A stretch of 64,000 nucleotides of DNA. Source: Bacteroidota bacterium. Its GTDB lineage: Bacteria; Bacteroidota; Ignavibacteria; Kryptoniales; JAKASW01. Within the stretch, counting starts at the first letter, position 1; each line of letters starts with the position of its first letter. The position numbers were made by a program, and so were the translations under genes. The notes beneath the pieces were generated by a model. It made no database searches, was not told the origin of the DNA, and saw only the letters and a list, made by a program, of their open reading frames with translations. The stretch covers positions 62,001 through 126,000 of the forward strand of contig JAKAGT010000007.1 of assembly GCA_021825585.1 (NCBI GenBank). Reading direction: 5' to 3'. Positions 1-64,000 of this stretch are shown one piece after another.

Positions 1-853
1 TCCTGGCGTCCATCATGAGGTTGAGGAAATCCAGATAGCCAAGCGGATCAGTCAGCACAAGTCCACGCACCTGCGCAAATTGTGACGAAAGTCCGAATTC
101 TTCAATCCGTTTCCTCGTCCGCGGATGGATCGGGAACACTATCGGGCCGTGCTTCTCGCTCCCCTGGAAAATTCTCAGAATGGTCTCCAGGTTTTCCTTT
201 TCGTCGACATTGCTCGGTCGATGCAGCGTCACCAGCGTATATCCCTGAGGCTCAATCCGCTGACCGCTGATCGCTGAAAGCTGATCGCTCATTGCGGACC
301 GTTTCGCCTTTTCACGATACATCATCAGCGAGTCGATCATCACGTCGCCGACCAGGAATACCTTGTCATCGCTGATCCCCTCGTGCTTCAGGTTGACGAC
401 GCCGCTCTCTTCGGTCACGAACAGGTAGTCGCTCAGTACGTCGGTTACGATTCGGTTTATTTCCTCCGGCATCGTCCGGTCGAAGCTCCTCAGGCCTGCT
501 TCCACGTGGGCAACGGGTATGAGAAGTTTGGAGGCCGTCAGGCTGCATGCTACGGTAGAGTTGACATCGCCAACCACGATCACGAGATCGGGCTTTTCAT
601 TTCTTAAGACCTTTTCAAACTCGACCATTACCTTTGCGGTCTGCTCCGCGTGCGATCCCGAACCGACGCCGAGGTACACGTCCGGCTTCGGCAGTTCCAG
701 ATCATCAAAGAACACCTTCGACATGTTTTGGTCATAATGCTGCCCTGTATGTACGATCATGTGTCTGATATCGTCCATCCCGGCGAATGCACGGTGAAGC
801 GGGGCAACTTTCATAAAATTCGGTCGAGCGCCAACTACACTAATAAATTTCAT
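1..853 (-). CDS. wecB: UDP-N-acetylglucosamine 2-epimerase (non-hydrolysing), 3' end outside window
   Basis: Interconverts UDP-GlcNAc and UDP-ManNAc in the cytoplasm for surface-polysaccharide synthesis. The translation starts MKFISVVGARPNFMKVAPL and carries HTGQHYD, HVEAGLRSFD and TLHRPSNVD, all family signatures. About 284 codons are present and the C-terminal part lies beyond position 1. The ATG at 853 overlaps the stop of the upstream dehydrogenase by 4 bases (ATGA), so the two are probably translationally coupled. Between the N-terminal domain and the TLVTLHRP strand there is an inserted peptide, SDQLSAISGQR, encoded by a short repeat (259-292). The reading frame stays open through it, so the gene appears intact as far as it can be seen. 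Confidence 0.93.
   Translation of the reverse strand, partial: MKFISVVGARPNFMKVAPLHRAFAGMDDIRHMIVHTGQHYDQNMSKVFFDDLELPKPDVYLGVGSGSHAEQTAKVMVEFEKVLRNEKPDLVIVVGDVNSTVACSLTASKLLIPVAHVEAGLRSFDRTMPEEINRIVTDVLSDYLFVTEESGVVNLKHEGISDDKVFLVGDVMIDSLMMYREKAKRSAMSDQLSAISGQRIEPQGYTLVTLHRPSNVDEKENLETILRIFQGSEKHGPIVFPIHPRTRKRIEEFGLSSQFAQVRGLVLTDPLGYLDFLNLMMDAR
259..292. repeat. Short iterated repeat inserted in frame in wecB
   Basis: The stretch is made of near-identical iterations of a gctgatcgct-type unit (gctgaccgct, gatcgctgaa, agctgatcgc). On the coding strand it gives SDQLSAISGQR. Similar SxQLSAIS-type peptides are a familiar sign of small dispersed repeats in environmental bacterial genomes (recollection, not searched). 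It sits in a variable linker of WecB. Confidence 0.6.
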
Positions 854-2172
854 TTCCCATCACCGAGCAGCACTATCTTCTCCCTCCCCTTTTTCACATT
901 CTTCGTGGCGTTTCTCGCGTCGATGACGGTAGCAGCATTCTCGACTACGAAGCTGTAATCGTACGATGAATGGTCGGTGGTGATCAACACGCAGTCAGCA
1001 GATTTCAAAACATCTCTCGTAATCTCGATCGACTTGAAATCTTTTCCGTCCACCCTTACTTCGGGAACGTAAGGATCGTTGTAGAAGATGTTTGCCGCGC
1101 CATCCTGAAGAAGCAGCTCCATTACTTTCAACGCCGGAGAGTGCCGCGTATCGTCCACGTCCCGCTTGAAGGCAACTCCGAGAATGACGATCTTTGCCTC
1201 TCTGAAGCTGATCGGCTTGAAGCTCAGCTCGCGCTGAACCATGTTCCTCACATAGAACGGCATGTTCTCGTTGACTTCAGCGGCTAACGAAATAAAATTG
1301 GTCTGGAAATCATAGGCCTTGGCAAGCCATTCGAGATAATACGGGTCGATGAGAATGCAGTGGCCGCCGATCCCCGGTCCGGGGAAAAAAGGCATGAACC
1401 CGAAAGGCTTTGTGGCTGCAGCCTCGACCACTTCCCAGATATTGATTCCGCCCATCCTGTCGCAGAGCTGTGCGAGCTCATTCACCAGCGCGATGTTTAC
1501 GCTTCTGAATATGTTCTCGAGAAGCTTCTCCATCTCCGCAACTTTAGGGTTGGATACTTTCACGACCTGTGAGACGCTGTGCTGGATGACGGCCGCCGCA
1601 AGATCCGTGCTCGTTTCATTTACACCGCCGACAACGGTGGGGATGTTGTTTGTCTTGAAGCTCTTGTTGCCCGGATCGATGCGTTCGGGCGAAAATGCCA
1701 GGAAGAAGTCGCTTCCGGCTTTGAGGCCCGTCTTCTCAAGTATCGGTTGCACGTACCCTTCGGTCGTATTCGGAAAGGTCGTACTCCTGAGAACTATTAT
1801 CTGGTCCTTGCGAAGGCCTTTCGCAATTTCCTTCGATGCCTCGACGATGAAGGTTATGTCGGGTTCTTTGTTCGGCGTGAAGGGAGTCGGCACGCAGATG
1901 AAGATCGCATCGCACTTTCCAACGGAGCCGTAGTTGTTTTCGGCGGACAAGGTGCCGGAGTTCACGGCCCCGGCCAATACTTTGTCTTCTATATCGCCGA
2001 TGTAGTTCTTCCCCTTGTTCACACTTTCGACTTTTGTCCGGTCCACGTCGATCCCGATGGTACGGATTCCCCGGCTCGCAAATTCAACCGCAAGCGGCAG
2101 TCCGACGTAGCCGAGGCCCACAACACCGATGGTGATATTCTTATCGATTATCCTCTTTTTGAGTTGCTCCAT
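850..2172 (-). CDS. UDP-N-acetyl-hexosamine (GlcNAc/ManNAc) 6-dehydrogenase
   Basis: NAD-dependent four-electron oxidation of a UDP-HexNAc to its uronic acid, a surface-sugar step. It has an N-terminal Rossmann motif (VGLGYVGLPLA), SPERIDPG, and the catalytic-cysteine segment GPGIGGHCILIDP. A C-terminal UDP-binding part follows. About 440 residues is normal for the family. I chose the ATG at 2172, preceded by GAGAGAG, over the upstream start at 2241, which would add 23 unconserved residues. It overlaps rfbB by 25 bases and wecB by 4. The neighbouring wecB suggests a UDP-ManNAcA route (WecC role), but the sequence looks more WbpA-like. Substrate cannot be decided here. Confidence 0.9.
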   Translation of the reverse strand: MEQLKKRIIDKNITIGVVGLGYVGLPLAVEFASRGIRTIGIDVDRTKVESVNKGKNYIGDIEDKVLAGAVNSGTLSAENNYGSVGKCDAIFICVPTPFTPNKEPDITFIVEASKEIAKGLRKDQIIVLRSTTFPNTTEGYVQPILEKTGLKAGSDFFLAFSPERIDPGNKSFKTNNIPTVVGGVNETSTDLAAAVIQHSVSQVVKVSNPKVAEMEKLLENIFRSVNIALVNELAQLCDRMGGINIWEVVEAAATKPFGFMPFFPGPGIGGHCILIDPYYLEWLAKAYDFQTNFISLAAEVNENMPFYVRNMVQRELSFKPISFREAKIVILGVAFKRDVDDTRHSPALKVMELLLQDGAANIFYNDPYVPEVRVDGKDFKSIEITRDVLKSADCVLITTDHSSYDYSFVVENAATVIDARNATKNVKKGREKIVLLGDGK

Positions 2173-3200
2173 GACGCTCTCTCTTCGTACTGAAGTTTGT
2201 AATACTTTTGATACTCTCCGGACACAATTCTTTGCCACCATTTCCGGTTATCTACATACCATCGTATCGTCTCTTCAATTCCCTGCTCGAACGATCTCTT
2301 CGGTTTCCACCCGAGCTCGCGTTCTATTTTCTCCGAATCCATCGCATAACGCCGGTCGTGACCCGGCCTGTCGGCGACGAATTTCAGAAGCGACTCCGGT
2401 TTGCCGAGCCTGGCAAGTATGAGCTTCGCAAGCTCGATGTTCTCCACTTCGTTCCCGCCGCCGATATTGTAGACCTCGCCGATAACTCCCTTCTCAAGGA
2501 CGGCCGTGATAGCTTCACAATGGTCCTCGACGTAAATCCAATCCCGGACGTTCTTTCCGTCGCCGTAAACCGGCAGCTCCTTGTCCTGAAGTGCGTTGAT
2601 TATCATCAATGGAATGAACTTCTCCGGAAACTGGTACGGCCCGTAATTGTTTGAGCAGCGCGTGATCACTGTCGGAATTCCGAAGGTTTTCCACCAGGCT
2701 CTTGCAAGCATGTCTGCACTCGTCTTGCTTGCGGAGTATGGGCTGTTAGGCGAATAAGGAGTTGCTTCAGTGAACTTTCCCGTCGGTCCAAGCGATCCAT
2801 AGACTTCATCGGTGGAAATCTGGACGAACTTTTCCACACCGAACTCCCTGGCCGCTTCGAGTAGCGTCGTTGTCCCGCGGACATTCGTATCAATGAAGAC
2901 CTGGGGTCCGAGAATGCTTCTGTCAACGTGAGACTCAGCCGCGAAATTCACGACGGCGTCGAAATGCCACTCATTGAACAATCTCCTTACAAACGCCCCA
3001 TCGGAGATGTCGCCTCGATAGAAATGGTAATGACGGTTTCCCTCGACATCCTTCAGGCTTTCGAGATTCCCCGCATAGGTCAGCTTGTCGAGGTTGATCA
3101 CCTCCGATTCACCATGCCGTCTCAGAAAGAACCGTACAAAGTTGCTCCCGATGAAACCTGCTCCGCCGGTTATGAGCACACTGGTCAGATTGACAGCCAT
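2148..3200 (-). CDS. rfbB: dTDP-glucose 4,6-dehydratase
   Basis: Extended SDR that makes dTDP-4-keto-6-deoxyglucose, precursor of dTDP-rhamnose and other deoxysugars. The Rossmann motif TGGAGFIGSNFVRFF is at the N-terminus. STDEVYGSLG and the YxxxK catalytic pair (YSASKTSAD) follow, with the substrate loop NNYGPYQFPEKFIPL. At 350 residues it has normal length. First gene of the minus-strand sugar cluster, followed by the dehydrogenase and wecB. rfbA, rfbC and rfbD are not in the window. Confidence 0.95.
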   Translation of the reverse strand: MAVNLTSVLITGGAGFIGSNFVRFFLRRHGESEVINLDKLTYAGNLESLKDVEGNRHYHFYRGDISDGAFVRRLFNEWHFDAVVNFAAESHVDRSILGPQVFIDTNVRGTTTLLEAAREFGVEKFVQISTDEVYGSLGPTGKFTEATPYSPNSPYSASKTSADMLARAWWKTFGIPTVITRCSNNYGPYQFPEKFIPLMIINALQDKELPVYGDGKNVRDWIYVEDHCEAITAVLEKGVIGEVYNIGGGNEVENIELAKLILARLGKPESLLKFVADRPGHDRRYAMDSEKIERELGWKPKRSFEQGIEETIRWYVDNRKWWQRIVSGEYQKYYKLQYEERASWSNSKRG

Positions 3201-3712
3201 TGACGATCGCGGTGAGTTATTTCGAGCCTCTCTGATCTTCTACTTAGCAAGAATTCCTGGGTCTCAATTAAGATTAAGATAGGAGAATATATTAACGTAC
3301 CTCCGCAGTTTCAATATATTAGCGGTATTTCATCGTAATCGCTCACTGAAAGGGTTGACTCTCGACCCTCTGCTTCTTCTGCGCTCAGATGAATTGCTCG
3401 CAAAAATACCTTTCATTCATCTTTCAACCCGGCTGTTCTCACAAAGGAACTCACTGGTTTTCAGGTCCTTTGAAAGATTGAAAATCCCCCTCTTTCCCCA
3501 TTTTGTAAAGGGGGAGGGGTCAGGCTTCGCTTTTGCCAACACCCCCTCTTTGAAAAAGAGGGGAATGGGGAGATTTATTATGCTTAACTGTACCACTATA
3601 TTTAGAAACCCCTCTTCACCCTCCCATAACGGAGGCATTGCATTTCATCTTATTCCCCATCTTGAAAAATTAGATGCCGGGTGTTAGATTAATTAAAATT
3701 TTGGAGAAATAA
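3201..3712. other. 512-bp gap between divergent rfbB and rpmB
   Basis: No conserved gene seen. The left part (3270-3330) is AT-rich and contains aatatatta twice, about 20 bases apart. It probably holds the rfbB promoter, but I cannot place the boxes. The right part contains the palindromic repeat described separately and ends in the rpmB ribosome-binding site (ttggagaaataaatg). Confidence 0.6.
3481..3640. repeat. Dispersed palindromic repeat cluster (CCCCCTCTTT family)
   Basis: Three related blocks of the type ccccctcttt/aaagggggagggg are packed together. One is a perfect hairpin at 3543-3563 (CCCCTCTTT, loop GAA, AAAGAGGGG). Another lies at about 3486-3518 and a weaker one near 3608-3633. 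The minus frame reads through as peptides such as PLFFKEGVLAK and PSPFTKWGKRG, typical of intergenic repeats rather than a protein. It resembles MITE-like or REP-like repeats known from many environmental genomes. Confidence 0.6.
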
Positions 3713-3904
3713 ATGGCAAAAGTTTGCGAAGTTTGTGGAAAGAAGCCGATATACGGTCACAACATCAGCCACGCTCATAATATCACCAACCGTAGATGGG
3801 ATCCGAACCTGCAGAGCGTTCGCGCCGTCGTCGACGGGAAAGTGAAGCGCATGAAAGTCTGCGCGTCATGCATCAAGCAGGGACGCGTGCGGAAAGCTGC
3901 ATAG
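3713..3904 (+). CDS. rpmB: 50S ribosomal protein L28
   Basis: Large-subunit ribosomal protein of 63 residues. It starts [20 protein letters not shown] and ends near [15 protein letters not shown]. Two CxxC pairs (CEVC, CASC) mark the zinc-binding form of L28. A GGAG site lies 8 bases before the ATG. It stands alone on the plus strand between two minus-strand operons. Confidence 0.97.
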
Positions 3905-3912
3905 ATTGAACC

Positions 3913-3944
3913 GGCGACAGTGTCTGATGAACTTTCCTGTCGCC
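3913..3944. terminator. Inverted repeat between convergent rpmB and AI-2E-type gene
   Basis: GGCGACAG (3913-3920) pairs perfectly with CTGTCGCC (3937-3944) around a 16-base loop. It lies between the ends of two convergent genes. Only a weak T-rich tail (ttcatt) follows on plus, so a bidirectional terminator is plausible but unproven. Confidence 0.4.
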
Positions 3945-3945
3945 T

Positions 3946-5016
3946 TCATTCGGTACGCAGTGCCTTCCTTTTGGCCTCGGTTTTCGTAATCCTGTAAGAC
4001 TCTAGTCCCCAGTAAGTTTCCTTCACAATTACTCTAAAGACTGTGTATAGCGGTATGGCGAGCACCATACCGACTATCCCCTTCAATTCCGCGGCAACCA
4101 GGATAACGAGCACCACGGTAAGCGGATGAACTGACACTCCCCTCGAGTAAACGGTCGGCACAATAACAATGTCGTCCAACAACCTTATCGCAATGAAGAG
4201 TGCGACAATCGGGAAGAAGAGCCCGGCATTCCCCGTTTGCACGAACGAGACGATTATCGCCGGCACCGCTCCCACAACCGGACCGAGATAAGGAATGAGG
4301 TTGGCAATTCCCGCGGCCGCGCCGATAATGACGGCATATTTCACCCCCATGAAACTCAATCCGATAATTGCCAGAACCCCTACGATGGCCGCTTCCGTCA
4401 GCCAGGCCCGCACATAGCGACCCAGCTGTATTCCTATCTTGGAAACCACGTTGAGTGTCATCTCAAAATATCTGTTCGGGACCAATGCGATGAAGCGGCG
4501 GATTAAGGCGTCCCCGTCTTTGAGGAAGAAGAAGGCCACGAAAGGCACGATCACGAGCATGATCATGGCAGAACCAGCACTCGTCAATATCGTCAGCCAC
4601 CTCCCCGCCAGCTGGATCAGCAACCGGTTCAACTGGTCCGAGATGTCGCCGAAGTTTATGAATGGAACCCTGGCATGAAGCTCTGCCTGGATTCCGCTTA
4701 ACCTTTCGGCAAATGCAGGACTCCTTATCGCATCTTCGAGGCTCGATACCTGTCCTATCAGCGGGGGCAAGATGGTGCTGAGAAGTCCGACGATGAAGAA
4801 GGCGATAACCAGGTAAAGCAGTAGTATGCTGACAACCCGGTTTAGCCCGCGCGTCTCCATCATATCCACAACGGGAGCAAGGACGTAAGTCATGACTAAG
4901 GCGACCAGAACCATTACAAAGACTACTCCAAGCAACGAGAGTATCCAGATGGCAATGAGGAGTCCGATCACGAGCGCCAACACCCTAACGCTGCTCTTTT
5001 CAAAAATCGTTCTCAT
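3946..5016 (-). CDS. AI-2E family (PerM/YdiK-like) membrane transporter
   Basis: Polytopic inner-membrane protein of 356 residues with about seven or eight hydrophobic segments. It has the family pattern: two N-terminal helices, a soluble amphipathic stretch (about 85-150), then a C-terminal membrane block with GVKYAVIIGAAAGIANLIPYLGP-type sequence. Family members are exporters of varied and often unknown substrates, so the AI-2 name should not be taken literally. Its start overlaps the recX end by 17 bases, making it the last gene of the pgsA-to-recX operon. Confidence 0.88.
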   Translation of the reverse strand: MRTIFEKSSVRVLALVIGLLIAIWILSLLGVVFVMVLVALVMTYVLAPVVDMMETRGLNRVVSILLLYLVIAFFIVGLLSTILPPLIGQVSSLEDAIRSPAFAERLSGIQAELHARVPFINFGDISDQLNRLLIQLAGRWLTILTSAGSAMIMLVIVPFVAFFFLKDGDALIRRFIALVPNRYFEMTLNVVSKIGIQLGRYVRAWLTEAAIVGVLAIIGLSFMGVKYAVIIGAAAGIANLIPYLGPVVGAVPAIIVSFVQTGNAGLFFPIVALFIAIRLLDDIVIVPTVYSRGVSVHPLTVVLVILVAAELKGIVGMVLAIPLYTVFRVIVKETYWGLESYRITKTEAKRKALRTE

Positions 5017-5644
5017 TCACCTCTTCCTTTGTTAAGCTCTTTACCACTTTCTTTACCACACCCCACTCAAATCCGCGCCGCAAAAGGAAGGCGATAAGCT
5101 TCTCCTGTTTTTCCCTTCCTGCGAAACGAGCCAGAGAGCGCATCTTGGTTTCCGCTGCCGCGGAAGCCAGCTCAAGTTGTTTTTCGTCGGTACCTACCGC
5201 GGCAAGCGCACCGGAGATCGTCTCCTTCGAGAGACCTTTTTCACGCAGTCTGCGCTCGAGCTCCCTTTTCCCGATCGGTTTGGATGCGCCTTTGTCCGAA
5301 ATATACGCCTCCGCAAAGGCAGAATCATCCAGCAAGCCGAGTGACTGAAGCTTGTCCGCAACGCGCTCGATGATCGGCCCGGCAAAGGTTTTCTTCTCAA
5401 GACGCTGAAAAAGTTCCCTCTTCGTCCGCATCCTGTAATTGAGCAGGCGCAACGCGGCTGCGTAGGCATCATGGTAGGATTGCGTTTCGTGTATATCCCT
5501 AAGCCTCGCGTCGTCCAACTCGTCGTTCTTGCGGAGGCCGAAGTCTATTATGACCTCCTTCGAGAGAAGGATATCCGCCCCCTCGTCGAAATGAACGACG
5601 TACTTGGCTCCGCGATGAGCTTTTTCTATCAGTATGATACGCAT
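5000..5644 (-). CDS. recX: RecA regulator RecX
   Basis: Small helical protein (214 residues) that binds RecA filaments and limits their activity. The N-terminal about 65 residues are variable. Three tandem three-helix repeats follow, with the typical YRMRTKRELFQRL, GLLDDSAFAEAYI and KPIGKRELERRLREKG. It follows recA by 27 bases and overlaps the transporter gene, a classical recA-recX arrangement. Confidence 0.93.
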   Translation of the reverse strand: MRIILIEKAHRGAKYVVHFDEGADILLSKEVIIDFGLRKNDELDDARLRDIHETQSYHDAYAAALRLLNYRMRTKRELFQRLEKKTFAGPIIERVADKLQSLGLLDDSAFAEAYISDKGASKPIGKRELERRLREKGLSKETISGALAAVGTDEKQLELASAAAETKMRSLARFAGREKQEKLIAFLLRRGFEWGVVKKVVKSLTKEEVNENDF

Positions 5645-5671
5645 CCTGCGGAGTCTGCTTAAGAAGCCTTC

Positions 5672-6772
5672 TTACTCTTTCGGCTTCTTCGTCTCTTTAG
5701 ACTTTTCGGCTTTCTCGGCCGATGCCGGGCTGCCGTTCCCGCCATTCTTCTCATGCGCCGAGCCGTTCTTCAGCGTGTCCAGGCCGAACTTTGCCCGTAC
5801 CTCTGCCTCGACCAGCTTCAGTGCGGCGGGGTTTTCCTGCAGGTATTTCCGTGCCGCTTCCCGTCCCTGTCCGAGCCTGTCGTCTTTGTACGAGAACCAT
5901 GCACCGCTCTTCTGAATAATATTCATATCGACCGCCACGTCGAGTATATCTCCAAGCTTCGAAATGCCTTCGTTGTAGGCGATATCAAATTCGACTTCCT
6001 TGAACGGAGGAGCGACCTTGTTCTTCACAACCTTAACCCGGACCCTGTTGCCTACTATATCCTGGCCCTCTTTGATGTGGTCGCGCTTCCTGATGTCCAG
6101 CCGGAGTGCAGCGTAAAACTTCAGCGCGTTTCCACCGGTCGTCGTCTCGGGATTTCCGTAAAACACGCCGATCTTACTGCGAAGCTGGTTGGTGAAGATC
6201 ACCGAAGTGTTGCTCTTGTTTATTGCAGACGTGAGTTTCCTGAGCGCCTGCGACATCAACCGTGCCTGTGCCCCCATTTGCGCGTCGCCCATTTCGCCTT
6301 CAATTTCTGCACGCGGAGTCAGAGCCGCCACTGAGTCGATGACCACGACGTCTATCGCACCGCTACGCACGAGCGTTTCAACTATGTCGAGCGCCTGCTC
6401 GCCGAATTCCGGCTGCGAGAGGAGCAGGTTATTCGTATCGACACCGATCCGTTTGGCGTAGTTCATGTCGAGGGCGTGTTCAGCATCGATGAATGCCGCA
6501 ATACCTCCCTGCTTCTGAGCCTCCGCAATGACGCTCAAACAAACTGTCGTCTTCCCGGAAGACTCCGGACCGTAAATCTCTGTAATCCTTCCGCGGGGTA
6601 TGCCTCCGATGCCTATCGCCCAATCGAGCGAGATCGATCCGGTCGAGATCGCATCTATCTTAGCGATGGGGCCTTCCCCCATTTTCATCACGGCGCCCTT
6701 GCCGTAATCCTTCTCAATCTGGTTAAGCGCAATATCGAGCGCTTTTAACCGTGCATCTTTTTCTTCTGCCAT
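5672..6772 (-). CDS. recA: Recombinase RecA
   Basis: ATP-dependent strand-exchange protein and SOS coprotease. Walker A (GPESSGKT) is at residues 68-75. VVIDSVAAL (Walker B) and the L2/DNA-binding region [19 protein letters not shown] follow, with a Lys/Glu-rich C-terminal tail. At 366 residues it is slightly longer than E. coli RecA. An AAAGGAG site precedes the ATG. I see no SOS-box-like inverted repeat directly upstream; only a short hairpin separates it from thpR, so co-transcription from further upstream is likely. Confidence 0.98.
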
Positions 6773-6789
6773 TTCTCAAAACTCCTTTC

Positions 6790-6804
6790 CGAAGGCGCCC
6801 TTCG
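6790..6804 (-). promoter_or_regulatory. Small hairpin between thpR stop and recA ribosome-binding site
   Basis: CGAAGG and CCTTCG pair around a 3-base loop, two bases after the thpR stop and directly before the recA AAAGGAG. There is no T-tract, so it is not a typical terminator. It could stabilise mRNA or modulate recA translation. Confidence 0.3.
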
Positions 6805-6806
6805 AA

Positions 6807-7379
6807 CTAATGTTGTAATAGAAACTCATGTATGATCTCATATTCAGAGCCAGAAGGTAATAATCTGCTTTGAAACAACGCAACACTCTTGGGGAAGAAT
6901 CGCTTCGCCGACAATTTACCTTCGTCCCAAGCTTTCTGCAAGTCGATTCGCCTCATCCCCCCTGCCTCATGTCCCCTGGTACGGGCAATCGTGATGTGCG
7001 CTTTGAATTGCCGCGATTCCGGCACTATTCCGAATTGTCTCGTGCTCGACTTGAGCGAATCGGCAATCGCAGCTAACGTTCCGTCATCCCTGCATTCGAG
7101 CCAGATTCCTCTCCTGGCATTCTCATTCGGGAAATATCCCGGCCCGACAACCTCAACTTCGGTCGCATGTCCCAGATTTTCCCTCAACCTGCCGACTGAA
7201 GAATTGTAAAGTTCATCCACTCTCTCCGCGCTGAAGTCTCCGATAAACTGCAGAGTAATGTGGAGTTTATCCCTTCCTTCAAATCTCGCGTCGGGTACTC
7301 GCGCCCGAAGCCCGCTCTGAATGTCGATGATCTCATTTTTGGTTTCTTCCGGGATCGTGGCTCCGAAGAATATTCGCAT
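6807..7379 (-). CDS. thpR: RNA 2',3'-cyclic phosphodiesterase (2H family)
   Basis: Cytoplasmic 2H phosphoesterase of the LigT/ThpR family, 190 residues. Both HxT[IL] catalytic motifs are visible: HITLQFIG near residue 40 and HITIAR near residue 128. Opening MRIFFGATIPEETK is typical. It starts directly after the cinA stop and lies upstream of recA, the common cinA-thpR-recA order. Its biological substrate is uncertain across the family. Confidence 0.92.
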   Translation of the reverse strand: MRIFFGATIPEETKNEIIDIQSGLRARVPDARFEGRDKLHITLQFIGDFSAERVDELYNSSVGRLRENLGHATEVEVVGPGYFPNENARRGIWLECRDDGTLAAIADSLKSSTRQFGIVPESRQFKAHITIARTRGHEAGGMRRIDLQKAWDEGKLSAKRFFPKSVALFQSRLLPSGSEYEIIHEFLLQH

Positions 7380-8627
7380 TCAGCTCAGCCCCAGGAGTCG
7401 CTTCCGTACGAGTTCAAGTGCCGCCTGAGACACACGGTCCTTGAACCGCAGCCGCTCATCCGGCATGACGCGCCTCTCTACGACTGCCCCCGCGCTGTCG
7501 GCCAGGCCGATATAGACCAGGCCTACAGGTTTTTCGGGCGTGCCGCCAGTCGGACCAGCAATCCCCGTAACGGAGATGCCGATGTCCGCAGAAGAAATCT
7601 TCCTCACGCCTTCCGCCATAGCCCTTGCTACTTCTTCGCTCACCGCCCCGAATTTTTCCAACACGTCTCCGGGAACGTGCAGGATATCCATCTTTGCCCT
7701 GTTGCTGTAACTGACCACGCCCCTGTCGAAGTAGGCCGAACTTCCGGACACGTTAGTGATGCGATGAGATATGAAACCGCCGGTGCAGCTCTCCGCCACC
7801 GAAATCGTGAGCTTCCTTTCCGCTAACATCCTCCCGACTGCTTCTTCGATCTCGACTTCGCCTTCAGCGTAGATGTACCTTTCAGCTTTCGCCCGAATCT
7901 CCCGCTCCACTTCACCGATAATCGAGTCCGCCCCTTCGACGGTCGCGGACTTGACTGTTATACGAAGCCGGACACCAATCTGGCTCGGCAGGAAGGCAAG
8001 TTTGGCCTTTCCGCCAAGCAGGACACCCATGTCGCCGAGCAGCTCGTAGAGACTCGACTCGGCAATCCCGGTTGTTCTCAACACCCGATGCTTGATGACC
8101 TGCCCGACGGCCTTCTGCTTCATGCGTGGGATTACGTACTCCCTCATAAGGTTCTGCATCTCGTGAGGAACACCGGGCATCACGACAAAAAACTTCCCAT
8201 CCTCATCGAACAGCATCCCAGGAGCGGTTCCCCAATGATTCATTAGCACCTCACACCCACTGGGGACGAGTGCCTGTTCTTCATTTACTTTGCGAAGTGC
8301 GATCCCTCGCTTTGCAAGCCGATCGCGTACGTTTTCAAGTACACTGTTATCCATGACAAGCGGGACGTCGAAGAAATCCGCTACCACCTTCCTCGTGATA
8401 TCGTCATGAGTCGGCCCCAGTCCTCCGGTCACCAGTACCGCATCGACTTTTTCGTAATATTCCCTGAAAGCGGCCATGATTTCTTCGTACTCGTCACCTA
8501 CTACAATCATCCGGGTGACTTCAACGCCCACCTCGGACAGCTCCTGCCCGATAAACGCCGCGTTCGTATTCGTTACCTGGCCGATCAGGATTTCATCGCC
8601 GATAGTGACTACCGCTGCCGTTTTCAT
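7380..8627 (-). CDS. cinA: CinA: MoaB-like/COG1058 domain plus nicotinamide-nucleotide amidohydrolase domain
   Basis: Two-domain protein of 415 residues. The N-terminal MoCF-like domain has TIGDEILIGQVTNTNA and TGGLGPTHDD. The C-terminal PncC-like domain has SVAESCTGG and SVTGIAGPTGGTPEKPVG. Known CinA proteins act in pyridine-nucleotide salvage (NMN deamidation, ADP-ribose hydrolysis) and are often co-transcribed with recA, as here. Its start overlaps the pgpA stop by 4 bases. Confidence 0.95.
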   Translation of the reverse strand: MKTAAVVTIGDEILIGQVTNTNAAFIGQELSEVGVEVTRMIVVGDEYEEIMAAFREYYEKVDAVLVTGGLGPTHDDITRKVVADFFDVPLVMDNSVLENVRDRLAKRGIALRKVNEEQALVPSGCEVLMNHWGTAPGMLFDEDGKFFVVMPGVPHEMQNLMREYVIPRMKQKAVGQVIKHRVLRTTGIAESSLYELLGDMGVLLGGKAKLAFLPSQIGVRLRITVKSATVEGADSIIGEVEREIRAKAERYIYAEGEVEIEEAVGRMLAERKLTISVAESCTGGFISHRITNVSGSSAYFDRGVVSYSNRAKMDILHVPGDVLEKFGAVSEEVARAMAEGVRKISSADIGISVTGIAGPTGGTPEKPVGLVYIGLADSAGAVVERRVMPDERLRFKDRVSQAALELVRKRLLGLS

Positions 8628-9121
8628 TTCAGGATGTGAAGATAAAGTTGGATTAGAACGTTTGCATAGATTCCACAGATCACATCATCCAGCATGATCG
8701 ACAGTCCCCCGTGTTTCTTATCAAAATAACTGGCCGGAAAAGGCTTGAAAATGTCCAGGAATCTGAACACAAGGAAACCTATCGCAACCAGGAGCATTCG
8801 TTTCGGAAGAAACACCAGACTGATCCACATGCCTATGACCTCATCGATAACCACTCTCGAAGGGTCGTGTCCGTAAACCTTCTCCATTTTCCCCGCTGCA
8901 TAACTCCCCCATACAAAGAACACCATGATCGCAGGAATGATGATGTACGGTTTCTCGAAACCGTCAATGCCATAAAACAGGAGCCCGACCACGGATCCCG
9001 CCGTACCGGGCGCAATCGGAGAGAGACCGCTCCCAAATCCGGTGGAGATTAACTTATCAAGAAAAGAAGCCCTGCCGGCAGAGGTCTCCGGCAGCTGTTC
9101 ACTCGGACTCCGCTCTTCCAT
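8624..9121 (-). CDS. pgpA: Phosphatidylglycerophosphatase A
   Basis: Dephosphorylates phosphatidylglycerol phosphate at the inner membrane. It contains GFGSGLSPIAPGTAGS, the conserved VIDEVIGMW segment and FRFLDIFKPFPA, all PgpA hallmarks, in 165 residues with several membrane helices. It directly follows pgsA (23-base overlap), so both steps of phosphatidylglycerol synthesis are coupled. Confidence 0.94.
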   Translation of the reverse strand: MEERSPSEQLPETSAGRASFLDKLISTGFGSGLSPIAPGTAGSVVGLLFYGIDGFEKPYIIIPAIMVFFVWGSYAAGKMEKVYGHDPSRVVIDEVIGMWISLVFLPKRMLLVAIGFLVFRFLDIFKPFPASYFDKKHGGLSIMLDDVICGIYANVLIQLYLHILK

Positions 9122-9704
9122 TGACCCCCCGCAAAGAAGAATATATCACCTTGTAATTCTCAATGAGGTACTGAACGCCCGTCCCGAACGTGAGCACCGT
9201 TACAACCAGCATAGAAAAATAAAGCACGTTCTTATCGAGGATGACCTTCGTTAACGGCGACAATGAGGACGTGGAATCGCTTAGTACGACCGCAAGCATT
9301 ACCGCGTAAATGAAGACCATCTGTGCGAAAGTCTTCACCTTTGCACTGAAGTTCGTATGCAGAGTATGATGACCCAGTTCGGCAAAAGAGCGCAGCAATG
9401 TGATCGAAATATCCCTTACGACTATAACCCAAACCATCCACACCTCAATCATCCCCAGCCATGCGAAAGCCACGAAGGCGGCCGAGGTCAGGATCTTATC
9501 CGCGAGCGGGTCCAGGAATATCCCCCACCTGGTGACCTTGCCAAGTTTCCTCGCAACCCAGCCATCGTACCAATCCGTCAGGGCGGCAACCGCAAAGACG
9601 ACCACGGATGCCTGTTTGAAAACGAGCCTTTCGCTTATGAAAAGGAGGACGAACAGAGGCGTGAGTAGTATTCTTAAAATTGTAAGCTGGTTAGGTAACG
9701 TCAT
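9099..9704 (-). CDS. pgsA: CDP-diacylglycerol-glycerol-3-phosphate 3-phosphatidyltransferase
   Basis: Integral-membrane CDP-alcohol phosphotransferase that makes phosphatidylglycerol phosphate. The signature D-G-x2-A-R-x8-G-x3-D-x3-D is visible as DWYDGWVARKLG followed by GIFLDPLADK. About 201 residues from the ATG at 9704 (MTLPNQLTILR). The upstream start at 9731 adds nine residues unlike the family and was not chosen. First gene of the operon running to position 3946. Confidence 0.93.
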   Translation of the reverse strand: MTLPNQLTILRILLTPLFVLLFISERLVFKQASVVVFAVAALTDWYDGWVARKLGKVTRWGIFLDPLADKILTSAAFVAFAWLGMIEVWMVWVIVVRDISITLLRSFAELGHHTLHTNFSAKVKTFAQMVFIYAVMLAVVLSDSTSSLSPLTKVILDKNVLYFSMLVVTVLTFGTGVQYLIENYKVIYSSLRGVNGRAESE

Positions 9705-9831
9705 CCTGACACAATTTAAGTGCGAACCCAATCGGGGTCAAGTCCGGACACCCCTCTTCATTTACTAAGCCAGTGCCCCGAGGATTCGTTTATCAATTGA
9801 ATTTGTAGCTACGACGAAATATTTTTAGGAA

Positions 9832-11028
9832 ATGACTGATAATATCCTTTCTCTTTCAAAAAAAGTCTTCCCTGAAATCGTCAAACTCAGGCGCCGCCTT
9901 CATCAATTCCCCGAACTCGCCTTTGAGGAATTTGACACCAGCGACACGATCGCCGCAGAACTTGGGAAAATAGGAATCGGCGTGAAGAGGCGTGTCGGAA
10001 AGACCGGGTTGATCGGGATTCTTAGGGGTAGTTCTAACTCCGGCGTCGTCGCGCTTCGCGCCGACATGGATGGACTTCCCGTTGCCGAAGAAAGCGGGCT
10101 CGAGTTTGCCAGCCGGAACGCCGGCAAGATGCACGCCTGCGGCCACGACGCTCACATGGCAATGCTTGTAGGCGCCGCCATGATACTCTCCCGGCTGAGA
10201 AAAGAAGTGAATGGCACTGTGAAGTTTTTGTTTCAGCCGAGTGAAGAGAAGAATCCTGGCGGTGCCCCTGCGATGATCAAAGACGGCGCACTTTCGAATC
10301 CTGATGTCGATGTGGTTTTCGGGCAGCATGTCACCAACGAGTTGCCTTCAGGCAAGTTCGGCTTCCGCCCGGGGCCTATCATGGCATCCGCCGATGAGGT
10401 TTATATCACCGTCATCGGAAAAGGCGGCCACGGTGCTAAGCCGCATGAGACCGTAGACCCTGTCACAATCGCGGCGCGCATAGTGGACTCCCTGCAGTCC
10501 GTCATAAGCCGGATGAAGGATCCGATGGACCCGTCAGTCCTTACGATAGGTTCGATTCACGGAGGAACCGCCCCGAACATTATCCCTGATAAGGTTGAGC
10601 TTGCCGCGACACTGAGGACGATGAATGAGAAGTGGCGGAAGCGTGCTCATGAGCTGATAATCCGCACCGCGTCGGAAACCGCAAAGGCTTTCGGCGGAAG
10701 CTGTAAGATAGTAATAAGCCACGGGTACCCCGTGCTGGTGAATTCCGAGCAGGAAACACTCCTGGCGCGGAGCGCATTGACCAGCCTTTACGGAAAAAAC
10801 GCCGCGGTGACAATCCCGCCCGTGATGGGAGCCGAGGACTTCGCATATTACCTGCAAAAGATACCGGGGACGTTTTGGTGGATTGGGACAGGGAGCAGAA
10901 AGGCAGGAGCGACCTCTTCGATTCACAGTTCGAAATTCAGGATAGACGAGTCGTCTTTGATGCACGGTGCAGCCTTCCTTGCCTACCTAACCATCGAATA
11001 TTTGAGACAGCGTGGCCGCGAAAGCTAA
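9832..11028 (+). CDS. M20 family amidohydrolase / zinc peptidase
   Basis: Cytoplasmic metallohydrolase of 398 residues. The metal-binding motif CGHDAHMAM, the EEKNPGGA segment and a dimerisation domain with GGHGAKPHETVDP and IHGGTAPNIIPD place it with amidohydrolases that deacylate N-acyl-amino acids or related amides (AmhX/HipO/IAA-amino-acid hydrolase group). Substrate unknown. The glnE GTG lies inside its 3' end (17-base overlap). It is divergent from pgsA; the shared 127-bp gap presumably holds both promoters. Confidence 0.9.
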   Translation: MTDNILSLSKKVFPEIVKLRRRLHQFPELAFEEFDTSDTIAAELGKIGIGVKRRVGKTGLIGILRGSSNSGVVALRADMDGLPVAEESGLEFASRNAGKMHACGHDAHMAMLVGAAMILSRLRKEVNGTVKFLFQPSEEKNPGGAPAMIKDGALSNPDVDVVFGQHVTNELPSGKFGFRPGPIMASADEVYITVIGKGGHGAKPHETVDPVTIAARIVDSLQSVISRMKDPMDPSVLTIGSIHGGTAPNIIPDKVELAATLRTMNEKWRKRAHELIIRTASETAKAFGGSCKIVISHGYPVLVNSEQETLLARSALTSLYGKNAAVTIPPVMGAEDFAYYLQKIPGTFWWIGTGSRKAGATSSIHSSKFRIDESSLMHGAAFLAYLTIEYLRQRGRES

Positions 11029-13879
11029 AGAAAACGTCCTGGGGCTTCTCAAGAAAATCTTTGAGTTGACCGTAAACTCCGGTGCGGCAATTAATCCTAC
11101 GGAATTCATTGAGAATACCGAACTCCTTACAGCCAAGCTTCCCGACCAGTTCATGGCACTCAACAACTTTGAACGATTCCTGGCAGCTACTCCGAGTTCA
11201 ACATCGATCTTGTCGGATCTTTCCAGGGACAAAAGGCTCTGTGAAGACTTCTTCGCGATAATCTCGACCAGCCAGTATCTTGCCGATATTCTGGTTAAGC
11301 ACCCCGGTTTCTTCCGATTTCTCTTTTCCCCCGCCGGGATAGAGTCAAGGCTCAACCCTGTTTCACTTATTCCCGAACTCTCCAGTCAGATGGAGATTTA
11401 CCGGGAAACCTCCCACGCAAAGGATTACCTGCGGCGCGTATACAAACGGGAGATACTCCGAATCGGAGCACGCGATATTTGCGGACTTGACGATATCGAA
11501 GAGACAACATTACAAATTTCGCAGCTGGCCGAGTCCATTCTGCGAGTGTCATTCCTGGTAATGCAATCGAGGTTCAGGGCGAAATACGGGGGGACTCCCC
11601 CGCGCGTCAGCTGCATTGCCCTCGGAAAATTCGGCGGGAACGAACTCAACTACAGCTCGGACATCGATCTCCTCTTTCTCTTCTCAGCCGGCAAGAATAA
11701 GAGCGACCACGACGCCTCTCAGCAGGCCAATCTGTTCGTGAGCGAGTTGATCAAGGACTTGACCTCCGAGTCAGCCGAAGGACATCTGTACAGAATCGAT
11801 CTTCGGCTTCGTCCTGACGGCTCTTCCGGAGCTGCTGCACAGAGCCTTGAGAGCGCGCTTGCCTACTATGAGTCCCGGGGAGAGCTCTGGGAACGGCAGA
11901 TGCTCATCAAGGCGAGACATGTCGCGGGCGAAGAGAAAGTCAGCGAGACCTTCTTCAACCACATGAGATCGTTCATATATCCGCGCACATGGCTTGAAAA
12001 TCCGATCGACGAAATCCCCAGGATGAAGATGAGGATCGAAACCGCTAACCCGAACGAACTCAACGTAAAACTTCGAAGGGGCGGGATTCGAGACATAGAA
12101 TTTATCGTTCAAGCCCTTCAGCTCCTGAACGGCGGCTCCTCCCCCGAAATCCAGACTGGCAACACGCTCCAGGCAATCAAGCTCCTGGGGACGGCCCGGA
12201 TTCTGAATAAACAGGAAGCGGCCGTCCTCGCGGAGGCTTACAAGTTCTACAGGCTTGTCGAACACCGGTTGCAGCTATTCAAGAATCTGCAGACCCACAC
12301 GCTGCCGACGGACGGTATTGAATTCAGAAGCCTCGCGAAACGATGTGGTTTCAGGAACGAGAGAAAGTTCAGGAATCAGCTCTTCAACTACTTCGATGCT
12401 GTCTCCGAGCTTTTCAGCAGTGTTTTTCGTATTGAACAGCCTATCGAGCGGACAGAGATCGAACAGCTCATCCAGGGCTCTGTGAACGACAACAGAACGC
12501 GGCGCGTCCTGGAAAACTACGGTCTCAACAGAATCGAGGAAAGCTATAGGAATGTGCAGTTCCTTTCCCGCGGTATAACGAGGGCCGGAGATGTCGAATT
12601 TCCTGCTGGCGTGACAAAAGCATTCCGCGAGATCGCCCCGGCACTTTTCGAGGATATAAAGCTTACCGTCGACCAGGACCTCACTCTGAAGAACCTTGCC
12701 CGCATCGTCCCCTCCATTAAGAGCCTGGAGGTCTTTTACAGTTCTCTTTCCGATGAACACTTCAGAAAAATAATTTTGACGCTCTGCTCGAAAGCTACCC
12801 GGTTTGTGGACTACCTCACCGCCGAGCCGCTGCTCCTCGACCTGATCATTTCACCCGACAGACTCCTTGATAAGAATGCTTACATATCGGATTCATTATC
12901 CCTTTCCCTGCTGAAACAATTCAACGAAATCAAACTTGGACTCCTTTATCTTCTTGATCAAATATCCCTCGCCGAGGTGCACGCGAAGTGGTCCGGCGTT
13001 GCTGAACGGTTCCTGATCGACGCAATTGAGGAGGTAATGCCGAAGAGCCGCCCGCACGTCATCGCCGGCGGAAAATTCGGTTCGAGGGAAATGTCCTTCA
13101 TGTCGGACCTGGACCTGCTTTTCATTCTCCCCGATTCACTGAAGCAGAAGAAACCGGCAATCGAGAGCAAGATCACGGAGATCCAAAAGAGGCTCTTGGA
13201 TAGTAACGGAAGTCCGGTTTTCGCGATCGACCTTAAACTCCGACCCGAAGGAAAGAGCGCGCCGCTCCTCATGACCGTGTCGGAATACAAGGTTTACCTG
13301 GAGAAGCGCCTCTCCGTGTGGGAGACAATGGCCATGACCCGGTTCAGGAGCATCTTCCCATCCGAGGAGATCGAAGGGATCATCAGGAACGCGACACGGA
13401 ATGTCTCGATTACGCGCCGATCAATCGATGAAATAGCGGCATTATACGGGAAAGTCGTCCAGTCAAAAAGTTTCTTTGATGAGATTGACGTGAAGTCCGG
13501 GGATGGCGGGATCTTTGCAATCGAATTTCTTGTTCAGACTCTTCTCCTGAGTGATACCAGGAACACCGGGCGGATTATGCCCGCGTCAATTATCGAATCT
13601 ATAGTAAATCTGAAGCAGAACGGCACTCTGCCTGAACAGACCGCAGATGAAGTCAGAGAGAGCTATGAATTCTACAGGATGATCGAGTTTTCCAATTACG
13701 TCTCTCTGTCGAAGACAAATCACAAGATCCCGCACGATGAACGCGAGTTGGAGTCGCTTGCGGCACACCTTGACTTCAAGAACTCAGCCGAGTTTCTCGA
13801 CAGCCTGAAAGCACGGATGAGGAAGATCAGTTCGCTGTTCAAGAATACGATCTCACAGCTCATCGAATCAGCGGATTGA
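11012..13879 (+). CDS. glnE: Bifunctional glutamine synthetase adenylyltransferase/deadenylase-like protein
   Basis: Large two-half protein of 955 residues. Each half carries a nucleotidyltransferase motif: GKFGGNELNYSSDIDLLFLF near residues 205-224 and GGKFGSREMSFMSDLDLLF near 687-705. Each is followed by the RLRPDG or LRPEGKS strand and GGIRDIEFIVQ or GGIFAIEFLVQ. This is the GlnE plan: a deadenylating N half and an adenylylating C half. The GTG at 11012 overlaps the M20 gene. No glnA, glnB or glnD lies nearby, so the target and the PII input cannot be confirmed here. Confidence 0.9.
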   Translation: MAAKAKENVLGLLKKIFELTVNSGAAINPTEFIENTELLTAKLPDQFMALNNFERFLAATPSSTSILSDLSRDKRLCEDFFAIISTSQYLADILVKHPGFFRFLFSPAGIESRLNPVSLIPELSSQMEIYRETSHAKDYLRRVYKREILRIGARDICGLDDIEETTLQISQLAESILRVSFLVMQSRFRAKYGGTPPRVSCIALGKFGGNELNYSSDIDLLFLFSAGKNKSDHDASQQANLFVSELIKDLTSESAEGHLYRIDLRLRPDGSSGAAAQSLESALAYYESRGELWERQMLIKARHVAGEEKVSETFFNHMRSFIYPRTWLENPIDEIPRMKMRIETANPNELNVKLRRGGIRDIEFIVQALQLLNGGSSPEIQTGNTLQAIKLLGTARILNKQEAAVLAEAYKFYRLVEHRLQLFKNLQTHTLPTDGIEFRSLAKRCGFRNERKFRNQLFNYFDAVSELFSSVFRIEQPIERTEIEQLIQGSVNDNRTRRVLENYGLNRIEESYRNVQFLSRGITRAGDVEFPAGVTKAFREIAPALFEDIKLTVDQDLTLKNLARIVPSIKSLEVFYSSLSDEHFRKIILTLCSKATRFVDYLTAEPLLLDLIISPDRLLDKNAYISDSLSLSLLKQFNEIKLGLLYLLDQISLAEVHAKWSGVAERFLIDAIEEVMPKSRPHVIAGGKFGSREMSFMSDLDLLFILPDSLKQKKPAIESKITEIQKRLLDSNGSPVFAIDLKLRPEGKSAPLLMTVSEYKVYLEKRLSVWETMAMTRFRSIFPSEEIEGIIRNATRNVSITRRSIDEIAALYGKVVQSKSFFDEIDVKSGDGGIFAIEFLVQTLLLSDTRNTGRIMPASIIESIVNLKQNGTLPEQTADEVRESYEFYRMIEFSNYVSLSKTNHKIPHDERELESLAAHLDFKNSAEFLDSLKARMRKISSLFKNTISQLIESAD

Positions 13880-13889
13880 GGCAAGACTC

Positions 13890-15890
13890 TTGAAAGGCAG
13901 CCGGAAGCCTGTCGCCCAGACCTCTTTCAAGTCTGTAAACAATAAGGTCCCGTCAAATGCATCCACGCGATTCGAGCGGCTTGACTTCCTGATAGCCGGA
14001 AATCTTGCCGCCATTTCGTTTCTCATCTACTTCTTCACGATGTCAAGGAGCATTCCTTATATCGATGGTGGAGAACTCACAACGGTTCTCTGGACGCTCG
14101 GCATCGCGCATCCGACCGGGTATCCGCTTTTCACGCTGTTGGGATATGCGTTCGTGCACATTCCCATCTCCAGCGAGGTTGCGGTCCGCGCAAATTTATT
14201 TGCGGTCGCATGTACGGCACTTGCCGGAGGCCTTTTCTATCTCGCAATCCTGCGTGCTCACTGGGCGCTCGGCGCCGGCGATTCGGCTTCAACCGCTGCC
14301 TCTCAATCAAAGAAAACACGGGGCGAAAATCGCGATCGGTCCCTGGGAAACGATTCAACCACCGGATTCGTCGTGAGGCTGGCTTCTGCTGATGCGGCCC
14401 TTTGCCTGATATTTTCGGCTACATTTTGGGATCAGAGTACTTCTATCGAGGTTTACCCCCTTCAGCTGGCGCTGTTTGCGCTGATATTGATTTTCTGGCT
14501 TAAGTTCTACGCCCTGCCGACAAGACGGCAGGCATTTCTGGCGGGCTTGACGTTAGGGCTTGGTTTTTCAAATCACATGACGACCGTGCTGACCGTCCCC
14601 GCAATCCTCTTTCTCCTGGTCCTGAATTACAGGGAAAAGAGAATGAAGACAAAGCTCCTTTCTTTCACAGCGGCAGGAGCGGCATTGCCGCTTCTTATTT
14701 ACATCTACCTTCCGATTCGCGCAGCTCAGTCCCCGATTCTCGATTGGGGAAATCCGGATAACCTGCAGAGGTTCATCTGGCATGTAACAGGAAAACAGTT
14801 CAGGACGTGGATGTTCAGTTCATTCAACGTTTTCCGGCACCAGCTGGGAGTCTTCTTTTCCAGTCTTCCATCTGAATTCACCATCAGTCTCGTAGTTGTC
14901 GTCCTCGGAATTATCATAGCACTCCTTTCCCGACGGAGATATTTTTGGTGGGCGATCCTGCTCCTCCTCGGCGATATTTTTTACGCCGCCAATTACAACA
15001 TCCACGACATTTTAAGCTATTTCCTTCTGGCATACATAGGGCTCACACTCTTTGCCGCTACCGGTTTTGAATTCATTATCCAACAGATCATCAGGCTCTC
15101 GGGGACAAAATATACCGTCGCGCTGCTCGTCCTGTTGTTGCCGGTGGTTTCAGCCGCTTTGAATTACAGTAACGTAAACGAGAGCGATGATTTTGCGGTC
15201 GAAAGGTACACCCGAGATATACTTACCAGCCTGCCGCAGAATTCGCTTGTGTTGTCCTTCCAGTGGGACGATTTCGTGTCCGCTTCTCTCTACTACCAGC
15301 ACGTAGACAAGGTAAGGCCAGACATAATTGTTATCGATAAAGAGCTCCTTCGAAGATCCTGGTATGCAAATCAGATACACACCCGCTATGCATATCTCTT
15401 CCCGAATCCCGATCCCATCTTCTCGGCATACATGGATAACCTCCGCCTTTTTGAGAACGGACTCCCCTACGACCCGAACAGCATCGAGCACACTTATTCT
15501 GATTTCATTCGTGAGATAATTCACGGAGCACTCCGAAACGGGAGAGACGTATTCGTCGGCCCCGAAATGGAAAACAGATATCTTTACGGATACAACAAAG
15601 TGCCCTACGGCCTCCTCTACGAACTCACGAATGACAGTTCATATACTTCATACGGTCAGGAGGGGCTAAACGGTTTTCGCGCAGCAAAGAAAGTGGATAA
15701 CGTGTATTCTCATCAGATTGAAAACTTCTACAGTCAAATGTTTCTCGCACGTGCGGCGTACGAATACAGATACGGACATTTGAGACGTACCCTGGTCTGG
15801 CTCGACAAAACGCTTGAAGTCGATCCTGGGTCACAGTCTGCCCTGACAGCCAAGATCGGGATACAACAGCGGCTGGGATACGCACGATGA
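13890..15890 (+). CDS. DUF2723 polytopic membrane protein, putative protein O-glycosyltransferase
   Basis: Membrane protein of 666 residues with ten or more hydrophobic segments. Near residues 55-85 it carries the DUF2723 hallmark GELTTVLWTLGIAHPTGYPL, which resembles the luminal acidic motif of GT-C mannosyltransferases. A large extracytoplasmic C-terminal domain ends in a TPR-like helix pair. I take the TTG at 13890, preceded by TGAGG, because it follows glnE by 10 bases and gives a sensible N-terminus. Family members (TMEM260-like) transfer sugars to proteins or lipids; that activity is inferred. Its end overlaps the next gene (ATGA). Confidence 0.82.
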   Translation: MKGSRKPVAQTSFKSVNNKVPSNASTRFERLDFLIAGNLAAISFLIYFFTMSRSIPYIDGGELTTVLWTLGIAHPTGYPLFTLLGYAFVHIPISSEVAVRANLFAVACTALAGGLFYLAILRAHWALGAGDSASTAASQSKKTRGENRDRSLGNDSTTGFVVRLASADAALCLIFSATFWDQSTSIEVYPLQLALFALILIFWLKFYALPTRRQAFLAGLTLGLGFSNHMTTVLTVPAILFLLVLNYREKRMKTKLLSFTAAGAALPLLIYIYLPIRAAQSPILDWGNPDNLQRFIWHVTGKQFRTWMFSSFNVFRHQLGVFFSSLPSEFTISLVVVVLGIIIALLSRRRYFWWAILLLLGDIFYAANYNIHDILSYFLLAYIGLTLFAATGFEFIIQQIIRLSGTKYTVALLVLLLPVVSAALNYSNVNESDDFAVERYTRDILTSLPQNSLVLSFQWDDFVSASLYYQHVDKVRPDIIVIDKELLRRSWYANQIHTRYAYLFPNPDPIFSAYMDNLRLFENGLPYDPNSIEHTYSDFIREIIHGALRNGRDVFVGPEMENRYLYGYNKVPYGLLYELTNDSSYTSYGQEGLNGFRAAKKVDNVYSHQIENFYSQMFLARAAYEYRYGHLRRTLVWLDKTLEVDPGSQSALTAKIGIQQRLGYAR

Positions 15891-16993
15891 CTCTGCTTCA
15901 TATTCTGGAGGTACTGGGCGTATTGTACTTGATGGAACTGGCCTTCTTCAGCCGTGCCGCCCGGCGGTCGCGAATGGCGCACCGAAGCGCGCCAACACCA
16001 CAGGGTTACCCGAAGGTTTCCGTCGTTGTTGCAGCAAAGGATGAGGAGAGGAATCTTCCTGCTTGTCTGCAATCATTATTGAATCTGGCTTACCCGAAGG
16101 AGCTGCTTGAGATCGTCGTTGTGAACGATCAATCAGCCGACTCGACTCCACAAATCATAGATGAAGCGGCACGTGAAAGCCGCTTTGTCAAAAGAGTCGA
16201 TGCCGTCGAGAGCGTGTCGACTCGCGGCAAGGCGAACGCTCTCGCCCAGGGCATTGACCGGGCGCAGGGGGAGCTAATCTTCCTGACAGATGCCGATTGC
16301 GTTGTACCACCCACCTGGATTAGCGAGACGCTGAAATATTTTGACGATGACACAGGAATTGTAGGAGGGGTTACGCTGATCTCAAATGCTTCACAGCGTG
16401 TTTACGGCATTCAGGCACTCGACTGGGATTTTCTGCTTACCGTTGGCGCCGGCGCCGCTACGATAGGACAACCCGTCGCGTGTCTTGGAAACAACCTGGT
16501 CTTCAGAAAGAAGGCATACGAAGAAGCCGGAGGTTACCGCAAAATCAAGTTCAGCATTACGGAAGACTTCGCACTCTTCAAGGCAATCGCCCATTCGCAC
16601 AAATGGAAATACAAGTTCCCGATGGATAAGAAGAACCTCGTAGAGACTCTCCCCGTCCCTTCGCTGAAAGAGGTTTTTTTGCAAAGGAAGAGATGGGCAA
16701 CCGGTGGCAAAGATACCGGTTTGTTCGGAATTGTGACGCTCGCTCCAGGCTTCCTTTTCCACTGGGCACTCATTGTATCTCTCTTTTATTCTCCCGCGGT
16801 TTTCCTGATTTTTTTCCTTTTGAAGACAATGGTGGACGGTGCTTTCGTCTCGCCGACACTCCGCCTTTACGGAAAGATTGCGCACTTGAAATTTATAGTT
16901 TATTTTGAGATTTATTATTTGCTATATGTTGCGATTCTCCCTTTTTCTGTCTACCTGGGCAGAGCGATAATTTGGAAAGGACGAAGGTATTAG
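15887..16993 (+). CDS. Membrane-anchored family 2 glycosyltransferase
   Basis: A GT-A processive-type synthase of 368 residues. An N-terminal helix is followed by VSVVVAAKDEERNLP, the metal-binding LTDADCVVP, an ED of acceptor type (SITEDFALF) and QRKRWATGG, a QxxRW motif. Three or more C-terminal membrane helices follow. The pattern resembles beta-glycan or icfG-like synthases. It overlaps the DUF2723 gene by 4 bases and ends directly before the M50 gene, so it probably builds or extends the glycan used by that cluster. Confidence 0.88.
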   Translation: MTLLHILEVLGVLYLMELAFFSRAARRSRMAHRSAPTPQGYPKVSVVVAAKDEERNLPACLQSLLNLAYPKELLEIVVVNDQSADSTPQIIDEAARESRFVKRVDAVESVSTRGKANALAQGIDRAQGELIFLTDADCVVPPTWISETLKYFDDDTGIVGGVTLISNASQRVYGIQALDWDFLLTVGAGAATIGQPVACLGNNLVFRKKAYEEAGGYRKIKFSITEDFALFKAIAHSHKWKYKFPMDKKNLVETLPVPSLKEVFLQRKRWATGGKDTGLFGIVTLAPGFLFHWALIVSLFYSPAVFLIFFLLKTMVDGAFVSPTLRLYGKIAHLKFIVYFEIYYLLYVAILPFSVYLGRAIIWKGRRY

Positions 16994-18004
16994 ATGTCTG
17001 ATTCGTCTGCCGGAAGCGGATACGAGTATACGGATCTGACTCCTGTTGTGACATGGCGGGAACTGAGGCTGCCTGTCCATATTTCCCTCTTCCTGATCAC
17101 ACTCGTCACCACAACGATGGCAGGTGTGGAATGGGTCGGGCGGGATCCGCTCAACCTTCAAAATCTTTCCATGGGCTTGCAATACAGTCTTTCGCTTTTG
17201 CTCATCCTCGGCTCGCATGAATTCGGTCACTTCTTCTATTCGCTGAAGCATCGTGTGAAGGCCACTCTCCCGTATTTCATACCGCTCCCCGTCATTCCGG
17301 GAATGCTGAACTTCGGAACTCTCGGGGCGGTTATCCGTACCAGGACTCCCGTCCCTTCGCGAAAAGCCATCTTCGACATAGGCGTCTCCGGACCGATCGT
17401 CGGCTTCATTGTGAGCATCGGCGTATTGATTTTCGGATTCACTCACCTCCCTTCAAGGGCATTTCTCCTTCAGATTCATCCGGGCTACGACTTCGCAAAC
17501 AATACCGTTCCGGGTTCTGCGGGAATCCCGCTTGCTTTCGGCAACACGATCCTCTTTAAACTCCTCGAGCTCATTTTCACAAATCCCCGCACGGAATTTG
17601 TCCCGCCTATGACGGAAATCTACCACTACCCGTTTCTCTGCGTAGGATGGTTCGGGTTGTTTGTGACCGCTATGAACCTCCTTCCCATCGGTCAATTGGA
17701 CGGCGGGCATATGATCTATGCCATGTTCGGACGCGCGCACCGGAAAATAGCGAGAATCTTTTTCGCCGTAATACTTGCGATCGGTCTGCTGGGCCTTCTG
17801 CCCCTCGTGGGAGTTAACCTTGAGATCGGCTGGACCGGTTGGCTTATGTGGTGTCTGATCCTCTTTCTCGTTGTAAAGCTCGATCACCCCCCGATAATGG
17901 ATCCTTCCCCGCTCGATGCCCGGAGAAAAGTGGTCGGGTGGTTGACGATTCTCATATTCCTGGTATCTTTCTCACCAATCCCATTCACAATCGCACTGAG
18001 GTAA
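16994..18004 (+). CDS. Site-2-type intramembrane metalloprotease (M50)
   Basis: Polytopic protease of 336 residues. The zinc motif HEFGHFF is near residue 75 and the second motif LPIGQLDGGHMIYAMFG near residue 235, the S2P arrangement. FIPLPVIPGMLNFGTLGAVI matches the plant/cyanobacterial S2P group that lacks a large PDZ insert. It could process a membrane-bound regulator or lipoprotein. No anti-sigma substrate is adjacent; the next gene encodes a lipoprotein, only 2 bases away. Confidence 0.9.
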   Translation: MSDSSAGSGYEYTDLTPVVTWRELRLPVHISLFLITLVTTTMAGVEWVGRDPLNLQNLSMGLQYSLSLLLILGSHEFGHFFYSLKHRVKATLPYFIPLPVIPGMLNFGTLGAVIRTRTPVPSRKAIFDIGVSGPIVGFIVSIGVLIFGFTHLPSRAFLLQIHPGYDFANNTVPGSAGIPLAFGNTILFKLLELIFTNPRTEFVPPMTEIYHYPFLCVGWFGLFVTAMNLLPIGQLDGGHMIYAMFGRAHRKIARIFFAVILAIGLLGLLPLVGVNLEIGWTGWLMWCLILFLVVKLDHPPIMDPSPLDARRKVVGWLTILIFLVSFSPIPFTIALR

Positions 18005-18006
18005 TC

Positions 18007-18813
18007 TTGCGGAAAGTATTTTTAGTTTTTTTTCTTAGTCTGATGGTAGGGGCATGCCAGAAGGCGAACGATGTAGTAGTCGATTCCTCGGCTCCAATCA
18101 ACGCTCAGCTTACGTATTTCGACAAGGACAGCCTTGACGTCGCTCAATATTTGAGCAATTCCTCTCTCAAGCCGACGATTAGCGACAGCTTTCAGATTCT
18201 TTTGAGCTCTTCAAAGGATTTTTCGCATCTTAATGTCCAGGTGCAAGACGATTCCGGAATAGTCCTTAACAATGCTGACTTCACGAACGTCAACGGGAAT
18301 AGAGTCGCAGGCGCGATATCTACGACACTGTCCAGCGTATACGTCGGTAACCTCACTTACGTATTCACGGCATATAACACACATGGAGCCTCCGGAAACT
18401 ATGCGGAGAAAAAACTACGATTGTTCAACGCCAAAGACGCCGGTCCGGTCATCGACAGCGTGTCAATGCCCGATTCGCTTATCCTTCCACAAACAAACAG
18501 CCTTGTGTTCGATATATATGCATACGTTACTGACGCCGCCGGACTGAGCGACGTCTCGAATGTTTATTTCGACGTTGTGAAACCTGACGGGACGCCCTCA
18601 ACAGGCAATCCCTTCATGATGTACGACGACGGCGGTGCCGCGGGTCTCCAGGTTGGAGACGATGATAGAGTAGCACATGACGGTACGTACACGCTGTCTG
18701 TCCAGCTTCCGGCCGGGACGGCCGTTGGCACCTACACATTCACTTTTCACGCCGTGGACCGCAGCGGTGTTTCGAGCGCACCAGTTTCCCATAAGATCAG
18801 GATCTATCAATGA
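18007..18813 (+). CDS. Putative outer-envelope lipoprotein with Ig-like repeats
   Basis: I chose the TTG at 18007, preceded by GAGG, because it yields a lipoprotein signal peptide (RKVFLVFFLSLMVGAC, lipobox VGAC). The longer frame from 17839 would run through the M50 gene. The mature part of about 250 residues is beta-rich, with repeated aromatic/Gly strands and a C-terminal segment (GTYTFTFHAVDRSGVSS) like bacterial Ig or cadherin-like domains. No enzymatic motif. It overlaps the next gene by 4 bases, so it is probably co-secreted with it. Confidence 0.72.
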   Translation: MRKVFLVFFLSLMVGACQKANDVVVDSSAPINAQLTYFDKDSLDVAQYLSNSSLKPTISDSFQILLSSSKDFSHLNVQVQDDSGIVLNNADFTNVNGNRVAGAISTTLSSVYVGNLTYVFTAYNTHGASGNYAEKKLRLFNAKDAGPVIDSVSMPDSLILPQTNSLVFDIYAYVTDAAGLSDVSNVYFDVVKPDGTPSTGNPFMMYDDGGAAGLQVGDDDRVAHDGTYTLSVQLPAGTAVGTYTFTFHAVDRSGVSSAPVSHKIRIYQ

Positions 18814-20339
18814 AAATCGCCTTCGTTCTCACGGCGCTCTGCGCGCTCGCCAGCGCCAACGCGCAATCCCTGAAAGAGACTTACAAGCTTGACGGCCAGC
18901 TATCGCAGCCATCCAGCAACACCGTGAATCAGATACTCATAAGAAATGGAACAGTCTACCTGGCAACCAACAAGGGACTCAACCTGTCGAACAACGGAGG
19001 ATCGAGCTTCCAGACCGACTTCGGACCGAAAGGTCCTACGGGAGTCAGCACGAACGCAATTGCGGTCAAAGGCGACACAATAGTTACCGCAGTGTCCACC
19101 ACATTCGAGCAAAACGGAACTTCGTATCCCCAGGGAACCGGTCTGTATGTTTCTACTGATGGCGGAGGGACATGGACACATGAGCCCCAGAGCCTCGATT
19201 CCCTGTCAGATTCTACCGTGACGTTCGGTCACAACGTGTTGAAGGCCCTTCCCATAACCACGGAGATCAACAACATTACCTACTCACTGGCGTTTTACGC
19301 CGGTTATCTCTACGCGGCAAATTTCGCAGGCGGGTTGAGAAGAAGTGCCGACCTCGGCAGAACCTGGCATAGGGTTGTACTTCCGCCTGATTACCTCAAT
19401 TACATTAATGCTGACAGCACGTACTCGTTTCAGCTCTCTCCCATTGCCGGAAATATTACCACCGAAACGAATTACAATCATGAAGCTTTTTCCCTGTACG
19501 CAGACGGCGACAGTGCGCTCTACGTCGGTACTGCAGACGGAATTGACAAGACGACCGATAATGGATTCTCATGGCACAAGTTCAATCATCAAAATGAAGG
19601 AAGTCCCATGTCGGGCAACTTCGTAGTATCGATAAATGCGCAAAACTATGGCAGCGTTCACAACATCTGGGCTGCAACCGTTAATGCTAACGATCCTACC
19701 GAGGTTCCGGCGCTCAGCTACACCTCCGACGGGGGCGCAAGCTGGCATTACATTCTCGCCGGACACTTCTTTCACAGTGTTGCCTTCCAGGATTCCATAG
19801 TTTACGGAGCTTCCGATGACGGCCTCTTCAGGACCCCCGACCTCGGACAAACCAGCGAGGTCGTCACCAACGTACTGGACACGGCCACGAATCAACAGAT
19901 TCTTTCACCGGCTTTCTATGCCGTGGCGGCAGAAGGAGACTCAGTATGGGCCGGTTCCGGTGACGGAACGGCAATAGGGATTGACAACGGCGGAGGATTC
20001 CAGCTGAGCAAATGGAACGTGCTCAGGACCTTCGTTCCTGTCGATAACCAGAACCTCACTTATTTCTATCCTAACCCCTTCTCGCCCCGGCTTGATGTGG
20101 GAAGAATTCACTTCAGCGTGACTTCGGCCAACGGCCGCGTGACAATCAGGATTTACGATTTTTCAATGCACGTAATCAGAACTTTGCTCCAAAATGCTCA
20201 ACGCATGACCGGCGAAAATGACGCAGTATGGAACGGGTTGGACGACGGCGGGCGGATGGTCGACAACGGAGTCTACTTCTACAGCGTGAGCGTAAATAAT
20301 GGAAATCCGCTTTGGGGAAAAATATTGGTGGTCAGATGA
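18810..20339 (+). CDS. Secreted Asp-box protein with FlgD/type-IX-like C-terminal domain
   Basis: Exported protein of 509 residues. The signal peptide MKIAFVLTALCALASANAQS is followed by a beta-propeller with at least five Asp-box-like motifs (STDGGGTW, SADLGRTW, TTDNGFSW, TSDGGASW and a degenerate TPDLGQTS). The last about 90 residues form a FlgD-Ig/sorting-like domain (FYPNPFSPR, VTIRIYDFS, WNGLDDGGRMVDNGVYFYS) ending GKILVVR. Such C-terminal domains target cargo to type IX or related outer-membrane export. The ATGA overlaps on both sides show tight coupling to the lipoprotein and the PorV-like genes. Ligand unknown. Confidence 0.82.
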   Translation: MKIAFVLTALCALASANAQSLKETYKLDGQLSQPSSNTVNQILIRNGTVYLATNKGLNLSNNGGSSFQTDFGPKGPTGVSTNAIAVKGDTIVTAVSTTFEQNGTSYPQGTGLYVSTDGGGTWTHEPQSLDSLSDSTVTFGHNVLKALPITTEINNITYSLAFYAGYLYAANFAGGLRRSADLGRTWHRVVLPPDYLNYINADSTYSFQLSPIAGNITTETNYNHEAFSLYADGDSALYVGTADGIDKTTDNGFSWHKFNHQNEGSPMSGNFVVSINAQNYGSVHNIWAATVNANDPTEVPALSYTSDGGASWHYILAGHFFHSVAFQDSIVYGASDDGLFRTPDLGQTSEVVTNVLDTATNQQILSPAFYAVAAEGDSVWAGSGDGTAIGIDNGGGFQLSKWNVLRTFVPVDNQNLTYFYPNPFSPRLDVGRIHFSVTSANGRVTIRIYDFSMHVIRTLLQNAQRMTGENDAVWNGLDDGGRMVDNGVYFYSVSVNNGNPLWGKILVVR

Positions 20340-21265
20340 AAAAAACACTTTTTGTCCTGTTATTCTACTCGGTCACCTTTGCCCAGAGCTACCCGGGGAG
20401 TTTCGCTCGAATCGGACTTAACGCGAAGGGAATGTCGATGGGCAATGCAATATCAGCCATGACTACCGGCAACGTGTACCCGTTTTACAACCCGGCGCTC
20501 GCCTCGTTCCAGAATGGCGGAAGCGTCTCAGCTTCGGTCGCACTAATGTCTCTCAACAGGCAGCTGAATGTCATCACGTACACTCAGGGACTTGCTCCAA
20601 CTGCGGGACTGGCCCTCGGAGTGATAAACAGCACCGTGTCAAACATCGACGGAAGAGATGCTGACGGCGTGCATACATCGAATCTCTCGACAAGCGAGGA
20701 CCTGCTCTTCTTCAGCTTCTCAAACCAATTTCTGGATGCGTTTTCACTCGGCGTCAGCTTGAAAATGTACTATTACAATCTCTATTCAGGCATGTCTGCA
20801 ACCACAATAGGATTCGATGTCGGCGGTCTTTACAAACCGACCGATTATCTCTCGATCGCCGTCGTTGCCACCGATCTCGGGGAGTCATACCATTGGGACT
20901 CCTCGAAGCTTTACGGCACGGACGGTTCTAACTTCTCAACGCCTTTCCCGCACATATTTAAAGTAGCCGCTTCCTACAGTCTCCCGGCGATTCACTCTTC
21001 CGTTATGGCGGAATACGATATTGCCCCATCGCCTCTTAATGGGCTAAGAGGCGGAGTGGAGTTTTCTCCGCTCGACGTGCTTGTCCTGAGAGCCGGCTTC
21101 GCCGCCGCCAACGAGCAATATGTAGGCACCAAAGTAACTCCGACATTTGGCTTCGGTGCCAAAATAGCTTTCCTTGATCTGACGCCGCAGCTCGATTATG
21201 CATATGTTTCCGAGCCATTTTCCCCCTACGGAATACAAACTATATCACTAATCTTCGAGTTCTAA
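20336..21265 (+). CDS. PorV/PorQ-like outer-membrane beta-barrel protein (first copy)
   Basis: About 309 residues. The ATG at 20336 overlaps the previous stop (ATGA) and gives the signal peptide MKKTLFVLLFYSVTFAQS. The start of the mature part (SFARIGLNAKGMSMGNAISAM) and NVYPFYNPALASF are typical of the PorV/UPF0164 family. It continues as alternating amphipathic strands and ends ISLIFEF, with a terminal aromatic. In type IX systems PorV shuttles cargo to the attachment complex; the upstream cargo gene fits that role by context only. Confidence 0.82.
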   Translation: MKKTLFVLLFYSVTFAQSYPGSFARIGLNAKGMSMGNAISAMTTGNVYPFYNPALASFQNGGSVSASVALMSLNRQLNVITYTQGLAPTAGLALGVINSTVSNIDGRDADGVHTSNLSTSEDLLFFSFSNQFLDAFSLGVSLKMYYYNLYSGMSATTIGFDVGGLYKPTDYLSIAVVATDLGESYHWDSSKLYGTDGSNFSTPFPHIFKVAASYSLPAIHSSVMAEYDIAPSPLNGLRGGVEFSPLDVLVLRAGFAAANEQYVGTKVTPTFGFGAKIAFLDLTPQLDYAYVSEPFSPYGIQTISLIFEF

Positions 21266-21270
21266 ATTCC

Positions 21271-22176
21271 ATGAAATCACTTAGCTTGTCTTTCGCACTT
21301 CTCCTTGTTGCAACATCGTCTGCTTTCTCTCAGGCCGGGAGTTCGGGAATGCAGATTCTGAAACTTGGCTATTCTGCACGCGACCTCTCTCTCGCGGGCT
21401 CCGCAGATGCAGTCACGAACGAACCGATCGCAATTTATACGAATCCCGCCGGTCTCGCATTCGGCAAAAATGCCCCCGGTATCGGACTGAATGTCATGCT
21501 GACACATAGGACGTACATAGCCGGAACTACGGTCGACATGTTCGGGACGAGCTTCAAAGCTGGAACGATGTCGTTCGGCACTAGTCTCCTTCTCTCGAGC
21601 GTCCCCGACATTCAGATCAGAACCACCCCCGGGGACCCACAGGGGACTTTTTCTGCCAAAGACTTCGTATTTGCGGCAGGTGCTGCAAGGACATTCGGAA
21701 AAGTGGACGTCGGCGTTTCGGCAATGTATCTCTACGAGAAGCTGTTCGTGTATGAATCGACAGGGTTGGCATTCAACGCAGGACTGAAATACTCTCCCGC
21801 CGAGAACGTTCAATTGGGCTTATCTACCGGAAACCTCGGTTCATCTTCTGCCATGATCTCCGAGAAAATAGCGCTTCCTGTATTCGTGCGGCTGGGTGGA
21901 AGTTATAGGATGCCTGTCGGATCGAACTTCGACCTGACAGGATTTGCAGGCGCCGCGACATTTAAGTCCGGCGGGATTACTCCCGCCCTTGGTGCCGAAT
22001 TGAGTTACGATAATCTTATCAGATTCAGGGCAGGCTACGCATCGGGGAGCGAAATGACGGGATTCTCGTTCGGAGCGGGCGTCAACTACCAGTTCCTCAG
22101 ATTCGATTATTCATACATCCCGATGAAGCTCGACTTCGGCAACAGCCAGACGTTCACACTGTCGTTCTATCTCTGA
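21271..22176 (+). CDS. PorV-like outer-membrane beta-barrel protein (second copy)
   Basis: Protein of 301 residues with a signal peptide (MKSLSLSFALLLVATSSAFS). MQILKLGYSARDLSLAGSAD and PIAIYTNPAGLAF are the PorV N-terminal hallmarks. The rest is barrel-like and ends TFTLSFYL. It lies five bases after the first copy and is clearly distinct from it in sequence, so this looks like an old paralogous pair rather than a recent duplication. Possibly a dedicated partner of the secreted Asp-box protein. Confidence 0.82.
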   Translation: MKSLSLSFALLLVATSSAFSQAGSSGMQILKLGYSARDLSLAGSADAVTNEPIAIYTNPAGLAFGKNAPGIGLNVMLTHRTYIAGTTVDMFGTSFKAGTMSFGTSLLLSSVPDIQIRTTPGDPQGTFSAKDFVFAAGAARTFGKVDVGVSAMYLYEKLFVYESTGLAFNAGLKYSPAENVQLGLSTGNLGSSSAMISEKIALPVFVRLGGSYRMPVGSNFDLTGFAGAATFKSGGITPALGAELSYDNLIRFRAGYASGSEMTGFSFGAGVNYQFLRFDYSYIPMKLDFGNSQTFTLSFYL

Positions 22177-22177
22177 G

Positions 22178-23302
22178 ATGCCAATAGGTTCTTCCTCGAT
22201 AGATGTTCTGATAATCGTTTCCTCCGATCCACGGTATGACGCGAGAAGCACGAAGTATCTGAGAAGCCTTCTCTCATCCGGATTCAAGGCAAAGCTTGTG
22301 GGAGCCGCCTCAGATGGAACTGGAGATAGGACAGAGGAACTTGTGCGCGTCCCGATCAGTTCAAGAGGCGGCAAGGCATTCTTCATGCAATTTTATCAGA
22401 AAGTCGTACCGGAAGCAATGAAGGTTTCGGCGAAGCTGGTCATCGCCGGGGACCTTTTTTCCCTTCCGCCCGCAATCATAAACAAGCAGCGACATTCTCA
22501 CAGGGGGCGTCCGGTAAGACTTGTGTACGACTCGAAGGAGCTGTACGAAGCGCTTCCAAGCCTGAAAGTCAAACGAACCAGCTTCCTCTTCTGGAATCTC
22601 GTTGAGAAATCGTCGCTCAGATATGTCGATGGGGTCTTCACGGTAAACCAGTCAATAGCGGATATCCTGGAAGCTAAGTGGCATCTACCCACGACCGTCT
22701 TGAGGAATGTCCCGAATAAGCAGACGGCACGCCGTTATATTCAAAAGAGCTTTGACAAAATCTTTTTGACATTCTCAGGCGGACTCCAGGCCGGACGCGG
22801 CCTGATTGACCTTCTTAAGCTTATCAGCATCCTTCCCGCAAAATATGAAATTAGATTCGTCGGCGACGGATCGATGAGGGAGGACTTACTCCAACGGGCA
22901 TCCGAATTGCGTATTCAGGAGAGGATCCATTTTACCGGAAGAGTCCGGCAGGAGGAAGTGATAAACGAACTGTCGAAAGCTCACATCGGGATTTATCTGA
23001 TGGAAAACACCGGCCTGTGCCACTACCTCTCCCTTCCAAACAAACTCTTCCAGTTCATTTCCGCGGGCCTGCCGGTAATCGTACCGCACTTTCCAGAAAT
23101 GGAACGGATTGTGAAGGAATACGATATCGGGGCGGCTGTTGACACCACTGATCTTGACGGGGTCGCAAAAACAGTCCTGGAAATTACCGCAGATCCGGAG
23201 AGCTATAGCCGGTTCTCGAAGAATTCCGAAAATGCTTCAGAAGTGCTTAACTGGCAGGCTGAAGAGACGAAATTCGTTGAAGCGATCGCCCGCTTAATTT
23301 AA
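22178..23302 (+). CDS. Family 4-type glycosyltransferase
   Basis: GT-B fold transferase of 374 residues. The N-terminal domain starts with IDVLIIVSSDPRYDARSTKYL. The C-terminal domain carries FSGGLQAGRG and RFVGDGSMREDLLQ, and a nucleotide-sugar-binding segment with ENTGLCHYLSLPNKLFQFISAGLPV. The E-x7-E pattern is relaxed. It closes the plus-strand envelope operon and its end overlaps the convergent response-regulator gene by 9 bases. Acceptor unknown. Confidence 0.85.
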   Translation: MPIGSSSIDVLIIVSSDPRYDARSTKYLRSLLSSGFKAKLVGAASDGTGDRTEELVRVPISSRGGKAFFMQFYQKVVPEAMKVSAKLVIAGDLFSLPPAIINKQRHSHRGRPVRLVYDSKELYEALPSLKVKRTSFLFWNLVEKSSLRYVDGVFTVNQSIADILEAKWHLPTTVLRNVPNKQTARRYIQKSFDKIFLTFSGGLQAGRGLIDLLKLISILPAKYEIRFVGDGSMREDLLQRASELRIQERIHFTGRVRQEEVINELSKAHIGIYLMENTGLCHYLSLPNKLFQFISAGLPVIVPHFPEMERIVKEYDIGAAVDTTDLDGVAKTVLEITADPESYSRFSKNSENASEVLNWQAEETKFVEAIARLI

Positions 23303-24655
23303 GAGACCGAATTTCTTCCTTTTTTCCCACAAAGTTTTCCTTGTGACCCCGAGTTGCTTCGCGGACGCTTCCAGATTGAAGTTATTCCACTCCAATACTC
23401 TCTTCAGATACTCTCCTTCGATCTGCTCAAATGACAACCCCTTCGGAAGGTACAGCCCGTCATCGAGCGAAGGGGCAGCAGAAATGTTTGAAAGCGAGAT
23501 TTCGTCGGCGTCAATATGGTCCTTCTCCGCAAATATCATCGCACGCTCGATGACATTTCTCAACTCGCGGACGTTTCCCGGCCAGTCGTGAGCCAGCAGT
23601 TTCCGTTCTGCTGCGCCGCTGAAGCCCTTCACCTGCTTCTTGAACTTCAGGTTGAAGTCATTTATGAACTGCCTGCCGATCAAGATCACATCATTTTCCC
23701 TGTTGCGCAACCGTGGGACGTTCAACGATACGACGTTGATCCTGTAGAATAGATCGCTCCGGAATTTGCCAGCAACAACGTCTGTTTCCAGATCGGAATT
23801 CGTGGCCGAAATAACCCTGAGGTCGACAGGAATTTCCTCAAGCCCACCGACTCTTCTGATTCTGCGGTTCTCGATGAATGACAAGAATTTAGCCTGAAGG
23901 CTCAGGTCCATACTCGTAATTTCATCGAGCAGGACTGTTCCCCCGCTCGCTACTTCGAGGAGTCCCTTCTTCGCCGTCTTTGCGTCTGTGAAAGCGCCCT
24001 TTTCATAACCGAACAACTCCGCCTCCAACAGGTTGGACGGAAGAGAGGCACAGTTGATTTCAAGATAGCGTCTCTCGGCAATCGGGCTCATGTAGTGGAT
24101 TACACGCGCCACTAGGTTCTTTCCGACGCCACTTTCGCCGCGCAGCAATATGACGGAGCCCGTAACCGGCGAGACCCGGCGTATGAATTCCCGAATTTCC
24201 GAAATGGGCTTGCTCTCCCCGATTAGCGAGTCGTACGAATAACGAGACTTGAAGCCCGACTTTATTTCCGCGACTTCGGTCCGAAGCCGGCCTATCTCTA
24301 CCGCCCTGCCGATAGCCAGCTTTAACTCTTCGAAATTTATCGGCTTCAGCAGATATTCAAAAGCGCCGCTCTTCATCGCGCGGACTGCCGTATCTACCGC
24401 CGCCTTCCCCGTCACCAAAATCACGGGCATAAGTCGTTCCAGTTCCCTCAACTTCTCGATCAGACGAATCCCGTCGATTTCCGGCATCATGACGTCACTG
24501 ACGACCAGGTCCGGATATTCGATCTTTATCGCTTCAATGAGTTCGTTAGGATGGGAAAAGGACTTCACGTTCAGCTGCTCATTGCGCAGCCTGTACTTCA
24601 CAAGCTTTATGATGCTCTCGTCATCATCGAGTAAATAGACCAGAGGTGGCGGCAT
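23294..24655 (-). CDS. Sigma-54-dependent NtrC-family response regulator
   Basis: DNA-binding activator of 453 residues. The receiver domain carries LLDDDESI, phosphoacceptor D54 (VVSDVMMPEIDG) and K104. The AAA+ domain has Walker A GESGVGKN (173-180), the sigma-54 contact loop as GAFTDA (220-225) rather than canonical GAFTGA, and Walker B VLLDEI (241-246). The C-terminal Fis-type HTH includes NLEASAKQLGVTRKTLWEKR. No cognate histidine kinase is adjacent. A possible promoter lies so close to the ATG that a leaderless transcript is conceivable. Confidence 0.93.
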   Translation of the reverse strand: MPPPLVYLLDDDESIIKLVKYRLRNEQLNVKSFSHPNELIEAIKIEYPDLVVSDVMMPEIDGIRLIEKLRELERLMPVILVTGKAAVDTAVRAMKSGAFEYLLKPINFEELKLAIGRAVEIGRLRTEVAEIKSGFKSRYSYDSLIGESKPISEIREFIRRVSPVTGSVILLRGESGVGKNLVARVIHYMSPIAERRYLEINCASLPSNLLEAELFGYEKGAFTDAKTAKKGLLEVASGGTVLLDEITSMDLSLQAKFLSFIENRRIRRVGGLEEIPVDLRVISATNSDLETDVVAGKFRSDLFYRINVVSLNVPRLRNRENDVILIGRQFINDFNLKFKKQVKGFSGAAERKLLAHDWPGNVRELRNVIERAMIFAEKDHIDADEISLSNISAAPSLDDGLYLPKGLSFEQIEGEYLKRVLEWNNFNLEASAKQLGVTRKTLWEKRKKFGLLN

Positions 24656-24663
24656 ATTCTTTA

Positions 24664-24692
24664 AATATAGCCCTTGCCCTTCTGACGCACAA
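24664..24692 (-). promoter_or_regulatory. Possible sigma-70-like promoter of the response-regulator gene
   Basis: On the minus strand TTGTGC is separated by 17 bases from TATATT. The ATG begins only 8 bases after the -10-like box, and no ribosome-binding site is visible. The spacing would put transcription start at or next to the start codon. Confidence 0.35.
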
Positions 24693-24744
24693 CCACTTTC
24701 ACATCGCTAATGGCGCGAAGTCAAGCGGTGCGCATAGAAGACCT

Positions 24745-25827
24745 CTAGACAGCAAGCCTCTCCAGACACTCAAGCATCGATCTTATGAAGTAGGCGCTCT
24801 CTTCCTCCGTGCCCGCATTGACGCGCAGGTATCTCTCGAGGAGAGGATACGAAGACACATCTCTGACAAGCACGCTCTGTCTTTCGAGAAGCTCCTCAAA
24901 TATCCTGCCCGCCGGCAGGGGCGTCGAAAAAAGGAAAAAATTCGCGTCGGAATCGATAACCCTGACACCTTCCATGACGCGCAGCCTGGAAGTCATAAAA
25001 GCCCTCTGCTCCTTCAGCAACTTCACGCGATCGGCAAAGAGGGCACGGTGTTCGAGAAGTTTCAGAGCCGTAAACTCGGAAAGCGGATTGACTGTGAACG
25101 GTATCTTCACCTTCAGGATTTCAAAGGCCGTCTCCGGGTGGGCCACCAAGTATCCCATCCTGAGACCGGCAAGGCTGAAGGCTTTCGAAAACGTCCTGAG
25201 AATCACAAGGTTTCTGTTGGAACCCACCAGATCAACCGAGCTCGGCTTATCCGAGAACTCTATGTAAGCCTCGTCGAGGAGGACAATTGCGCCCGTAGAT
25301 TTCAGAAGCTCCACTATGAACTCTCTCGACACCGACTTCCCGGTAGGGTTGTTCGGAGAGCCAATTATGATGAGGCCGTTCTTCATCTTCCTGCCGGTCG
25401 CCAATATTCCCTTCTCGTCAAAATTCAGATCGCCGTCCGCATAAACCTTTCTGATTTCCCCGCCGAGTATCCTCGATATTTTTTCGAAGAAATAAAAAGT
25501 CGGCTGAGGGATGAGTACCTCAGTTCCTTCCCTGACAATTGAAATCGCCACAGTGTAAATAAGCTCATTCGACCCGTTTGCCACTATGAACGAGTCGGAA
25601 GGAAGACCGTGGATTTCAGAAAGCCTTTTCGGCAATTCAACCGAAAAGACTTCCGGATAGCGGTTCCAGTTCTTGCGGATAAACTCATCGATGATTTCTT
25701 TTTTCAGTGCCTCTGGGACATCAAACGGACTTTCGTTCTGATTCAGCTTAATCTTGGCCGGGTGACCTGAGACCGCGTAGGGCGCTAACTCAAGCACACT
25801 TCTTCTGAAATTATCTCTTACGTCCAC
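24745..25827 (-). CDS. hisC: Histidinol-phosphate aminotransferase
   Basis: PLP enzyme of histidine biosynthesis, 360 residues, aminotransferase class I/II. ANGSNELIYTV, SPNNPTGKSVS, the D-x-A-Y segment LLDEAYIEFSD and the PLP lysine in FSKAFSLAGLRMG are visible. It overlaps hisD by 17 bases. Related enzymes can also act on aromatic substrates, but adjacency to hisD supports HisC. Other his genes are not in the window. Confidence 0.92.
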   Translation of the reverse strand: MDVRDNFRRSVLELAPYAVSGHPAKIKLNQNESPFDVPEALKKEIIDEFIRKNWNRYPEVFSVELPKRLSEIHGLPSDSFIVANGSNELIYTVAISIVREGTEVLIPQPTFYFFEKISRILGGEIRKVYADGDLNFDEKGILATGRKMKNGLIIIGSPNNPTGKSVSREFIVELLKSTGAIVLLDEAYIEFSDKPSSVDLVGSNRNLVILRTFSKAFSLAGLRMGYLVAHPETAFEILKVKIPFTVNPLSEFTALKLLEHRALFADRVKLLKEQRAFMTSRLRVMEGVRVIDSDANFFLFSTPLPAGRIFEELLERQSVLVRDVSSYPLLERYLRVNAGTEEESAYFIRSMLECLERLAV

Positions 25828-27130
25828 TTTTTTCTCTTACCTTAATTGACAATGCGTGAGCGGATAAACCCTCGCTCTCTGCGAACATCCTGATCTTTGC
25901 AGAATTCCGCTCGAACGCCTCCCTGGAATAGTGAATTATGCTGGATCGTTTTACGAATGAATCTACATTCAAAACAGAAGAGAACTTTGCGGTTCCCCCG
26001 GTCGGAAGCACGTGGCTCGGTCCCGCGAAATAGTCGCCAACCGGCTCTGGGGAGTATCGCCCGATGAACACGGCACCGGCATTTTTAATCCTGCCCAGAA
26101 TATCCCAGTCATCTTTCGCTATTATCTCCAGATGTTCGGGGGCTATTTCGTTAATAAGCTCAACCGCTTCCTGGATGTTTCGGGTTACAAAAGCAGCACC
26201 GTTGCGGAACATCGACTCGTTAGCAATGTCCCGCCTCGGCAGATTGCGAAGGAGACTTCTGATTTCCTTTTGCACTTTCAGCGCGACTTTCCGCTCCGTC
26301 GTGACCAGGACCGCCGCCGCATTCCTGTCGTGCTCGGCCTGGGCGAGCAGATCCGCCGCAATTTCTCTCGGGGCTGCAGTCAAGTCTGCAAGTACCGCGA
26401 CTTCGCTTGGGCCCGCAATCATATCGATATCCACATCACCGTAAACGAGCTTCTTCGCGGCCGCTACAAACACGTTTCCTGGTCCGACTATCTTGTCGAC
26501 CTTCCTCACGGTTTGGGTGCCGTATGCGGCGGCGGCTATCGCCTGTGCACCGCCGACGCAGTACACAATGTCGATTCCAAGAACGCTGCATGCGGCAAGA
26601 ACTACGGGATTGACGCTGCCGTTTCCGCTCGGAGGCGTAAGAACGCATATCTCCTTCACTCCCGCAACTTGTGCAGGAACGGCATTCATAATAACGGTCG
26701 AAGGATAAGCCGCGGTGCCTCCGGGTACATAAAGCGCAACTCTCTCGATGGGTATGACGCGCTGACCGAGGATGGTACCGCCTCTATCCTGCTCTATCCA
26801 TGAGTTCTGTCTCTGTCTCTCGTGAAATCTCCGGACGTTTTCTGCAGACTCACGGATAATTTCCAGAACCCTGCGATCTACCTTCTTCTTCGCCTTTTCT
26901 ATGTCGTTGGTGGATACCTGGAGATGAGTCAGGGATACTTTGTCGAACTCTCGGGTGAATCTGATTAATGCGGAATCGCCATCCGTCCGAACAGTTCGTA
27001 CGATCGCCTCAACCTTGGCCATGAGCTCGGCGCTGACTGTGACGTTTCTGTTCTTAATTCTCTTAAGTCGTTCTCTTGCCTGGTCGTGTCCGATACTTAG
27101 TACCGGAAATATTTCTGTAGTAATCATCAT
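25811..27130 (-). CDS. hisD: Histidinol dehydrogenase
   Basis: Zinc-dependent NAD enzyme catalysing the last two steps of histidine synthesis. VPGGTAAYPSTVIMNAVPA, GGAQAIAAAAYGT, GPGNVFVAAAKK, AGPSEVAVLAD and the zinc-ligand region LLAQAEHDRNA are all present. From the ATG at 27130 it has 439 residues, close to the family norm. A TTG at 27163, behind GGGGGA, would add 11 residues. Neither start has an ideal site, so the N-terminus is uncertain. Confidence 0.94.
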   Translation of the reverse strand: MMITTEIFPVLSIGHDQARERLKRIKNRNVTVSAELMAKVEAIVRTVRTDGDSALIRFTREFDKVSLTHLQVSTNDIEKAKKKVDRRVLEIIRESAENVRRFHERQRQNSWIEQDRGGTILGQRVIPIERVALYVPGGTAAYPSTVIMNAVPAQVAGVKEICVLTPPSGNGSVNPVVLAACSVLGIDIVYCVGGAQAIAAAAYGTQTVRKVDKIVGPGNVFVAAAKKLVYGDVDIDMIAGPSEVAVLADLTAAPREIAADLLAQAEHDRNAAAVLVTTERKVALKVQKEIRSLLRNLPRRDIANESMFRNGAAFVTRNIQEAVELINEIAPEHLEIIAKDDWDILGRIKNAGAVFIGRYSPEPVGDYFAGPSHVLPTGGTAKFSSVLNVDSFVKRSSIIHYSREAFERNSAKIRMFAESEGLSAHALSIKVREKSGRKR

Positions 27131-27234
27131 TAACAATTTATTAGAGGCAGGCGTTCTTTCCAATTATTCGGTCCCCCAACCCGCAACACGTCATTTGGTT
27201 CTCGACGAACGGTGCAACACGAGGCGTGTGCCGT

Positions 27235-28347
27235 CTAGAACGCAAGTTCGGCTATAATTCCGAATAGGTCATGGTACATCCCGGTGTTCCACTCAGGATT
27301 CTTTGCATACGACATTTCAAGGGACGCGAGAGGCCAATCCGGAAGAACGAGTTTAACAGGGAACCTCAGTGAGAATCCGTACGAGAAGCCGCTTCCCATC
27401 TGCGCGATATGCAGATTATTATAATAATCGAATCCGCTGACGGCAGGCGCTTTGAACGTGTAACCAAGCCGTACCGCCAGGATGCCCAACGCTGTTGTCT
27501 CAAGCCCAATCCGATACTGGTCTTTGTATGACGGGAAATCATCTACCGGATCATCGCTTCCCACGAGGTGAACATAATCCGCCGCTGTCATTACCTTGAA
27601 CAATTCGAAATCAGCAAGTCTGTAGTTCGATGCAAACGTGTAGGCTATGCCGCAGCTGAACGTTTGCGGAAGCTGCACGTTCACATTCCTGACTGGGCCG
27701 ACTGCAGTCTGGTTTTCCGGCTTCAGCGTCAAGCCGTTCAATACGTTCGAAAAGACCGCACCTGTGGATAGGATCGCCCGGAAGAATGTCGTGTTGGAGA
27801 GTTCAATCCTGTCTGCGGCTCCGATATCGAATGTGAATCGGTTAGCATTCATCACGCTCGGAGCAATGACCTGCTCGGCAGCGAAATAATCCCTCGAGAA
27901 TGTGACATACTTGCCGGTCACGCCCGCGGAAAACCCCAACGGCAAACCGGCTGCCAGTCCGAGCGAAGAAACCGTCGTCTTCCAGCCCCCGAGTTCGAAG
28001 CTGCTGTAACACACTCCGCCCCCTAATGGGCCGACTGGAAATGCAGCTGAGACGTCCCAGGCATTAAGAGTCCCGCTCGAAAGGTATTGTGAGGGAAGAC
28101 TCGGCAGAAATAACTCACCCGGCTGGCGCGCAAAGGACTCGTAATCGGAGGCCGCATAAATGTTATAGACATACGCCAGGCTGGCGGGATTCAATGTCAC
28201 TGCGTGCGCGTAGTCGGGCGCTGCTACATAGGCTGACATTCCGGCGGCTCTGTTAGCAAGGATGTATTCTCCATTCAGATAAATCGACTGCGCAAGAACC
28301 GATCTTGTAAGGAATATTACCAGACAATAAGCCGCCGCTTTCGCTAT
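27235..28347 (-). CDS. PorV/PorQ-like outer-membrane protein, apparent ATA start
   Basis: Barrel protein of about 370 residues related to the PorV/UPF0164 group (NRAAGMSAY, AVTLNPASLAYVYN). The first in-frame ATG, at 28239, would remove the signal peptide and first strand. The frame is open upstream and reads AKAAAYCLVIFLTRSVLAQS, a convincing signal peptide. The codon in the right place is ATA at 28347, 7 bases after a GGAGG sequence and forming TAATA with the stop of the upstream gene. A CTG at 28323 is the only other weak candidate. An ATG-to-ATA change or a base error would explain this. It is coupled to the peptidase-barrel gene. Confidence 0.72.
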   Translation of the reverse strand: MAKAAAYCLVIFLTRSVLAQSIYLNGEYILANRAAGMSAYVAAPDYAHAVTLNPASLAYVYNIYAASDYESFARQPGELFLPSLPSQYLSSGTLNAWDVSAAFPVGPLGGGVCYSSFELGGWKTTVSSLGLAAGLPLGFSAGVTGKYVTFSRDYFAAEQVIAPSVMNANRFTFDIGAADRIELSNTTFFRAILSTGAVFSNVLNGLTLKPENQTAVGPVRNVNVQLPQTFSCGIAYTFASNYRLADFELFKVMTAADYVHLVGSDDPVDDFPSYKDQYRIGLETTALGILAVRLGYTFKAPAVSGFDYYNNLHIAQMGSGFSYGFSLRFPVKLVLPDWPLASLEMSYAKNPEWNTGMYHDLFGIIAELAF

Positions 28348-31300
28348 TAGAAGTCTCCTCCCAGAGAGAAATAAAATATTGGGTTGTGGAAACCTTCGAT
28401 GTTATACTGCCACGCATAATCAAACCTCAGCACAAAATACAGAAACGGAACCCTTGCTCCAAACCCGGATCCTATCAACAGGTCCTGTGTCACCGTTCCT
28501 CCGGAACCGTTCTTCATGAATGGTTTGAATTGAGAAAAAGAATCAAATGCGCTTCCGGCGTCGGTGAAGATCACCCCCTCGATGTTATCCAGCAGAATCG
28601 GTATCAAACCTGGCACGAAATATCTGACAAGCGGAAACCTTACCTCGGCGTTCACCAGAAAGTACTTGGTCCCAAGTTGCGTGTTGAATTCGTAGCCTCG
28701 CAGCGGAAACACTGGCGTCAGGAAGGCATAATCACCTACGGAGCTGATGGGGATGTTCAATGAAGAGTAGTTTATGTTTATCCAGTTGCTCACGCCGCCC
28801 ATGAAGAACTTCTGCGGATTGGGTCCGACGCTCGCCGCGCCTGAGGCCCGGAACGCAAATACGTTTTCGTCGAGAAACGGGAGATAAGTTCTATAGTCGA
28901 ACTGACCGGTAAGGAATCCGAGAAAAGCCGACGAAATCTTCGGTACGTAACTCAGTGTCAGATTGTACCTCGTTCCGTTGACAGGTGAAAAGTATCCCTC
29001 AAGACTGTTGTCACTAACGTAACTCAACGACGTTAGAATTGCATTGGCCGTCGAGCCCGAATCCGAAGGATTGTCCAGGTTCTGCCTTGAAATTCCCAGA
29101 TACGCGATGTTCAAATCGAGACGGTGGAATCTATCGAACGGCCGCGACAGCGACAGTTGGCCGATCGTGGACTGGAAACGATTCAGCTCGTAGTTGCCGG
29201 TAACATTGTCGTACAGATAAAGGAAATTTGCCGTGTGAAGAAGTGTCGTCCCAAAATTGATCCTGGATGCAAGGTTCTGATACGAGATCGCATAGTCACT
29301 ATTCTGCAGGTCAATGACAAAGTCAGTGTAGAGGTCTACCTCATTGTTGCCGAGCATATCGCTGAACGCAAGCTCCGTAGCGCCCTGGAAACCGTACAGC
29401 GTGTTGAAACCAGCCCCTCCCGTCAGAATGTCGGGCGTAAAATCGATTTTGTAAGGAAACGGAATATAGTTGCCGCTTGAATCTACGTTTCCTGTAAGGG
29501 CGAACGGCGAGACCTTTGGTTTCGTGTAATGGGTCTCATATTCCGGGGAAAACACGTAATGGCTGAAGTCAGAAGTGAGCGATGCCCCGTAGAGTGAAGT
29601 TGCTGCCTCCGCCTTGCTGGTATCAGCAGGTGCCTCGGCTGCCAACGGTTCCTTTTTTGACAAGAAGCTTTTCACGTACTCTGTCGGCTTCAGTTCGCCC
29701 TTGAGCTCGTGAGACAGAGGCAAGTCCATCGTGAACACATCATAGCCGCCGTAGTTCAGCGATGTGAAGGCAAGTTTCTGACCGTCCCGGGATAGAGACG
29801 GTTCGTTAATACCGTAGAGAGAGTTTGTTAGTGCCGTTTGCTTGCCCGTGGCAAAATCGAGGTGGTACAGATTGTCGATACCATTCCTGCTGGATTCAAA
29901 TATCAGTCCCTTCCCGTCGGGCGTTGGAAGCGGATAAGTGTTGTCGCCGCCGTGTGGTACGACGTTCGGGGTATTCGGAAAGTTTGTGTGCGTAAGCCTC
30001 TCTATCTTGCCGGTCGCCACATTTATGGAAAAAATGTCAAGCGGATTCCCGGCGGCCCAATGTGCCAGTTTCAACGGGTCGCTGCGTTGATAAAGGCTGT
30101 CACCCCGGTCGGATGCGAAGTAGATCTCTTTTCCATCGACCGACCAATGAGGATCCTGGTCCGTGAATATGTCGTTTGTAAGGTTCCTGAGCTCGTGTGT
30201 CTTCATATTATAGACGTAGATGTCAGACTGGAGCGGCTTATAAGCTGATATCGCAAGTTCCTCACCGTTCGGCGAGAAGTCTATTCCGTCAATTCCGGGA
30301 AATTCGATTCCAGGAAGCTCCCGCACCTTCCCGGTGCTCGCATTTATGAGCGCAATCTTGTCGTACTCGCCCGTCTTTGAAGCAACTGCGATATACTTCC
30401 CGTCAGGTGTCCATGCGATGCCGGGAGTCAGTATATGAAGTTCTTCGAAGTTAGCCGTTCTACTTCCTTTCACAAGTGTACGCGTTATCCTCCCCGTTAC
30501 CGTCGATGCGACTACGATGTCAAAATAACCGCTGCGATCCGTGATGAATGCAACCTGCGAGCCATCGGGAGAAATCACCGGACTCGTATTGTACGACCCG
30601 CCTCCCTTAAGGTGATCTGTAACTCTCTGGGCGAAGGAGGCGAGCGACTGCCTTTCAGCTACCTCGGGAAAATACTCCTTCCTGTTGTACTTCTGCCACT
30701 CATCGGAAAGTTGGCTCACGTCTAACCCCGTGGCGCGTTGGAATCCTTTGTTGATGCTGTGAGTTGCGAGGACCGCGTTTACAACCTCACCTACTTTCTC
30801 GTGACCATATCGAACGTTAATGAAGTGCCAAACCGATTCTCCTCCTCGATAATCGAGATAACCGTTGAGGTATTCTATGGGAGGCATGTAACCGTTCACA
30901 GTCGCATCGATTAAGAATTGGTCGGAATTTACTTCCCAATGATTTAGCGACTGGTATTCGGCCATCCCCTCGTTGAACCAAGTAGGAAGATGGAACGTTA
31001 TGTTGTGTTCAATTACCGACTGTATTGACCCGCCATAAAACATCTCGTCAAATACGGCGTGCACCAACTCGTGGTGAGTAACATGCCGCATCAGGCTGAG
31101 ACTCCCTTCCCAGGGCAGCACTACCCTGTTCTTGTACAACTCAGTGACGCCTCCGGTGCCTTCCGGAAGGAATTCAGGGACGATATTGTTTTGCTGAAAA
31201 TCGTTATGAGAGTTGAACACTGCGATGTTGATCCGCTTGTTTATCTGATAATGAAAGCTGGTACAAATCGAAGTTAATGAACTCTCTGCCTCGACGGCCA

Positions 31301-31469
31301 CAAACTGAGCCAGTTCGTATCCCCCATGAGTGAAGTATACGTTGAAATGTGGGGATTCTATGTATTCCCATTTGAAGTCAACATAATGTACCTTGTTTTG
31401 TCCAAACTGTTGTGCGAAAGCCGTAGGAACAAGAACGAGTGCAAAAAGGGCAAAGACAATCTTTCTCAT
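28347..31469 (-). CDS. Gluzincin-type peptidase / TolB-like propeller / Omp85-like barrel fusion
   Basis: Exported protein of 1040 residues. Signal peptide MRKIVFALFALVLVPTAFAQ, with AAGGG before the ATG at 31469. Residues about 30-250 form a peptidase-MA domain with the zinc motif HELVH (133-137) and WFNEGMAEY (about 165-172) supplying a third ligand. Residues about 290-620 are WD40/TolB-like repeats (SPDGSQVAFITDRSG, TPDGKYIAVASK, SVDGKEIYFASDRGD). The last about 400 residues look like a surface-antigen (D15) barrel ending FYFSLGGDF. It may process or anchor surface proteins; substrate unknown. Confidence 0.85.
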   Translation of the reverse strand: MRKIVFALFALVLVPTAFAQQFGQNKVHYVDFKWEYIESPHFNVYFTHGGYELAQFVAVEAESSLTSICTSFHYQINKRINIAVFNSHNDFQQNNIVPEFLPEGTGGVTELYKNRVVLPWEGSLSLMRHVTHHELVHAVFDEMFYGGSIQSVIEHNITFHLPTWFNEGMAEYQSLNHWEVNSDQFLIDATVNGYMPPIEYLNGYLDYRGGESVWHFINVRYGHEKVGEVVNAVLATHSINKGFQRATGLDVSQLSDEWQKYNRKEYFPEVAERQSLASFAQRVTDHLKGGGSYNTSPVISPDGSQVAFITDRSGYFDIVVASTVTGRITRTLVKGSRTANFEELHILTPGIAWTPDGKYIAVASKTGEYDKIALINASTGKVRELPGIEFPGIDGIDFSPNGEELAISAYKPLQSDIYVYNMKTHELRNLTNDIFTDQDPHWSVDGKEIYFASDRGDSLYQRSDPLKLAHWAAGNPLDIFSINVATGKIERLTHTNFPNTPNVVPHGGDNTYPLPTPDGKGLIFESSRNGIDNLYHLDFATGKQTALTNSLYGINEPSLSRDGQKLAFTSLNYGGYDVFTMDLPLSHELKGELKPTEYVKSFLSKKEPLAAEAPADTSKAEAATSLYGASLTSDFSHYVFSPEYETHYTKPKVSPFALTGNVDSSGNYIPFPYKIDFTPDILTGGAGFNTLYGFQGATELAFSDMLGNNEVDLYTDFVIDLQNSDYAISYQNLASRINFGTTLLHTANFLYLYDNVTGNYELNRFQSTIGQLSLSRPFDRFHRLDLNIAYLGISRQNLDNPSDSGSTANAILTSLSYVSDNSLEGYFSPVNGTRYNLTLSYVPKISSAFLGFLTGQFDYRTYLPFLDENVFAFRASGAASVGPNPQKFFMGGVSNWININYSSLNIPISSVGDYAFLTPVFPLRGYEFNTQLGTKYFLVNAEVRFPLVRYFVPGLIPILLDNIEGVIFTDAGSAFDSFSQFKPFMKNGSGGTVTQDLLIGSGFGARVPFLYFVLRFDYAWQYNIEGFHNPIFYFSLGGDF

Positions 31470-32301
31470 AGCATCCCTTAGAATTAGATGTGATATTGTG
31501 CGACAATTAACAGAAACAAGTCGTGAACGCACCTCATGACGGCCTCTCGATTAGATGACCAAATGTAATAAGCACGTTAACGCTCGGGATAGGAGGATCA
31601 AATTTTTCATGTGATGTCATAACCGCAACGAACTTCCCGTTGGTACTCGATTATCCAGCCCTTTGCCATTGAACACGGAATCTGTATGTTTGAATGCGAT
31701 TTCTAATGTCCGATCTTTTTCTCATAATGGCAAGAATCTCGCGAAGAAACAAATACCACCCCACCGGATCAAAAATGGTGTCGGCTCTCGATCTGCAAAC
31801 AGTGACCACGTTGCATAATGCGCATATCAGTATGTAAGACGCCGCGCATATCTTCAGGTTTATTAATTTCTTGGAGGATCGCCGGCCCTTTATGTTCGCG
31901 TCGCATGATTCTCCCAAGGCTGCCCTTTCCGCAGAATATTGTCTGATGCAGGTGTTGCCCCTTCTCAGTGGCCATGTTGTTTCTTGAGAACATTAGGATG
32001 CTCGTTGCGAGAGGATTTGTGCCGACCTTTTCCGAGGAATGCTTGATTTCGCTGTTGAGATTCTCAGCAACGCCAGAATGAGCGATTTTCAGAATGAAAA
32101 GAGGCGACTTCTTCAATTTAGAGCGGACCGGTACCTCCTCTTTCTTGCTCCACTCCATCTAACAAACATTGCCGCACGTTTGTGACGCCGGCATTGTACA
32201 AATTAGTTAACAGACTTGCGTGGGAAACAGTTTCCCGTAGTTCCAATTTAATTAGACGTGGCAGCGTACCGTTGGTCACAACCTGTGGTTTGCAAAACGA
32301 C
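31470..32301. other. 832-bp region with no intact recognisable gene
   Basis: Separates the peptidase-barrel gene from the CorC-like gene. It includes two short overlapping minus frames (see pseudogene entry) and the presumptive promoter region of the 28347-31469 gene. On the minus strand a TACATTTG occurs at about 31560-31567, like the Bacteroidetes -7 box TAnnTTTG, but I find no -33 TTTG at proper spacing. Nothing else is identifiable. Confidence 0.5.
31651..32158 (-). pseudogene. Possible decayed gene remnant (unrecognised)
   Basis: Two overlapping minus-strand frames, 31769-32158 and 31651-31917, lie in different registers and read on from each other near a KGSLG/GESCD junction, as a frameshifted gene would. 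The first has a segment (VRSKLKKSPLFILK, GVAENL) weakly like the C-terminal tail of some family 2 glycosyltransferases; this is a loose impression. No start site or ribosome-binding site is convincing. It could equally be non-coding. Confidence 0.2.
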
Positions 32302-33507
32302 CTATTTTAAGGTGACCTTCAGTTCGTCCAGCCTTCTCCCATCGCTTTCCAGAACCTGAACTTCTACGTGTCCGAGGATGATCTTTTCGCCCCTGGAAGG
32401 TATTCTGCCGAGTGTTAAAATTAACAGACCGGCCATGGTGGAATATTCTCCCGGCGGAAATTTAACCTTCAGAAGGCTCTCTAATTCCCCGATTTCAGTA
32501 TTCCCTTTCAGTATATACTGTTTAGGATTCAGCCTTTTTATCTTCTCTTCGCTATTCCGGATTGCGACTTCGCCAAGGAACAGTTCCATCACATCGGACG
32601 ATGTTACGAGTCCTGAAGTCCCTCCGAATTCGTCGATTAGAATAGCCAGGTATACTTTTTCAGTCCTGAATTCCTCAAGAAGGTCGATGACTGACATATT
32701 TTCCGGCACAAACAGTACATCACTCACCAATTCATCAATAACTTCAACTTCCCTGAAGATGTCTTTCGCATAAACGACTCCGACAACGTTGTCGATGGAA
32801 GAATCGTATACCACCACTTTAGTCTTGCCGGACTTTTCGAACAGCTCGCGAACCTTATTGATGCCTGTTCCAAGTCTCGCCGCTACAATGTCGGTCCTTG
32901 GCACAGCAATGCTTCGCACCGGGAGTCCGGCGTTCGCTACCAGCTTGCGAATCATGTCGGACTCTATCTTGTCCATATAACCGCCTCCGGCAGTATTCCC
33001 AAGAAAACGGTAGACATCCCTCCTCTGAAAGATAGCGGGCTTCGAAGATGGACTGAAAAGGAGTCCGGCCATGAAAGTCGACACATCTGCCGTCAGCTTA
33101 ACGAGCGGCCGCGCTATTATGTAGAAGGTATTGACCACAGGCATGAGAATTTTGGCCGAAGCCTCGGAGCGCTCAAGCGCGACGCTTTTCGGTATCAACT
33201 CGCCGAATAGAAATCCGACTACGGTGGTGAGCAACAAAACGATCGGCATCTCGAGATGCAAGTCTTCGTGAAATAGAATCTCTGCCGTCGAGGAGAAAAG
33301 TGTCATAAAAAGGTTGGTAGCCACGACTACGGTGGCAAAAAACAACTCGTTGTTTTGCAGAAAGAAGAAGGAGGATTTGAAACGGAACGAATCCCGTCTG
33401 TCGACGATAAGTGCGACCTTGTCGGAAGAGACAAACGAAGTCTCCGCACCTTCAAAGCAGGCTATTAATAGCAACGAGATGCCGAAAACAACGACTTCAA
33501 ACATCAT
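32302..33507 (-). CDS. CNNM/CorC-like membrane protein with CBS pair
   Basis: Protein of 401 residues. The N-terminal DUF21/CNNM domain has three or four membrane helices (LLIACFEGAETSFVSS, LLLTTVVGFLFGELIPK). A CBS pair follows (VARLGTGINKVRELFEKSG, VVYAKDIFREVE, LAILIDEFGGTSGLVT), then a C-terminal CorC/HlyC domain. The family takes part in magnesium/cobalt transport or resistance; the hemolysin name is historical. No neighbour suggests a specific role. Confidence 0.9.
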   Translation of the reverse strand: MMFEVVVFGISLLLIACFEGAETSFVSSDKVALIVDRRDSFRFKSSFFFLQNNELFFATVVVATNLFMTLFSSTAEILFHEDLHLEMPIVLLLTTVVGFLFGELIPKSVALERSEASAKILMPVVNTFYIIARPLVKLTADVSTFMAGLLFSPSSKPAIFQRRDVYRFLGNTAGGGYMDKIESDMIRKLVANAGLPVRSIAVPRTDIVAARLGTGINKVRELFEKSGKTKVVVYDSSIDNVVGVVYAKDIFREVEVIDELVSDVLFVPENMSVIDLLEEFRTEKVYLAILIDEFGGTSGLVTSSDVMELFLGEVAIRNSEEKIKRLNPKQYILKGNTEIGELESLLKVKFPPGEYSTMAGLLILTLGRIPSRGEKIILGHVEVQVLESDGRRLDELKVTLK

Positions 33508-33570
33508 AGAGATTCAGCATCCGACGAAAAATATCGCTGTGATGAAATCGGTACCGGCATGCATAAACGA

Positions 33571-34008
33571 TCAACCGTCTGCCCGCTTTTCCTTGTGTTT
33601 CTTTGTCCCGGGCAGGAATTTGTCTTTCAATAGGATGACCCCCAGCACTATCGTGGCAGCGCCGACGTCAATCGCGAAATCCCTGAATTCCTCCGTCCTG
33701 CCAGGCACAAAGGATTGATGAAACTCATCACTTGCGCCATAGACCATTACAAACAAATAAGCAACGATTATGCTGAAATCATTCAACCATTTGCTATATC
33801 CCTGGAATTTCATAGCCCTGTATGCGAAATAGTAAAGCACGGCGTAGAGCATGGTATGGGCAATGATATGAGCGTACGGAAACTCCATCGGTGCGATATC
33901 CGAACCGGGGATACAGGACAAACAAAATATAAAGCCCATCCAGAGCAGGGCCGGCAGCTGAAATTTCACGAAGTCAGGATATTCTCTCAAACTCGACAAC
34001 GTCTCCAT
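33571..34008 (-). CDS. VanZ family membrane protein
   Basis: Small membrane protein of 145 residues with four helices and the VanZ motif (GASDEFHQSFVPGRTEEFRD near residue 95). ATG 34008 was chosen, with GAGA just upstream; the longer start at 34044 lies deep inside nnrD/E. The gene overlaps the end of nnrD/E by 35 bases. Family function is poorly defined; a few members give teicoplanin resistance, which should not be assumed here. Confidence 0.85.
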   Translation of the reverse strand: METLSSLREYPDFVKFQLPALLWMGFIFCLSCIPGSDIAPMEFPYAHIIAHTMLYAVLYYFAYRAMKFQGYSKWLNDFSIIVAYLFVMVYGASDEFHQSFVPGRTEEFRDFAIDVGAATIVLGVILLKDKFLPGTKKHKEKRADG

Positions 34009-35560
34009 TCTCGATTTTCTTGAATGCCTCGGGGAGGGAATCAATTATGTCCGTTGCTATCAGAGAATATATCCCTTTCGATTCCAAAGCGACATCTCCG
34101 GCAACACTGTGAATGTAGACCCCCGCCATCGCCGCGTCCAGCGGACTAAGCTTCTGTCCCAACATAGCCGCTATTATGCCGGTCAGGACATCTCCGGACC
34201 CGGCAGTGGCCATCCCGGGATTTCCATGTACGTTCACGTAGACCTTACCCTCCTTAGAAGCGATCACCGTAGGTGATCCCTTGAGTACGAGCGTGACATT
34301 GTTCTCCGCAGCGTATTTCCGAGCAACTTCCACCCGTTCTTTCGCAATCTCTTCTACCGAGAATTTTGACAGACGGCTGAATTCACCATGATGCGGAGTC
34401 AGGACAATCTCCGCATGAGTCTCATGAAGTATCTCCGGGTGATCCGCTATCGGATTCAAACCATCTGCATCGATGAGAATGGTTCCGTCGTAACTCCGAA
34501 TCAACTTAGCAACCAACTGTGCGGTCTCCTGATTTCTGGAGATGCCGGGCCCAATTACCAGCGCGTCTGCCCAGCCGAGATTTCGCTGAATCTGGAGCAG
34601 TACTGCGAGAGAAAGGCTTCCGTCTGCCGTTTGCGGGAGCGGAATTGTCATTACTTCCGTCAGCTTGTTTTCGAAAATCGGGTTCAAATCCGAAGGGACT
34701 CCGAGCACTACCGCGCCCGCTCCGGCTCGCATCGCTGCCTGTCCCACCATAACACCGGCGCCCGTCAAACCGACAGAACCGACAAGGCCGAAGATCTTTC
34801 CAACGGCGTGCTTGTGTGTCTCGGGTTGTCGCTTGGGAAGGACGCTTCTCACGTCTTCGCACCCGACGAGGTAGGTATTGATTTCTCTGAAGGCTGCAAG
34901 GTCTTTGGGAATGCCGATGTCCACGACATAGACCTTCCCACATTTTTCCTTGCCGTCATTCAGAAGCAGGCCGCGCTTCAGGTTTCCCATTGTTGCAGTC
35001 GCTACCGCGTCGGGAGCTATCGTATACACGGTCCCGTCATCGGAGTTCAAACCTGTGGGAATATCGACGGAGAGAACGGGAGTTCGCGATCGAAGCATCA
35101 TGTTGATGGCCTTTTCAGCCGTCTCCCTCGGGTCCCCACTCAACCCTGTCCCCAGAACCGCATCGATCACGAGATTAAAATCATCAAGGGACGGCACCCG
35201 CCCGCTTTCGTCGATTTCCAAAATTTCGACAGTCCCTTGCTCGGGAGGAAGCTCATTCAGCTTGTCGTAGAAAATCTTAGCATCGCCCGGGATTTCATCA
35301 GGCTTATCCGTCAACAGCACGCTGACGCTCGCCCCCATTTGAGCAAGATAGAGAGATGCGCCGAAGCCGTCCCCTCCGTTGTTCCCTTTACCGCACAAGA
35401 CCGCGATTCTCTTCCCGCGAACATCGCCAAGAAGCCGCACTGCGACCTTGGCGACCCCAAGACTAGCCTTGTCCATCAACGAAGAACCGCTGACCTTACC
35501 GCTTTCAATCGATTCGCGGTCACACCCCCTCATTTCATCCGATGTCAAAAGATATTCCAT
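33974..35560 (-). CDS. nnrDE: Bifunctional NAD(P)H-hydrate epimerase / ADP-dependent dehydratase
   Basis: Metabolite-repair enzyme of 528 residues that converts damaged NADHX/NADPHX back to the normal cofactor. The N-terminal YjeF_N epimerase domain has GKGNNGGDGFGAS. The C-terminal ribokinase-like dehydratase domain includes LTPHHGEFSRL and NPGMATAGSGDVLTGIIAAM, the catalytic GSGDVL region. Domain order matches bacterial YjeF. It precedes VanZ on the same strand and follows the nuo terminator. Confidence 0.95.
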   Translation of the reverse strand: MEYLLTSDEMRGCDRESIESGKVSGSSLMDKASLGVAKVAVRLLGDVRGKRIAVLCGKGNNGGDGFGASLYLAQMGASVSVLLTDKPDEIPGDAKIFYDKLNELPPEQGTVEILEIDESGRVPSLDDFNLVIDAVLGTGLSGDPRETAEKAINMMLRSRTPVLSVDIPTGLNSDDGTVYTIAPDAVATATMGNLKRGLLLNDGKEKCGKVYVVDIGIPKDLAAFREINTYLVGCEDVRSVLPKRQPETHKHAVGKIFGLVGSVGLTGAGVMVGQAAMRAGAGAVVLGVPSDLNPIFENKLTEVMTIPLPQTADGSLSLAVLLQIQRNLGWADALVIGPGISRNQETAQLVAKLIRSYDGTILIDADGLNPIADHPEILHETHAEIVLTPHHGEFSRLSKFSVEEIAKERVEVARKYAAENNVTLVLKGSPTVIASKEGKVYVNVHGNPGMATAGSGDVLTGIIAAMLGQKLSPLDAAMAGVYIHSVAGDVALESKGIYSLIATDIIDSLPEAFKKIENGDVVEFERIS

Positions 35561-35581
35561 TCAATCTCCTTACCAATATAG

Positions 35582-35607
35582 AAAAGCCGCCTCAAAATAG
35601 AAGCGGC
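35582..35607 (-). terminator. Intrinsic terminator after nuoN
   Basis: On the minus strand GCCGCTTC pairs with GAGGCGGC (one G-T pair) around a six-base loop and is followed directly by TTTTCTAT. It lies about 30 bases after the nuoN stop and would end the nuoJ-N transcript before nnrD/E. Confidence 0.8.
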
Positions 35608-35635
35608 CCCAACCATCCGAGTTTATTTTATTAAC

Positions 35636-37060
35636 CTAAAACAACTTCTGCGTCAACGCAACTATGTATCCCGGCGTCAACCCTAGCTCTATGACGGCAG
35701 CAGCCGCGATAACCAATGCCGTCGCCCCAAGCCTCGAAATAACGGACTGTGCACTTCCGGCAGGCGATTCTTTGAAATACATGTTCACTACGACGTTGAT
35801 ATAGAAATATACTGAAACGACGCTCGCAAGCACTCCGACAATCGCGAGCCAGGTCAAATTTGCATTCACTGCTGACGCAAAAAGATAGTATTTTCCAAAG
35901 AACCCTGCGAACGGGGGAATCCCGGCGAGCGAGAACATGAACAGCGCCATCAGTGCTGCTATGAACGGGTGCCGGTGAGCCAAGCCTTCATAATCGGAAA
36001 TGTTCAAATACCTGCCCTCCTTGTTCTCGAGAACTGACACTACGCCGAAGGCACCTATCTGCATGAAAGTGTAGGCAAGCATATAATAAAGGACGCCCGT
36101 GCGACCCAGACTATTTGCTGCGGCAATGCCGACCAGAGCATATCCTGCGTGAGCTATACTGGAATAAGCCAGCATCCTCTTTATGTTCTGCTGTACCAAC
36201 GCGACAAGGTTACCCAGCACCATAGTGAACGCAGCAAGGTAAGCAATCACCAGTTGAAGCTGCCACGAAGGGTGAACCGAATAACTGAATAGGATGACGA
36301 GTGCGGAAAAAGCCGCTGCCTTGCTCCCTGTTGACATGAATCCCGAAATCGTTGTTGGAGAGCCTTCATATACGTCCGGTACCCACATGTGAAAAGGGAC
36401 CGCAGATATCTTAAAGCTCAAACCGATCAGGATCAACGCCGCGCCCACCCAGAGGAGCGGGTTGTTTTCCAGCCCAGAGAAGTCCTGAAGTATCAATGCA
36501 AGATTTGTTGTGCCGCTTGCCCCGTAAACCAAAGATATTCCATACAGGAAAAATCCTGTCGCGAAAGCACCGAGAAGAAAATACTTCAGTGATGCTTCGT
36601 TGGACTTTGCGTCGCTGCGCGCATAACCGGCAAGGACATACAAACTGATTGACATCAGCTCCAGCCCGAGGAAGAGGACCATCAGGTCACGTGCGCTCGC
36701 CATCAGCATCATGCCAATGGTTGCAAACACGAGAAGCGTGTAGTATTCGCCGAAGTGAAGTTGTTCCCTTTCCAGGTACGGCTTCGAGAGGAGGACGCTC
36801 AATGCCGCACTCAAGAGGAATACGACCTCGAAAAAGGCCGGGAAGTGGCCGGTAAACACCATCCCGTTGAACGCGACGCCGGAGGCAAAATACGTGTTCA
36901 CTGTTAAGAATCCGGTTACGATCAAGCCGAGCAGCGTTAGCCAGTAAGCGAGGTTTGCGGGCTTCTTGACACTCGCATCCACAACCAGCAACAGTATTGA
37001 AAACGCGGTGAGGAAAAGTATCGGACTGACGGCAACTACATCACTATAGTTAAAAGGCAT
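35636..37060 (-). CDS. nuoN: NADH-quinone oxidoreductase subunit N
   Basis: Antiporter-like proton-pumping subunit of complex I, 474 residues and about 14 membrane helices. LFLGLELMSISLYVLAGY, the conserved Lys helix (PFHMWVPDVYEGSP) and QNIKRMLAYSSIAHAGYALVG identify it. ATG 37060 was chosen because it follows GAGAGAGAC; the ORF begins five codons earlier. Separated from nuoM by an alpha/beta hydrolase gene. Confidence 0.96.
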   Translation of the reverse strand: MPFNYSDVVAVSPILFLTAFSILLLVVDASVKKPANLAYWLTLLGLIVTGFLTVNTYFASGVAFNGMVFTGHFPAFFEVVFLLSAALSVLLSKPYLEREQLHFGEYYTLLVFATIGMMLMASARDLMVLFLGLELMSISLYVLAGYARSDAKSNEASLKYFLLGAFATGFFLYGISLVYGASGTTNLALILQDFSGLENNPLLWVGAALILIGLSFKISAVPFHMWVPDVYEGSPTTISGFMSTGSKAAAFSALVILFSYSVHPSWQLQLVIAYLAAFTMVLGNLVALVQQNIKRMLAYSSIAHAGYALVGIAAANSLGRTGVLYYMLAYTFMQIGAFGVVSVLENKEGRYLNISDYEGLAHRHPFIAALMALFMFSLAGIPPFAGFFGKYYLFASAVNANLTWLAIVGVLASVVSVYFYINVVVNMYFKESPAGSAQSVISRLGATALVIAAAAVIELGLTPGYIVALTQKLF

Positions 37061-37111
37061 TGTCTCTCTCTCCATGGAATCCCGGCATCATCCGGTGAAA
37101 TATTACTAAGC

Positions 37112-37795
37112 TCATTTCAGGTTTCTCTTCAACCAATCTATAATAACGCCCTTAATCTCCGGCTTCTCATTCATCAGGTTTGCGCCATGACCGGAAACAT
37201 CTTCGTATATCTTCACTTCCTTCGGCTCATCCGTATAACTTTTTGCAAGCTCCCCGGCATCCGAGGCGTTGCTTCCATCACCCCTTGCGGCGATGTACAA
37301 TACGGAACGCATTCGGTGTTCTCCGGGCTTGTGGCGCAAGAAGGAAAGAACTCCTTCCTTCGAACTCGAGATAGCCACTGCCGTCCTCACATTTTTCGGA
37401 TAAAGGGCATTCGCCATGCAGGCGACGTAACCGCCGATCGATGTCCCAACGACCGCAACTTTCTCAGGATCGATGCCACGAGCTCCGGACATCCAGTTAA
37501 GCAGGCCTTCAAAATCGAAAGGGGCCTGCTGTGGATCGCTGAGCAAAGAAGGCATGTCTTTCACTTTGTCGGAGGCTCCGTGCCCTCGAATATCATAAGA
37601 AACGACCTTGCTGCCCAGAGCCATCACTTCCTCCGGAAACGTGTCCCACTGTTCCTTGCTGTGGTTGAACTGATGGACAAGCACCACGCACGGTTGAGGC
37701 ACATCCTTCGTTGATGGCTCCAGGTAGAAATCGGCAGCAATGTTGAAATGATCGGGCGTCTCAAACTTGAAAGCTCTTTTTTCAAATTTAGCCAT
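37112..37795 (-). CDS. Alpha/beta hydrolase inserted in the nuo cluster
   Basis: Protein of 227 residues with an alpha/beta-hydrolase fold: VVLVHQFNHSKEQWD, SYDIRGHGASD, the nucleophile elbow GTSIGGYVA (Ser near residue 114), and a C-terminal His in DVSGHGANL. No signal peptide, so cytoplasmic. The ATG at 37795 has an ideal GGAGGAG site. Substrate unknown; it resembles small dienelactone hydrolase-like or serine-aminopeptidase-like esterases. It splits nuoM and nuoN with 51- and 182-base gaps, so it is probably co-transcribed. Confidence 0.85.
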   Translation of the reverse strand: MAKFEKRAFKFETPDHFNIAADFYLEPSTKDVPQPCVVLVHQFNHSKEQWDTFPEEVMALGSKVVSYDIRGHGASDKVKDMPSLLSDPQQAPFDFEGLLNWMSGARGIDPEKVAVVGTSIGGYVACMANALYPKNVRTAVAISSSKEGVLSFLRHKPGEHRMRSVLYIAARGDGSNASDAGELAKSYTDEPKEVKIYEDVSGHGANLMNEKPEIKGVIIDWLKRNLK

Positions 37796-37977
37796 GGCTG
37801 CTCCTCCGGTTATCCTGACTACTGGATAATTGATAACCAACCAGGAGAAAAACGACGGGCGAATGTTTCGAAAGAAACAGACGAATTGCCGGTCCGGAAA
37901 CCCATCGTCATCTTCCTCGCCCTCAAGTTGTTCAAAATGGACGGCAGCACTGCTTTGAACATCTGGTCAATCTTCAG

Positions 37978-39504
37978 TCACTGCGCCGCCAATGCACCGA
38001 TCTTCGCTTTAGTCAGAGTATCGACCAGTGCCTGTACCGCAGGTTCGCTTTTCGACAGAAAAGTCATCGGATGAACACCAATCCACACTATGAAGACAAC
38101 GATAGCCGAAAGCACCAAAATTTCGCGGAGATTCAGATCGGTCATGTGTTCATTTTCCGGCTTGTCCACGGTCTTAAAAAACACGCGCTGGTACATCCAC
38201 AAGAGATAGACCGCGGCAAGAATAACGCCGCTCGTCGCCACGATTGCATAAGCCGGGCTCCCAAGAAAATCACTCTTGAAGGAGCCTACCAGGATAAGAA
38301 ACTCACCCACGAAACCATTCAGACCGGGAAGCCCGACCGATCCCAGCATGGCTATCATGAAAAAGGTCGCCAGGATGGGGACGACTCTGGCCAATCCACC
38401 GAAGTCACTTATCTGCCTTGTGTGCCTCTTGTCATATAACATCCCCACGAGAAGGAAGAGAGCGCCGGTAGTAAGTCCGTGATTCACCATCTGAATCACT
38501 GAACCTTGTATCGATTCGACAGTTACGGCAAATATGCCAAGCACTACAAATCCAAGATGTGCAACAGATGAATACGCCACGAGTTTCTTCAGGTCCTTCT
38601 GGACCATAGAAACGAATGCACCGTAAATGATGCCGATTATTGCAAGGATGGCCATCAGCGGCAGAAATTTGAACGCAGATTGCGGAAAAAGCGGAAGAGA
38701 AAATCTCAGGAGCCCGTACGTTCCCATTTTCAGAAGAACGCCCGCCAGCAGGACGCTCCCGGCCATCGGCGCCTCCGTGTGTGCATCCGGAAGCCAGGTG
38801 TGGAGCGGGAATATGGGGACCTTGATTGCAAAGCTCAGGGTGAAAGCCAGAAACAGCCATGTCTGGATCGAAATCGGAATGGTCGGACCTATACTGTACA
38901 GCTCAACGAGGTTTGTCGTAAACTGTCCGCCGGGAAGCGTACTGGCATAGTAGCCGAGCCAGATGATCGCGACAAGCATTAGCAGACTGCCGAACATCGT
39001 GTAAACGAAGAATTTAACGGCGGCATACACTCTTCTTTCATGGCCCCAGATGCCGATTATAAAGTACATCGGGATCAGCATCGCCTCCCAGAAAATATAG
39101 AAGAGAAAAAGATCCAGCGATGAAAATACGCCGAGCATCCCGACCTCAAGGAGGAGGACAAAGAAGTTAAACGCTTTCACCCTCTTCCCTATCGAAGACC
39201 AGGATGCGACAAGGGCTATCAGCGTCAGGAACGTCGTGAGCGTAATTAGGAGCAGGGATATTCCATCTATTCCGAGATGGTATGCCACATTCAGGCTCGA
39301 GATCCACGGTACGTACTCGACAAACTGAAACCCCGGCTTCGAGGCGTCAAAGTTCAGGTAAAGGAGCACCGAGAAGATGAATGTCACCGCCGCAAAGAAA
39401 ATCGAGACACTCTTGACAAGCTTCTCGTTGCCGATTAGCAGGAGTGTGAGAGCGCCGACAAGCGGAGTGAATATTATGTAAGTCAGAAAATGGGTTTCGA
39501 ACAT
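37978..39504 (-). CDS. nuoM: NADH-quinone oxidoreductase subunit M
   Basis: Complex I antiporter-like subunit of 508 residues and about 14 helices. YHLGIDGISLLLITLTT, FYIFWEAMLIPMYFIIGIWG, the Lys-containing helix PLHTWLPDAHTEAPMAGSVL and KDLKKLVAYSSVAHLGFV are all NuoM hallmarks. It follows nuoL by 15 bases. The 182-base gap before the hydrolase is non-coding as far as I can see. Confidence 0.97.
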   Translation of the reverse strand: MFETHFLTYIIFTPLVGALTLLLIGNEKLVKSVSIFFAAVTFIFSVLLYLNFDASKPGFQFVEYVPWISSLNVAYHLGIDGISLLLITLTTFLTLIALVASWSSIGKRVKAFNFFVLLLEVGMLGVFSSLDLFLFYIFWEAMLIPMYFIIGIWGHERRVYAAVKFFVYTMFGSLLMLVAIIWLGYYASTLPGGQFTTNLVELYSIGPTIPISIQTWLFLAFTLSFAIKVPIFPLHTWLPDAHTEAPMAGSVLLAGVLLKMGTYGLLRFSLPLFPQSAFKFLPLMAILAIIGIIYGAFVSMVQKDLKKLVAYSSVAHLGFVVLGIFAVTVESIQGSVIQMVNHGLTTGALFLLVGMLYDKRHTRQISDFGGLARVVPILATFFMIAMLGSVGLPGLNGFVGEFLILVGSFKSDFLGSPAYAIVATSGVILAAVYLLWMYQRVFFKTVDKPENEHMTDLNLREILVLSAIVVFIVWIGVHPMTFLSKSEPAVQALVDTLTKAKIGALAAQ

Positions 39505-39519
39505 TTCGTTGTTCTCAGG

Positions 39520-41469
39520 TTACTTCAGGATTATGTATCCGATTATTATGATAATTCCGATTACAAACGTCAAAGCATAGTTCTGAACGAAGCCGGTCTG
39601 TATCTTGCGAATAACCCGGCCAAGAAATCTTACCGTCTTGCCCGTACCGTTTACAGACCCGTCTATAAGCATCTCGTCAACACCATGCCACAGATACCGG
39701 TCGCTAACGTAGACAATCGGTTTCACTATTACCGCCTGGTAAATCTCGTCGATGTAATATTTGTTAAGTATGATATCGTACATATCGCCTGCTGCTCGCT
39801 TGAGTTTCGCCGACAGCTCCGGGCTCTTGAGGTAGGCCCGGTAAGCAAGGTATACTCCAGCTACGGCCAAAAGGACGGATATGGACATCAGGATGTACTC
39901 CGTCGATGGCTCTACGACAAAGAGAGACGGCATGGCAGCCTGCGCATTCTCGAACACGGGTTCGAGAAACCGGTCAAACGTATCTCCTCCGCCGAGTATA
40001 GCAGGGATCCCGATCCACCCGCCGATTACGGAGAGTATTCCAAGCGCCCATAACGGGATCAGCATTGTCTTCGGCGCGTCGTGGACATGTACGTGATGGA
40101 CATCAAATCGCGGCTTGCCTTCAAATGCCAGTATAAAGAGTCTGAATATATAGAATGCGGTCAGGAAAGCGGTGATTGCGCCTATCAGCCAGAGGATGAA
40201 CGAACTGGCAAACGCACGTCCGAGAATCTCGTCTTTACTGAAGAAACCTGCAAATGGAGGGATTCCCGAGATGGCAAGGCTCGCCATCAGGAATGTCTTG
40301 TAAGTGCCCGGCATAAGTGTTTTCAGACCACCCATGTTCCGGAGATCCTGGTTCTCATGCAAAGCGTGAATAACCGCACCTGCACCAAGGAACAAAAGCG
40401 CCTTGAAGAAGGCATGTGTCATAAGATGGAACACGCCGGCACCGAAGGCACCGACCCCCATGGCAAGGAACATGTAGCCTAACTGGCTTATAGTCGAGTA
40501 AGCAAGCACCTTCTTGATATCGTTCTGAACAAGGCCCATAGAAGCCGCATACATAGCGGTCACCGCACCCACTATGGCCACGACAAGCATCGTGGTCGGC
40601 GCGAGTGCAAAGAGTATCGAGCTTCTGGCAATCATGTAGACACCGGCAGTCACCATCGTCGCGGCATGGATTAGTGCGGAAACCGGCGTCGGACCGGCCA
40701 TGGCATCGGGCAGCCAGATGTACAACGGTATCTGTGCGCTCTTTCCGGTAGCACCGATGAAAAGGAGCATCGTGATCCACGTGACCGTTGAACTCCCGGA
40801 TGCAAAATGTCCGGCAGCGGTGCCGAAGATTGTGTCGAAGTTGAACGTCCCGAAATTCTGGAAAATCAGGAACATTCCGATCAAAAATGCAAAATCTCCG
40901 ATCCGGTTGACGATGAACGCCTTCATTCCCGCGTCGCCGGTCCACGTAATATTGACCCCCTCGAATTTCCTGTCGTACCAGAAACCTATCAGCAGATACG
41001 AACAGAGTCCCACGCCTTCCCAGCCGAGGAACATGAGCAGGTAATTGTCGGCGAGAATAAGATTCAGCATGGCAAAGACGAAAAGGTTCAGGTAAGTGAA
41101 GAACCTGAACACGCCCCTGTCACCGTGCATGTAGCCTATCGAATAGACATGAATGAGGAAACTTACCCCGGTGACGATCAGGAGCATTACGATAGAAAGC
41201 GGGTCGATCAAGTACGAGACGCTGACCCTGAGATTGCCTGCGGCAATCCAGGTATAGACATCCAGAACGTGGCTTCGCGCACTCGAGGGGTCCTTCAACA
41301 GGTCCGCAAAGATCACGACGGCAAAGATAAATGACAGGCCTATCGCCGCGCTGCCTATTACTCCGACGACTTTTTCGCCGAACTTTTTCTGTATGAGACT
41401 TCCGAAGAGCCCGTTTATTAATACGCCAATAATTGGAAAGAGAACGACGTAAACGACTAAATTATGCAT
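39520..41469 (-). CDS. nuoL: NADH-quinone oxidoreductase subunit L
   Basis: Largest membrane subunit of complex I, 649 residues. SYLIDPLSIVMLLIVTGVSF, GWEGVGLCSYLLIGFWY, the Lys segment LPDAMAGPTPVSALIHAATM and NDIKKVLAYSTISQLGYMF are present. A C-terminal lateral helix and terminal helix (GIIIIIGYIILK) follow. Normal length. Confidence 0.97.
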   Translation of the reverse strand: MHNLVVYVVLFPIIGVLINGLFGSLIQKKFGEKVVGVIGSAAIGLSFIFAVVIFADLLKDPSSARSHVLDVYTWIAAGNLRVSVSYLIDPLSIVMLLIVTGVSFLIHVYSIGYMHGDRGVFRFFTYLNLFVFAMLNLILADNYLLMFLGWEGVGLCSYLLIGFWYDRKFEGVNITWTGDAGMKAFIVNRIGDFAFLIGMFLIFQNFGTFNFDTIFGTAAGHFASGSSTVTWITMLLFIGATGKSAQIPLYIWLPDAMAGPTPVSALIHAATMVTAGVYMIARSSILFALAPTTMLVVAIVGAVTAMYAASMGLVQNDIKKVLAYSTISQLGYMFLAMGVGAFGAGVFHLMTHAFFKALLFLGAGAVIHALHENQDLRNMGGLKTLMPGTYKTFLMASLAISGIPPFAGFFSKDEILGRAFASSFILWLIGAITAFLTAFYIFRLFILAFEGKPRFDVHHVHVHDAPKTMLIPLWALGILSVIGGWIGIPAILGGGDTFDRFLEPVFENAQAAMPSLFVVEPSTEYILMSISVLLAVAGVYLAYRAYLKSPELSAKLKRAAGDMYDIILNKYYIDEIYQAVIVKPIVYVSDRYLWHGVDEMLIDGSVNGTGKTVRFLGRVIRKIQTGFVQNYALTFVIGIIIIIGYIILK

Positions 41470-41530
41470 AAAGAATCCTTTGAGAAAGGTACTCGTGCTT
41501 GCATTCGAAAAGGATCCACCATGTAAGCGG

Positions 41531-41833
41531 CTACCATTTCAGAATGTTGACTTCGTCTATGTTTACTGTCAGTTTGTTGCGGAATAGTGCGATGATGATG
41601 GCAAGGCCAACTGCAGATTCCGCCGCGGCCACTGCTATCACAAAGAATACAAGTATCTGGCCGGCAGGATTGCCGCTGTATGCCGAGAAGGCTATGAGTG
41701 ACAGGTTCACAGAGTTGAGCATAAGCTCCACAGACATGAAAATTACTATGGCGTTGCGCAACGTGAGCACACCGACAACTCCGATTGTGAAGAGTATCGC
41801 GCTCAGTCCTATATAGTATCCTAATGGTATCAT
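41531..41833 (-). CDS. nuoK: NADH-quinone oxidoreductase subunit K
   Basis: Three-helix complex I subunit of 100 residues. [15 protein letters not shown], the conserved Glu in [10 protein letters not shown] and the second Glu in [11 protein letters not shown] are present. The ATG at 41833 starts one base after the nuoJ stop (TGATATG), and the longer ORF start at 41875 overlaps nuoJ, so it was rejected. Confidence 0.97.
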
Positions 41834-41834
41834 A

Positions 41835-42341
41835 TCATTCGAATTTTTTCTTAGCCAGGAATATTGCTCCGACAATTGCAGCCAGGAGCAAAACAGAAGT
41901 TACTTCAAAGGGGAAAAGGTAATTCAAATAAAGAACCTTGCCGATGGATTCTACCGTTCCGATTGATTCTGCGTTCGGCGACATCCCTTCTGTCGAAGTG
42001 AAGTGTAAAACGAAATAAGAGACCTCGACAAGAAGCGCAATTCCGAGCAGTACTGAGATCGTCTTTGCCGAGTTGAGTTTCCATTTCAGCAGCTTGTCAT
42101 CGCCCAGGTTGAGGAGCATTATCACGAACAGAAAGAGCACCATGATGGCGCCCGCGTAGACGGTAATTTGTATGATAGCTATGAACTGTGCACGGAGAAA
42201 CAGGTACAAAACCGCGATGATGAAGAAGTTGAACACGAGGAAAAGTGCACTCGTTACCGGGTTCCGGCGGGTAATCATCAGGATAGCGGAGGCGATGGCA
42301 GCCACAGCGAGAATTAGAAAGGCAATTTGTTCAAGATTCAA
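41835..42341 (-). CDS. nuoJ: NADH-quinone oxidoreductase subunit J
   Basis: Five-helix complex I subunit of 168 residues with [24 protein letters not shown] at 42341 is the start: GGAGGT lies 6 bases upstream, and upstream residues of the longer frame are not NuoJ-like. It is the first recognisable nuo gene of the cluster; nuoA to nuoI are not on this window, so complex I genes are split in the genome. Confidence 0.95.
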
Positions 42342-42654
42342 CCGAGTACCTCCGTGTGTTTTTAGAACGCAAAAAATATAAAAAATGAGGCATAAACAAT
42401 CAACGCTGAAAGCAAACCCAAAACTGCAATACTCAGCGAGTGTGGCCACCACAGCTCTCCCCTACGCGTGGCAAGAAGCGGTTTTAGCATATTGACGCAG
42501 GCTCGGACGGTATGAGCCGTCTGCATTTTCCCTGCCCGGGCTTCTTGACTCTCCAGCAGCCCATGCATACTTTTTAAGAGGTCATTCCAGATGTGCGCTT
42601 ACAATATTCTTTACCATCTAGCTCTGTCAATCCACTAACTCGCAGGTGCATGAA
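42342..42654. other. Gap between divergent nuoJ and methyltransferase genes
   Basis: About 310 bases. The nuoJ side holds the small membrane frame at 42362-42490. The plus side has no clear -35/-10 pair but must carry the methyltransferase start region (gcaggtgcatgaaatgg). Otherwise nothing recognised. Confidence 0.4.
42362..42490 (-). CDS. Possible small single-helix membrane protein upstream of nuoJ
   Basis: Frame of 42 residues with one strong membrane helix: after KPLLATRRGELWWPH a run of about 25 hydrophobic residues ends in FFIFFAF. It stops 20 bases before the nuoJ start, on the same strand. The WWPH next to the helix is reminiscent of small membrane subunits of respiratory complexes. 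No clear ribosome-binding site; a longer frame from 42568 is open. Not recognised; it might be an accessory of the complex or a remnant. Confidence 0.4.
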   Translation of the reverse strand: MLKPLLATRRGELWWPHSLSIAVLGLLSALIVYASFFIFFAF

Positions 42655-43485
42655 ATGGCTCATCACAATCCGGATAGTCTTTACGGTGCTGATTCGACAA
42701 TCTTAGCAGACGACATGGCGTTCTGGTCCGCTCCTTTCGGCCGGCGCCTCCTCGACATTGTCCGTCATAAGAAATCTCAGATGGTGCTCGACTTAGGATG
42801 TGGTTTCGGATTCCCCATCATAGAGCTCAGCATGAGACTGGGACAATCATCGACGCTGTTCGGTCTCGATCCCTGGAAGCCAGCCGTGCTCAAGGCGGCC
42901 CACATTGTCGAATCGCATAATCTCGCCAATGTCCAACTCGTCGAAGGATGTGCGGAAGAAATGCCGTTCGAAGACGGTTCCTTTGACCTGGTAGTCTCCA
43001 ACAACGGAGTCAACAACGTTAATGACCTGAAGCGGACGTTCGCCGAAATCCATCGCGTCTCAAAGTCCGGTGCACAATTTGCTTTCACTTTCAATACGAA
43101 CCGGACTTTCGAGTCTTTCTACATCGTTTTTCGTGAAGTCCTTACCGATTTTAACCTGCATGAATCGCTGGTGAAATTGGGCGAGCAGGTATATTCGAAG
43201 CGTAAGCCGCTGGTTGAATACATAAGCCTTCTGGAATCAAGCGGTTTTGAATTGATCTCAATGCAAAAAGACAGCTTCAGTTATCATTTTTCGGACGGGA
43301 CGGCAATGTTGAGCCATTCATTCATCAAGACTGCATTTATGCCCTCCTGGCTGGATGTCGTCCCGCAAGGTCTCCACAAATCGGTTTTCGACAGGATCGA
43401 AGAAAAGCTGAATCACATGGGGGAGGCATCAGGCAGGTTATCGATGGAGGTTCCCTTCCTCATAATTGACAGCGAGAGGTTGTGA
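42655..43485 (+). CDS. Class I SAM-dependent methyltransferase
   Basis: Protein of 276 residues with motif I LDLGCGFGFPI, an acidic loop (FGLDPWKPA), post-motif EEMPFEDGSFDLVVSNNGVNN and a C-terminal substrate domain. It belongs to the UbiE/Methyltransf_11 type. The ATG at 42655 is eight bases after AGG; a GTG at 42646 is the alternative. Substrate unknown. Single gene before MarC (57 bases). Confidence 0.86.
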   Translation: MAHHNPDSLYGADSTILADDMAFWSAPFGRRLLDIVRHKKSQMVLDLGCGFGFPIIELSMRLGQSSTLFGLDPWKPAVLKAAHIVESHNLANVQLVEGCAEEMPFEDGSFDLVVSNNGVNNVNDLKRTFAEIHRVSKSGAQFAFTFNTNRTFESFYIVFREVLTDFNLHESLVKLGEQVYSKRKPLVEYISLLESSGFELISMQKDSFSYHFSDGTAMLSHSFIKTAFMPSWLDVVPQGLHKSVFDRIEEKLNHMGEASGRLSMEVPFLIIDSERL

Positions 43486-43541
43486 ATTAGAGCTTAGCGC
43501 CTCAAACTTGCAAGTTTACAAATTCACGGATAATTTCGTCT

Positions 43542-44135
43542 ATGGGTTTCTATCAGGACTTTCTTTACTGCTTTATACCCCTGTTTGTCGCTATCGACGT
43601 GTTCGGAGTTTTACCCATCTTTGTTGGGTTTACCGGCGGCATGGAGAAGATCGGCAGGAGGAAGCTGGTTTTCGAAGCCTCTCTCGCGGCCCTGGCTGTC
43701 TCCGTCTTGTTTCTTATCGCCGGAAAGGAGATTTTTGGTTTTCTCGGTATAACGCTCAGCGACTTCAGAATTGGGGGCGGCATAATCCTGCTCGTACTCT
43801 CCGTCAACGACCTCCTCTTTGCACATGAGCAGCAGAGAAAGGATCCGGGTGGGTCCGTCGGTGTAGTTCCAATTGGAATACCGCTCATTATGGGACCAGC
43901 TGCTTTAACGACGATACTCATACTTGTCAATTCCTATGGGTATATTCTCGTTACTCTCTCCCTTGCAGTAAATCTTACAATCGTCTACCTGGTTTTCAAC
44001 TACAGCGACATCGTGACGCGATTGCTCGGAAACGCAGGATCAAGAGTATTCAGCAAAGTAGCCTCTCTCTTTCTTGCCGCAATCGCCGTGATGATGATCC
44101 GGGTAGGCATCACGGACGTGATTTCCAAACATTAG
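43542..44135 (+). CDS. MarC family membrane protein
   Basis: Inner-membrane protein of 197 residues and six helices. FVAIDVFGVLPIFVGFT, GGGIILLVLSVNDLLF and VPIGIPLIMGPAALTTILIL are MarC/UPF0056 signatures. Family role is uncertain (called amino-acid/NAAT transporter or multiple-antibiotic-resistance). It lies 10 bases upstream of the SDR gene and is likely co-transcribed. Confidence 0.9.
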   Translation: MGFYQDFLYCFIPLFVAIDVFGVLPIFVGFTGGMEKIGRRKLVFEASLAALAVSVLFLIAGKEIFGFLGITLSDFRIGGGIILLVLSVNDLLFAHEQQRKDPGGSVGVVPIGIPLIMGPAALTTILILVNSYGYILVTLSLAVNLTIVYLVFNYSDIVTRLLGNAGSRVFSKVASLFLAAIAVMMIRVGITDVISKH

Positions 44136-44144
44136 GAGCGTGAT

Positions 44145-44936
44145 ATGGATCTTGGACTTAAAGGAAAGGTCGCCGTCGTCGCCGCATCCACCAAGGGATT
44201 AGGTAAAGCTGTTGCCGCCTCACTTGCTGACGAGGGCGCAAGCGTCGTCATCAACGGAAGGCACAAACAAAATCTGCACGATGCCGCCGACGAAATACGA
44301 CTCAAGACAGGGCAAACTCCTTTCACGGTGCAGGGAGACCTCACCCAGCCCGACGACATCGAGAAGCTATTTGATGAAGTGATGAGGCATTTCGGAGCCG
44401 TCCATATTCTTGTTCCCAACGCAGGCGGGCCGCCGGCTGGAAACTTCCTCGACTTTGACGACGAGCAGTGGGAAAAGGCCGTGCAGTTGAACCTGATGAG
44501 CACTGTCCGGCTCATCAGAAAGGCAATCCCCATTATGCAAGCCCAGAAATGGGGGCGCATTGTCAACCTCACGTCTTTAACCGTGAAGCAGCCCTCAGAT
44601 AACCTTCTCCTGTCCAATGCAATTCGCGCAGCCATTATTGGGCTGGCGAAGTCTGTCTCTCGCGATGTAGCGCGTGACAACGTGCTGATAAATAACATAG
44701 CCCCGTACTATGTCTCTACTAAGAGAATCGACTACCTGATGGAGCAAACCGCCGCGAAGAAGGGAATCTCCAAAGAGATAGCGTTGCAGGACATCGTTAA
44801 GGAAATTCCCATAGGCCGGTTAGGTACTCCGGAGGAGTTCGGGGATTTCGTCGCCTTCCTGTGCTCCGAAAGAAACAGCTATGTCACTGGAGCAACTATC
44901 CAGTTTGACGGCGGCGCCTACAGGGGAATGCTTTAG
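44145..44936 (+). CDS. Short-chain dehydrogenase family protein lacking the Tyr-Lys pair
   Basis: SDR fold of 263 residues: the NAD-binding loop AASTKGLG (TGxxxGxG-like), NAGGPP and a C-terminal YVTGATIQFDGG are normal. At the YxxxK site the sequence is SNAIR (residues 157-161), so Tyr is replaced by Ser and Lys by Arg; the catalytic Ser (S144 in NLTSLT) is kept. Members of this atypical SDR subgroup exist in many bacteria. Either the enzyme uses other residues or it no longer reduces a carbonyl. Confidence 0.9.
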   Translation: MDLGLKGKVAVVAASTKGLGKAVAASLADEGASVVINGRHKQNLHDAADEIRLKTGQTPFTVQGDLTQPDDIEKLFDEVMRHFGAVHILVPNAGGPPAGNFLDFDDEQWEKAVQLNLMSTVRLIRKAIPIMQAQKWGRIVNLTSLTVKQPSDNLLLSNAIRAAIIGLAKSVSRDVARDNVLINNIAPYYVSTKRIDYLMEQTAAKKGISKEIALQDIVKEIPIGRLGTPEEFGDFVAFLCSERNSYVTGATIQFDGGAYRGML

Positions 44937-45041
44937 TGGAACAGATGACCCGACCCCGTTAAACGGAAAGAGCAGATCGTTGCCGGGGCGCGAGGCTAAT
45001 CTGGCACGCTGAAACCGGTCTCAGGAATCACTCAGAGTTCT

Positions 45042-47324
45042 TCAATACCCGATCTTGCCCTTGGGTTGAGCGACCGTCTGTTGGTGTGGACCAGTATGTA
45101 CATTACACACCGGCGGGAGATATTTTGCATTGAAGATCGCAGGTACCTTGTCTGGACAAAATTCCGTTGCAAGCATCCCTGTCTGCGCGCATATCATGCG
45201 GGTAACGACTCCTTCGGGCTGAACGAAAGAAGTAATCGGAAGTCCGATGCTTCTGTCTGCGTAGACATCCTTCATGAAGATTCCCCAGATAGGCGCGGCA
45301 GCTCTTCCGCCCTGCCCATCCCAGTTGGTGAAGTGTACCCTGTCATCGTCAAAGCCAACCCATGCCCCGGCTACGAGTTGGGGTGTATATCCGATGAACC
45401 ATGCGTCGCCGTAATCCTGCGTAGTGCCTGTTTTGCCTGCGCAATCGAGGTTGAAGTAATTCCTCACCCTCGCCCCCGTGCCGCCGTCAATCACTCCGCG
45501 GAGCATGTCGGTCATCAAGTACGCCGTCTGCGGACTTAAAACCTCGGTAGATTGCGTGTGGTTCTCGTATATAACATTGCCGTTCTTGTCCTCGATCTTC
45601 AGTATCGAAATCGGCTTCGAGAGAATTCCATCGTCGGCGAATATGCCGTAAGCCGAGATGAGCTGTATCGGGACTACGAGAGCCGAACCTATAGCGATGG
45701 ATGGATAAGGCGGAATATCGGTCGTGATCCCCATCCGGTGTGCGTAGTCGATCACCTGATTTATCGGGGCTATGGCATCTTGCCCGAGTACCGCCCGAAC
45801 AGCAACGACGTTGATCGAATACTTGAGAGCGTCGCTAATCGTGACCTCTCCACCAAATTCTCCGTCGGCGTTCCTCGGCGACCAGCGCGTTCCGTCGGGG
45901 TTAATGACTGTAACGGGTTGATTAAGAAGCTTGTACGACGGCGCGTACCCGTTGTCAATGGCTACCGTGTAAACAATCGGCTTGAATGCGGAACCCGGCT
46001 GCCTCGCAATTTGAGTCACATGGTTGAGCCCATATCTGAATTGCTTGTAGTTGGACGATCCGACCATTGCTTTGATGTATCCGTCTTTAGGATTGATGCA
46101 GACGAACCCGACCTGAATGGTTTGCTCAGCCTGTTTGACGGAATCGACGAAAGCGGTGTTCGAATGGAGTTTCTTGTATATCGCGGCGCGTGCCGCGGCC
46201 GAGCCCGCATCGCGATAGTCGGGATAGTCTTTTATCGCTCTGTCCACGGCATCCCATAGCGTGGCACGATTATCTTTCCAGTTCCACTTTGTATCAAACC
46301 ATTTCTGGTATTGTGAGATATGCTGGTCGACAGCGTCGTTGGCAAACTGTTGCATCCTGGAGTCGAGCGTAGTGTAGACTGTCAGCCCGTCCCGATAAAT
46401 GTCAAATCCGTACTTCTCCGCCAGCTTTTCCAGTTGTTGTCGGACCATTTCAACGAAGGCAGGGGCGAGTCCGGATGAAGGACTGTGATATTTTATTCCG
46501 AGTGGCGTTCGTTTTGCGGCCTCATATTGCGCTTCGCTCAACTTGTCGTTGTTGAGCATGTTTCTTAGCACGAGGTTACGAACATCCAGCGCGCGCTTGG
46601 GGTGGTTGATCGGGTCGAAGATACCGGGCGATCTCAGCATGCCTATGAGGAGCGCTCCCTGTTGCAGAGTCAGGTCCGAAGCCGACTCATCAAAATAGAG
46701 CTGTGCAGCTGATTGAAGCCCGTAAGCACCGCGCCCGAAATATACGTCGTTCAAATACATCGAAAGGATTTCTTCCTTCGTGTACGTCCGCTCGATCTGG
46801 ATCGCAGTTATCGCCTCCCTAATTTTCCGCGTGAGATTGACTTCCTGATTGAGATATAGATTCCGGGCGAGTTGCTGTGTTATCGTGCTTGCTCCTTCGA
46901 CCACACGCAGGTGTACCAGATCGATGAGAGCCGCCTTCAGAATACGGACAGGATCTATTCCCCAGTGGGAATAGAACTTCTTGTCTTCCGTGGAGATGAG
47001 GGCCTGGACAACATAATGTGGAATTTCCTTCAGGCTTATGAGCGCGCGATTCTTAAGGTAGAATTGGTCTATCACCTGCCCGTCGGCAGAAAGGACCCGG
47101 GTAGCCAGATCCGGTTTCGGATTTTCGAGTTCTTCGAGGGATGGAAGTCCCGTCGTCACATAGTAGGTATAGCCGATCAGGAGAAGAATAATAGCGGACC
47201 AGACGCCCCACTTCATCGCACGCTTCTCTTTGGATTTCAACTTTCTTTTTCTCCGTTCAGACTTCCTGTATTCAGGGTCGTTAAAATAACGCTCCATCTC
47301 CTCTTTTGAATAGCGCCACTTCAT
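45042..47324 (-). CDS. Penicillin-binding protein 1A (bifunctional transglycosylase/transpeptidase)
   Basis: Membrane-anchored peptidoglycan synthase of about 760 residues. One N-terminal helix is followed by a GT51 domain with STEDKKFYSHWGID and EGASTITQQLARNLY. A penicillin-binding domain follows with SxxK in GSAFKPIVYT, SxN in SINVVA and KTG in GKTGTTQDYGDAWF. The start at 47324 overlaps the lpxH stop (ATGA). The C-terminus has extra cysteines (VTRMICAQTG, FCPDKVP), seen in other Bacteroidota PBP1A. Confidence 0.95.
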   Translation of the reverse strand: MKWRYSKEEMERYFNDPEYRKSERRKRKLKSKEKRAMKWGVWSAIILLLIGYTYYVTTGLPSLEELENPKPDLATRVLSADGQVIDQFYLKNRALISLKEIPHYVVQALISTEDKKFYSHWGIDPVRILKAALIDLVHLRVVEGASTITQQLARNLYLNQEVNLTRKIREAITAIQIERTYTKEEILSMYLNDVYFGRGAYGLQSAAQLYFDESASDLTLQQGALLIGMLRSPGIFDPINHPKRALDVRNLVLRNMLNNDKLSEAQYEAAKRTPLGIKYHSPSSGLAPAFVEMVRQQLEKLAEKYGFDIYRDGLTVYTTLDSRMQQFANDAVDQHISQYQKWFDTKWNWKDNRATLWDAVDRAIKDYPDYRDAGSAAARAAIYKKLHSNTAFVDSVKQAEQTIQVGFVCINPKDGYIKAMVGSSNYKQFRYGLNHVTQIARQPGSAFKPIVYTVAIDNGYAPSYKLLNQPVTVINPDGTRWSPRNADGEFGGEVTISDALKYSINVVAVRAVLGQDAIAPINQVIDYAHRMGITTDIPPYPSIAIGSALVVPIQLISAYGIFADDGILSKPISILKIEDKNGNVIYENHTQSTEVLSPQTAYLMTDMLRGVIDGGTGARVRNYFNLDCAGKTGTTQDYGDAWFIGYTPQLVAGAWVGFDDDRVHFTNWDGQGGRAAAPIWGIFMKDVYADRSIGLPITSFVQPEGVVTRMICAQTGMLATEFCPDKVPAIFNAKYLPPVCNVHTGPHQQTVAQPKGKIGY

Positions 47325-48058
47325 TTCTCGAATTCCCATTCCACTAATTGCATCTGATTGCCGTCAAAAATCCCGTACGTAAAGTGCTTGAGCCAATCAC
47401 CAAGATTGACGTAAACTCCCTTCCCGAGATGTTCCAGCCTCGGGACATGGTTGTGTCCCATGACAACATAATCGTATCCGTCTTTGATATTCCTTTCGGC
47501 GAATAATGTCATCCCGTCAACTTCACCAAAATCCTTGTTCGAGGTGTACTCGCGGCTTTTCCTGGAAAAAGCCTTTGCGAACCGGAACCCGATGTCCGGA
47601 TGGATCCACCTGATCACCGAGTTCACCACTCCGTTTCTCAATATTCGCTTCAGCATTCTATAACCTGAATCCTTAAGCGCCTGGCCGTCGCCGTGCACGA
47701 TAAGGAATTTTTTGCCGTTCAATTCTTCCGAGAAGCCGTCAGGGTGTACGGTAAGCCCGACAGATTTTGAGAAAAACTCACCGAGGAAGAAATCGTGGTT
47801 CCCTGCAACATAATCCACCGGAATTCCTCCATCGGTCAAATCCTTGAGTTTCGAATAGATCCAGAAATAGTCTTTCGGTATTACCGACCTGTATTCAAAC
47901 CAGAAATCAAAAAGGTCACCGACTATTATCATTCTGCTACTATCATTCGCTACTTTATCAAAAAACTTCAACAGCTCATTCTTTCTCTTGACCTCAAAGT
48001 CCGTGCTGAGTGAAGGAGCGCCCAGATGCACGTCCGAAATGAAATAAACGGGCTTCAA
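47321..48058 (-). CDS. lpxH: UDP-2,3-diacylglucosamine diphosphatase
   Basis: Calcineurin-type phosphoesterase of lipid A synthesis, 245 residues. The metal motifs DVHLG, GDLFDFW, AGNHDFF, VHGD and GHNHVPR are all in order, and the insertion helical part (YTSNKDFGEVDG) matches LpxH. Tightly packed between the DsbD-alpha-like gene and PBP1A, linking lipid A and peptidoglycan. Confidence 0.94.
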   Translation of the reverse strand: MKPVYFISDVHLGAPSLSTDFEVKRKNELLKFFDKVANDSSRMIIVGDLFDFWFEYRSVIPKDYFWIYSKLKDLTDGGIPVDYVAGNHDFFLGEFFSKSVGLTVHPDGFSEELNGKKFLIVHGDGQALKDSGYRMLKRILRNGVVNSVIRWIHPDIGFRFAKAFSRKSREYTSNKDFGEVDGMTLFAERNIKDGYDYVVMGHNHVPRLEHLGKGVYVNLGDWLKHFTYGIFDGNQMQLVEWEFEK

Positions 48059-48478
48059 CTACTTCTTCACCTTCAGGTCGACGGTAACCGAGTCGCTGGC
48101 CATTCGGCACCACTTCTCCGTATCTGAACAGTAAGTATAACGCATTAGGAACACGGCACGGTGCAATCCGGGTGCTAGTCCTTCTGTCTCACATTCTATC
48201 ACAATCGGCTTGCCTTCATCGATACGATCGCCGTCCTTGCCGATACTCGTGATCTTGAAAGAGGCTCCCTCGGTTTTGGAGCTGAGAGTCACCGGGGGCT
48301 CTGCATTTACATGAATTCCGTCGGTCGTCTTCAGCCAGATTGAGAAAGTAACAGGCTTGCCGTTTTGGACCTCCACCGCAGAGGTCGGGACTTCGACGGC
48401 GACATACCTATTTGAATCAAAGGCGAGACTCATAACTGAAAACCCAACCAACATTATCCATTTAAAATTCCCTCTCAA
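48059..48478 (-). CDS. Exported DsbD-alpha-like domain protein
   Basis: About 139 residues. The TTG at 48478 is supported by GGAG five bases upstream and its TTGA overlap with the MFS stop; it gives a signal peptide ending before DSNRYVAVEV. The mature part is an Ig-like beta-sandwich with a late Cys pair in YTYCSDTEKWCRMA, strongly like the redox Cys pair region of the DsbD N-terminal domain. It is 1 base from lpxH. Probably a periplasmic thiol partner; no TlpA/DsbD domain is fused. Confidence 0.65.
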   Translation of the reverse strand: MRGNFKWIMLVGFSVMSLAFDSNRYVAVEVPTSAVEVQNGKPVTFSIWLKTTDGIHVNAEPPVTLSSKTEGASFKITSIGKDGDRIDEGKPIVIECETEGLAPGLHRAVFLMRYTYCSDTEKWCRMASDSVTVDLKVKK

Positions 48479-49737
48479 GCGGTCTCCGTTCGTTTCTTCC
48501 ATTCGACTTTGACTTGCTGGAGCAATATAAGTCCGCCCACGAAGAATATCAGCACGGACAGAACGGCGATACGCTGGCTCCCCGTGAAACTCGATATCGC
48601 ACCAAAAGTAAGCGGCCCCATAATAGCCGACGCATTCCCGGCTATGCCGTCATAGAATCCGAAGAACTCAGCCGCATGCTCCGGCGGGGTCAAGAGAGCC
48701 ATAAGACTTCGGCTGCATGACTGCGAAGAGCCGATGGCAATTCCTGCAAAAAGGCCGACGATGTAGAATTGCGTTCTCGTCTGGATGAGGAAGGCCGACA
48801 AAACGACGCCCACCCAGATTACAAGCGTGATGTTTATGCTTCGCTTCGGGCCCCAGTGATCCGCCAAGATTCCAAAGACGATTGACCCCAGTATCGCCGT
48901 AGTCTGAGCGACGATGAAGAACACAACGACCTGCACCTCGGTGAAGTTGAGCGTCCCTCTTGCATAAAGCGCCGCAAAAAATATTACTGTGTTGACGCCA
49001 TCTATGTAGAGGAAAAAGGCGAGAAGAAATCTGGATAGTGACTTGTACTGCCCGAGCCGTCTGAAAGTCCTGACGGCCCGCCTGAGACCGAGACGGAAAT
49101 AGGGCAGCTTGCGGTGGTAACCGCCCGAGTGGTCGCGAAGCCGGAGGAACGTCGGGAGTGAGAATATGGCAAAGAACCCGGCGACAAGGAGGAAGCTTGT
49201 TCGAAAGTTCTCGAGGTTTCCGGCCGAGAATCCGCCTTTTATGAACGGAAAGGCTATCGCGAGTATCGAAAGAGCACCGAGATATCCCATTCCGAATCCG
49301 TATCCCGAGACGCGACCATAAAGATGTTTCGGTGCTATCTCCGGCAGGAACGCATCGTAGAAAGTATATCCCCCCTGGAATCCCACATTCGCCGCGATGA
49401 AAACGAGCATCGCCGGCAGGATCATCCCTCTCTGAATCCAATACAAGCATGCGGTCGCGAGAATACAAAGGCCTGCAAATACCAGGAGAAATCTTTTCTT
49501 CTTGTGCGAGTAATCGCTCGCCGCACCGAGAACCGGAGAGAGCGCTGCCGCGATTATCATCGAGATACTGTCCGCAAGCCCCCAGTAAAAATCGCCGTGT
49601 CCCGTCCCCGCCGCTACGATTTCTCTAAAGTATAATGCAAACCCCACTGTCTTTATCATCACCGAAAAAGATGTGCGGGCATAATCGAAAAGCATCCAGG
49701 TGAAAATCGTAAGACGAGAGTAGCGCTCGTCCATCAC
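48475..49737 (-). CDS. MFS transporter, UMF1/Atg22-like
   Basis: Polytopic protein of 420 residues and about 12 helices. Features of the UMF1 group are LTIFTWMLFDYARTSFS at the N-terminus, a VFGILADHWGPKRSIN loop A equivalent, and AGIAIGSSQSCSRSLMALLTP. Yeast Atg22 homologues export amino acids from the vacuole; bacterial substrates are unknown. Overlaps nusB by 4 bases. Confidence 0.9.
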   Translation of the reverse strand: MMDERYSRLTIFTWMLFDYARTSFSVMIKTVGFALYFREIVAAGTGHGDFYWGLADSISMIIAAALSPVLGAASDYSHKKKRFLLVFAGLCILATACLYWIQRGMILPAMLVFIAANVGFQGGYTFYDAFLPEIAPKHLYGRVSGYGFGMGYLGALSILAIAFPFIKGGFSAGNLENFRTSFLLVAGFFAIFSLPTFLRLRDHSGGYHRKLPYFRLGLRRAVRTFRRLGQYKSLSRFLLAFFLYIDGVNTVIFFAALYARGTLNFTEVQVVVFFIVAQTTAILGSIVFGILADHWGPKRSINITLVIWVGVVLSAFLIQTRTQFYIVGLFAGIAIGSSQSCSRSLMALLTPPEHAAEFFGFYDGIAGNASAIMGPLTFGAISSFTGSQRIAVLSVLIFFVGGLILLQQVKVEWKKRTETA

Positions 49738-50201
49738 GACTTCTTCTTCGCCGATGTGTTTATCAACCCTCTTCCGCTCTTCAGAACCTTCCCGTCGGTA
49801 GTCAGCCGCTTCAAAGCCGCATCAAGAATGCCGTTCACGAACTTAGGGCTCTCCTCAGTGCTGTATCTTTTTGCGAGTTCGATCACTTCATTGATTGTAA
49901 CCTTCGTCGGTATTTCCACCGAATAGAGTATCTCGGCAATCCCCATTCTTAATAGACTCCTGTCTATGGGATTGACCCGGGATATATCCCAATGTTCCAG
50001 ATGGCTCTGAAGGATAGCATCAAGTTCACCCAGGTTTTCAAGCGTGTCCCGATAGAGTTTCTTGGCAAACTCGAGGGCGGACTGGTCTTCAATATCCTTG
50101 AAGATATCAGCGCTCAGGAATTCGGGCGACGTGCGGGAAATGTCGTATGCGTAGAGTGCCTGAAGCACACGCTCTCGGGCAAGTCTTCTTTGTGATGTCA
50201 T
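49734..50201 (-). CDS. nusB: Transcription antitermination factor NusB
   Basis: RNA-binding helical protein of 155 residues. ARERVLQALYAYD at the N-terminus, LLRMGIAEILYSVEIPTKVTINE and a C-terminal PKFVNGILDA are NusB signatures. With NusE it binds boxA in rRNA leaders. First gene of the nusB-MFS-DsbD-like-lpxH-PBP1A run. Confidence 0.95.
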   Translation of the reverse strand: MTSQRRLARERVLQALYAYDISRTSPEFLSADIFKDIEDQSALEFAKKLYRDTLENLGELDAILQSHLEHWDISRVNPIDRSLLRMGIAEILYSVEIPTKVTINEVIELAKRYSTEESPKFVNGILDAALKRLTTDGKVLKSGRGLINTSAKKKS

Positions 50202-50249
50202 AAATTACCAACCCATTTCGACTTTTCTTTCACTGAGAGTGAACTCAAA

Positions 50250-51179
50250 CTATGCTCCAAATAGTAAATAGACCTGAAGTGCGGCCGATTCGCGTATGCG
50301 GTAATATACCTCGCTGGGCAAGAACATTCTATAACCGCTTGCCATCCCTTTCACCCTTGCGTCCTGCCAGCGGCACATCAGCAGCACACGCGGCAAATGC
50401 CATTTGTCCGTCACAATAACTATCTTCTTCATACCGAGCGAGTCGATGAGGATGTCCTTTACGAAATTTACCTGTTCGGGAGTGCTCATAGAGCGGCGAT
50501 CTCTTATGATGTCGGAGTCTCGGACCCCCTTCTCCCGCAGGTAGGAAGCTTCTACTTCGGATTCGACCGTTCCAAAACGCTTCGTCCCCCCAGTGACCAC
50601 AATCTTCTTCGCGAACCCCGATTTGAATAGCTTCAATGCAGCATTCAGTCTCCCGCGCAGAAGCGGACTGGGCTTATCTTTCCCCCAAACAGACGCTCCG
50701 AGCACAACGACTGCATCAACTTTAGAATGGCCGTTGTACGTCTCCGCATCGGAAAAAGTATAAGCGAAACCGACAATCGACAGGACCACAAAAACGAAGA
50801 GTGCCACGCTAAGTATCCGGCCAATCCCGCCTCTCCTGAAGAACAGGGTGACCCAAACGGTCGAGACCTGAACTAATAGAACTCCATACCCAAGGATCGA
50901 AGCTTCGTCCTTGAACCTGTTCTGGGGATAAATGTAGAGCGAACAGAGGAGGAATATTATCCCGAGGGAAGTCAAAAGATAAGCCCTTGATTTGCGGAAT
51001 TTCTTGTAGGCGAGTTCGACAAGGAGAACAATTACGAAAACGACCGCTGCAAGCGGCAGGTTCTGCGGGCTCATCAATCCGTTTTTCAAATTCTCAGCCC
51101 ATGCTCTGTCTGCAAAAATCTTCAGCGCCGCTGCGATATCGAACAGCGCGGCCGTGTGCAAAAGAACTCTCGGTCTCAA
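50250..51179 (-). CDS. DUF218/YdcF family membrane protein
   Basis: Protein of 309 residues. N-terminal four membrane helices are followed by a DUF218 domain: VDAVVVLGASVWGKDKPSP, LRGRLNAALKLFKSG, IVVTGGTKRF and DKWHLPRVLLMCR. SanA, ElyC and YdcF relatives affect envelope barrier function and peptidoglycan. The preceding unit is an envelope-type sigma operon, which fits a cell-wall role. Confidence 0.85.
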   Translation of the reverse strand: MRPRVLLHTAALFDIAAALKIFADRAWAENLKNGLMSPQNLPLAAVVFVIVLLVELAYKKFRKSRAYLLTSLGIIFLLCSLYIYPQNRFKDEASILGYGVLLVQVSTVWVTLFFRRGGIGRILSVALFVFVVLSIVGFAYTFSDAETYNGHSKVDAVVVLGASVWGKDKPSPLLRGRLNAALKLFKSGFAKKIVVTGGTKRFGTVESEVEASYLREKGVRDSDIIRDRRSMSTPEQVNFVKDILIDSLGMKKIVIVTDKWHLPRVLLMCRWQDARVKGMASGYRMFLPSEVYYRIRESAALQVYLLFGA

Positions 51180-51200
51180 GTCTGGATAAGAAATTTATTA

Positions 51201-51217
51201 GTCTCTGTTTCTGAGAC
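51201..51217 (-). terminator. Small inverted repeat after the sigma-operon Spy-like gene
   Basis: GTCTC and GAGAC pair around a seven-base loop. It lies between the Spy-like gene and the DUF218 gene and is followed on the minus strand by taataaattt, which is T-poor at first. Weak terminator candidate. Confidence 0.35.
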
Positions 51218-51265
51218 CAAATTTAAGACAACAGGGTGGGATTTAAAAGAGGGAGTAGAAGTTTC

Positions 51266-51787
51266 CTACCGATCGTGTCCCCTCATTCTCTGTAACATGA
51301 TCATCCTGATTCTATCTCTGATTTCGCGGTCAAACTGTTGTTCAAAGACCAGGTATTTCGCCACTTCAACAGGACTCAGAAATTTTCCCATGTTTTGTAT
51401 GAAGCTTGCGTGTGACTCTGCAAGCTGTCTGTCCAAATCGATAAGACGCTGCACCTCCTTATTGATCTCTTCGTTGCTGACTTTGTTGTCGATCGAACTG
51501 TCCAGCTCCCTCACAATCTGCCTTCTCTCCGAAGTAATATTTTTCATCTCTTCGTTGTATTTGTTGTAGAGCGGAAAGAACTTCTCTGCCTTATCCGTCG
51601 GAAGATTCATCTCCCGTGTCATCTGCCAGATCTTGATCTGTTCGAGCTGCTTTCTTATCTCCTGTCCCCTTTTTCCCATCTCCTGTGGAAAGCCGGGAGG
51701 GGGCGGATTTCCCATCCTCATGCCTTGTGCGAAACCGGCGGACAGCCACACCGGCCAAATCAACAGAAGAACCGCTACTCGTTTCAT
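51266..51787 (-). CDS. Spy/CpxP-like periplasmic protein
   Basis: Exported protein of 173 residues. The ATG at 51787, with GAGGAAA upstream, gives a signal peptide (KRVAVLLLIWPVWLSAGFAQ). The mature part starts with a Pro/Gly/Met-rich segment, then long amphipathic helices rich in Lys/Glu/Gln (IWQMTREMNLPTDKAEKFF, ITSERRQIVRELDSS). This is typical of periplasmic chaperones controlled by envelope-stress systems. Third gene of the sigma/anti-sigma operon. Confidence 0.65.
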   Translation of the reverse strand: MKRVAVLLLIWPVWLSAGFAQGMRMGNPPPPGFPQEMGKRGQEIRKQLEQIKIWQMTREMNLPTDKAEKFFPLYNKYNEEMKNITSERRQIVRELDSSIDNKVSNEEINKEVQRLIDLDRQLAESHASFIQNMGKFLSPVEVAKYLVFEQQFDREIRDRIRMIMLQRMRGHDR

Positions 51788-51797
51788 ATATTTCCTC

Positions 51798-52370
51798 TCA
51801 ATTAACGATGGCATTTCCTGTGTAATAGAAGTCTTCCAGCGAGGCGCTCGAGTCAGTTACCGATGCCCACATCGACTTGACAACGGCTTCCTGAACAGAG
51901 TCATCAACCGCATTCATCTCATCCGTTATTTCGGCCTGGTAGGATACCGCATTCACGTAATTGATATTCATACTCGGCAGACTGATAGCCTGATCCGGAG
52001 AAAGAGAAGTCGCCAGAGCCGACACACTCGGCGCAGGCCGAACGGTCCTTAAGCCATGTTCGTAAACACCCACTCCGACCGCCAGCAGAAGTACTGCCAA
52101 CCCGGCTGCAAAGGCTGGGACTCTCCACCTTACCGGTTTTTCTGCCGACACCTTATCCATTATGATAGAGTGCAGCTCCTGCCAAAAAGTATCCGGGTAC
52201 TCTTCGATCTCAACCTCACCCAGGAGCCTGATCGGCTCCCTGATGCTCTCAAGCTCTGCCCTGCATTCTGAGCAACCCTCAAGATGGTATTCCAACGATC
52301 TCTTTAGATTCGGCTCGATCTTTCCCAGGACATAGTCCGGAAGGTTGACGGCAACATCATCGCATCGCAT
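51798..52370 (-). CDS. Zinc-finger anti-sigma factor
   Basis: Protein of 190 residues. The N-terminal cytoplasmic ZAS motif HxxxCxxC (H28 in EYHLEGCSEC) is followed by one membrane helix (VPAFAAGLAVLLLAVGVGVY, about residues 85-105) and a periplasmic tail. It overlaps the sigma gene by 14 bases, the usual arrangement for a cognate pair. Expected to hold the sigma factor until a membrane signal. Confidence 0.85.
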   Translation of the reverse strand: MRCDDVAVNLPDYVLGKIEPNLKRSLEYHLEGCSECRAELESIREPIRLLGEVEIEEYPDTFWQELHSIIMDKVSAEKPVRWRVPAFAAGLAVLLLAVGVGVYEHGLRTVRPAPSVSALATSLSPDQAISLPSMNINYVNAVSYQAEITDEMNAVDDSVQEAVVKSMWASVTDSSASLEDFYYTGNAIVN

Positions 52371-52908
52371 CTTTCAAGTACTCCCCTATTTTCTTCATTG
52401 CATGAAAATAATTCGCCTTCATGGCTCCGAGTGATCTGTGCATCATCTGCGCAATTTCTTCATAAGAAAGCTCTTCGTAAAACCTTAAGATGAAAACCTG
52501 CTTCTGCTGCACCGGTAGAGAATCTACCGCCGCGGCGACCAGCTTCTTCAATTCCGACCTGTCAGCCTCTCGCTGAGGTTCATTTCCACCAGATAGCATA
52601 TTCGATATCACTTCATCCAGTCTGACGACTGCTCTTACTTTTCTCTTTCTGAGATAACTTATTGCGACGTTTGTGGCAATCCTGTATATGTAGGTGTAAA
52701 TATTTGCATCGCCGCGAAATTTCTTCAAGGAATCGTGAAGCTTTATGAAAACTTCCTGCGTTGCATCGGCCGTCTCATCGTCGTCATTCAACATTCGCTT
52801 GATGACAAAGAAGACCTTCTTCTCATATCGATTCACCAGCTCGCCGAATGCTCTGTCGTTTCCGGACTTCACTTGCTCGACAAGCTCTAGATCGCTGGTG
52901 TTCTCCAT
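52357..52908 (-). CDS. ECF-type RNA polymerase sigma factor
   Basis: 183 residues with sigma region 2 (AFGELVNRYEKKVFFVIKRML, DATQEVFIKLHDSLKKFRG, YIYRIATNVAISYLRKRK) and region 4 (LPVQQKQVFILRFYEELSYEEIAQMMHRSLG). No region 3 or 1.1, so ECF group. First gene of the operon with a zinc-finger anti-sigma factor and a Spy-like protein. The upstream gap (52909-53069) includes a GGAAG-CTTCC hairpin and no clear promoter. Confidence 0.93.
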   Translation of the reverse strand: MENTSDLELVEQVKSGNDRAFGELVNRYEKKVFFVIKRMLNDDDETADATQEVFIKLHDSLKKFRGDANIYTYIYRIATNVAISYLRKRKVRAVVRLDEVISNMLSGGNEPQREADRSELKKLVAAAVDSLPVQQKQVFILRFYEELSYEEIAQMMHRSLGAMKANYFHAMKKIGEYLKDAMR

Positions 52909-53069
52909 TCAAAGAACTCTAGTCAAAAGCCTTCGGGGAATTATCAGATAGAGGCGCCACTGTAATCACGCTGTTCGTTGGAAGGTTTCCTCTTCCGGTA
53001 GATCTCACTGGTTCACGATCCTCAATTAATGTCGAGAATATGACGCAAATACAAAGAAAACGGTTTAAG

Positions 53070-53438
53070 CTAGCCTTCGATTATGACGACGGCAGTGACA
53101 TAGTCTCCGGAGTGTGAAAGGGACAGGAAAATCCTCTTCTGGCCGAACATTTTAAGTGAGGCCCCGGTAAGCCTCAAGCGTGGTTTCCCGCTCGGCTCAT
53201 TGACAACTTCAACCTCTTGCCAGGAAAAATCGCTGTTCCATCCCGTTCCGGCCGCTTTGCTGAACGCCTCTTTTGCCGCAAACCGTGCGGCATAGTGCTG
53301 AAATGGATTCGGCTTCTCCGAACAGTATTTCACCTCATCCTCGGTAAAAATCTTGCCTGTGAAGGACACGCTGTAATCCTCGATGCTCTTTCGTATCCGG
53401 CTCACCTCGATAATGTCTATCCCGACTCCTTCAACCAT
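53070..53438 (-). CDS. acpS: Holo-[acyl-carrier-protein] synthase
   Basis: Phosphopantetheinyl transferase of 122 residues, group I. VEGVGIDIIEVSRI with the metal-binding Asp, and AARFAAKEAFSKAAGTG with the second acidic site, are hallmarks. I take the second ATG (53438), 8 bases after AGGA, rather than 53444. It overlaps the HAD gene end by 8 bases. Confidence 0.94.
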   Translation of the reverse strand: MVEGVGIDIIEVSRIRKSIEDYSVSFTGKIFTEDEVKYCSEKPNPFQHYAARFAAKEAFSKAAGTGWNSDFSWQEVEVVNEPSGKPRLRLTGASLKMFGQKRIFLSLSHSGDYVTAVVIIEG

Positions 53439-54117
53439 CGGCATTTTCCTGAATGATGAAGCCTATCAACTCCTGGATGTCATTGGCTTCGTAATCACTC
53501 CCCGATATTCCGGTATTGAACGTATCACCGTACCTCGCAAACACGGTCTTCATCCCTACTTCCTTCGCACCCAGGATGTCACGCTCGGCCCAATCGCCGA
53601 CCATCAGGGCTTCGTTCGGTTCGATGCCGAGTTTATGCAACGCAAGGGTAAAAGGGGCGGGATGAGGCTTACGCTTGTTCGTGTCCTCGAACGTCACCAC
53701 AACATCGAAAATATGGTGCATGTTCAGATATGTCAGGCGAAGCCACGCTTCCCTCGCCGGCGCATCTGAAACAACCGCGAGTTTCATACCCATCTTAAGA
53801 AGCTCATATAGTGTGATGTAGACGTGAGGATAAGGAACCAATGCGGCTTCCCGCGCCCGCCTGTAAGCTACAACTCCGGCCGAGAGTATCTTATAGTTTA
53901 CCTTGTCAAAAATATCCGAAAGGAGAGAATCGAAAACATATTGAAACTCGATTCCCTTCTCCTTGTAGATGGCATCAATGCGCCGCTTAACTTCGTCGTA
54001 AGGAAGTTCGAGCCCGGCATCGATCATTGCCCGTATCGCCGCATCGATCGCCTCAGTCTTCATCTTCATGAAGTCAACCAGAGTATTGTCCAGATCGAAT
54101 ACGACGGCCTTGATCAT
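53431..54117 (-). CDS. HAD superfamily hydrolase (subfamily IA)
   Basis: 228 residues. Motif I is DLDNTLVDF (nucleophile Asp), motif II SDAP, and motif III with Lys and DD-like sequences (KRKPHPAPF, MVGDWAERDILGAK). A helical cap sits at about 15-85. Subgroup resembles TIGR02253-type phosphatases. Substrate unknown. Overlaps aroQ by 4 bases. Confidence 0.85.
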   Translation of the reverse strand: MIKAVVFDLDNTLVDFMKMKTEAIDAAIRAMIDAGLELPYDEVKRRIDAIYKEKGIEFQYVFDSLLSDIFDKVNYKILSAGVVAYRRAREAALVPYPHVYITLYELLKMGMKLAVVSDAPAREAWLRLTYLNMHHIFDVVVTFEDTNKRKPHPAPFTLALHKLGIEPNEALMVGDWAERDILGAKEVGMKTVFARYGDTFNTGISGSDYEANDIQELIGFIIQENADG

Positions 54118-54545
54118 CTCTTGAGAATTCCGCCCAGCGCGAACGCCGCCGCGAAATAAGAATATTTCCCGAAACCTGTTATCGTTCCCTTACAGACTTC
54201 CGAGATCACACTTGTTCTCCGGAACTCCTCACGGGAGAAGACCTGTGAAAGATGAACCTCAACCACCGGTTTCCTGACGGCTGCTATCGCATCTCTCAGG
54301 GCATAGCTGTAATGCGAGAGCGCACCGGCATTCAAGATGATACCATCGGTATCGCCTTCCCGCACGGACTGAACCTTGCCTATCAGTTCCCCCTCACTGT
54401 TTGTCTGGAAGAACTCAAAACTCATAGCCGGGAACTCTTTCTTCAGCTCCGAGTTGATGGTCTCCAGCGTATCACTTCCATAGAACTGGGGATCACGCAG
54501 GCCCGTCAAGTTCAGATTGGGACCGTTTGCCACTAGAATTTTCAT
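54114..54545 (-). CDS. aroQ: 3-dehydroquinate dehydratase, type II
   Basis: Shikimate-pathway enzyme of 143 residues. MKILVANGPNLNLTGLRDP (active-site Arg/Tyr region), HYSYALRDAI and EVHLSQVFSREEFR are typical. ATG 54545 has GGAG five bases upstream and removes a nine-residue unconserved N-terminus. The gene before it overlaps its start by 53 bases. Confidence 0.95.
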   Translation of the reverse strand: MKILVANGPNLNLTGLRDPQFYGSDTLETINSELKKEFPAMSFEFFQTNSEGELIGKVQSVREGDTDGIILNAGALSHYSYALRDAIAAVRKPVVEVHLSQVFSREEFRRTSVISEVCKGTITGFGKYSYFAAAFALGGILKR

Positions 54546-54810
54546 CTTCTCTCTCCGCCTGTTCTTCGACATACTCGCGCACTGCCGGTTTCAAAAATAC
54601 GTTCTCGGTTCCGACTTCGACGAGGCTCCTCGCGATTGTAGAGGCACGGTGCTTCGGGTCGAATCTCTTGTTTATGACGATGAGCTTCTTTTCCTTAAGT
54701 ATACAATAGCCGCCGCTGAAGTCACCTTTTTCATAGATAACCTTCAGCCCGAGCTGGGAAGCTGCCTCTTCAAGCTCCGCGATTAATGCTTCAGTTTTCA
54801 GTTTCGACAT
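54493..54810 (-). CDS. Conserved-looking hypothetical protein of about 105 residues
   Basis: Starts at ATG 54810 (MSKLKTEALIAELEEAASQLG) inside the end of the upstream membrane gene. Contains a beta-strand/loop segment (VIYEKGDFSGGYCILKEK, LIVINKRFDPKHRASTIARS) and a Glu-rich tail (EYVEEQAEREDENSS). Not recognised. The end overlaps aroQ by 53 bases in a different frame, and codon-like structure at the end is low complexity. Probably expressed with aroQ. Confidence 0.6.
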   Translation of the reverse strand: MSKLKTEALIAELEEAASQLGLKVIYEKGDFSGGYCILKEKKLIVINKRFDPKHRASTIARSLVEVGTENVFLKPAVREYVEEQAEREDENSSGKRSQSELDGPA

Positions 54811-55408
54811 TTTCCTCGATAATCTTTTCTGTTTTTTTCGACCTGATGGGGCGAAATACGATCGCCGCAATCCCGCTGTAATACGAAAGTATGGCGATCA
54901 CAGACAGTCCCCCGAGTCCGCTCACCCGTTCCACGAAGAGCTTCCTCATCTCGTCGCGCAAGGGGCCGGGGTCCGCTCCCAGGAAGAGCTGCAACTGGAA
55001 ATCTACGTACGAAATGAAGAATTTCAAATCGAGGTAGCAAGTATATAACTCGACGGGGATAAATATTCCGAAAAGGATCATCGCCATCAAAATATTCGGA
55101 TGTTCTTTCATCCTGATATCCGACTTGAAGAGAACCACGACGAACCCGATCAACATCAGGATATAACCGAAATCAGTCAACAATGACGTCCTTGCAAGAA
55201 GGTCGTAGATTTCCTTCTCGGCATCGAAAGGGATGTCCTGCCTGAATTTGAGCGTGCCGAGTTCGACAAGGTTGTTGCCAATTATACCCCGCGCTGCCGA
55301 GCCGCCCAGATAAAACGCCCCTCCAACTATCATCATGAACAGGGCGATCTTCACGCCCCTTGAGAAGCCATCATAAATTGAAGCAGTACTCGGGGATGAC
55401 TCGCTCAT
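54791..55408 (-). CDS. Hypothetical four-helix membrane protein
   Basis: 205 residues. Four predicted membrane segments: near residues 20-40 (IALFMMIVGGAFYLGGSAA), 78-98 (GYILMLIGFVVVLF), 105-125 (ILMAMILFGIFIPVELYTC) and 165-185. Cytoplasmic tail RSKKTEKIIEENVE. No family recognised. Same-strand run with mqnD upstream and the 105-residue gene downstream (20-base overlap). Confidence 0.65.
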   Translation of the reverse strand: MSESSPSTASIYDGFSRGVKIALFMMIVGGAFYLGGSAARGIIGNNLVELGTLKFRQDIPFDAEKEIYDLLARTSLLTDFGYILMLIGFVVVLFKSDIRMKEHPNILMAMILFGIFIPVELYTCYLDLKFFISYVDFQLQLFLGADPGPLRDEMRKLFVERVSGLGGLSVIAILSYYSGIAAIVFRPIRSKKTEKIIEENVETEN

Positions 55409-55437
55409 AACGGCGTGCTCTCGAAATCCATGCAGGT

Positions 55438-56280
55438 CTACAAAGTTTCCGGCGTATCGATGAACTCAGCGATGCATCGCGACGGGAGAAGCCCTCGCTC
55501 AAAAGCCATGTCCAAAAACAACTGGATGGCTTCCTTCCCCTTCGGTCCGTAATCGAGAGTCCAATCGTTCACGTACATACCGACAAACTTGTCCGCGAGT
55601 TTAGTGTTCAGGCCGCGCGCGAAGCCGAGTGCATAATCGAGCGCCGCGTCACGGTTCCCGAGCGAGTAAGCTATACTCTTCTTAAGGTAGTAGGCCACCC
55701 TTCTCTTCACATCTTCAGGGAGGTCACGGCGGATCACATTGCCGCCCAGCGGAAGAGGCAGCTTGAATCTGTCTTTAAACCAGGCTCCGAGGTCGACGAC
55801 GTTGTGGAGACCGCTGGTCCCGTACGTAAGCTGCCCCTCGTGTATGATGAGCCCGGCCTCAAATTCTCCCGCCAGAACCCTGTCTATGATTTGATCGAAC
55901 GGGACGACTTCGTATTCGAATGTGCCTGCGAATATGTTCAGCGCGAGAAATGCAGAGGTCTTCTTCCCCGGTATTGCGATCTTCAAATTATTGATGTCAT
56001 TAACGCCGTAGGGCTTCGTGCTCACGACTATCGGACCGTAACCGTCTCCCATGCTCGCACCGCTGCTGAGCAACTGATAATTATCTGAAATATACGGATA
56101 CGCGTGTATTGAGATTGCGCTTACCTCATACTCTCCTCTCATCGCCTTTTGATTGAGCGTCTCTATATCACTCAGGATATTCTCAAATTCCAGATCGCCG
56201 GTGTCGAACTTCCTGTTCGCAAGGGCGTAAAACATAAATGCGTCGTCTGAATCCGGGCTGTGTGCTACTCTGATTTTCAA
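55438..56280 (-). CDS. mqnD: 1,4-dihydroxy-6-naphthoate synthase (futalosine pathway)
   Basis: Periplasmic-binding-protein fold enzyme of 280 residues. The opening RVAHSPDSDDAFMFYALA, VSAISIHAYPYI, GYGPIVVST and LPLGGNVIRRDLP fit MqnD, the fourth step from chorismate to menaquinone via futalosine. No signal peptide, so not a transporter binding protein. Consistent with a menaquinone-using complex I. Other mqn genes not in this window. Confidence 0.9.
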   Translation of the reverse strand: MKIRVAHSPDSDDAFMFYALANRKFDTGDLEFENILSDIETLNQKAMRGEYEVSAISIHAYPYISDNYQLLSSGASMGDGYGPIVVSTKPYGVNDINNLKIAIPGKKTSAFLALNIFAGTFEYEVVPFDQIIDRVLAGEFEAGLIIHEGQLTYGTSGLHNVVDLGAWFKDRFKLPLPLGGNVIRRDLPEDVKRRVAYYLKKSIAYSLGNRDAALDYALGFARGLNTKLADKFVGMYVNDWTLDYGPKGKEAIQLFLDMAFERGLLPSRCIAEFIDTPETL

Positions 56281-56281
56281 C

Positions 56282-56989
56282 CTATTTTCCTTTCTTGTCT
56301 TTCAGTTTTTTCTCCTTTGAGAATTTAAAAGCCGAGGGGCATAATCCGCCGATACAGCAAATCGCGCATTTAGGCAGCCGTGACGCACAGACCTTCCTTC
56401 CATGTGACATCAGCAGATGACACAGCTGTGTCCATTGTTCTTCCGGGAACAGCTCCATCAGGTCGAATTCTATTTTCGTCGGCTCCTCTTCCCCGCTCAG
56501 TCCGAGTCGTTGGGCCAGCCTGCCCACATGGGTATCGACTGCGATACCCGGTATTCCGAAAGCATTCCCAAGAAGAACATTCGCCGTCTTCCTCCCGACG
56601 CCGCCTAACGTCAGCAGCTCGTCCATCGTGTTAGGGACCTTTCCACCAAACTTCTCCACCAGGGTTCTGCTGCAGTTGATCACGGATTTTGCCTTCTGGC
56701 GGTAGAAACCGGTTGACTTTATGTCCTGCTCGAGTTCAGTCTGGTTCGCATTCGCAAAGCTCACAGGAGAAGGATACTTCCTGAACAGGGCCGGAGTAAC
56801 CATGTTCACCCGCGCATCCGTGCATTGTGCAGACAGTATTGTAGCGACAAGAAGTTCGAATGGGGTATTGAAATTCAATGCGATCCCGGTGCCAGGGTAT
56901 TCCTTTTCCAGCAGGGAAAAGATTTTCCCTGCGCGAGCTTTTTCCGCGCCCTTCCTGGGGCTCTTCTTCTCCGGGGCAGTGTGTTTCAT
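56282..56989 (-). CDS. nth: Endonuclease III
   Basis: DNA glycosylase/AP lyase for oxidised pyrimidines, 235 residues from ATG 56989. The HhH motif LLTLGGVGRKTANVLL, catalytic Lys in that motif, catalytic Asp in VDTHVGRLAQRLGL and the 4Fe-4S cysteines (CASRLPKCAICCIGGLC, spacing C6C2C5C) are present. A Lys-rich N-terminal extension and tail are variable. A TTG at 57052 would add 21 residues. No ribosome-binding site is clear. Confidence 0.94.
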   Translation of the reverse strand: MKHTAPEKKSPRKGAEKARAGKIFSLLEKEYPGTGIALNFNTPFELLVATILSAQCTDARVNMVTPALFRKYPSPVSFANANQTELEQDIKSTGFYRQKAKSVINCSRTLVEKFGGKVPNTMDELLTLGGVGRKTANVLLGNAFGIPGIAVDTHVGRLAQRLGLSGEEEPTKIEFDLMELFPEEQWTQLCHLLMSHGRKVCASRLPKCAICCIGGLCPSAFKFSKEKKLKDKKGK

Positions 56990-57090
56990 GGTTTTTGACT
57001 TATATCGCGCTTTTTTGCACGTCAATTTAGCTAATGGGGATTGCTTAGGCAAACTGAGACTCTTGAAGGCGTCAAGCTTTCACTGCACTC

Positions 57091-58359
57091 TCAGTCTGTG
57101 ACTTCAACGCCTGGCTCCATTACCGCACCCATGAAGAGGATTGTGTTGTCGCGCTTCTCTTTGATCAGGAACGCAAACGGTCTGTTGACATTAACCATTA
57201 TCGGTCCGCTATGCTCCCCGATTACAACTGTTTTCCAAACTTCGACCACCGTCACCGCAGCAGCCTCGGTTCCCTGCTCATTCACGTCAATATAAGTACT
57301 GTGCAGCACCTCAGATATGTAGAGCCCACCTGCCGGATTTATCTTCGTAAAATTCGCTCCGTCCGAAAAAGCGATTCCCATGCCCATTTGTGAAAGGGCT
57401 TTGATCAAGCTCGTCGAGTATTTCAACTTGAACTTCGGCATTGTCAACTGGACATCCTCAGGCCTCAGTTCAGAGACGATGCTGTTGACTTCACTCTGGC
57501 TTATCGTGCCAATTGTGTTCATTGCCGATGCAGCATTTGTTGGGAGCAAAATTAGCATACTGTAATCGCCCCGGCCATAAGGAAGCTCCACGGCAGTAAG
57601 ACTCTGGTCGGCGTAATAGTTCAGCGTGTCATGGACTACCATCATTGAATCGGATTCCGTGGAGCCGTTAGCCAGATAGAATGTCCCGGGTTTAGTGTAC
57701 TTCGAATCGAAAGTATACTTCCAGGTTCCGTTGAAATACAGGGCGTTGATCAGGAACATCACCGCTCTTGGATCAATCGGCGGCTGAATTATCTTCGTGA
57801 CCTTGTTATTAGTATCGTCGCTCACCCAGGAGTTGATGATGTCGGCGGCACCAGGGTTGCTGAAATCGAGGGCACTCACCCTTGCATCGAAATAAGTCGA
57901 GTCGACATCAAGAAAGCTGTCTTCGACTGCAAATGTGTCCCGATACCAGATTGAATTCGCGATGTCGAATTTCACGCCCGGATCCAGGCTGCTGAAGGTC
58001 GCCATAAGGTTCTGGTATGACAGGTTGATTTCATCGTTTGAGAGGCCGTTCAGCCCGAGCGTTTGCTGCATGTCGTCGTAAGTCTGCCCCAGAGCGCCAT
58101 TCAGTGTCATTGCAAGAGCCATAGAAACGCTGAAGGGAGAGATGAAGAAATTTTTCCCCTGTTCCTGGGCAGCCACTTGATCAAAGAGTGAGGTCGAGAA
58201 AGAGTTGCTTGCAGACTCGACTTTCTGTAAGGTGGCGCTGCCAGGTGGATTTGGGCCGGAAGCCTTGGTGTACGGCGAGGTCACATCGCTGCAACCATAG
58301 TAGAGTCCGGCGGTCGCAAAGGAAAGACAAGCTAAAACTATTCCGAGACTGCGTTTCAT
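57091..58359 (-). CDS. Serpin family protein, predicted lipoprotein
   Basis: Protein of 422 residues. ATG 58359 after GGGGGAG gives a lipoprotein signal peptide with lipobox-like YYGC (LYYGCSDV). The rest is a complete serpin fold. NSIWYRDTF, FLINALYFNGTWKY and FLIKEKRDNTILFMG are conserved serpin motifs. The hinge EQGTEAAAVT is intact, so inhibitory activity is plausible. The reactive loop runs into VEVWKTVVIGEHSGPIMVN, about six residues longer than in alpha-1-antitrypsin, so P1 cannot be fixed. It would protect the surface against serine proteases. Confidence 0.9.
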   Translation of the reverse strand: MKRSLGIVLACLSFATAGLYYGCSDVTSPYTKASGPNPPGSATLQKVESASNSFSTSLFDQVAAQEQGKNFFISPFSVSMALAMTLNGALGQTYDDMQQTLGLNGLSNDEINLSYQNLMATFSSLDPGVKFDIANSIWYRDTFAVEDSFLDVDSTYFDARVSALDFSNPGAADIINSWVSDDTNNKVTKIIQPPIDPRAVMFLINALYFNGTWKYTFDSKYTKPGTFYLANGSTESDSMMVVHDTLNYYADQSLTAVELPYGRGDYSMLILLPTNAASAMNTIGTISQSEVNSIVSELRPEDVQLTMPKFKLKYSTSLIKALSQMGMGIAFSDGANFTKINPAGGLYISEVLHSTYIDVNEQGTEAAAVTVVEVWKTVVIGEHSGPIMVNVNRPFAFLIKEKRDNTILFMGAVMEPGVEVTD

Positions 58360-58527
58360 AACACTCCCCCGTTTTTTAAACGCACAATCTTCAGGTTCTC
58401 GAAAAGTCAGTACCTGTTCTTGACCTGTTTCTGTTAGCTTAAGGATGAGAAATCTATCTTTCAGGCCGCGCGTCCGGCGCTTTCCATGCGCAGGCCGACG
58501 AGAAGGTGCTACCCGTGCAACCACACT

Positions 58528-58908
58528 TCAGCCGACGGCAGGCTTGATTTCCTGATCCGTCAGCGGCGGATATTCCATCTGCCCCGGCCTATACCTTGGA
58601 TCGCCAAGCAGCAACCTCTCGACTACTTTTCCCTCGATAATATGCTTCTCTATGATCTCGGTGACGTCGTCCCTCGTGACGTGGCTGTACCACACTCCCT
58701 CCGGATAGATAACCACGTTCGGTCCGTGTTCACAAACGTCCAGACAACCTGACTTGTTAGCGCGCACTTTTGTCTTTAGGCCGCGTGCATGCAGTTCCTT
58801 CTTGAAGATGTCGCGGATTTCCTCGCTTCCCTTTTGGGCACAGGAGCCTTTGGGGTCATCTTCCTTTCTCCTGTTAGTACAAATGAAAATGTGCCTGATG
58901 TATCTCAT
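58528..58908 (-). CDS. Thioredoxin-like [2Fe-2S] ferredoxin
   Basis: 126 residues. The pattern FICTNRR, GSCAQKGSE, SGCLDVCEHGPNV matches the thioredoxin-like 2Fe-2S ferredoxin family (NuoE C-terminal-like). The cysteines near 10, 23, 55 and 59 are the cluster ligands. Electron partner unknown; the next gene but one also encodes a 2Fe-2S protein. 168 bases downstream of it the serpin gene begins. Confidence 0.88.
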   Translation of the reverse strand: MRYIRHIFICTNRRKEDDPKGSCAQKGSEEIRDIFKKELHARGLKTKVRANKSGCLDVCEHGPNVVIYPEGVWYSHVTRDDVTEIIEKHIIEGKVVERLLLGDPRYRPGQMEYPPLTDQEIKPAVG

Positions 58909-58911
58909 AGA

Positions 58912-59163
58912 TTAACACCCCGGAGAGTTCTTTGAATTAATTACCAGCAGGACATCGTTCTCCGACGTGTTCTCTTTAATGATGTCGTCCGGAGAGTATT
59001 CGAAGCTCTTCGTCAAATTGACCAGAATGTAGGAGTCATCTCCGTCGCTCCAGCCGAAGATTTTCGAAGCCACTTTGGTCGTTTGGACTCCTGCAATACC
59101 TTCCGCATCAATTTCCATTCTCAAGATTTCTCCGGAGAAACCCTTACATATGAAGACCTGCAC
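58912..59163 (-). CDS. Hypothetical protein between two ferredoxin-type genes
   Basis: About 83 residues from GTG 59163, which forms TAGTG with the stop of the ferredoxin gene. Text such as FGWSDGDDSYILVNLT and VLLVINSKNSPGC looks globular and beta-rich. Not recognised. A longer frame from 59214 would overlap the ferredoxin gene by 52 bases. The gap to the next ferredoxin is 3 bases. Confidence 0.6.
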   Translation of the reverse strand: MQVFICKGFSGEILRMEIDAEGIAGVQTTKVASKIFGWSDGDDSYILVNLTKSFEYSPDDIIKENTSENDVLLVINSKNSPGC

Positions 59164-59450
59164 TACCAGTACCCTGTGGTAATGCTCACGTCGCCGTAAA
59201 CTCGTGCGCTGCATGCAACCCGTTCATTCTCAGTGTAATTGCCCTTCGACATGAGCTTGACCTCGCATTCGGTCGGCTCGGATAGGTTATTCATGCCTTC
59301 TACTATTTCAACTTTGCACCACCCGCAAACACAGTCGCCGCGGCACGAGCTGCCGAGGGGAACACCGTTGACACGGGCAGCCTTGAAAAGGGTTTCGCCA
59401 TTTTTTATTTCGACCACTTTGCTCAAGGGGACAAACCTAACCTTTGGCAT
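59163..59450 (-). CDS. [2Fe-2S] ferredoxin (plant/adrenodoxin-type)
   Basis: 95 residues with ligands in SSCRGDCVCGWC (C-x4-C-x2-C) and the fourth Cys in VACSARV. Start ATG 59450 overlaps polX by 14 bases. Possibly an electron carrier for the neighbouring thioredoxin-like ferredoxin or a hydroxylase-type enzyme; no partner enzyme is adjacent. Confidence 0.92.
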   Translation of the reverse strand: MPKVRFVPLSKVVEIKNGETLFKAARVNGVPLGSSCRGDCVCGWCKVEIVEGMNNLSEPTECEVKLMSKGNYTENERVACSARVYGDVSITTGYW

Positions 59451-61161
59451 CGTTAAGGAACTTCTTTACCTGCTTCGCTGTCATCGTGTTCAACAAATCA
59501 TCTCTTGTCAGCCAACCCTTTCTCGCGATGAACACCCCATAAATGAAGTCCGCCAATCCGGCAACCGAATGCGCGTCCGGGTTAATCGAGAATTTCAGGC
59601 CGGCCGCTTTCGCCCTTTTCAAGTGCCTCCAGTCAATGTCAAGGCGGTGAGGGTTAGCGTTGATCTCGATGACCTTCTTATTGCGCGATGCAGTCTTAAT
59701 GATCTCGTCGATGTCGACTTCATACCCCGGACGCCCGAGGAGGAGCCTTCCGGTCATGTGGCCGAGGAAAGTCAAATACGGATTCTTCAGGGCTGCCACG
59801 AGACGCCTCGTCGCCTCATCTTTTTTCATCGTGAGCTTGCTATGAACAGATCCAACGGAAAAATCCAGCTTCTTGAGTGCAGCATCGCTGAAGTCCAGCC
59901 TGCCGTCCGATAGGATGTCGACCTCGCTCCCCTTGAAGACGAAAAAGTCTTCGAGCTCACCGTTCAACTTGTCGACCGCGTCGGACTGCTCCTTCAAACG
60001 TTTTTCATCGAGTCCGTTTGCATAGAAGGCGGCTTTGCTGTGATCACTCAATCCCAAATACTGAAGGCCCAGTTTGCGGGCCCCGGCGACCATGGCTTCG
60101 AGTGTGTCCGCACCGTCGCTCCAATTCGTGTGAACATGGAATAAACCAATTATGTCTTCGACCTTTACGAGTTCGGGAATATCGCCCTTCGAAGCTGCGG
60201 TTACCGCATCCTCGTCGTCGCGGAGTTCAGGCGGAACAAACTGAAGGCCTATCTCACCAAAGATTTCCTCTTCCGTTTCGAAACGAATCTTGTCCCTCCC
60301 CTTCTTGAGTTCGCGCATGCCGAGATTATACCCCCGTGAAGATGCGTATTCCTTCAGCCTGCCGAAAAATTCTTTGCTCCCGGTTGAATGGAGAACGGCA
60401 AAGGGATACTCCGCCTTGTTAACAATGATGAACTCGACGGGAATGCCGTTTTCCCAAATTACCGACACGAGGTCATCCTGGACATCCTTAACCTCCTTCA
60501 CACCCTTCAATTTCTGGAGCGCAGCAAAGAGTCTGTCCCGCTCACCCGAGCGAAAGTGGATAACGCAATCGATGTCCCGAATAGTCTCCCGTCGGCGCCT
60601 GTAGCTTCCTGTAAATTGATAATGTTCCACGCCGGTCAACTTCTCCAGCGCCTGCGATATGTGCAACGACGTCTCGTGGATCACGTCGAGCAGCCTATAT
60701 TCGCTATTAGCCTTCATCCTTCTTATTTCGGCCAGTACTTTGTCTTGCGTCTTCTTTCCAAACCCCTTCAACGCGACAAGTCGATTCTCGTTGCACGCAT
60801 ATTCGAGCTCCGAGACAGATTTTATATCCAGCTGTTCGTACAGGGCCCGCACTTTGTTCGGGCCAAGCCCCTGGATTTCGAACAAATCCGGAAGACCCGC
60901 CGGAAATGAATTCTTCAGCTCTTCCAGGTAACCGAGTTTGCCTGTTTCCACAAGCTCCGTCAGTTTCTTTGACAGCGCCTCCCCGACTCCCGGAATCTTT
61001 TTCGCCTCGCCCTTCGAAATCAGATCCACCGCATCGAGGCGCGACTGGCTTATCGAACGAGCGGCCCGGGAATAAGCGTTGACCTTGAACTTATCTTCTC
61101 CTTTAAGCTCCAGAAGAGAAGCTATTTCTTCCAGCACTTCTACGATTTGCTTCTTATCCAC
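59437..61161 (-). CDS. polX: DNA polymerase X family (PolX) with PHP exonuclease domain
   Basis: 574 residues. The N-terminal HhH8 region (KIPGVGEALSKKLTELVETG) and polymerase X catalytic region (TGSYRRRRETIRDIDCVIHF with Asp-x-Asp) are followed by a C-terminal PHP domain starting FHVHTNWSDGADTLEAMVAG with NPDAHSVAGLADF. A GTG start at 61161 forms TAGTG with the upstream stop and has an AGGGGGA site. Repair role is typical. Confidence 0.95.
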   Translation of the reverse strand: MDKKQIVEVLEEIASLLELKGEDKFKVNAYSRAARSISQSRLDAVDLISKGEAKKIPGVGEALSKKLTELVETGKLGYLEELKNSFPAGLPDLFEIQGLGPNKVRALYEQLDIKSVSELEYACNENRLVALKGFGKKTQDKVLAEIRRMKANSEYRLLDVIHETSLHISQALEKLTGVEHYQFTGSYRRRRETIRDIDCVIHFRSGERDRLFAALQKLKGVKEVKDVQDDLVSVIWENGIPVEFIIVNKAEYPFAVLHSTGSKEFFGRLKEYASSRGYNLGMRELKKGRDKIRFETEEEIFGEIGLQFVPPELRDDEDAVTAASKGDIPELVKVEDIIGLFHVHTNWSDGADTLEAMVAGARKLGLQYLGLSDHSKAAFYANGLDEKRLKEQSDAVDKLNGELEDFFVFKGSEVDILSDGRLDFSDAALKKLDFSVGSVHSKLTMKKDEATRRLVAALKNPYLTFLGHMTGRLLLGRPGYEVDIDEIIKTASRNKKVIEINANPHRLDIDWRHLKRAKAAGLKFSINPDAHSVAGLADFIYGVFIARKGWLTRDDLLNTMTAKQVKKFLNDAKG

Positions 61162-61754
61162 TAGTGTCCCCCTGCCAGTTTAAGAAATGCCTCCGTTTGG
61201 GCGGCCGTAAGAACAATACCTAGAACAGAACCTGCCACAACCTGAGCCGTCGAGTGCGCCTTCAACTCGACCCTGGCCCATGCTACCACTGCAATAATCG
61301 GAAATGCAGGCAAAACATAAGGACCGAACGCAATTGCCAAAAGTGTCAACGGGCCGGCCGCACCCATCGCATGCGCGCTTATCTTCCATTGCGTATTTAT
61401 CAAAGATATCACGAGTGTATTAGTAGCGTAACAAAACATCAGTGCACACACAGGAGCCGAGGCCTTTGCAAGGAGAAGGAGCACAAATCCCGCAAAGTAA
61501 ATCGCGGAAGAATTGAGATATGGTATCGTCCGTTGTTGCCGGATCGGAACGTCGATCCGAGTTACCTTTTCCTTTCGCAGAAGCAAATACAGGTATAGAA
61601 AAGGAGCTACTGCCCCGAAAAGGACGGCAATAAAGGCAACAAGCAGGCCGTACGTCCCCTGAGGCGTGCAAAAGGCGAGCAAGATGAAAGCGACCATGGC
61701 AAATGTGGTCGGCATGAAGATGTAAGATACGGCAAGTGCTGCTCTTTCTTTCAC
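61161..61754 (-). CDS. PAP2-like membrane phosphatase family
   Basis: 197 residues and about six helices. Degenerate PAP2 motifs: KEKVTRIDVPIRQQRTIPY, KISAHAMGAAG and ARVELKAHSTAQVVAGS. The catalytic SGH and SRxxxxxH patterns are relaxed (SAH and KAHSTAQ), so activity may be lost or changed. Common uncharacterised type in Chlorobi/Bacteroidota. Followed by polX at a TAGTG junction. Confidence 0.75.
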   Translation of the reverse strand: MKERAALAVSYIFMPTTFAMVAFILLAFCTPQGTYGLLVAFIAVLFGAVAPFLYLYLLLRKEKVTRIDVPIRQQRTIPYLNSSAIYFAGFVLLLLAKASAPVCALMFCYATNTLVISLINTQWKISAHAMGAAGPLTLLAIAFGPYVLPAFPIIAVVAWARVELKAHSTAQVVAGSVLGIVLTAAQTEAFLKLAGGH

Positions 61755-61852
61755 CTTTTAATTTAGCCCTATTGCCACATCATTAAAAGCGGACATTCTC
61801 TCCATTGCACAAGATTATTCCAATTTGCGTTCGCAGTGGGTGCGACGTAAGA

Positions 61853-62074
61853 TCAGTCGTGCAATTCGATGAGCTTGTTTCGGCTGGTAGCTCCTCTGAT
61901 CATACGCAACCTGGAACGCGGGACTTTCAAGAATTCACTCAGCGAATCCATGGCTGCGTCATTTGCCTTTCCATCGACGGGCTTAGCCCTGACAAAGACC
62001 TCGAAGCTATCGGCCCCTTTTGGGATTACTAGGTCCCTCTTTGAGTTCGGATGGACTTTAATTTTAACGAGCAT
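61853..62074 (-). CDS. yggU: DUF167 family protein
   Basis: Small conserved protein of 73 residues. MLVKIKVHPNSKRD, FEVFVRAKPVDGKANDA, SRLRMIRGATSRNKLIEL are full-length DUF167 signatures. ATG 62074 chosen over an upstream start at 62101. Function unknown. Confidence 0.93.
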   Translation of the reverse strand: MLVKIKVHPNSKRDLVIPKGADSFEVFVRAKPVDGKANDAAMDSLSEFLKVPRSRLRMIRGATSRNKLIELHD

Positions 62075-62163
62075 AGAGAAATATGAACAGCGGAACTGCA
62101 AAAATCAAAAAGACTTCTTCACAGGTTTAGGAATTTTCCCTTTTTGTTACGCCTCTTGAGCGT

Positions 62164-62169
62164 TATATT
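62164..62169 (+). promoter_or_regulatory. Possible -10 box of the tRNA-Pro gene
   Basis: TATATT lies about 12 bases upstream of the tRNA and is embedded in a perfect hairpin-forming sequence (GCGTTA-tat-TAACGC, 62160-62174). The -35 side, TTTTTG 17 bases upstream, is poor. Confidence 0.45.
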
Positions 62170-62181
62170 AACGCCGGAATT

Positions 62182-62256
62182 CGGGGCGTGGCTCAGCCCG
62201 GTTAGAGCGCCTGGTTCGGGACCAGGAGGTCGTGGGTTCGAATCCCACCGCCCCGA
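62182..62256 (+). tRNA. tRNA-Pro (CGG)
   Basis: Complete cloverleaf. The acceptor CGGGGCG pairs with CGCCCCG and the discriminator is A. The anticodon arm is CCTGG-TTCGGGA-CCAGG, giving anticodon CGG. The T arm GTGGG-TTCGAAT-CCCAC is perfect. No CCA is encoded. It is followed at once by the three 133-bp units copied from it. Confidence 0.95.
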
Positions 62257-62257
62257 C

Positions 62258-62656
62258 GATCCATGTACAGAGAAGCAAATCAAGTCACGCGGTGCGAAGA
62301 GATACCTCATGGAGTTAACAACTCAACAGCCCGGTTAGAGCGTGGCGCGCCTCGCGCCAAGGTCGTCCGTTCGAATCCCACCGCCCCGACGATCCATGTA
62401 CAGAGAAGCAAATCAAGTCACGCGGTGCGAAGAGATACCTCATGGAGTTAACAACTCAACAGCCCGGTTAGAGCGTGGCGCGCCTCGCGCCAAGGTCGTC
62501 CGTTCGAATCCCACCGCCCCGACGATCCATGTACAGAGAAGCAAATCAAGGCATGCGGTGCGAATAGATACCTCATGGAGTTAACAACTCAACAGCCCGG
62601 TTAGAGCGTGGCGCGCTTCGCGCCAAGGTCGTCCGTTCGAATCCCACCGCCCCGAC
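62258..62656 (+). repeat. Three tandem 133-bp units built from part of tRNA-Pro
   Basis: Units begin at 62258, 62391 and 62524 (period 133). Units 1 and 2 are identical; unit 3 has four substitutions. Each has a 64-bp non-tRNA segment, then a D-arm-like sequence (CTCAACAGCCCGGTTAGAG), a replaced anticodon arm (perfect hairpin TGGCGCG/CGCGCCA with 3-base loop), GTCCG, and the 3' end of the tRNA (TTCGAATCCCACCGCCCCGA). The 5' acceptor strand is missing and the T stem no longer pairs (GTCCG versus CCCAC), so these are not functional tRNAs. Short open frames across them are not genes. Confidence 0.9.
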
Positions 62657-62690
62657 GAGTTCACTATCCTTCCTCTCGCGGAGAATGACA

Positions 62691-62706
62691 AACGCTTTTA
62701 AGCGTT
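62691..62706 (-). terminator. Hairpin directly after the phytanoyl-CoA dioxygenase-like gene
   Basis: AACGCTTTTAAGCGTT forms a perfect stem (six or seven pairs). It begins about 3 bases past the stop codon on the minus strand and is followed there by TGTC. The T-run is short, so it is probable but not strong. Confidence 0.5.
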
Positions 62707-62708
62707 CC

Positions 62709-63530
62709 CTAGCTTCTACTGGAATAGATCAAAGGGTTTTGGTTGTCATCTCTCAATAGATCGCCAATCGTCAGACGAGCAACCTGCTCGACGCTGAGAA
62801 CGTTTTTAATACCATTGAAAGTCGCACCGTCCGGCATGTAGGCGCATGTCATAGCCCGCCGAAAACCCGGAGTCATATTGGGTCCTGCACCATGAATAGT
62901 TAAGCCGTTGTGAAAGGAGCAGCTTCCTGCTTTCATCGGAACTGCCACAGGCCTGCAAATGGCAAGATCGGGATAGAAGTTAAATATCGCGTCCATGTTC
63001 TTGCCGATGCCCGGATTCTCGAAACTCGTCTTATGACAGGAGCCGGGGAGAAAATACAGGCATCCATTTTGAAGAGTCGCGTCATCTAAGGCAACCCAGA
63101 TCGAAATTGCACGTTTGTCACTAAACGACCAGAAAGGAGTATCCAGATGCCACGCAGTCGGATTGGCCCACGGCCGTTTTATCAATGCCTGGTCGTGCCA
63201 GATCCTTATTCCCTCACATCCCGACAAATCCGCCGCTAATTTCCCCAACTTCTCGTCGAGCATTAGACTTCTCATTTTGTCGTTAGTCTGCCACAGGTTT
63301 ATCATTTGATCGAATACTTTCCCGTAGTATTCCGCATCCTTGTTGATCCCGTCGTCTTCCCCGGTTTTTATATCCTCATTCGGAAATTTCCTTCCGCCCC
63401 GCTCTTCCGTTGCTTCCTTGACTGCTTCCCTCCAAAAAGCCAATTCATCGTCATCCAACAATCCGTCAATGACTACAAATCCATCCCTTCGATAACTGTC
63501 GATTTGTGATTGAGTGAGCGTAGCCTTCAC
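62709..63530 (-). CDS. Phytanoyl-CoA dioxygenase (PhyH) family protein
   Basis: Fe(II)/2-oxoglutarate oxygenase of 273 residues. HxD in WHLDTPFW (near residue 140) and the distal His in HGAGPN (near 215) give the metal triad; the 2-oxoglutarate Arg is likely in FRRAMTC. The substrate cannot be read from the sequence; relatives act on small secondary metabolites or lipids. It is separate from neighbours, with the tRNA array downstream. Confidence 0.9.
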   Translation of the reverse strand: MKATLTQSQIDSYRRDGFVVIDGLLDDDELAFWREAVKEATEERGGRKFPNEDIKTGEDDGINKDAEYYGKVFDQMINLWQTNDKMRSLMLDEKLGKLAADLSGCEGIRIWHDQALIKRPWANPTAWHLDTPFWSFSDKRAISIWVALDDATLQNGCLYFLPGSCHKTSFENPGIGKNMDAIFNFYPDLAICRPVAVPMKAGSCSFHNGLTIHGAGPNMTPGFRRAMTCAYMPDGATFNGIKNVLSVEQVARLTIGDLLRDDNQNPLIYSSRS

Positions 63531-63774
63531 TTCTCGATCCCTCCTCTCTATTTGTAATGTTCACATCCCTCCGGAATGAACCGTCTCGTCCAAGCCGCGG
63601 ATGTGACTGTTCTCCTCTTTTCCGTCACTGGGCGTAGACTTTCCCGTCAATTTCCGGCCGAATTTAGAATATCATCGGGACAACCGGTCTTAAAAAAGCC
63701 CCCGGAGAAACTGAGTCATTGGCCCTGTCAGCAGGTTCGGCCATTGTTTTCCGCCGCTGGAAGAAGCACACAGA

Positions 63775-64000
63775 CTAGGGGAGTGTGCTGTTAAACTTCT
63801 TTCTCCTGTTCCGAATATAGTCCACGAAGATATACTCACCGAGTTTGTTGAGTGATGAATAGTAAGCCCTGCCTTTGTTGGCCCGTGTTAGTTCCTCCAC
63901 AAAGTTGATGAGGTACGGATCTTTGGCAACCATGAAGGTACTGATCACAACCTTCTCCCTTCTGCAGGCGACAGCTTCGTCAAGGGTCTTATTCACTATC
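63775..64000 (-). CDS. C-terminal part of a von Willebrand factor A domain protein
   Basis: About 75 C-terminal residues in view; the gene continues past the window. The text CRREKVVISTFMVAKDPYLINFVEELTRANKGRAYY-like closes a VWA domain (late strand and C-terminal helix), then LGEYIFVDYIRNRRKKF. This resembles VWA proteins next to MoxR-type ATPases, but no MoxR gene is visible here. Confidence 0.7.
   Translation of the reverse strand, partial: IVNKTLDEAVACRREKVVISTFMVAKDPYLINFVEELTRANKGRAYYSSLNKLGEYIFVDYIRNRRKKFNSTLP

Follow-up and report, generated by a model that had tools for sequence, protein, structure and literature searches.

What does a compact run of eight same-strand genes do when it sets a predicted secreted protein and two PorV-like outer membrane barrels among genes for sugar transfer? 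The run (13890-23302, plus strand) lies within a window of 64,000 nucleotides, by which we mean the whole stretch of DNA analysed (G000:C86:62001-126000), in a 4.97-Mb assembly, and encodes in order a TMEM260-like protein, a GT2 glycosyltransferase, an M50 protease, a lipoprotein (LP), a propeller protein (ASP), two PorV-family barrels (PV1 and PV2) and a GT4-type glycosyltransferase (Table 1). An initial annotation, made from the window alone, had read the genes from GT2 to GT4 as a possible dedicated secretion-glycosylation module in which a cargo, its putative shuttles and enzymes that could make an anchoring sugar are encoded together.

Table 1. Operon genes, with positions counted from the first nucleotide of the window.
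Gene	Predicted product	Position	Strand	Support
TMEM260-like	Protein O-mannosyltransferase, membrane	13890..15890	+	PF11028 9.9e-31; ATGA overlap with GT2
GT2	Glycosyltransferase	15887..16993	+	PF00535 2.9e-27
M50	Site-2-type protease	16994..18004	+	PF02163 3e-17
LP	Lipoprotein, predicted beta-sandwich domains, TTG start	18007..18813	+	Invariant Cys17; model pLDDT 86
ASP	Single beta-propeller and seven-stranded T9SS/FlgD-like C-terminal domain	18810..20339	+	FlgD_ig above cut-off; model mean pLDDT 85.9
PV1	PorV-family outer-membrane barrel	20336..21265	+	PorV_fam 81.9 bits; profile vs PorV 6h3i E 6.7e-6; own clade
PV2	PorV-family outer-membrane barrel	21271..22176	+	PorV_fam 119.4 bits; profile vs PorV 6h3i E 2.6e-24; own clade
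GT4	GT4-type glycosyltransferase	22178..23302	+	PF00534 1.9e-16

Profile matches agreed with the families named in that annotation for GT2, M50, ASP, GT4 and the two PorV-like proteins, PV1 lying just below the family cut-off. The operon it had drawn from 15887 to 23302 was real but started too late, the TMEM260-like gene having been overlooked. The tight packing it described was borne out by the coordinates, with 4-nt overlaps reading ATGA between the TMEM260-like and GT2 genes (15887-15890) and between ASP and PV1 (20336-20339), a third 4-nt overlap between LP and ASP (18810-18813) deduced from the ORF coordinates, and spacing of 0-5 nt elsewhere (GT2-M50 0, M50-LP 2, PV1-PV2 5, PV2-GT4 1). 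From the starts of its homologues, LP most likely begins at the TTG at 18007, 2 nt behind the M50 stop, rather than at 17839 as in the mechanically called ORF. Scans for promoters (10 predicted, 8.0 in shuffled sequence) and terminators (14 predicted, 10.7 in shuffled sequence) remained at chance level. A sigma-54 response regulator (23294-24655) converges with the GT4 gene with a 9-base overlap and resembles the PEP-CTERM regulator model (378.9 bits, cut-off 502.6). Farther along the window we observed a serpin (57091-58524; PF00079, 1.9e-109) and a PolX-type protein with HHH, DNA polymerase beta thumb and PHP domains (59437-61161).

We examined gene order in 40 loci taken around the best M50 homologue, covering 11 of 12 genomes of the same genus, 4 of 7 of the same order and 25 of the class. 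M50 was followed by ASP in 35 of these loci and by ASP-PV1-PV2 in 34, the exceptions being one short contig (L047) and five loci with M50 alone (L065, L066, L068, L069, L070); LP was matched by sequence in 31 of the 35 loci with ASP behind M50. LP-ASP-PV1-PV2 was also intact in 12 of 12 additional loci, including six class genomes with M50 on another contig. Because gene order was conserved in 34 of the 40 relatives' loci and in all 12 further loci, a chance arrangement is excluded. Of the order that the initial annotation had wished to see tested in relatives, the core is kept far beyond the genus, and this LP-ASP-PV1-PV2 core is an ancient unit.

In other classes, where 17 untruncated loci were available (L168 was too short for the comparison), PV1 was observed in all 17, PV2 in 10, and LP in 9 with one weak match among them. 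PV1 stood ahead of LP and ASP in two of the other-class loci (L154, L157), and no LP was detected in six loci of the sortase-poor, Balneola-like kind. Clustering of 75 fully flanked loci placed PV1 in 71, PV2 and LP in 65 each and M50 in 61, and a PV1 profile match was present in the remaining four (L155, L156, L158, L161). With PV1 in every other-class locus and PV2 and LP variable, ASP and PV1 make up the constant pair, often accompanied by PV2 and LP. M50, which had a homologue in 143 of 149 relatives, is a frequent neighbour outside the irreducible unit; we rejected it as an essential partner because in six class genomes the unit is intact although M50 lies on a different contig. A DUF1207-type protein was observed between GT2 and M50 in one locus (L060:8115-8936), and its family occurred in 32 of the 75 fully flanked loci and was absent from the present window. 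A literature search of open-licence papers returned no description of the LP-ASP-PV1-PV2 unit.

The two barrels are relatives of PorV, as in the canonical PorV shuttle. PV2 passed the 90-bit cut-off of the broad PorV/PorQ family model NF033709 (PorV_fam), and PV1 fell just under it. Unlike canonical PorV, both lay far under the cut-off of the canonical PorV model (24.0 bits for PV1 and 44.2 for PV2, cut-off 250), and they were likewise short of the PorQ model (39.7 and 81.3 bits, cut-off 220). In a tree of 78 PorV-family proteins (24 PV1, 23 PV2, 12 PorQ, 6 canonical PorV and 13 other paralogues), each group fell on one side of a branch, with support of 100/100 for PV1, 99/99 for PV2, 100/99 for PorQ, 100/100 for canonical PorV and 96/88 for the other paralogues. 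As judged from this phylogeny, PV1 and PV2 are old, distinct clades apart from PorV and PorQ. The candidates PorQ and canonical PorV were rejected for either barrel on the model scores and the tree.

ASP has 509 amino acids, and its predicted model consists of a single propeller followed by seven C-terminal strands. The FlgD_ig score was 34.3 bits (cut-off 27), the type A C-terminal domain model TIGR04183 gave 19.8 bits against a curated cut-off of 23, and the C-terminal part weakly matched the PorU and PorZ models at their ends. Other matches fell far below their thresholds, at 18.4 bits for the PorZ model (cut-off 260) and 48.5 bits for the NCBIfam glycosylhydrolase NF045728 (cut-off 175). 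In the fold comparison PorZ was one of a large number of chains scoring near Z 25 and was outranked by GH74 xyloglucanases, while hundreds of chains resembled the propeller and WD40 proteins reached a nearly equal Z, so that as a means of settling function the comparison led nowhere. The same was true of LP, whose Cys17 was invariant across 20 aligned rows and whose model matched many Ig-like proteins, the best being RbmA (E 9.3e-9, TM about 0.3).

Conservation and copy number were more informative about ASP. Mean column identity was 48% for ASP across 28 aligned sequences, compared with 43% for PV1 and 42% for PV2; identity to the window ASP was 34-72% in 27 aligned rows and 89% in L032. A single match was found in 164 of 167 ASP-positive genomes. 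Being well conserved and almost always present as one copy, ASP resembles a machine part and not a variable cargo, and the cargo label of the initial annotation suits it less well, since it also has barrels of its own and is more PorZ-like than cargo-like. One same-genus locus (L034:6008-6574) carried a partial second ASP copy of 48% identity just upstream of the full-length gene.

The sugar-transfer genes were less constant. TMEM260 and GT2 lay directly upstream in 11 of 11 genus loci, and TMEM260 was not found in the other 29 of the 40 loci. GT4 stood directly behind PV2 in L067 and in every locus of the genus (11 of 11) and of the order (4 of 4), and a GT2 family member occurred in 48 of the 75 fully flanked loci. 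The exact TMEM260, GT2 and GT4 partners are genus- or order-specific and the glycosyltransferases lie outside the irreducible unit; as constant parts of the unit they were rejected outside the genus and order across the 40 loci. The flanks of the unit in the class hold GT2, GT4, GT9, polysaccharide deacetylase, flippase-like and FemAB-like genes. In one genome (G118) a large membrane protein that looks sugar-transferase-like by eye was observed directly behind PV2 (L060:14412-15893), on the opposite side of the unit from the TMEM260 of the window.

To place a number on this neighbourhood we compared 13 module loci with 13 control regions, each 60 kb off on the contig of its locus. Spurious high-GC ORFs led us to leave out two pairs (L155/L185, L158/L186), so that 11 loci remained, and proteins over 700 aa were removed from both sides, leaving 124 flanking and 119 control proteins. 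GT2 matched 16 of the 124 flanking and 3 of the 119 control proteins (p 0.003, with proteins of the same locus not being independent). GT2 and GT1 together matched 25 of 124 flanking proteins and, among the matches listed, at most 4 of 119 control proteins (p 4e-5, treating non-independent proteins as independent), the GT1 control count being at most 1 from the best 25 families listed. The joining of sugar enzymes to a cargo and its shuttles was therefore right in that the neighbourhood is glycan-rich, but there is no fixed gene set.

The source genome has type IX components that such a unit would draw on. We found SprA (an open frame of 2369 aa; PF14349, E 4.1e-47), two PorU matches above cut-off, PorV as a PorV-family protein next to one of the PorU genes (275 bits), PorQ (239 bits, cut-off 220) and PorZ (E 1.8e-100). 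The genome had 24 PorV-family matches in total, and the T9SS C-terminal domain model matched 117 times. The initial annotation had tied its reading to type IX core genes elsewhere in the genome, to the C-terminal domain in other proteins and to a conserved gene order; of the core genes that it named sprA was found, the domain was present and the core order was conserved, so that the reading is not refuted on its own terms. The secretion-glycosylation module is partly supported, but the supposed cargo is more PorZ-like than cargo-like and the link to sugar is looser than claimed. Since the genome has its own SprA, PorU, PorV, PorQ and PorZ, ASP adds to PorZ and does not replace it. The two full-length PorU matches (G000:C13:91041-94370 and G000:C31:105726-109070) set this assembly apart from the other 20 genomes searched, with one each above cut-off; with 4% contamination in the assembly, the pair may reflect a mixed bin.

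Across 395 genomes of the phylum, given here as raw counts that ignore shared ancestry, ASP was observed in 167, PorZ in 248 and SprA in 303. SprA was present in all 167 ASP genomes, and ASP was absent from 136 of the 303 SprA genomes, including the SprA-bearing class families f5, f8, f11, f15, f16 and f19. PorZ accompanied ASP in 145 of the 167 genomes, and ASP as a PorZ orthologue or replacement was rejected on these 145 genomes with both and on the PorZ of the source genome. The other 22 ASP genomes had no PorZ match and all had SprA. PorU was over cut-off in 2 of these, partial in 6 and without a match at E 1e-30 in 14, so that SprA and ASP are retained in 14 genomes that match neither PorZ nor PorU. 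Other T9SS substrates remain in the PorU-poor ASP genomes, as seen from C-terminal domain matches; the 20 PorZ-less ASP genomes without PorU over cut-off had 5-58 of these each and 3-5 PorV-family matches. Exactly three PorV-family matches were found in 9 of the 14 PorU-less genomes, compared with the 24 of the source genome. In five of these nine (G239, G303, G361, G420, G455) two extra PorV-family genes lay directly beside ASP, and in G354 the two were 131 kb apart. PorQ was above cut-off in none of the three PorU/PorZ-less ASP genomes searched. ASP is kept where neither PorU nor PorZ is matched, and anchoring by the known sortase therefore cannot be its whole purpose.

From these observations we propose that ASP and PV1, usually with PV2 and LP, encode a second, sortase-independent outer membrane surface complex that the type IX translocon would serve, a proposal about as likely as not to be right. 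ASP would cross the inner membrane through Sec and the outer membrane through SprA, with its C-terminal domain as guide. Known type A cargo is described as processed by PorU. We infer that ASP would instead escape the PorU sortase, with PV1, probably together with PV2, taking its C-terminal domain and holding it uncleaved, as PorQ does PorZ. LP would join the complex at the outer membrane, and the surface-held propeller may bind a cell-surface glycan, the station running parallel to PorZ-PorQ. The ASP propeller is probably glycan-binding; with glycan-synthesis genes surrounding the unit in the class, a glycan is its likeliest ligand. In the published systems, PorZ is reported to bind anionic polysaccharide, a surface glycan (PMC8545088), and to sit on PorQ (PMC8545088, PMC10202324), the C-terminal domains of PorU and PorZ are reported to stay uncleaved, and cognate PorV-like barrels are suggested to shield C-terminal domains against cleavage (both PMC10202324). 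The PorZ-PorQ pair of Porphyromonas gingivalis is like the proposed complex in joining a secreted propeller with a T9SS-type C-terminal domain to a PorV-family barrel. It differs in that PorZ has two propellers and ASP one, and in that ASP occurs alongside PorZ and PorQ in the source genome yet persists elsewhere without PorZ and PorU matches.

Several other readings compete with this one. The unit and the glycan genes may be neighbours by history only, with the glycosyltransferase context uninformative on function; this is a substantial possibility, though short of an even one, for the unit survives away from glycan genes and TMEM260, GT2 and GT4 are inconstant, and what weighs against it is the glycosyltransferase enrichment over regions 60 kb off, in a test that takes proteins of one locus as independent though they are not. 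Alternatively, ASP could be a dedicated cargo, for example an adhesin, with a shuttle pair of its own for display and without any glycan role, which we think rather unlikely. The arrangement would resemble type B substrates and PorP/SprF in Flavobacterium johnsoniae, described as secreted proteins encoded beside their own barrel, with the linked barrel genes downstream (PMC12618676), and a constant core of just ASP and PV1 suits it. Adhesins usually vary, however, whereas ASP is conserved and nearly always single-copy; the barrels here are of the PorV family, and the ASP domain is FlgD/type A-like, a domain type whose members are described as all using PorV (PMC12618676).

It is less probable that ASP is a surface enzyme, a glycoside hydrolase or lyase, trimming the polysaccharide whose synthesis its neighbouring genes direct. 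The generic propeller fold and the rank of GH74 above PorZ make an enzyme possible, GH74 xyloglucanases being the best structural matches, and both the NF045728 match and the enrichment of glycan genes nearby point the same way; that match is nevertheless far under its cut-off, and the propeller matches are unspecific, as the WD40 proteins at near-equal Z illustrate. We consider it highly improbable that the unit belongs to an outer membrane assembly complex of the BAM type. The extracellular dome of the Bacteroidota BAM (BamG-K) is described as combining a FadL-type barrel, BamG, with surface lipoproteins and a propeller (PMC12578637), a set of parts like that encoded here, but BamG is called unlikely to work like PorV in the same source, ASP has a T9SS-like domain, and ASP is limited to SprA genomes in our sample.

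Beyond the sortase-independent surface complex itself, we tentatively suggest, with less confidence than in the complex, that ASP and its PorV-type barrels may be an ancestral type IX station that Ignavibacteria-, Rhodothermia- and Balneola-type lineages would have kept and Bacteroidia-type lineages lack. Such a station would combine a glycan-binding propeller with a dedicated pair of shuttles for a type A-like domain. It would work beside PorU-PorZ-PorQ, and where the sortase branch has been lost it may be one of the main destinations left to the translocon. If the proposal is true, the type IX translocon supplies not one surface system but two, the second beside the PorV/PorU route, in lineages where the type IX system has been little studied, and ASP with its own PorV-family pair would offer a direct test of the suggested protection of C-terminal domains by barrels (PMC10202324).

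Follow-up and report, generated by a model that had tools for sequence, protein, structure and literature searches.

The array behind the tRNA-Pro(CGG) gene in the window (the whole 64,000-nucleotide stretch of Bacteroidota DNA analysed here) is a relic. It points to a widespread family of minimal, tRNA-linked GIY-YIG nuclease genes that are framed by split tRNA copies and that are undescribed as far as we have searched. The repeats themselves are probably tandem, internally deleted and non-autonomous copies of a small selfish element linked to tRNA genes. A full-length partner of these copies is present in the same genome, and related loci in other genomes show the element in full, shortened, scarred and empty states.

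The tRNA-Pro(CGG) array and its full-length partner

The host gene upstream of the array is an intact tRNA-Pro(CGG) (62182..62257, plus strand), recognized by both ARAGORN and Rfam RF00005 (69.8 bits). It is followed on the plus strand by three units of 133 bp at 62258..62390, 62391..62523 and 62524..62656. Tandem Repeats Finder reported a single array (62227-62658, period 133, 3.2 copies, 97% matches, score 822), and a repeat search gave spacings of 133 and 133, the copies being 99% and 96% identical to the reference one. In a search of the organism's own genome, the three units matched at 100%, 100% and 97%; by the repeat and own-genome searches, unit 2 is identical to unit 1 and unit 3 is 97% identical to it. 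The first-pass annotation of this DNA had described three near-identical tRNA-derived units, and ARAGORN, Tandem Repeats Finder and the own-genome search confirm them.

Each unit ends in a pseudo-tRNA-Pro that corresponds to tRNA nucleotides 13-76 with the anticodon arm swapped. Repeat and own-genome searches place these copies on the plus strand at 62327..62390 (unit 1), 62460-62523 (unit 2) and 62593-62656 (unit 3). In every unit, a perfect hairpin of 17 nt (TGGCGCG-NNT-CGCGCCA) occupies the place of the 17-nt anticodon arm CCTGGTTCGGGACCAGG. In unit 1, inspection of the sequence shows this as the perfect 7-bp hairpin TGGCGCGCCTCGCGCCA at 62343..62359 (plus strand), and its plus-strand counterparts lie at 62476-62492 and 62609-62625. 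Both this swap and the loss of the 5' acceptor strand (tRNA nucleotides 1-12 are absent from each pseudo-tRNA) were correctly noted before. The T stem, also said to be lost, is broken but not deleted: its 5' strand reads GTCCG instead of GTGGG and therefore cannot pair with CCCAC, whereas nothing is lost from the T-loop, the 3' strand of the T stem or the 3' acceptor strand. We also considered the GTCCG T stem as a mark of the outermost copy; this holds at some loci (contig C22, see below, and genome G001) and fails in G005, and we abandoned the idea.

The earlier reading missed that 58 bp of each unit are the 3' end of a nuclease gene. By alignment with the 309-bp units of C22, unit 1 consists of 11 nt from the start region of an open reading frame (ORF; GATCCATGTAC), these 58 nt and the pseudo-tRNA. 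The GIY-YIG remnant of unit 1 (62269..62338, plus strand; frame EKQIKSRGAKRYLMELTTQQPG*) is supported by the ORF list, tblastn and alignment, and it recurs in units 2 and 3 at +133 and +266. Its stop codon falls inside the D-arm-like piece. In tblastn, the remnant matched residues 54-83 of the C22 protein at 73-76%. No terminator-like site was found inside the array. Behind it lies an ORF of 273 amino acids (window 62709-63530, minus strand), which may resemble phytanoyl-CoA dioxygenases.

The intact counterpart of these units lies on contig C22 of the window's own genome. Here, a second array behind tRNA-Pro(TGG) contains two 309-bp units that have the same ends as the 133-bp units. Each carries one intact 83-codon ORF (MYKVYILYSKRTDRYYTGST...), encoding an 83-aa GIY-YIG nuclease, that starts 5 nt behind the tRNA and has its stop codon inside the D-arm-like piece (GGT TAG). 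Alignment shows the window unit to be the C22 unit minus 176 bp of the gene. The 122 bp that they share are 93-95% identical, and the 58 bp derived from the ORF are 91-93% identical. Two non-allelic tRNA-Pro loci of one genome thus carry near-identical units, and over the ORF-derived stretch other species give no more than short matches; we therefore conclude that there was recent exchange between the two loci. With the assembly rated at 4% contamination, we considered C22 as a possible contaminant and judged this unlikely: it has the sole high-scoring match for tRNA-Pro(TGG), and its units are near-identical to those in the window.

The window unit therefore has what characterizes a non-autonomous derivative: its genome also contains a full element with the same ends, and the unit itself lacks an intact gene. 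Miniature inverted-repeat transposable elements (MITEs) and other non-autonomous derivatives are likewise internally deleted copies whose ends match those of a full element in the genome that carries them. The window units resemble MITEs in being deleted copies with the ends of the full element; they differ in having no inverted-repeat ends and no transposase, and in being tandem rather than dispersed. The first-pass annotation had compared the repeat to a short interspersed element (SINE). That idea was right in spirit, as the full-length partner in the same genome indicates a non-autonomous element, but the copies are tandem and confined to tRNA loci, and the likeness to SINEs itself was not borne out. 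A SINE-like retroposon or a hairpin RNA gene amplified via RNA would fit tRNA-derived sequence with a strong hairpin. We regard it as exceedingly improbable, given that, apart from a single hairpin piece at tRNA-Val(CAC), the copies in this genome occur only at tRNA-Pro loci, with no dispersal, and that the pseudo-tRNA folds no better than its shuffles (z -0.27).

Nuclease genes beside tRNA genes

The full element comprises a single gene, about 80-100 codons long, whose product is a stand-alone GIY-YIG nuclease. The C22 protein matches the Pfam GIY-YIG family (PF01541) with an E value of 9.5e-16 (58.3 bits, cut-off 22.6). The catalytic domain covers residues 2-69, almost the entire protein, and Pfam coverage reveals no separate DNA-binding domain within the 83 residues; known GIY-YIG homing enzymes have a separate DNA-binding region. 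Across 13 divergent members, Y, G, R, H, E and K are invariant; the catalytic residues Y16, R26 and E62 do not vary and Y5 hardly does. The closest solved structures by sequence are 1zg2 and 1ywl, both UPF0213-type proteins, which share with the tRNA-linked nuclease a minimal single GIY-YIG domain. UPF0213-type proteins are chromosomal and, to our knowledge, have no link to tRNA. Among intact nuclease genes, between-species pN was 0.11-0.33 and pS 0.55-0.98, and the protein is therefore kept by purifying selection.

Small GIY-YIG genes were found in all 13 genomes of the genus sample using a six-frame protein search, and 74 of the hits were examined with their flanks and mapped for tRNAs. A same-strand tRNA lies within 170 nt of 38 of the 59 genes of the tRNA clade, and none of the 59 has one on the opposite strand. 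The remaining 15 genes form a separate clade in the tree; being tRNA-free (0 of 15 near a tRNA), they were taken as housekeeping relatives. Random expectation is about 0.2% per gene, and the binomial log10 P for the linkage is about -85. Most of the 21 tRNA-clade genes without a near tRNA are later units of an array or border on a tRNA fragment: seven are second array units (such as G000:C22, G001:C33, G003:C74 and G000:C9), and several others are found next to a piece of a tRNA or at the end of a contig. The ORFs often begin 0-13 nt behind the tRNA 3' end.

Linked isotypes include Pro, Gln, Val, Ser, Met, Arg, Leu, Ala and Asn. The nuclease lineages follow tRNA isotype rather than genome: isotype changes 9 times on the nuclease tree, against 24 changes of genome. 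All nine Gln-linked genes fall in one clade (SH-aLRT 98), as do the Arg-linked (3/3) and the Pro(CGG/TGG)-linked genes (8/8). Alternatively, this locking to isotype could stem from long vertical descent at each locus.

Beyond the genus, strong matches were present in 104 of 296 genomes of the phylum; named carriers include Pseudochryseolinea flava and Portibacter lacus. A tRNA was adjacent at 22 of 27 phylum loci, which are the best-scoring part of the hits and not a random sample, and up to five ORFs occurred in tandem. One locus each in a Kiritimatiellae and a Saccharibacteria genome follows this layout too, again with a hairpin in place of an anticodon arm. Phage records yielded one distant relative of the nuclease, and no relatives were found in plasmids or in viral contigs.

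Several of these loci have features of their own. Related GIY-YIG genes lie at tRNA genes at loci L104 and L108 (Saccharibacteria, Woykebacteria), one of which has a 5' tRNA-Glu half with its anticodon arm replaced by a hairpin. In Pseudochryseolinea flava (L083, 977-2016), several short units of ~130 bp and one full nuclease unit with the same hairpin core lie behind tRNA-Pro(TGG). Five near-identical tandem GIY-YIG genes with a period of 315 lie behind tRNA-Asp at L184 (1391-3231), where a terminator-like hairpin and T-run were seen ahead of each ORF.

Orthologous or comparable tRNA-Pro(CGG) loci across the 13 genus genomes display the element in different states. There are two full units in G001, one short and one full unit in G005, one full and one decayed unit in G010, two short units in G007 and three short units in the window genome. 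G002, G009 and G012 retain short scars in which a likeness to the nuclease gene's first residues persists, and the locus is empty in G003, G006, G008 and G011. The empty locus of G006 is syntenic with the window: the upstream flanks align as far as the tRNA, and both genomes have the same flanking gene downstream, with the array absent from G006. A single site thus shows the presence, absence and decay (full, short, scarred and empty states) looked for in a homing gene. The orientation of tRNA-Pro(CGG) relative to a neighbouring small gene is opposite in G000, G006 and G010 to that in other genus genomes, which suggests a local inversion.

These comparisons also bear on a simple reading of the array, a local tandem duplication of the tRNA 3' flank with no mobile element. 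The Escherichia coli tyrT repeats (178 bp; rtT RNA, Rfam RF00391) are an analogue for it: they are tandem units behind a tRNA, each starting with the tRNA 3' end. The window array is like them in being made of tandem units behind a tRNA, and its units are indeed head-to-tail and bounded by tRNA 3' ends. We know of no nuclease gene reported for the tyrT repeats, and RtT had no match in this genome in a search that was positive in E. coli. Duplication alone also leaves aside that an intact nuclease gene at another place in the genome accounts for what the units contain, and that the hairpin core is conserved phylum-wide. Furthermore, the G005 short unit has deletions different from those of the window unit; the short units of G005 and G007 have separate origins, and similar units occur in Pseudochryseolinea flava. 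The first-pass annotation had allowed that the copies might be merely a local duplication. They are more than that, as both relatives and other parts of this genome contain related copies, the number of which varies from species to species. Local duplication without a mobile element is thus quite unlikely, and as the whole story it is refuted by the partner element; it is retained as the amplification step. The amplification of the short units was probably a simple local duplication, the last step in the history of a decayed element.

Split tRNA copies and a homing-like model

At the nuclease loci, the gene sits between an intact tRNA and a partial one, and the arrangement comes in two handed forms. 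At most loci the intact tRNA lies upstream, and the partial copy is then the 3' part (nucleotides 45-74, 45-75, 46-76, 42-76, 44-74 or 17-75). At others it lies downstream, and the partial copy is mostly the 5' part (1-27, 1-35, 1-44, 1-40 or 1-37). The two forms meet at 44|45-46 for tRNA-Pro(TGG) and at 40|42 for tRNA-Pro(GGG); these are views from both sides of a single break, on the 3' side of the anticodon arm. Both forms break near the anticodon arm, often with a perfect hairpin in its place. By contrast, Arg, Leu and some Ser elements have hairpin and break in the T-loop, and some Met, Ala and Pro(GGG) elements have them in the D-loop. Such T- and D-loop breaks (Arg, Leu, Ser, Met and Ala) count against a uniform cut at the anticodon arm. 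No partial tRNA copy was detected at several linked loci (L086, L182 and L194). The TGGCGC...GCGCCA hairpin core of the Pro-type copies is nearly invariant across the phylum. Covariation is slight, as six of the seven pairs are almost invariant and the innermost alone varies (G-C, C-G, U-G). Sequence conservation is thus the stronger signal for this hairpin.

The handed forms weigh against a proposal of the first-pass annotation, that the array could be a chain of hybrid attachment sites, which tyrosine-integrase elements would have left behind at the tRNA 3' end. Islands carried by integrases classically insert at tRNA genes, and units bounded by tRNA 3' ends have the look of this target. We nevertheless hold an attachment-site origin to be very improbable. 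The full-length units carry a GIY-YIG gene only, with no integrase gene found within them; the copies often span the D arm and hairpin, well beyond a short core; and a duplicated 5' part with a downstream tRNA is not what an integrase leaves when it inserts at a 3' end. On unit content, distribution and folding, we reject an attachment-site chain and a SINE, and consider a stand-alone hairpin RNA improbable.

Instead, the full element is likely to be a tRNA-targeting, homing-like selfish nuclease element and the window array its non-autonomous remnant, with cleavage and mobility inferred from sequence. In this model, the nuclease would cut an element-free tRNA gene of its own isotype close to the base of the anticodon arm on its 3' side. 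A filled copy would then be the template for repair, with the portions of the tRNA that flank the cut as homology arms, and the element would be copied in. The tRNA would be rebuilt on one side, and the displaced half would persist as a pseudo-tRNA in which the hairpin removes the nuclease target. Once the gene had decayed, recombination between the repeated tRNA 3' ends would multiply the short units. The 3' part would be kept with an upstream tRNA and the 5' part with a downstream tRNA because the tRNA parts outside the cut are the homology arms. Two further points count against the model. The neighbouring intact tRNA should also be a target of the nuclease, with nothing in these data to account for its protection, and a bare catalytic domain of ~83 aa, which has no separate DNA-binding region, offers no obvious means of recognising one isotype.

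The nuclease might alternatively serve the host, or be an addiction nuclease, acting on tRNA or branched DNA. Its position behind a tRNA would then provide strong transcription and release of the mRNA by tRNA 3' processing, and the partial tRNAs would be by-products of local duplication. ORF starts 0-13 nt behind the tRNA, which would often give a near-leaderless mRNA after 3' processing, suit such a role, as do strong purifying selection and a minimal GIY-YIG domain like that of UPF0213 (1zg2, 1ywl). However, elements with a downstream tRNA could not use the tRNA promoter, and a host or addiction function has no need for 3' and 5' tRNA copies that share a break near the anticodon arm. The patchy presence, scars and pseudogenes at orthologous loci and the multiple paralogues, each locked to a different isotype, also speak against it, and we consider this function unlikely.

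The homing-like model explains both the crowding of small GIY-YIG genes behind tRNA genes and the partial, hairpin-bearing tRNA copies adjacent to them, and it predicts the cut site almost to the nucleotide. If it is true, there is a second, integrase-free way to parasitise tRNA genes, present in several copies per genome in much of the phylum. There would also be minimal nucleases dedicated to single isotypes, the specificity of which can be compared within one genus.

Relation to known elements

The nearest parallels that we found are the mORF elements of fungal mitochondria (Glomus atp6, atp9, cox2 and nad3; Allomyces atp6), in which endonuclease ORFs supply a replacement for the severed end of a gene (PMC3630166). 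In these, the ORF brings a replacement gene end, so that the gene remains complete, and the original end, once displaced, is found behind the ORF (PMC3630166). The tRNA elements would follow the same logic. The mORFs differ in occupying organelle protein genes, with a LAGLIDADG enzyme in the atp6 case (PMC3630166), whereas the tRNA elements occupy bacterial chromosomal tRNA genes, encode GIY-YIG nucleases, come in both handed forms and have a hairpin in the displaced tRNA part. As in the mORF arrangement, 3' or 5' parts of the tRNA lie across the ORF from the intact tRNA. In several genera, both copies of the tRNA end match the local tRNA; tRNA ends are too conserved to reveal a foreign origin. 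The full element may thus work like a homing element of the mORF type. We do not claim membership, because a separate DNA-binding domain is absent and the activity is inferred from sequence.

A second parallel is SegB of T-even phages, a GIY-YIG homing endonuclease that lies beside tRNA genes. According to the accessible part of the source, SegB is implicated in cutting tRNA-containing DNA and drives tandem amplification of a unit made of tRNA and truncated segB, by recombination at short homology (PMC13096335). To that extent, the two systems are alike in having a GIY-YIG nuclease gene adjoining a tRNA gene and tandem units with a truncated nuclease gene. They differ in that SegB is phage-borne, and a pseudo-tRNA with a swapped arm was not seen in that part of the source (PMC13096335).

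We found no published description of tRNA-linked GIY-YIG elements in a search that mostly missed subscription papers and preprints and is thus weak evidence of novelty. The accessible part of a 2006 survey of the GIY-YIG superfamily, with three mentions of tRNA, yielded no linkage to tRNA genes (PMC1564403). In our judgement, the chances are about even that these genes are an undescribed and widespread class of bacterial selfish elements. Such a class would comprise tRNA-splitting GIY-YIG genes with one isotype and one break point per lineage, the tRNA rebuilt on one side, the displaced half disarmed by a hairpin and deleted copies as tandem passengers.

Small palindromes were also observed in tRNA-derived repeats at other loci. 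Many 36-bp units follow tRNA-Val(CAC) at G000:C6 (L010, about 1620-1030, minus strand), each joining the 3' acceptor end of the tRNA to a palindrome (AGAGCCCACGCAGAGGTCATCCCGCTTGTGCGGGAT). At its end, this array has a D-arm/TGGCGCG-hairpin piece that resembles the one in the Pro element. In pseudo-tRNA copies at G007:C21, G010:C38, G003:C81 and L080, TCC...GGA palindromes lie in the T-loop (TTC|GAA) and extend its TTC/GAA palindrome. They are possibly a separate family of small palindromic repeats.
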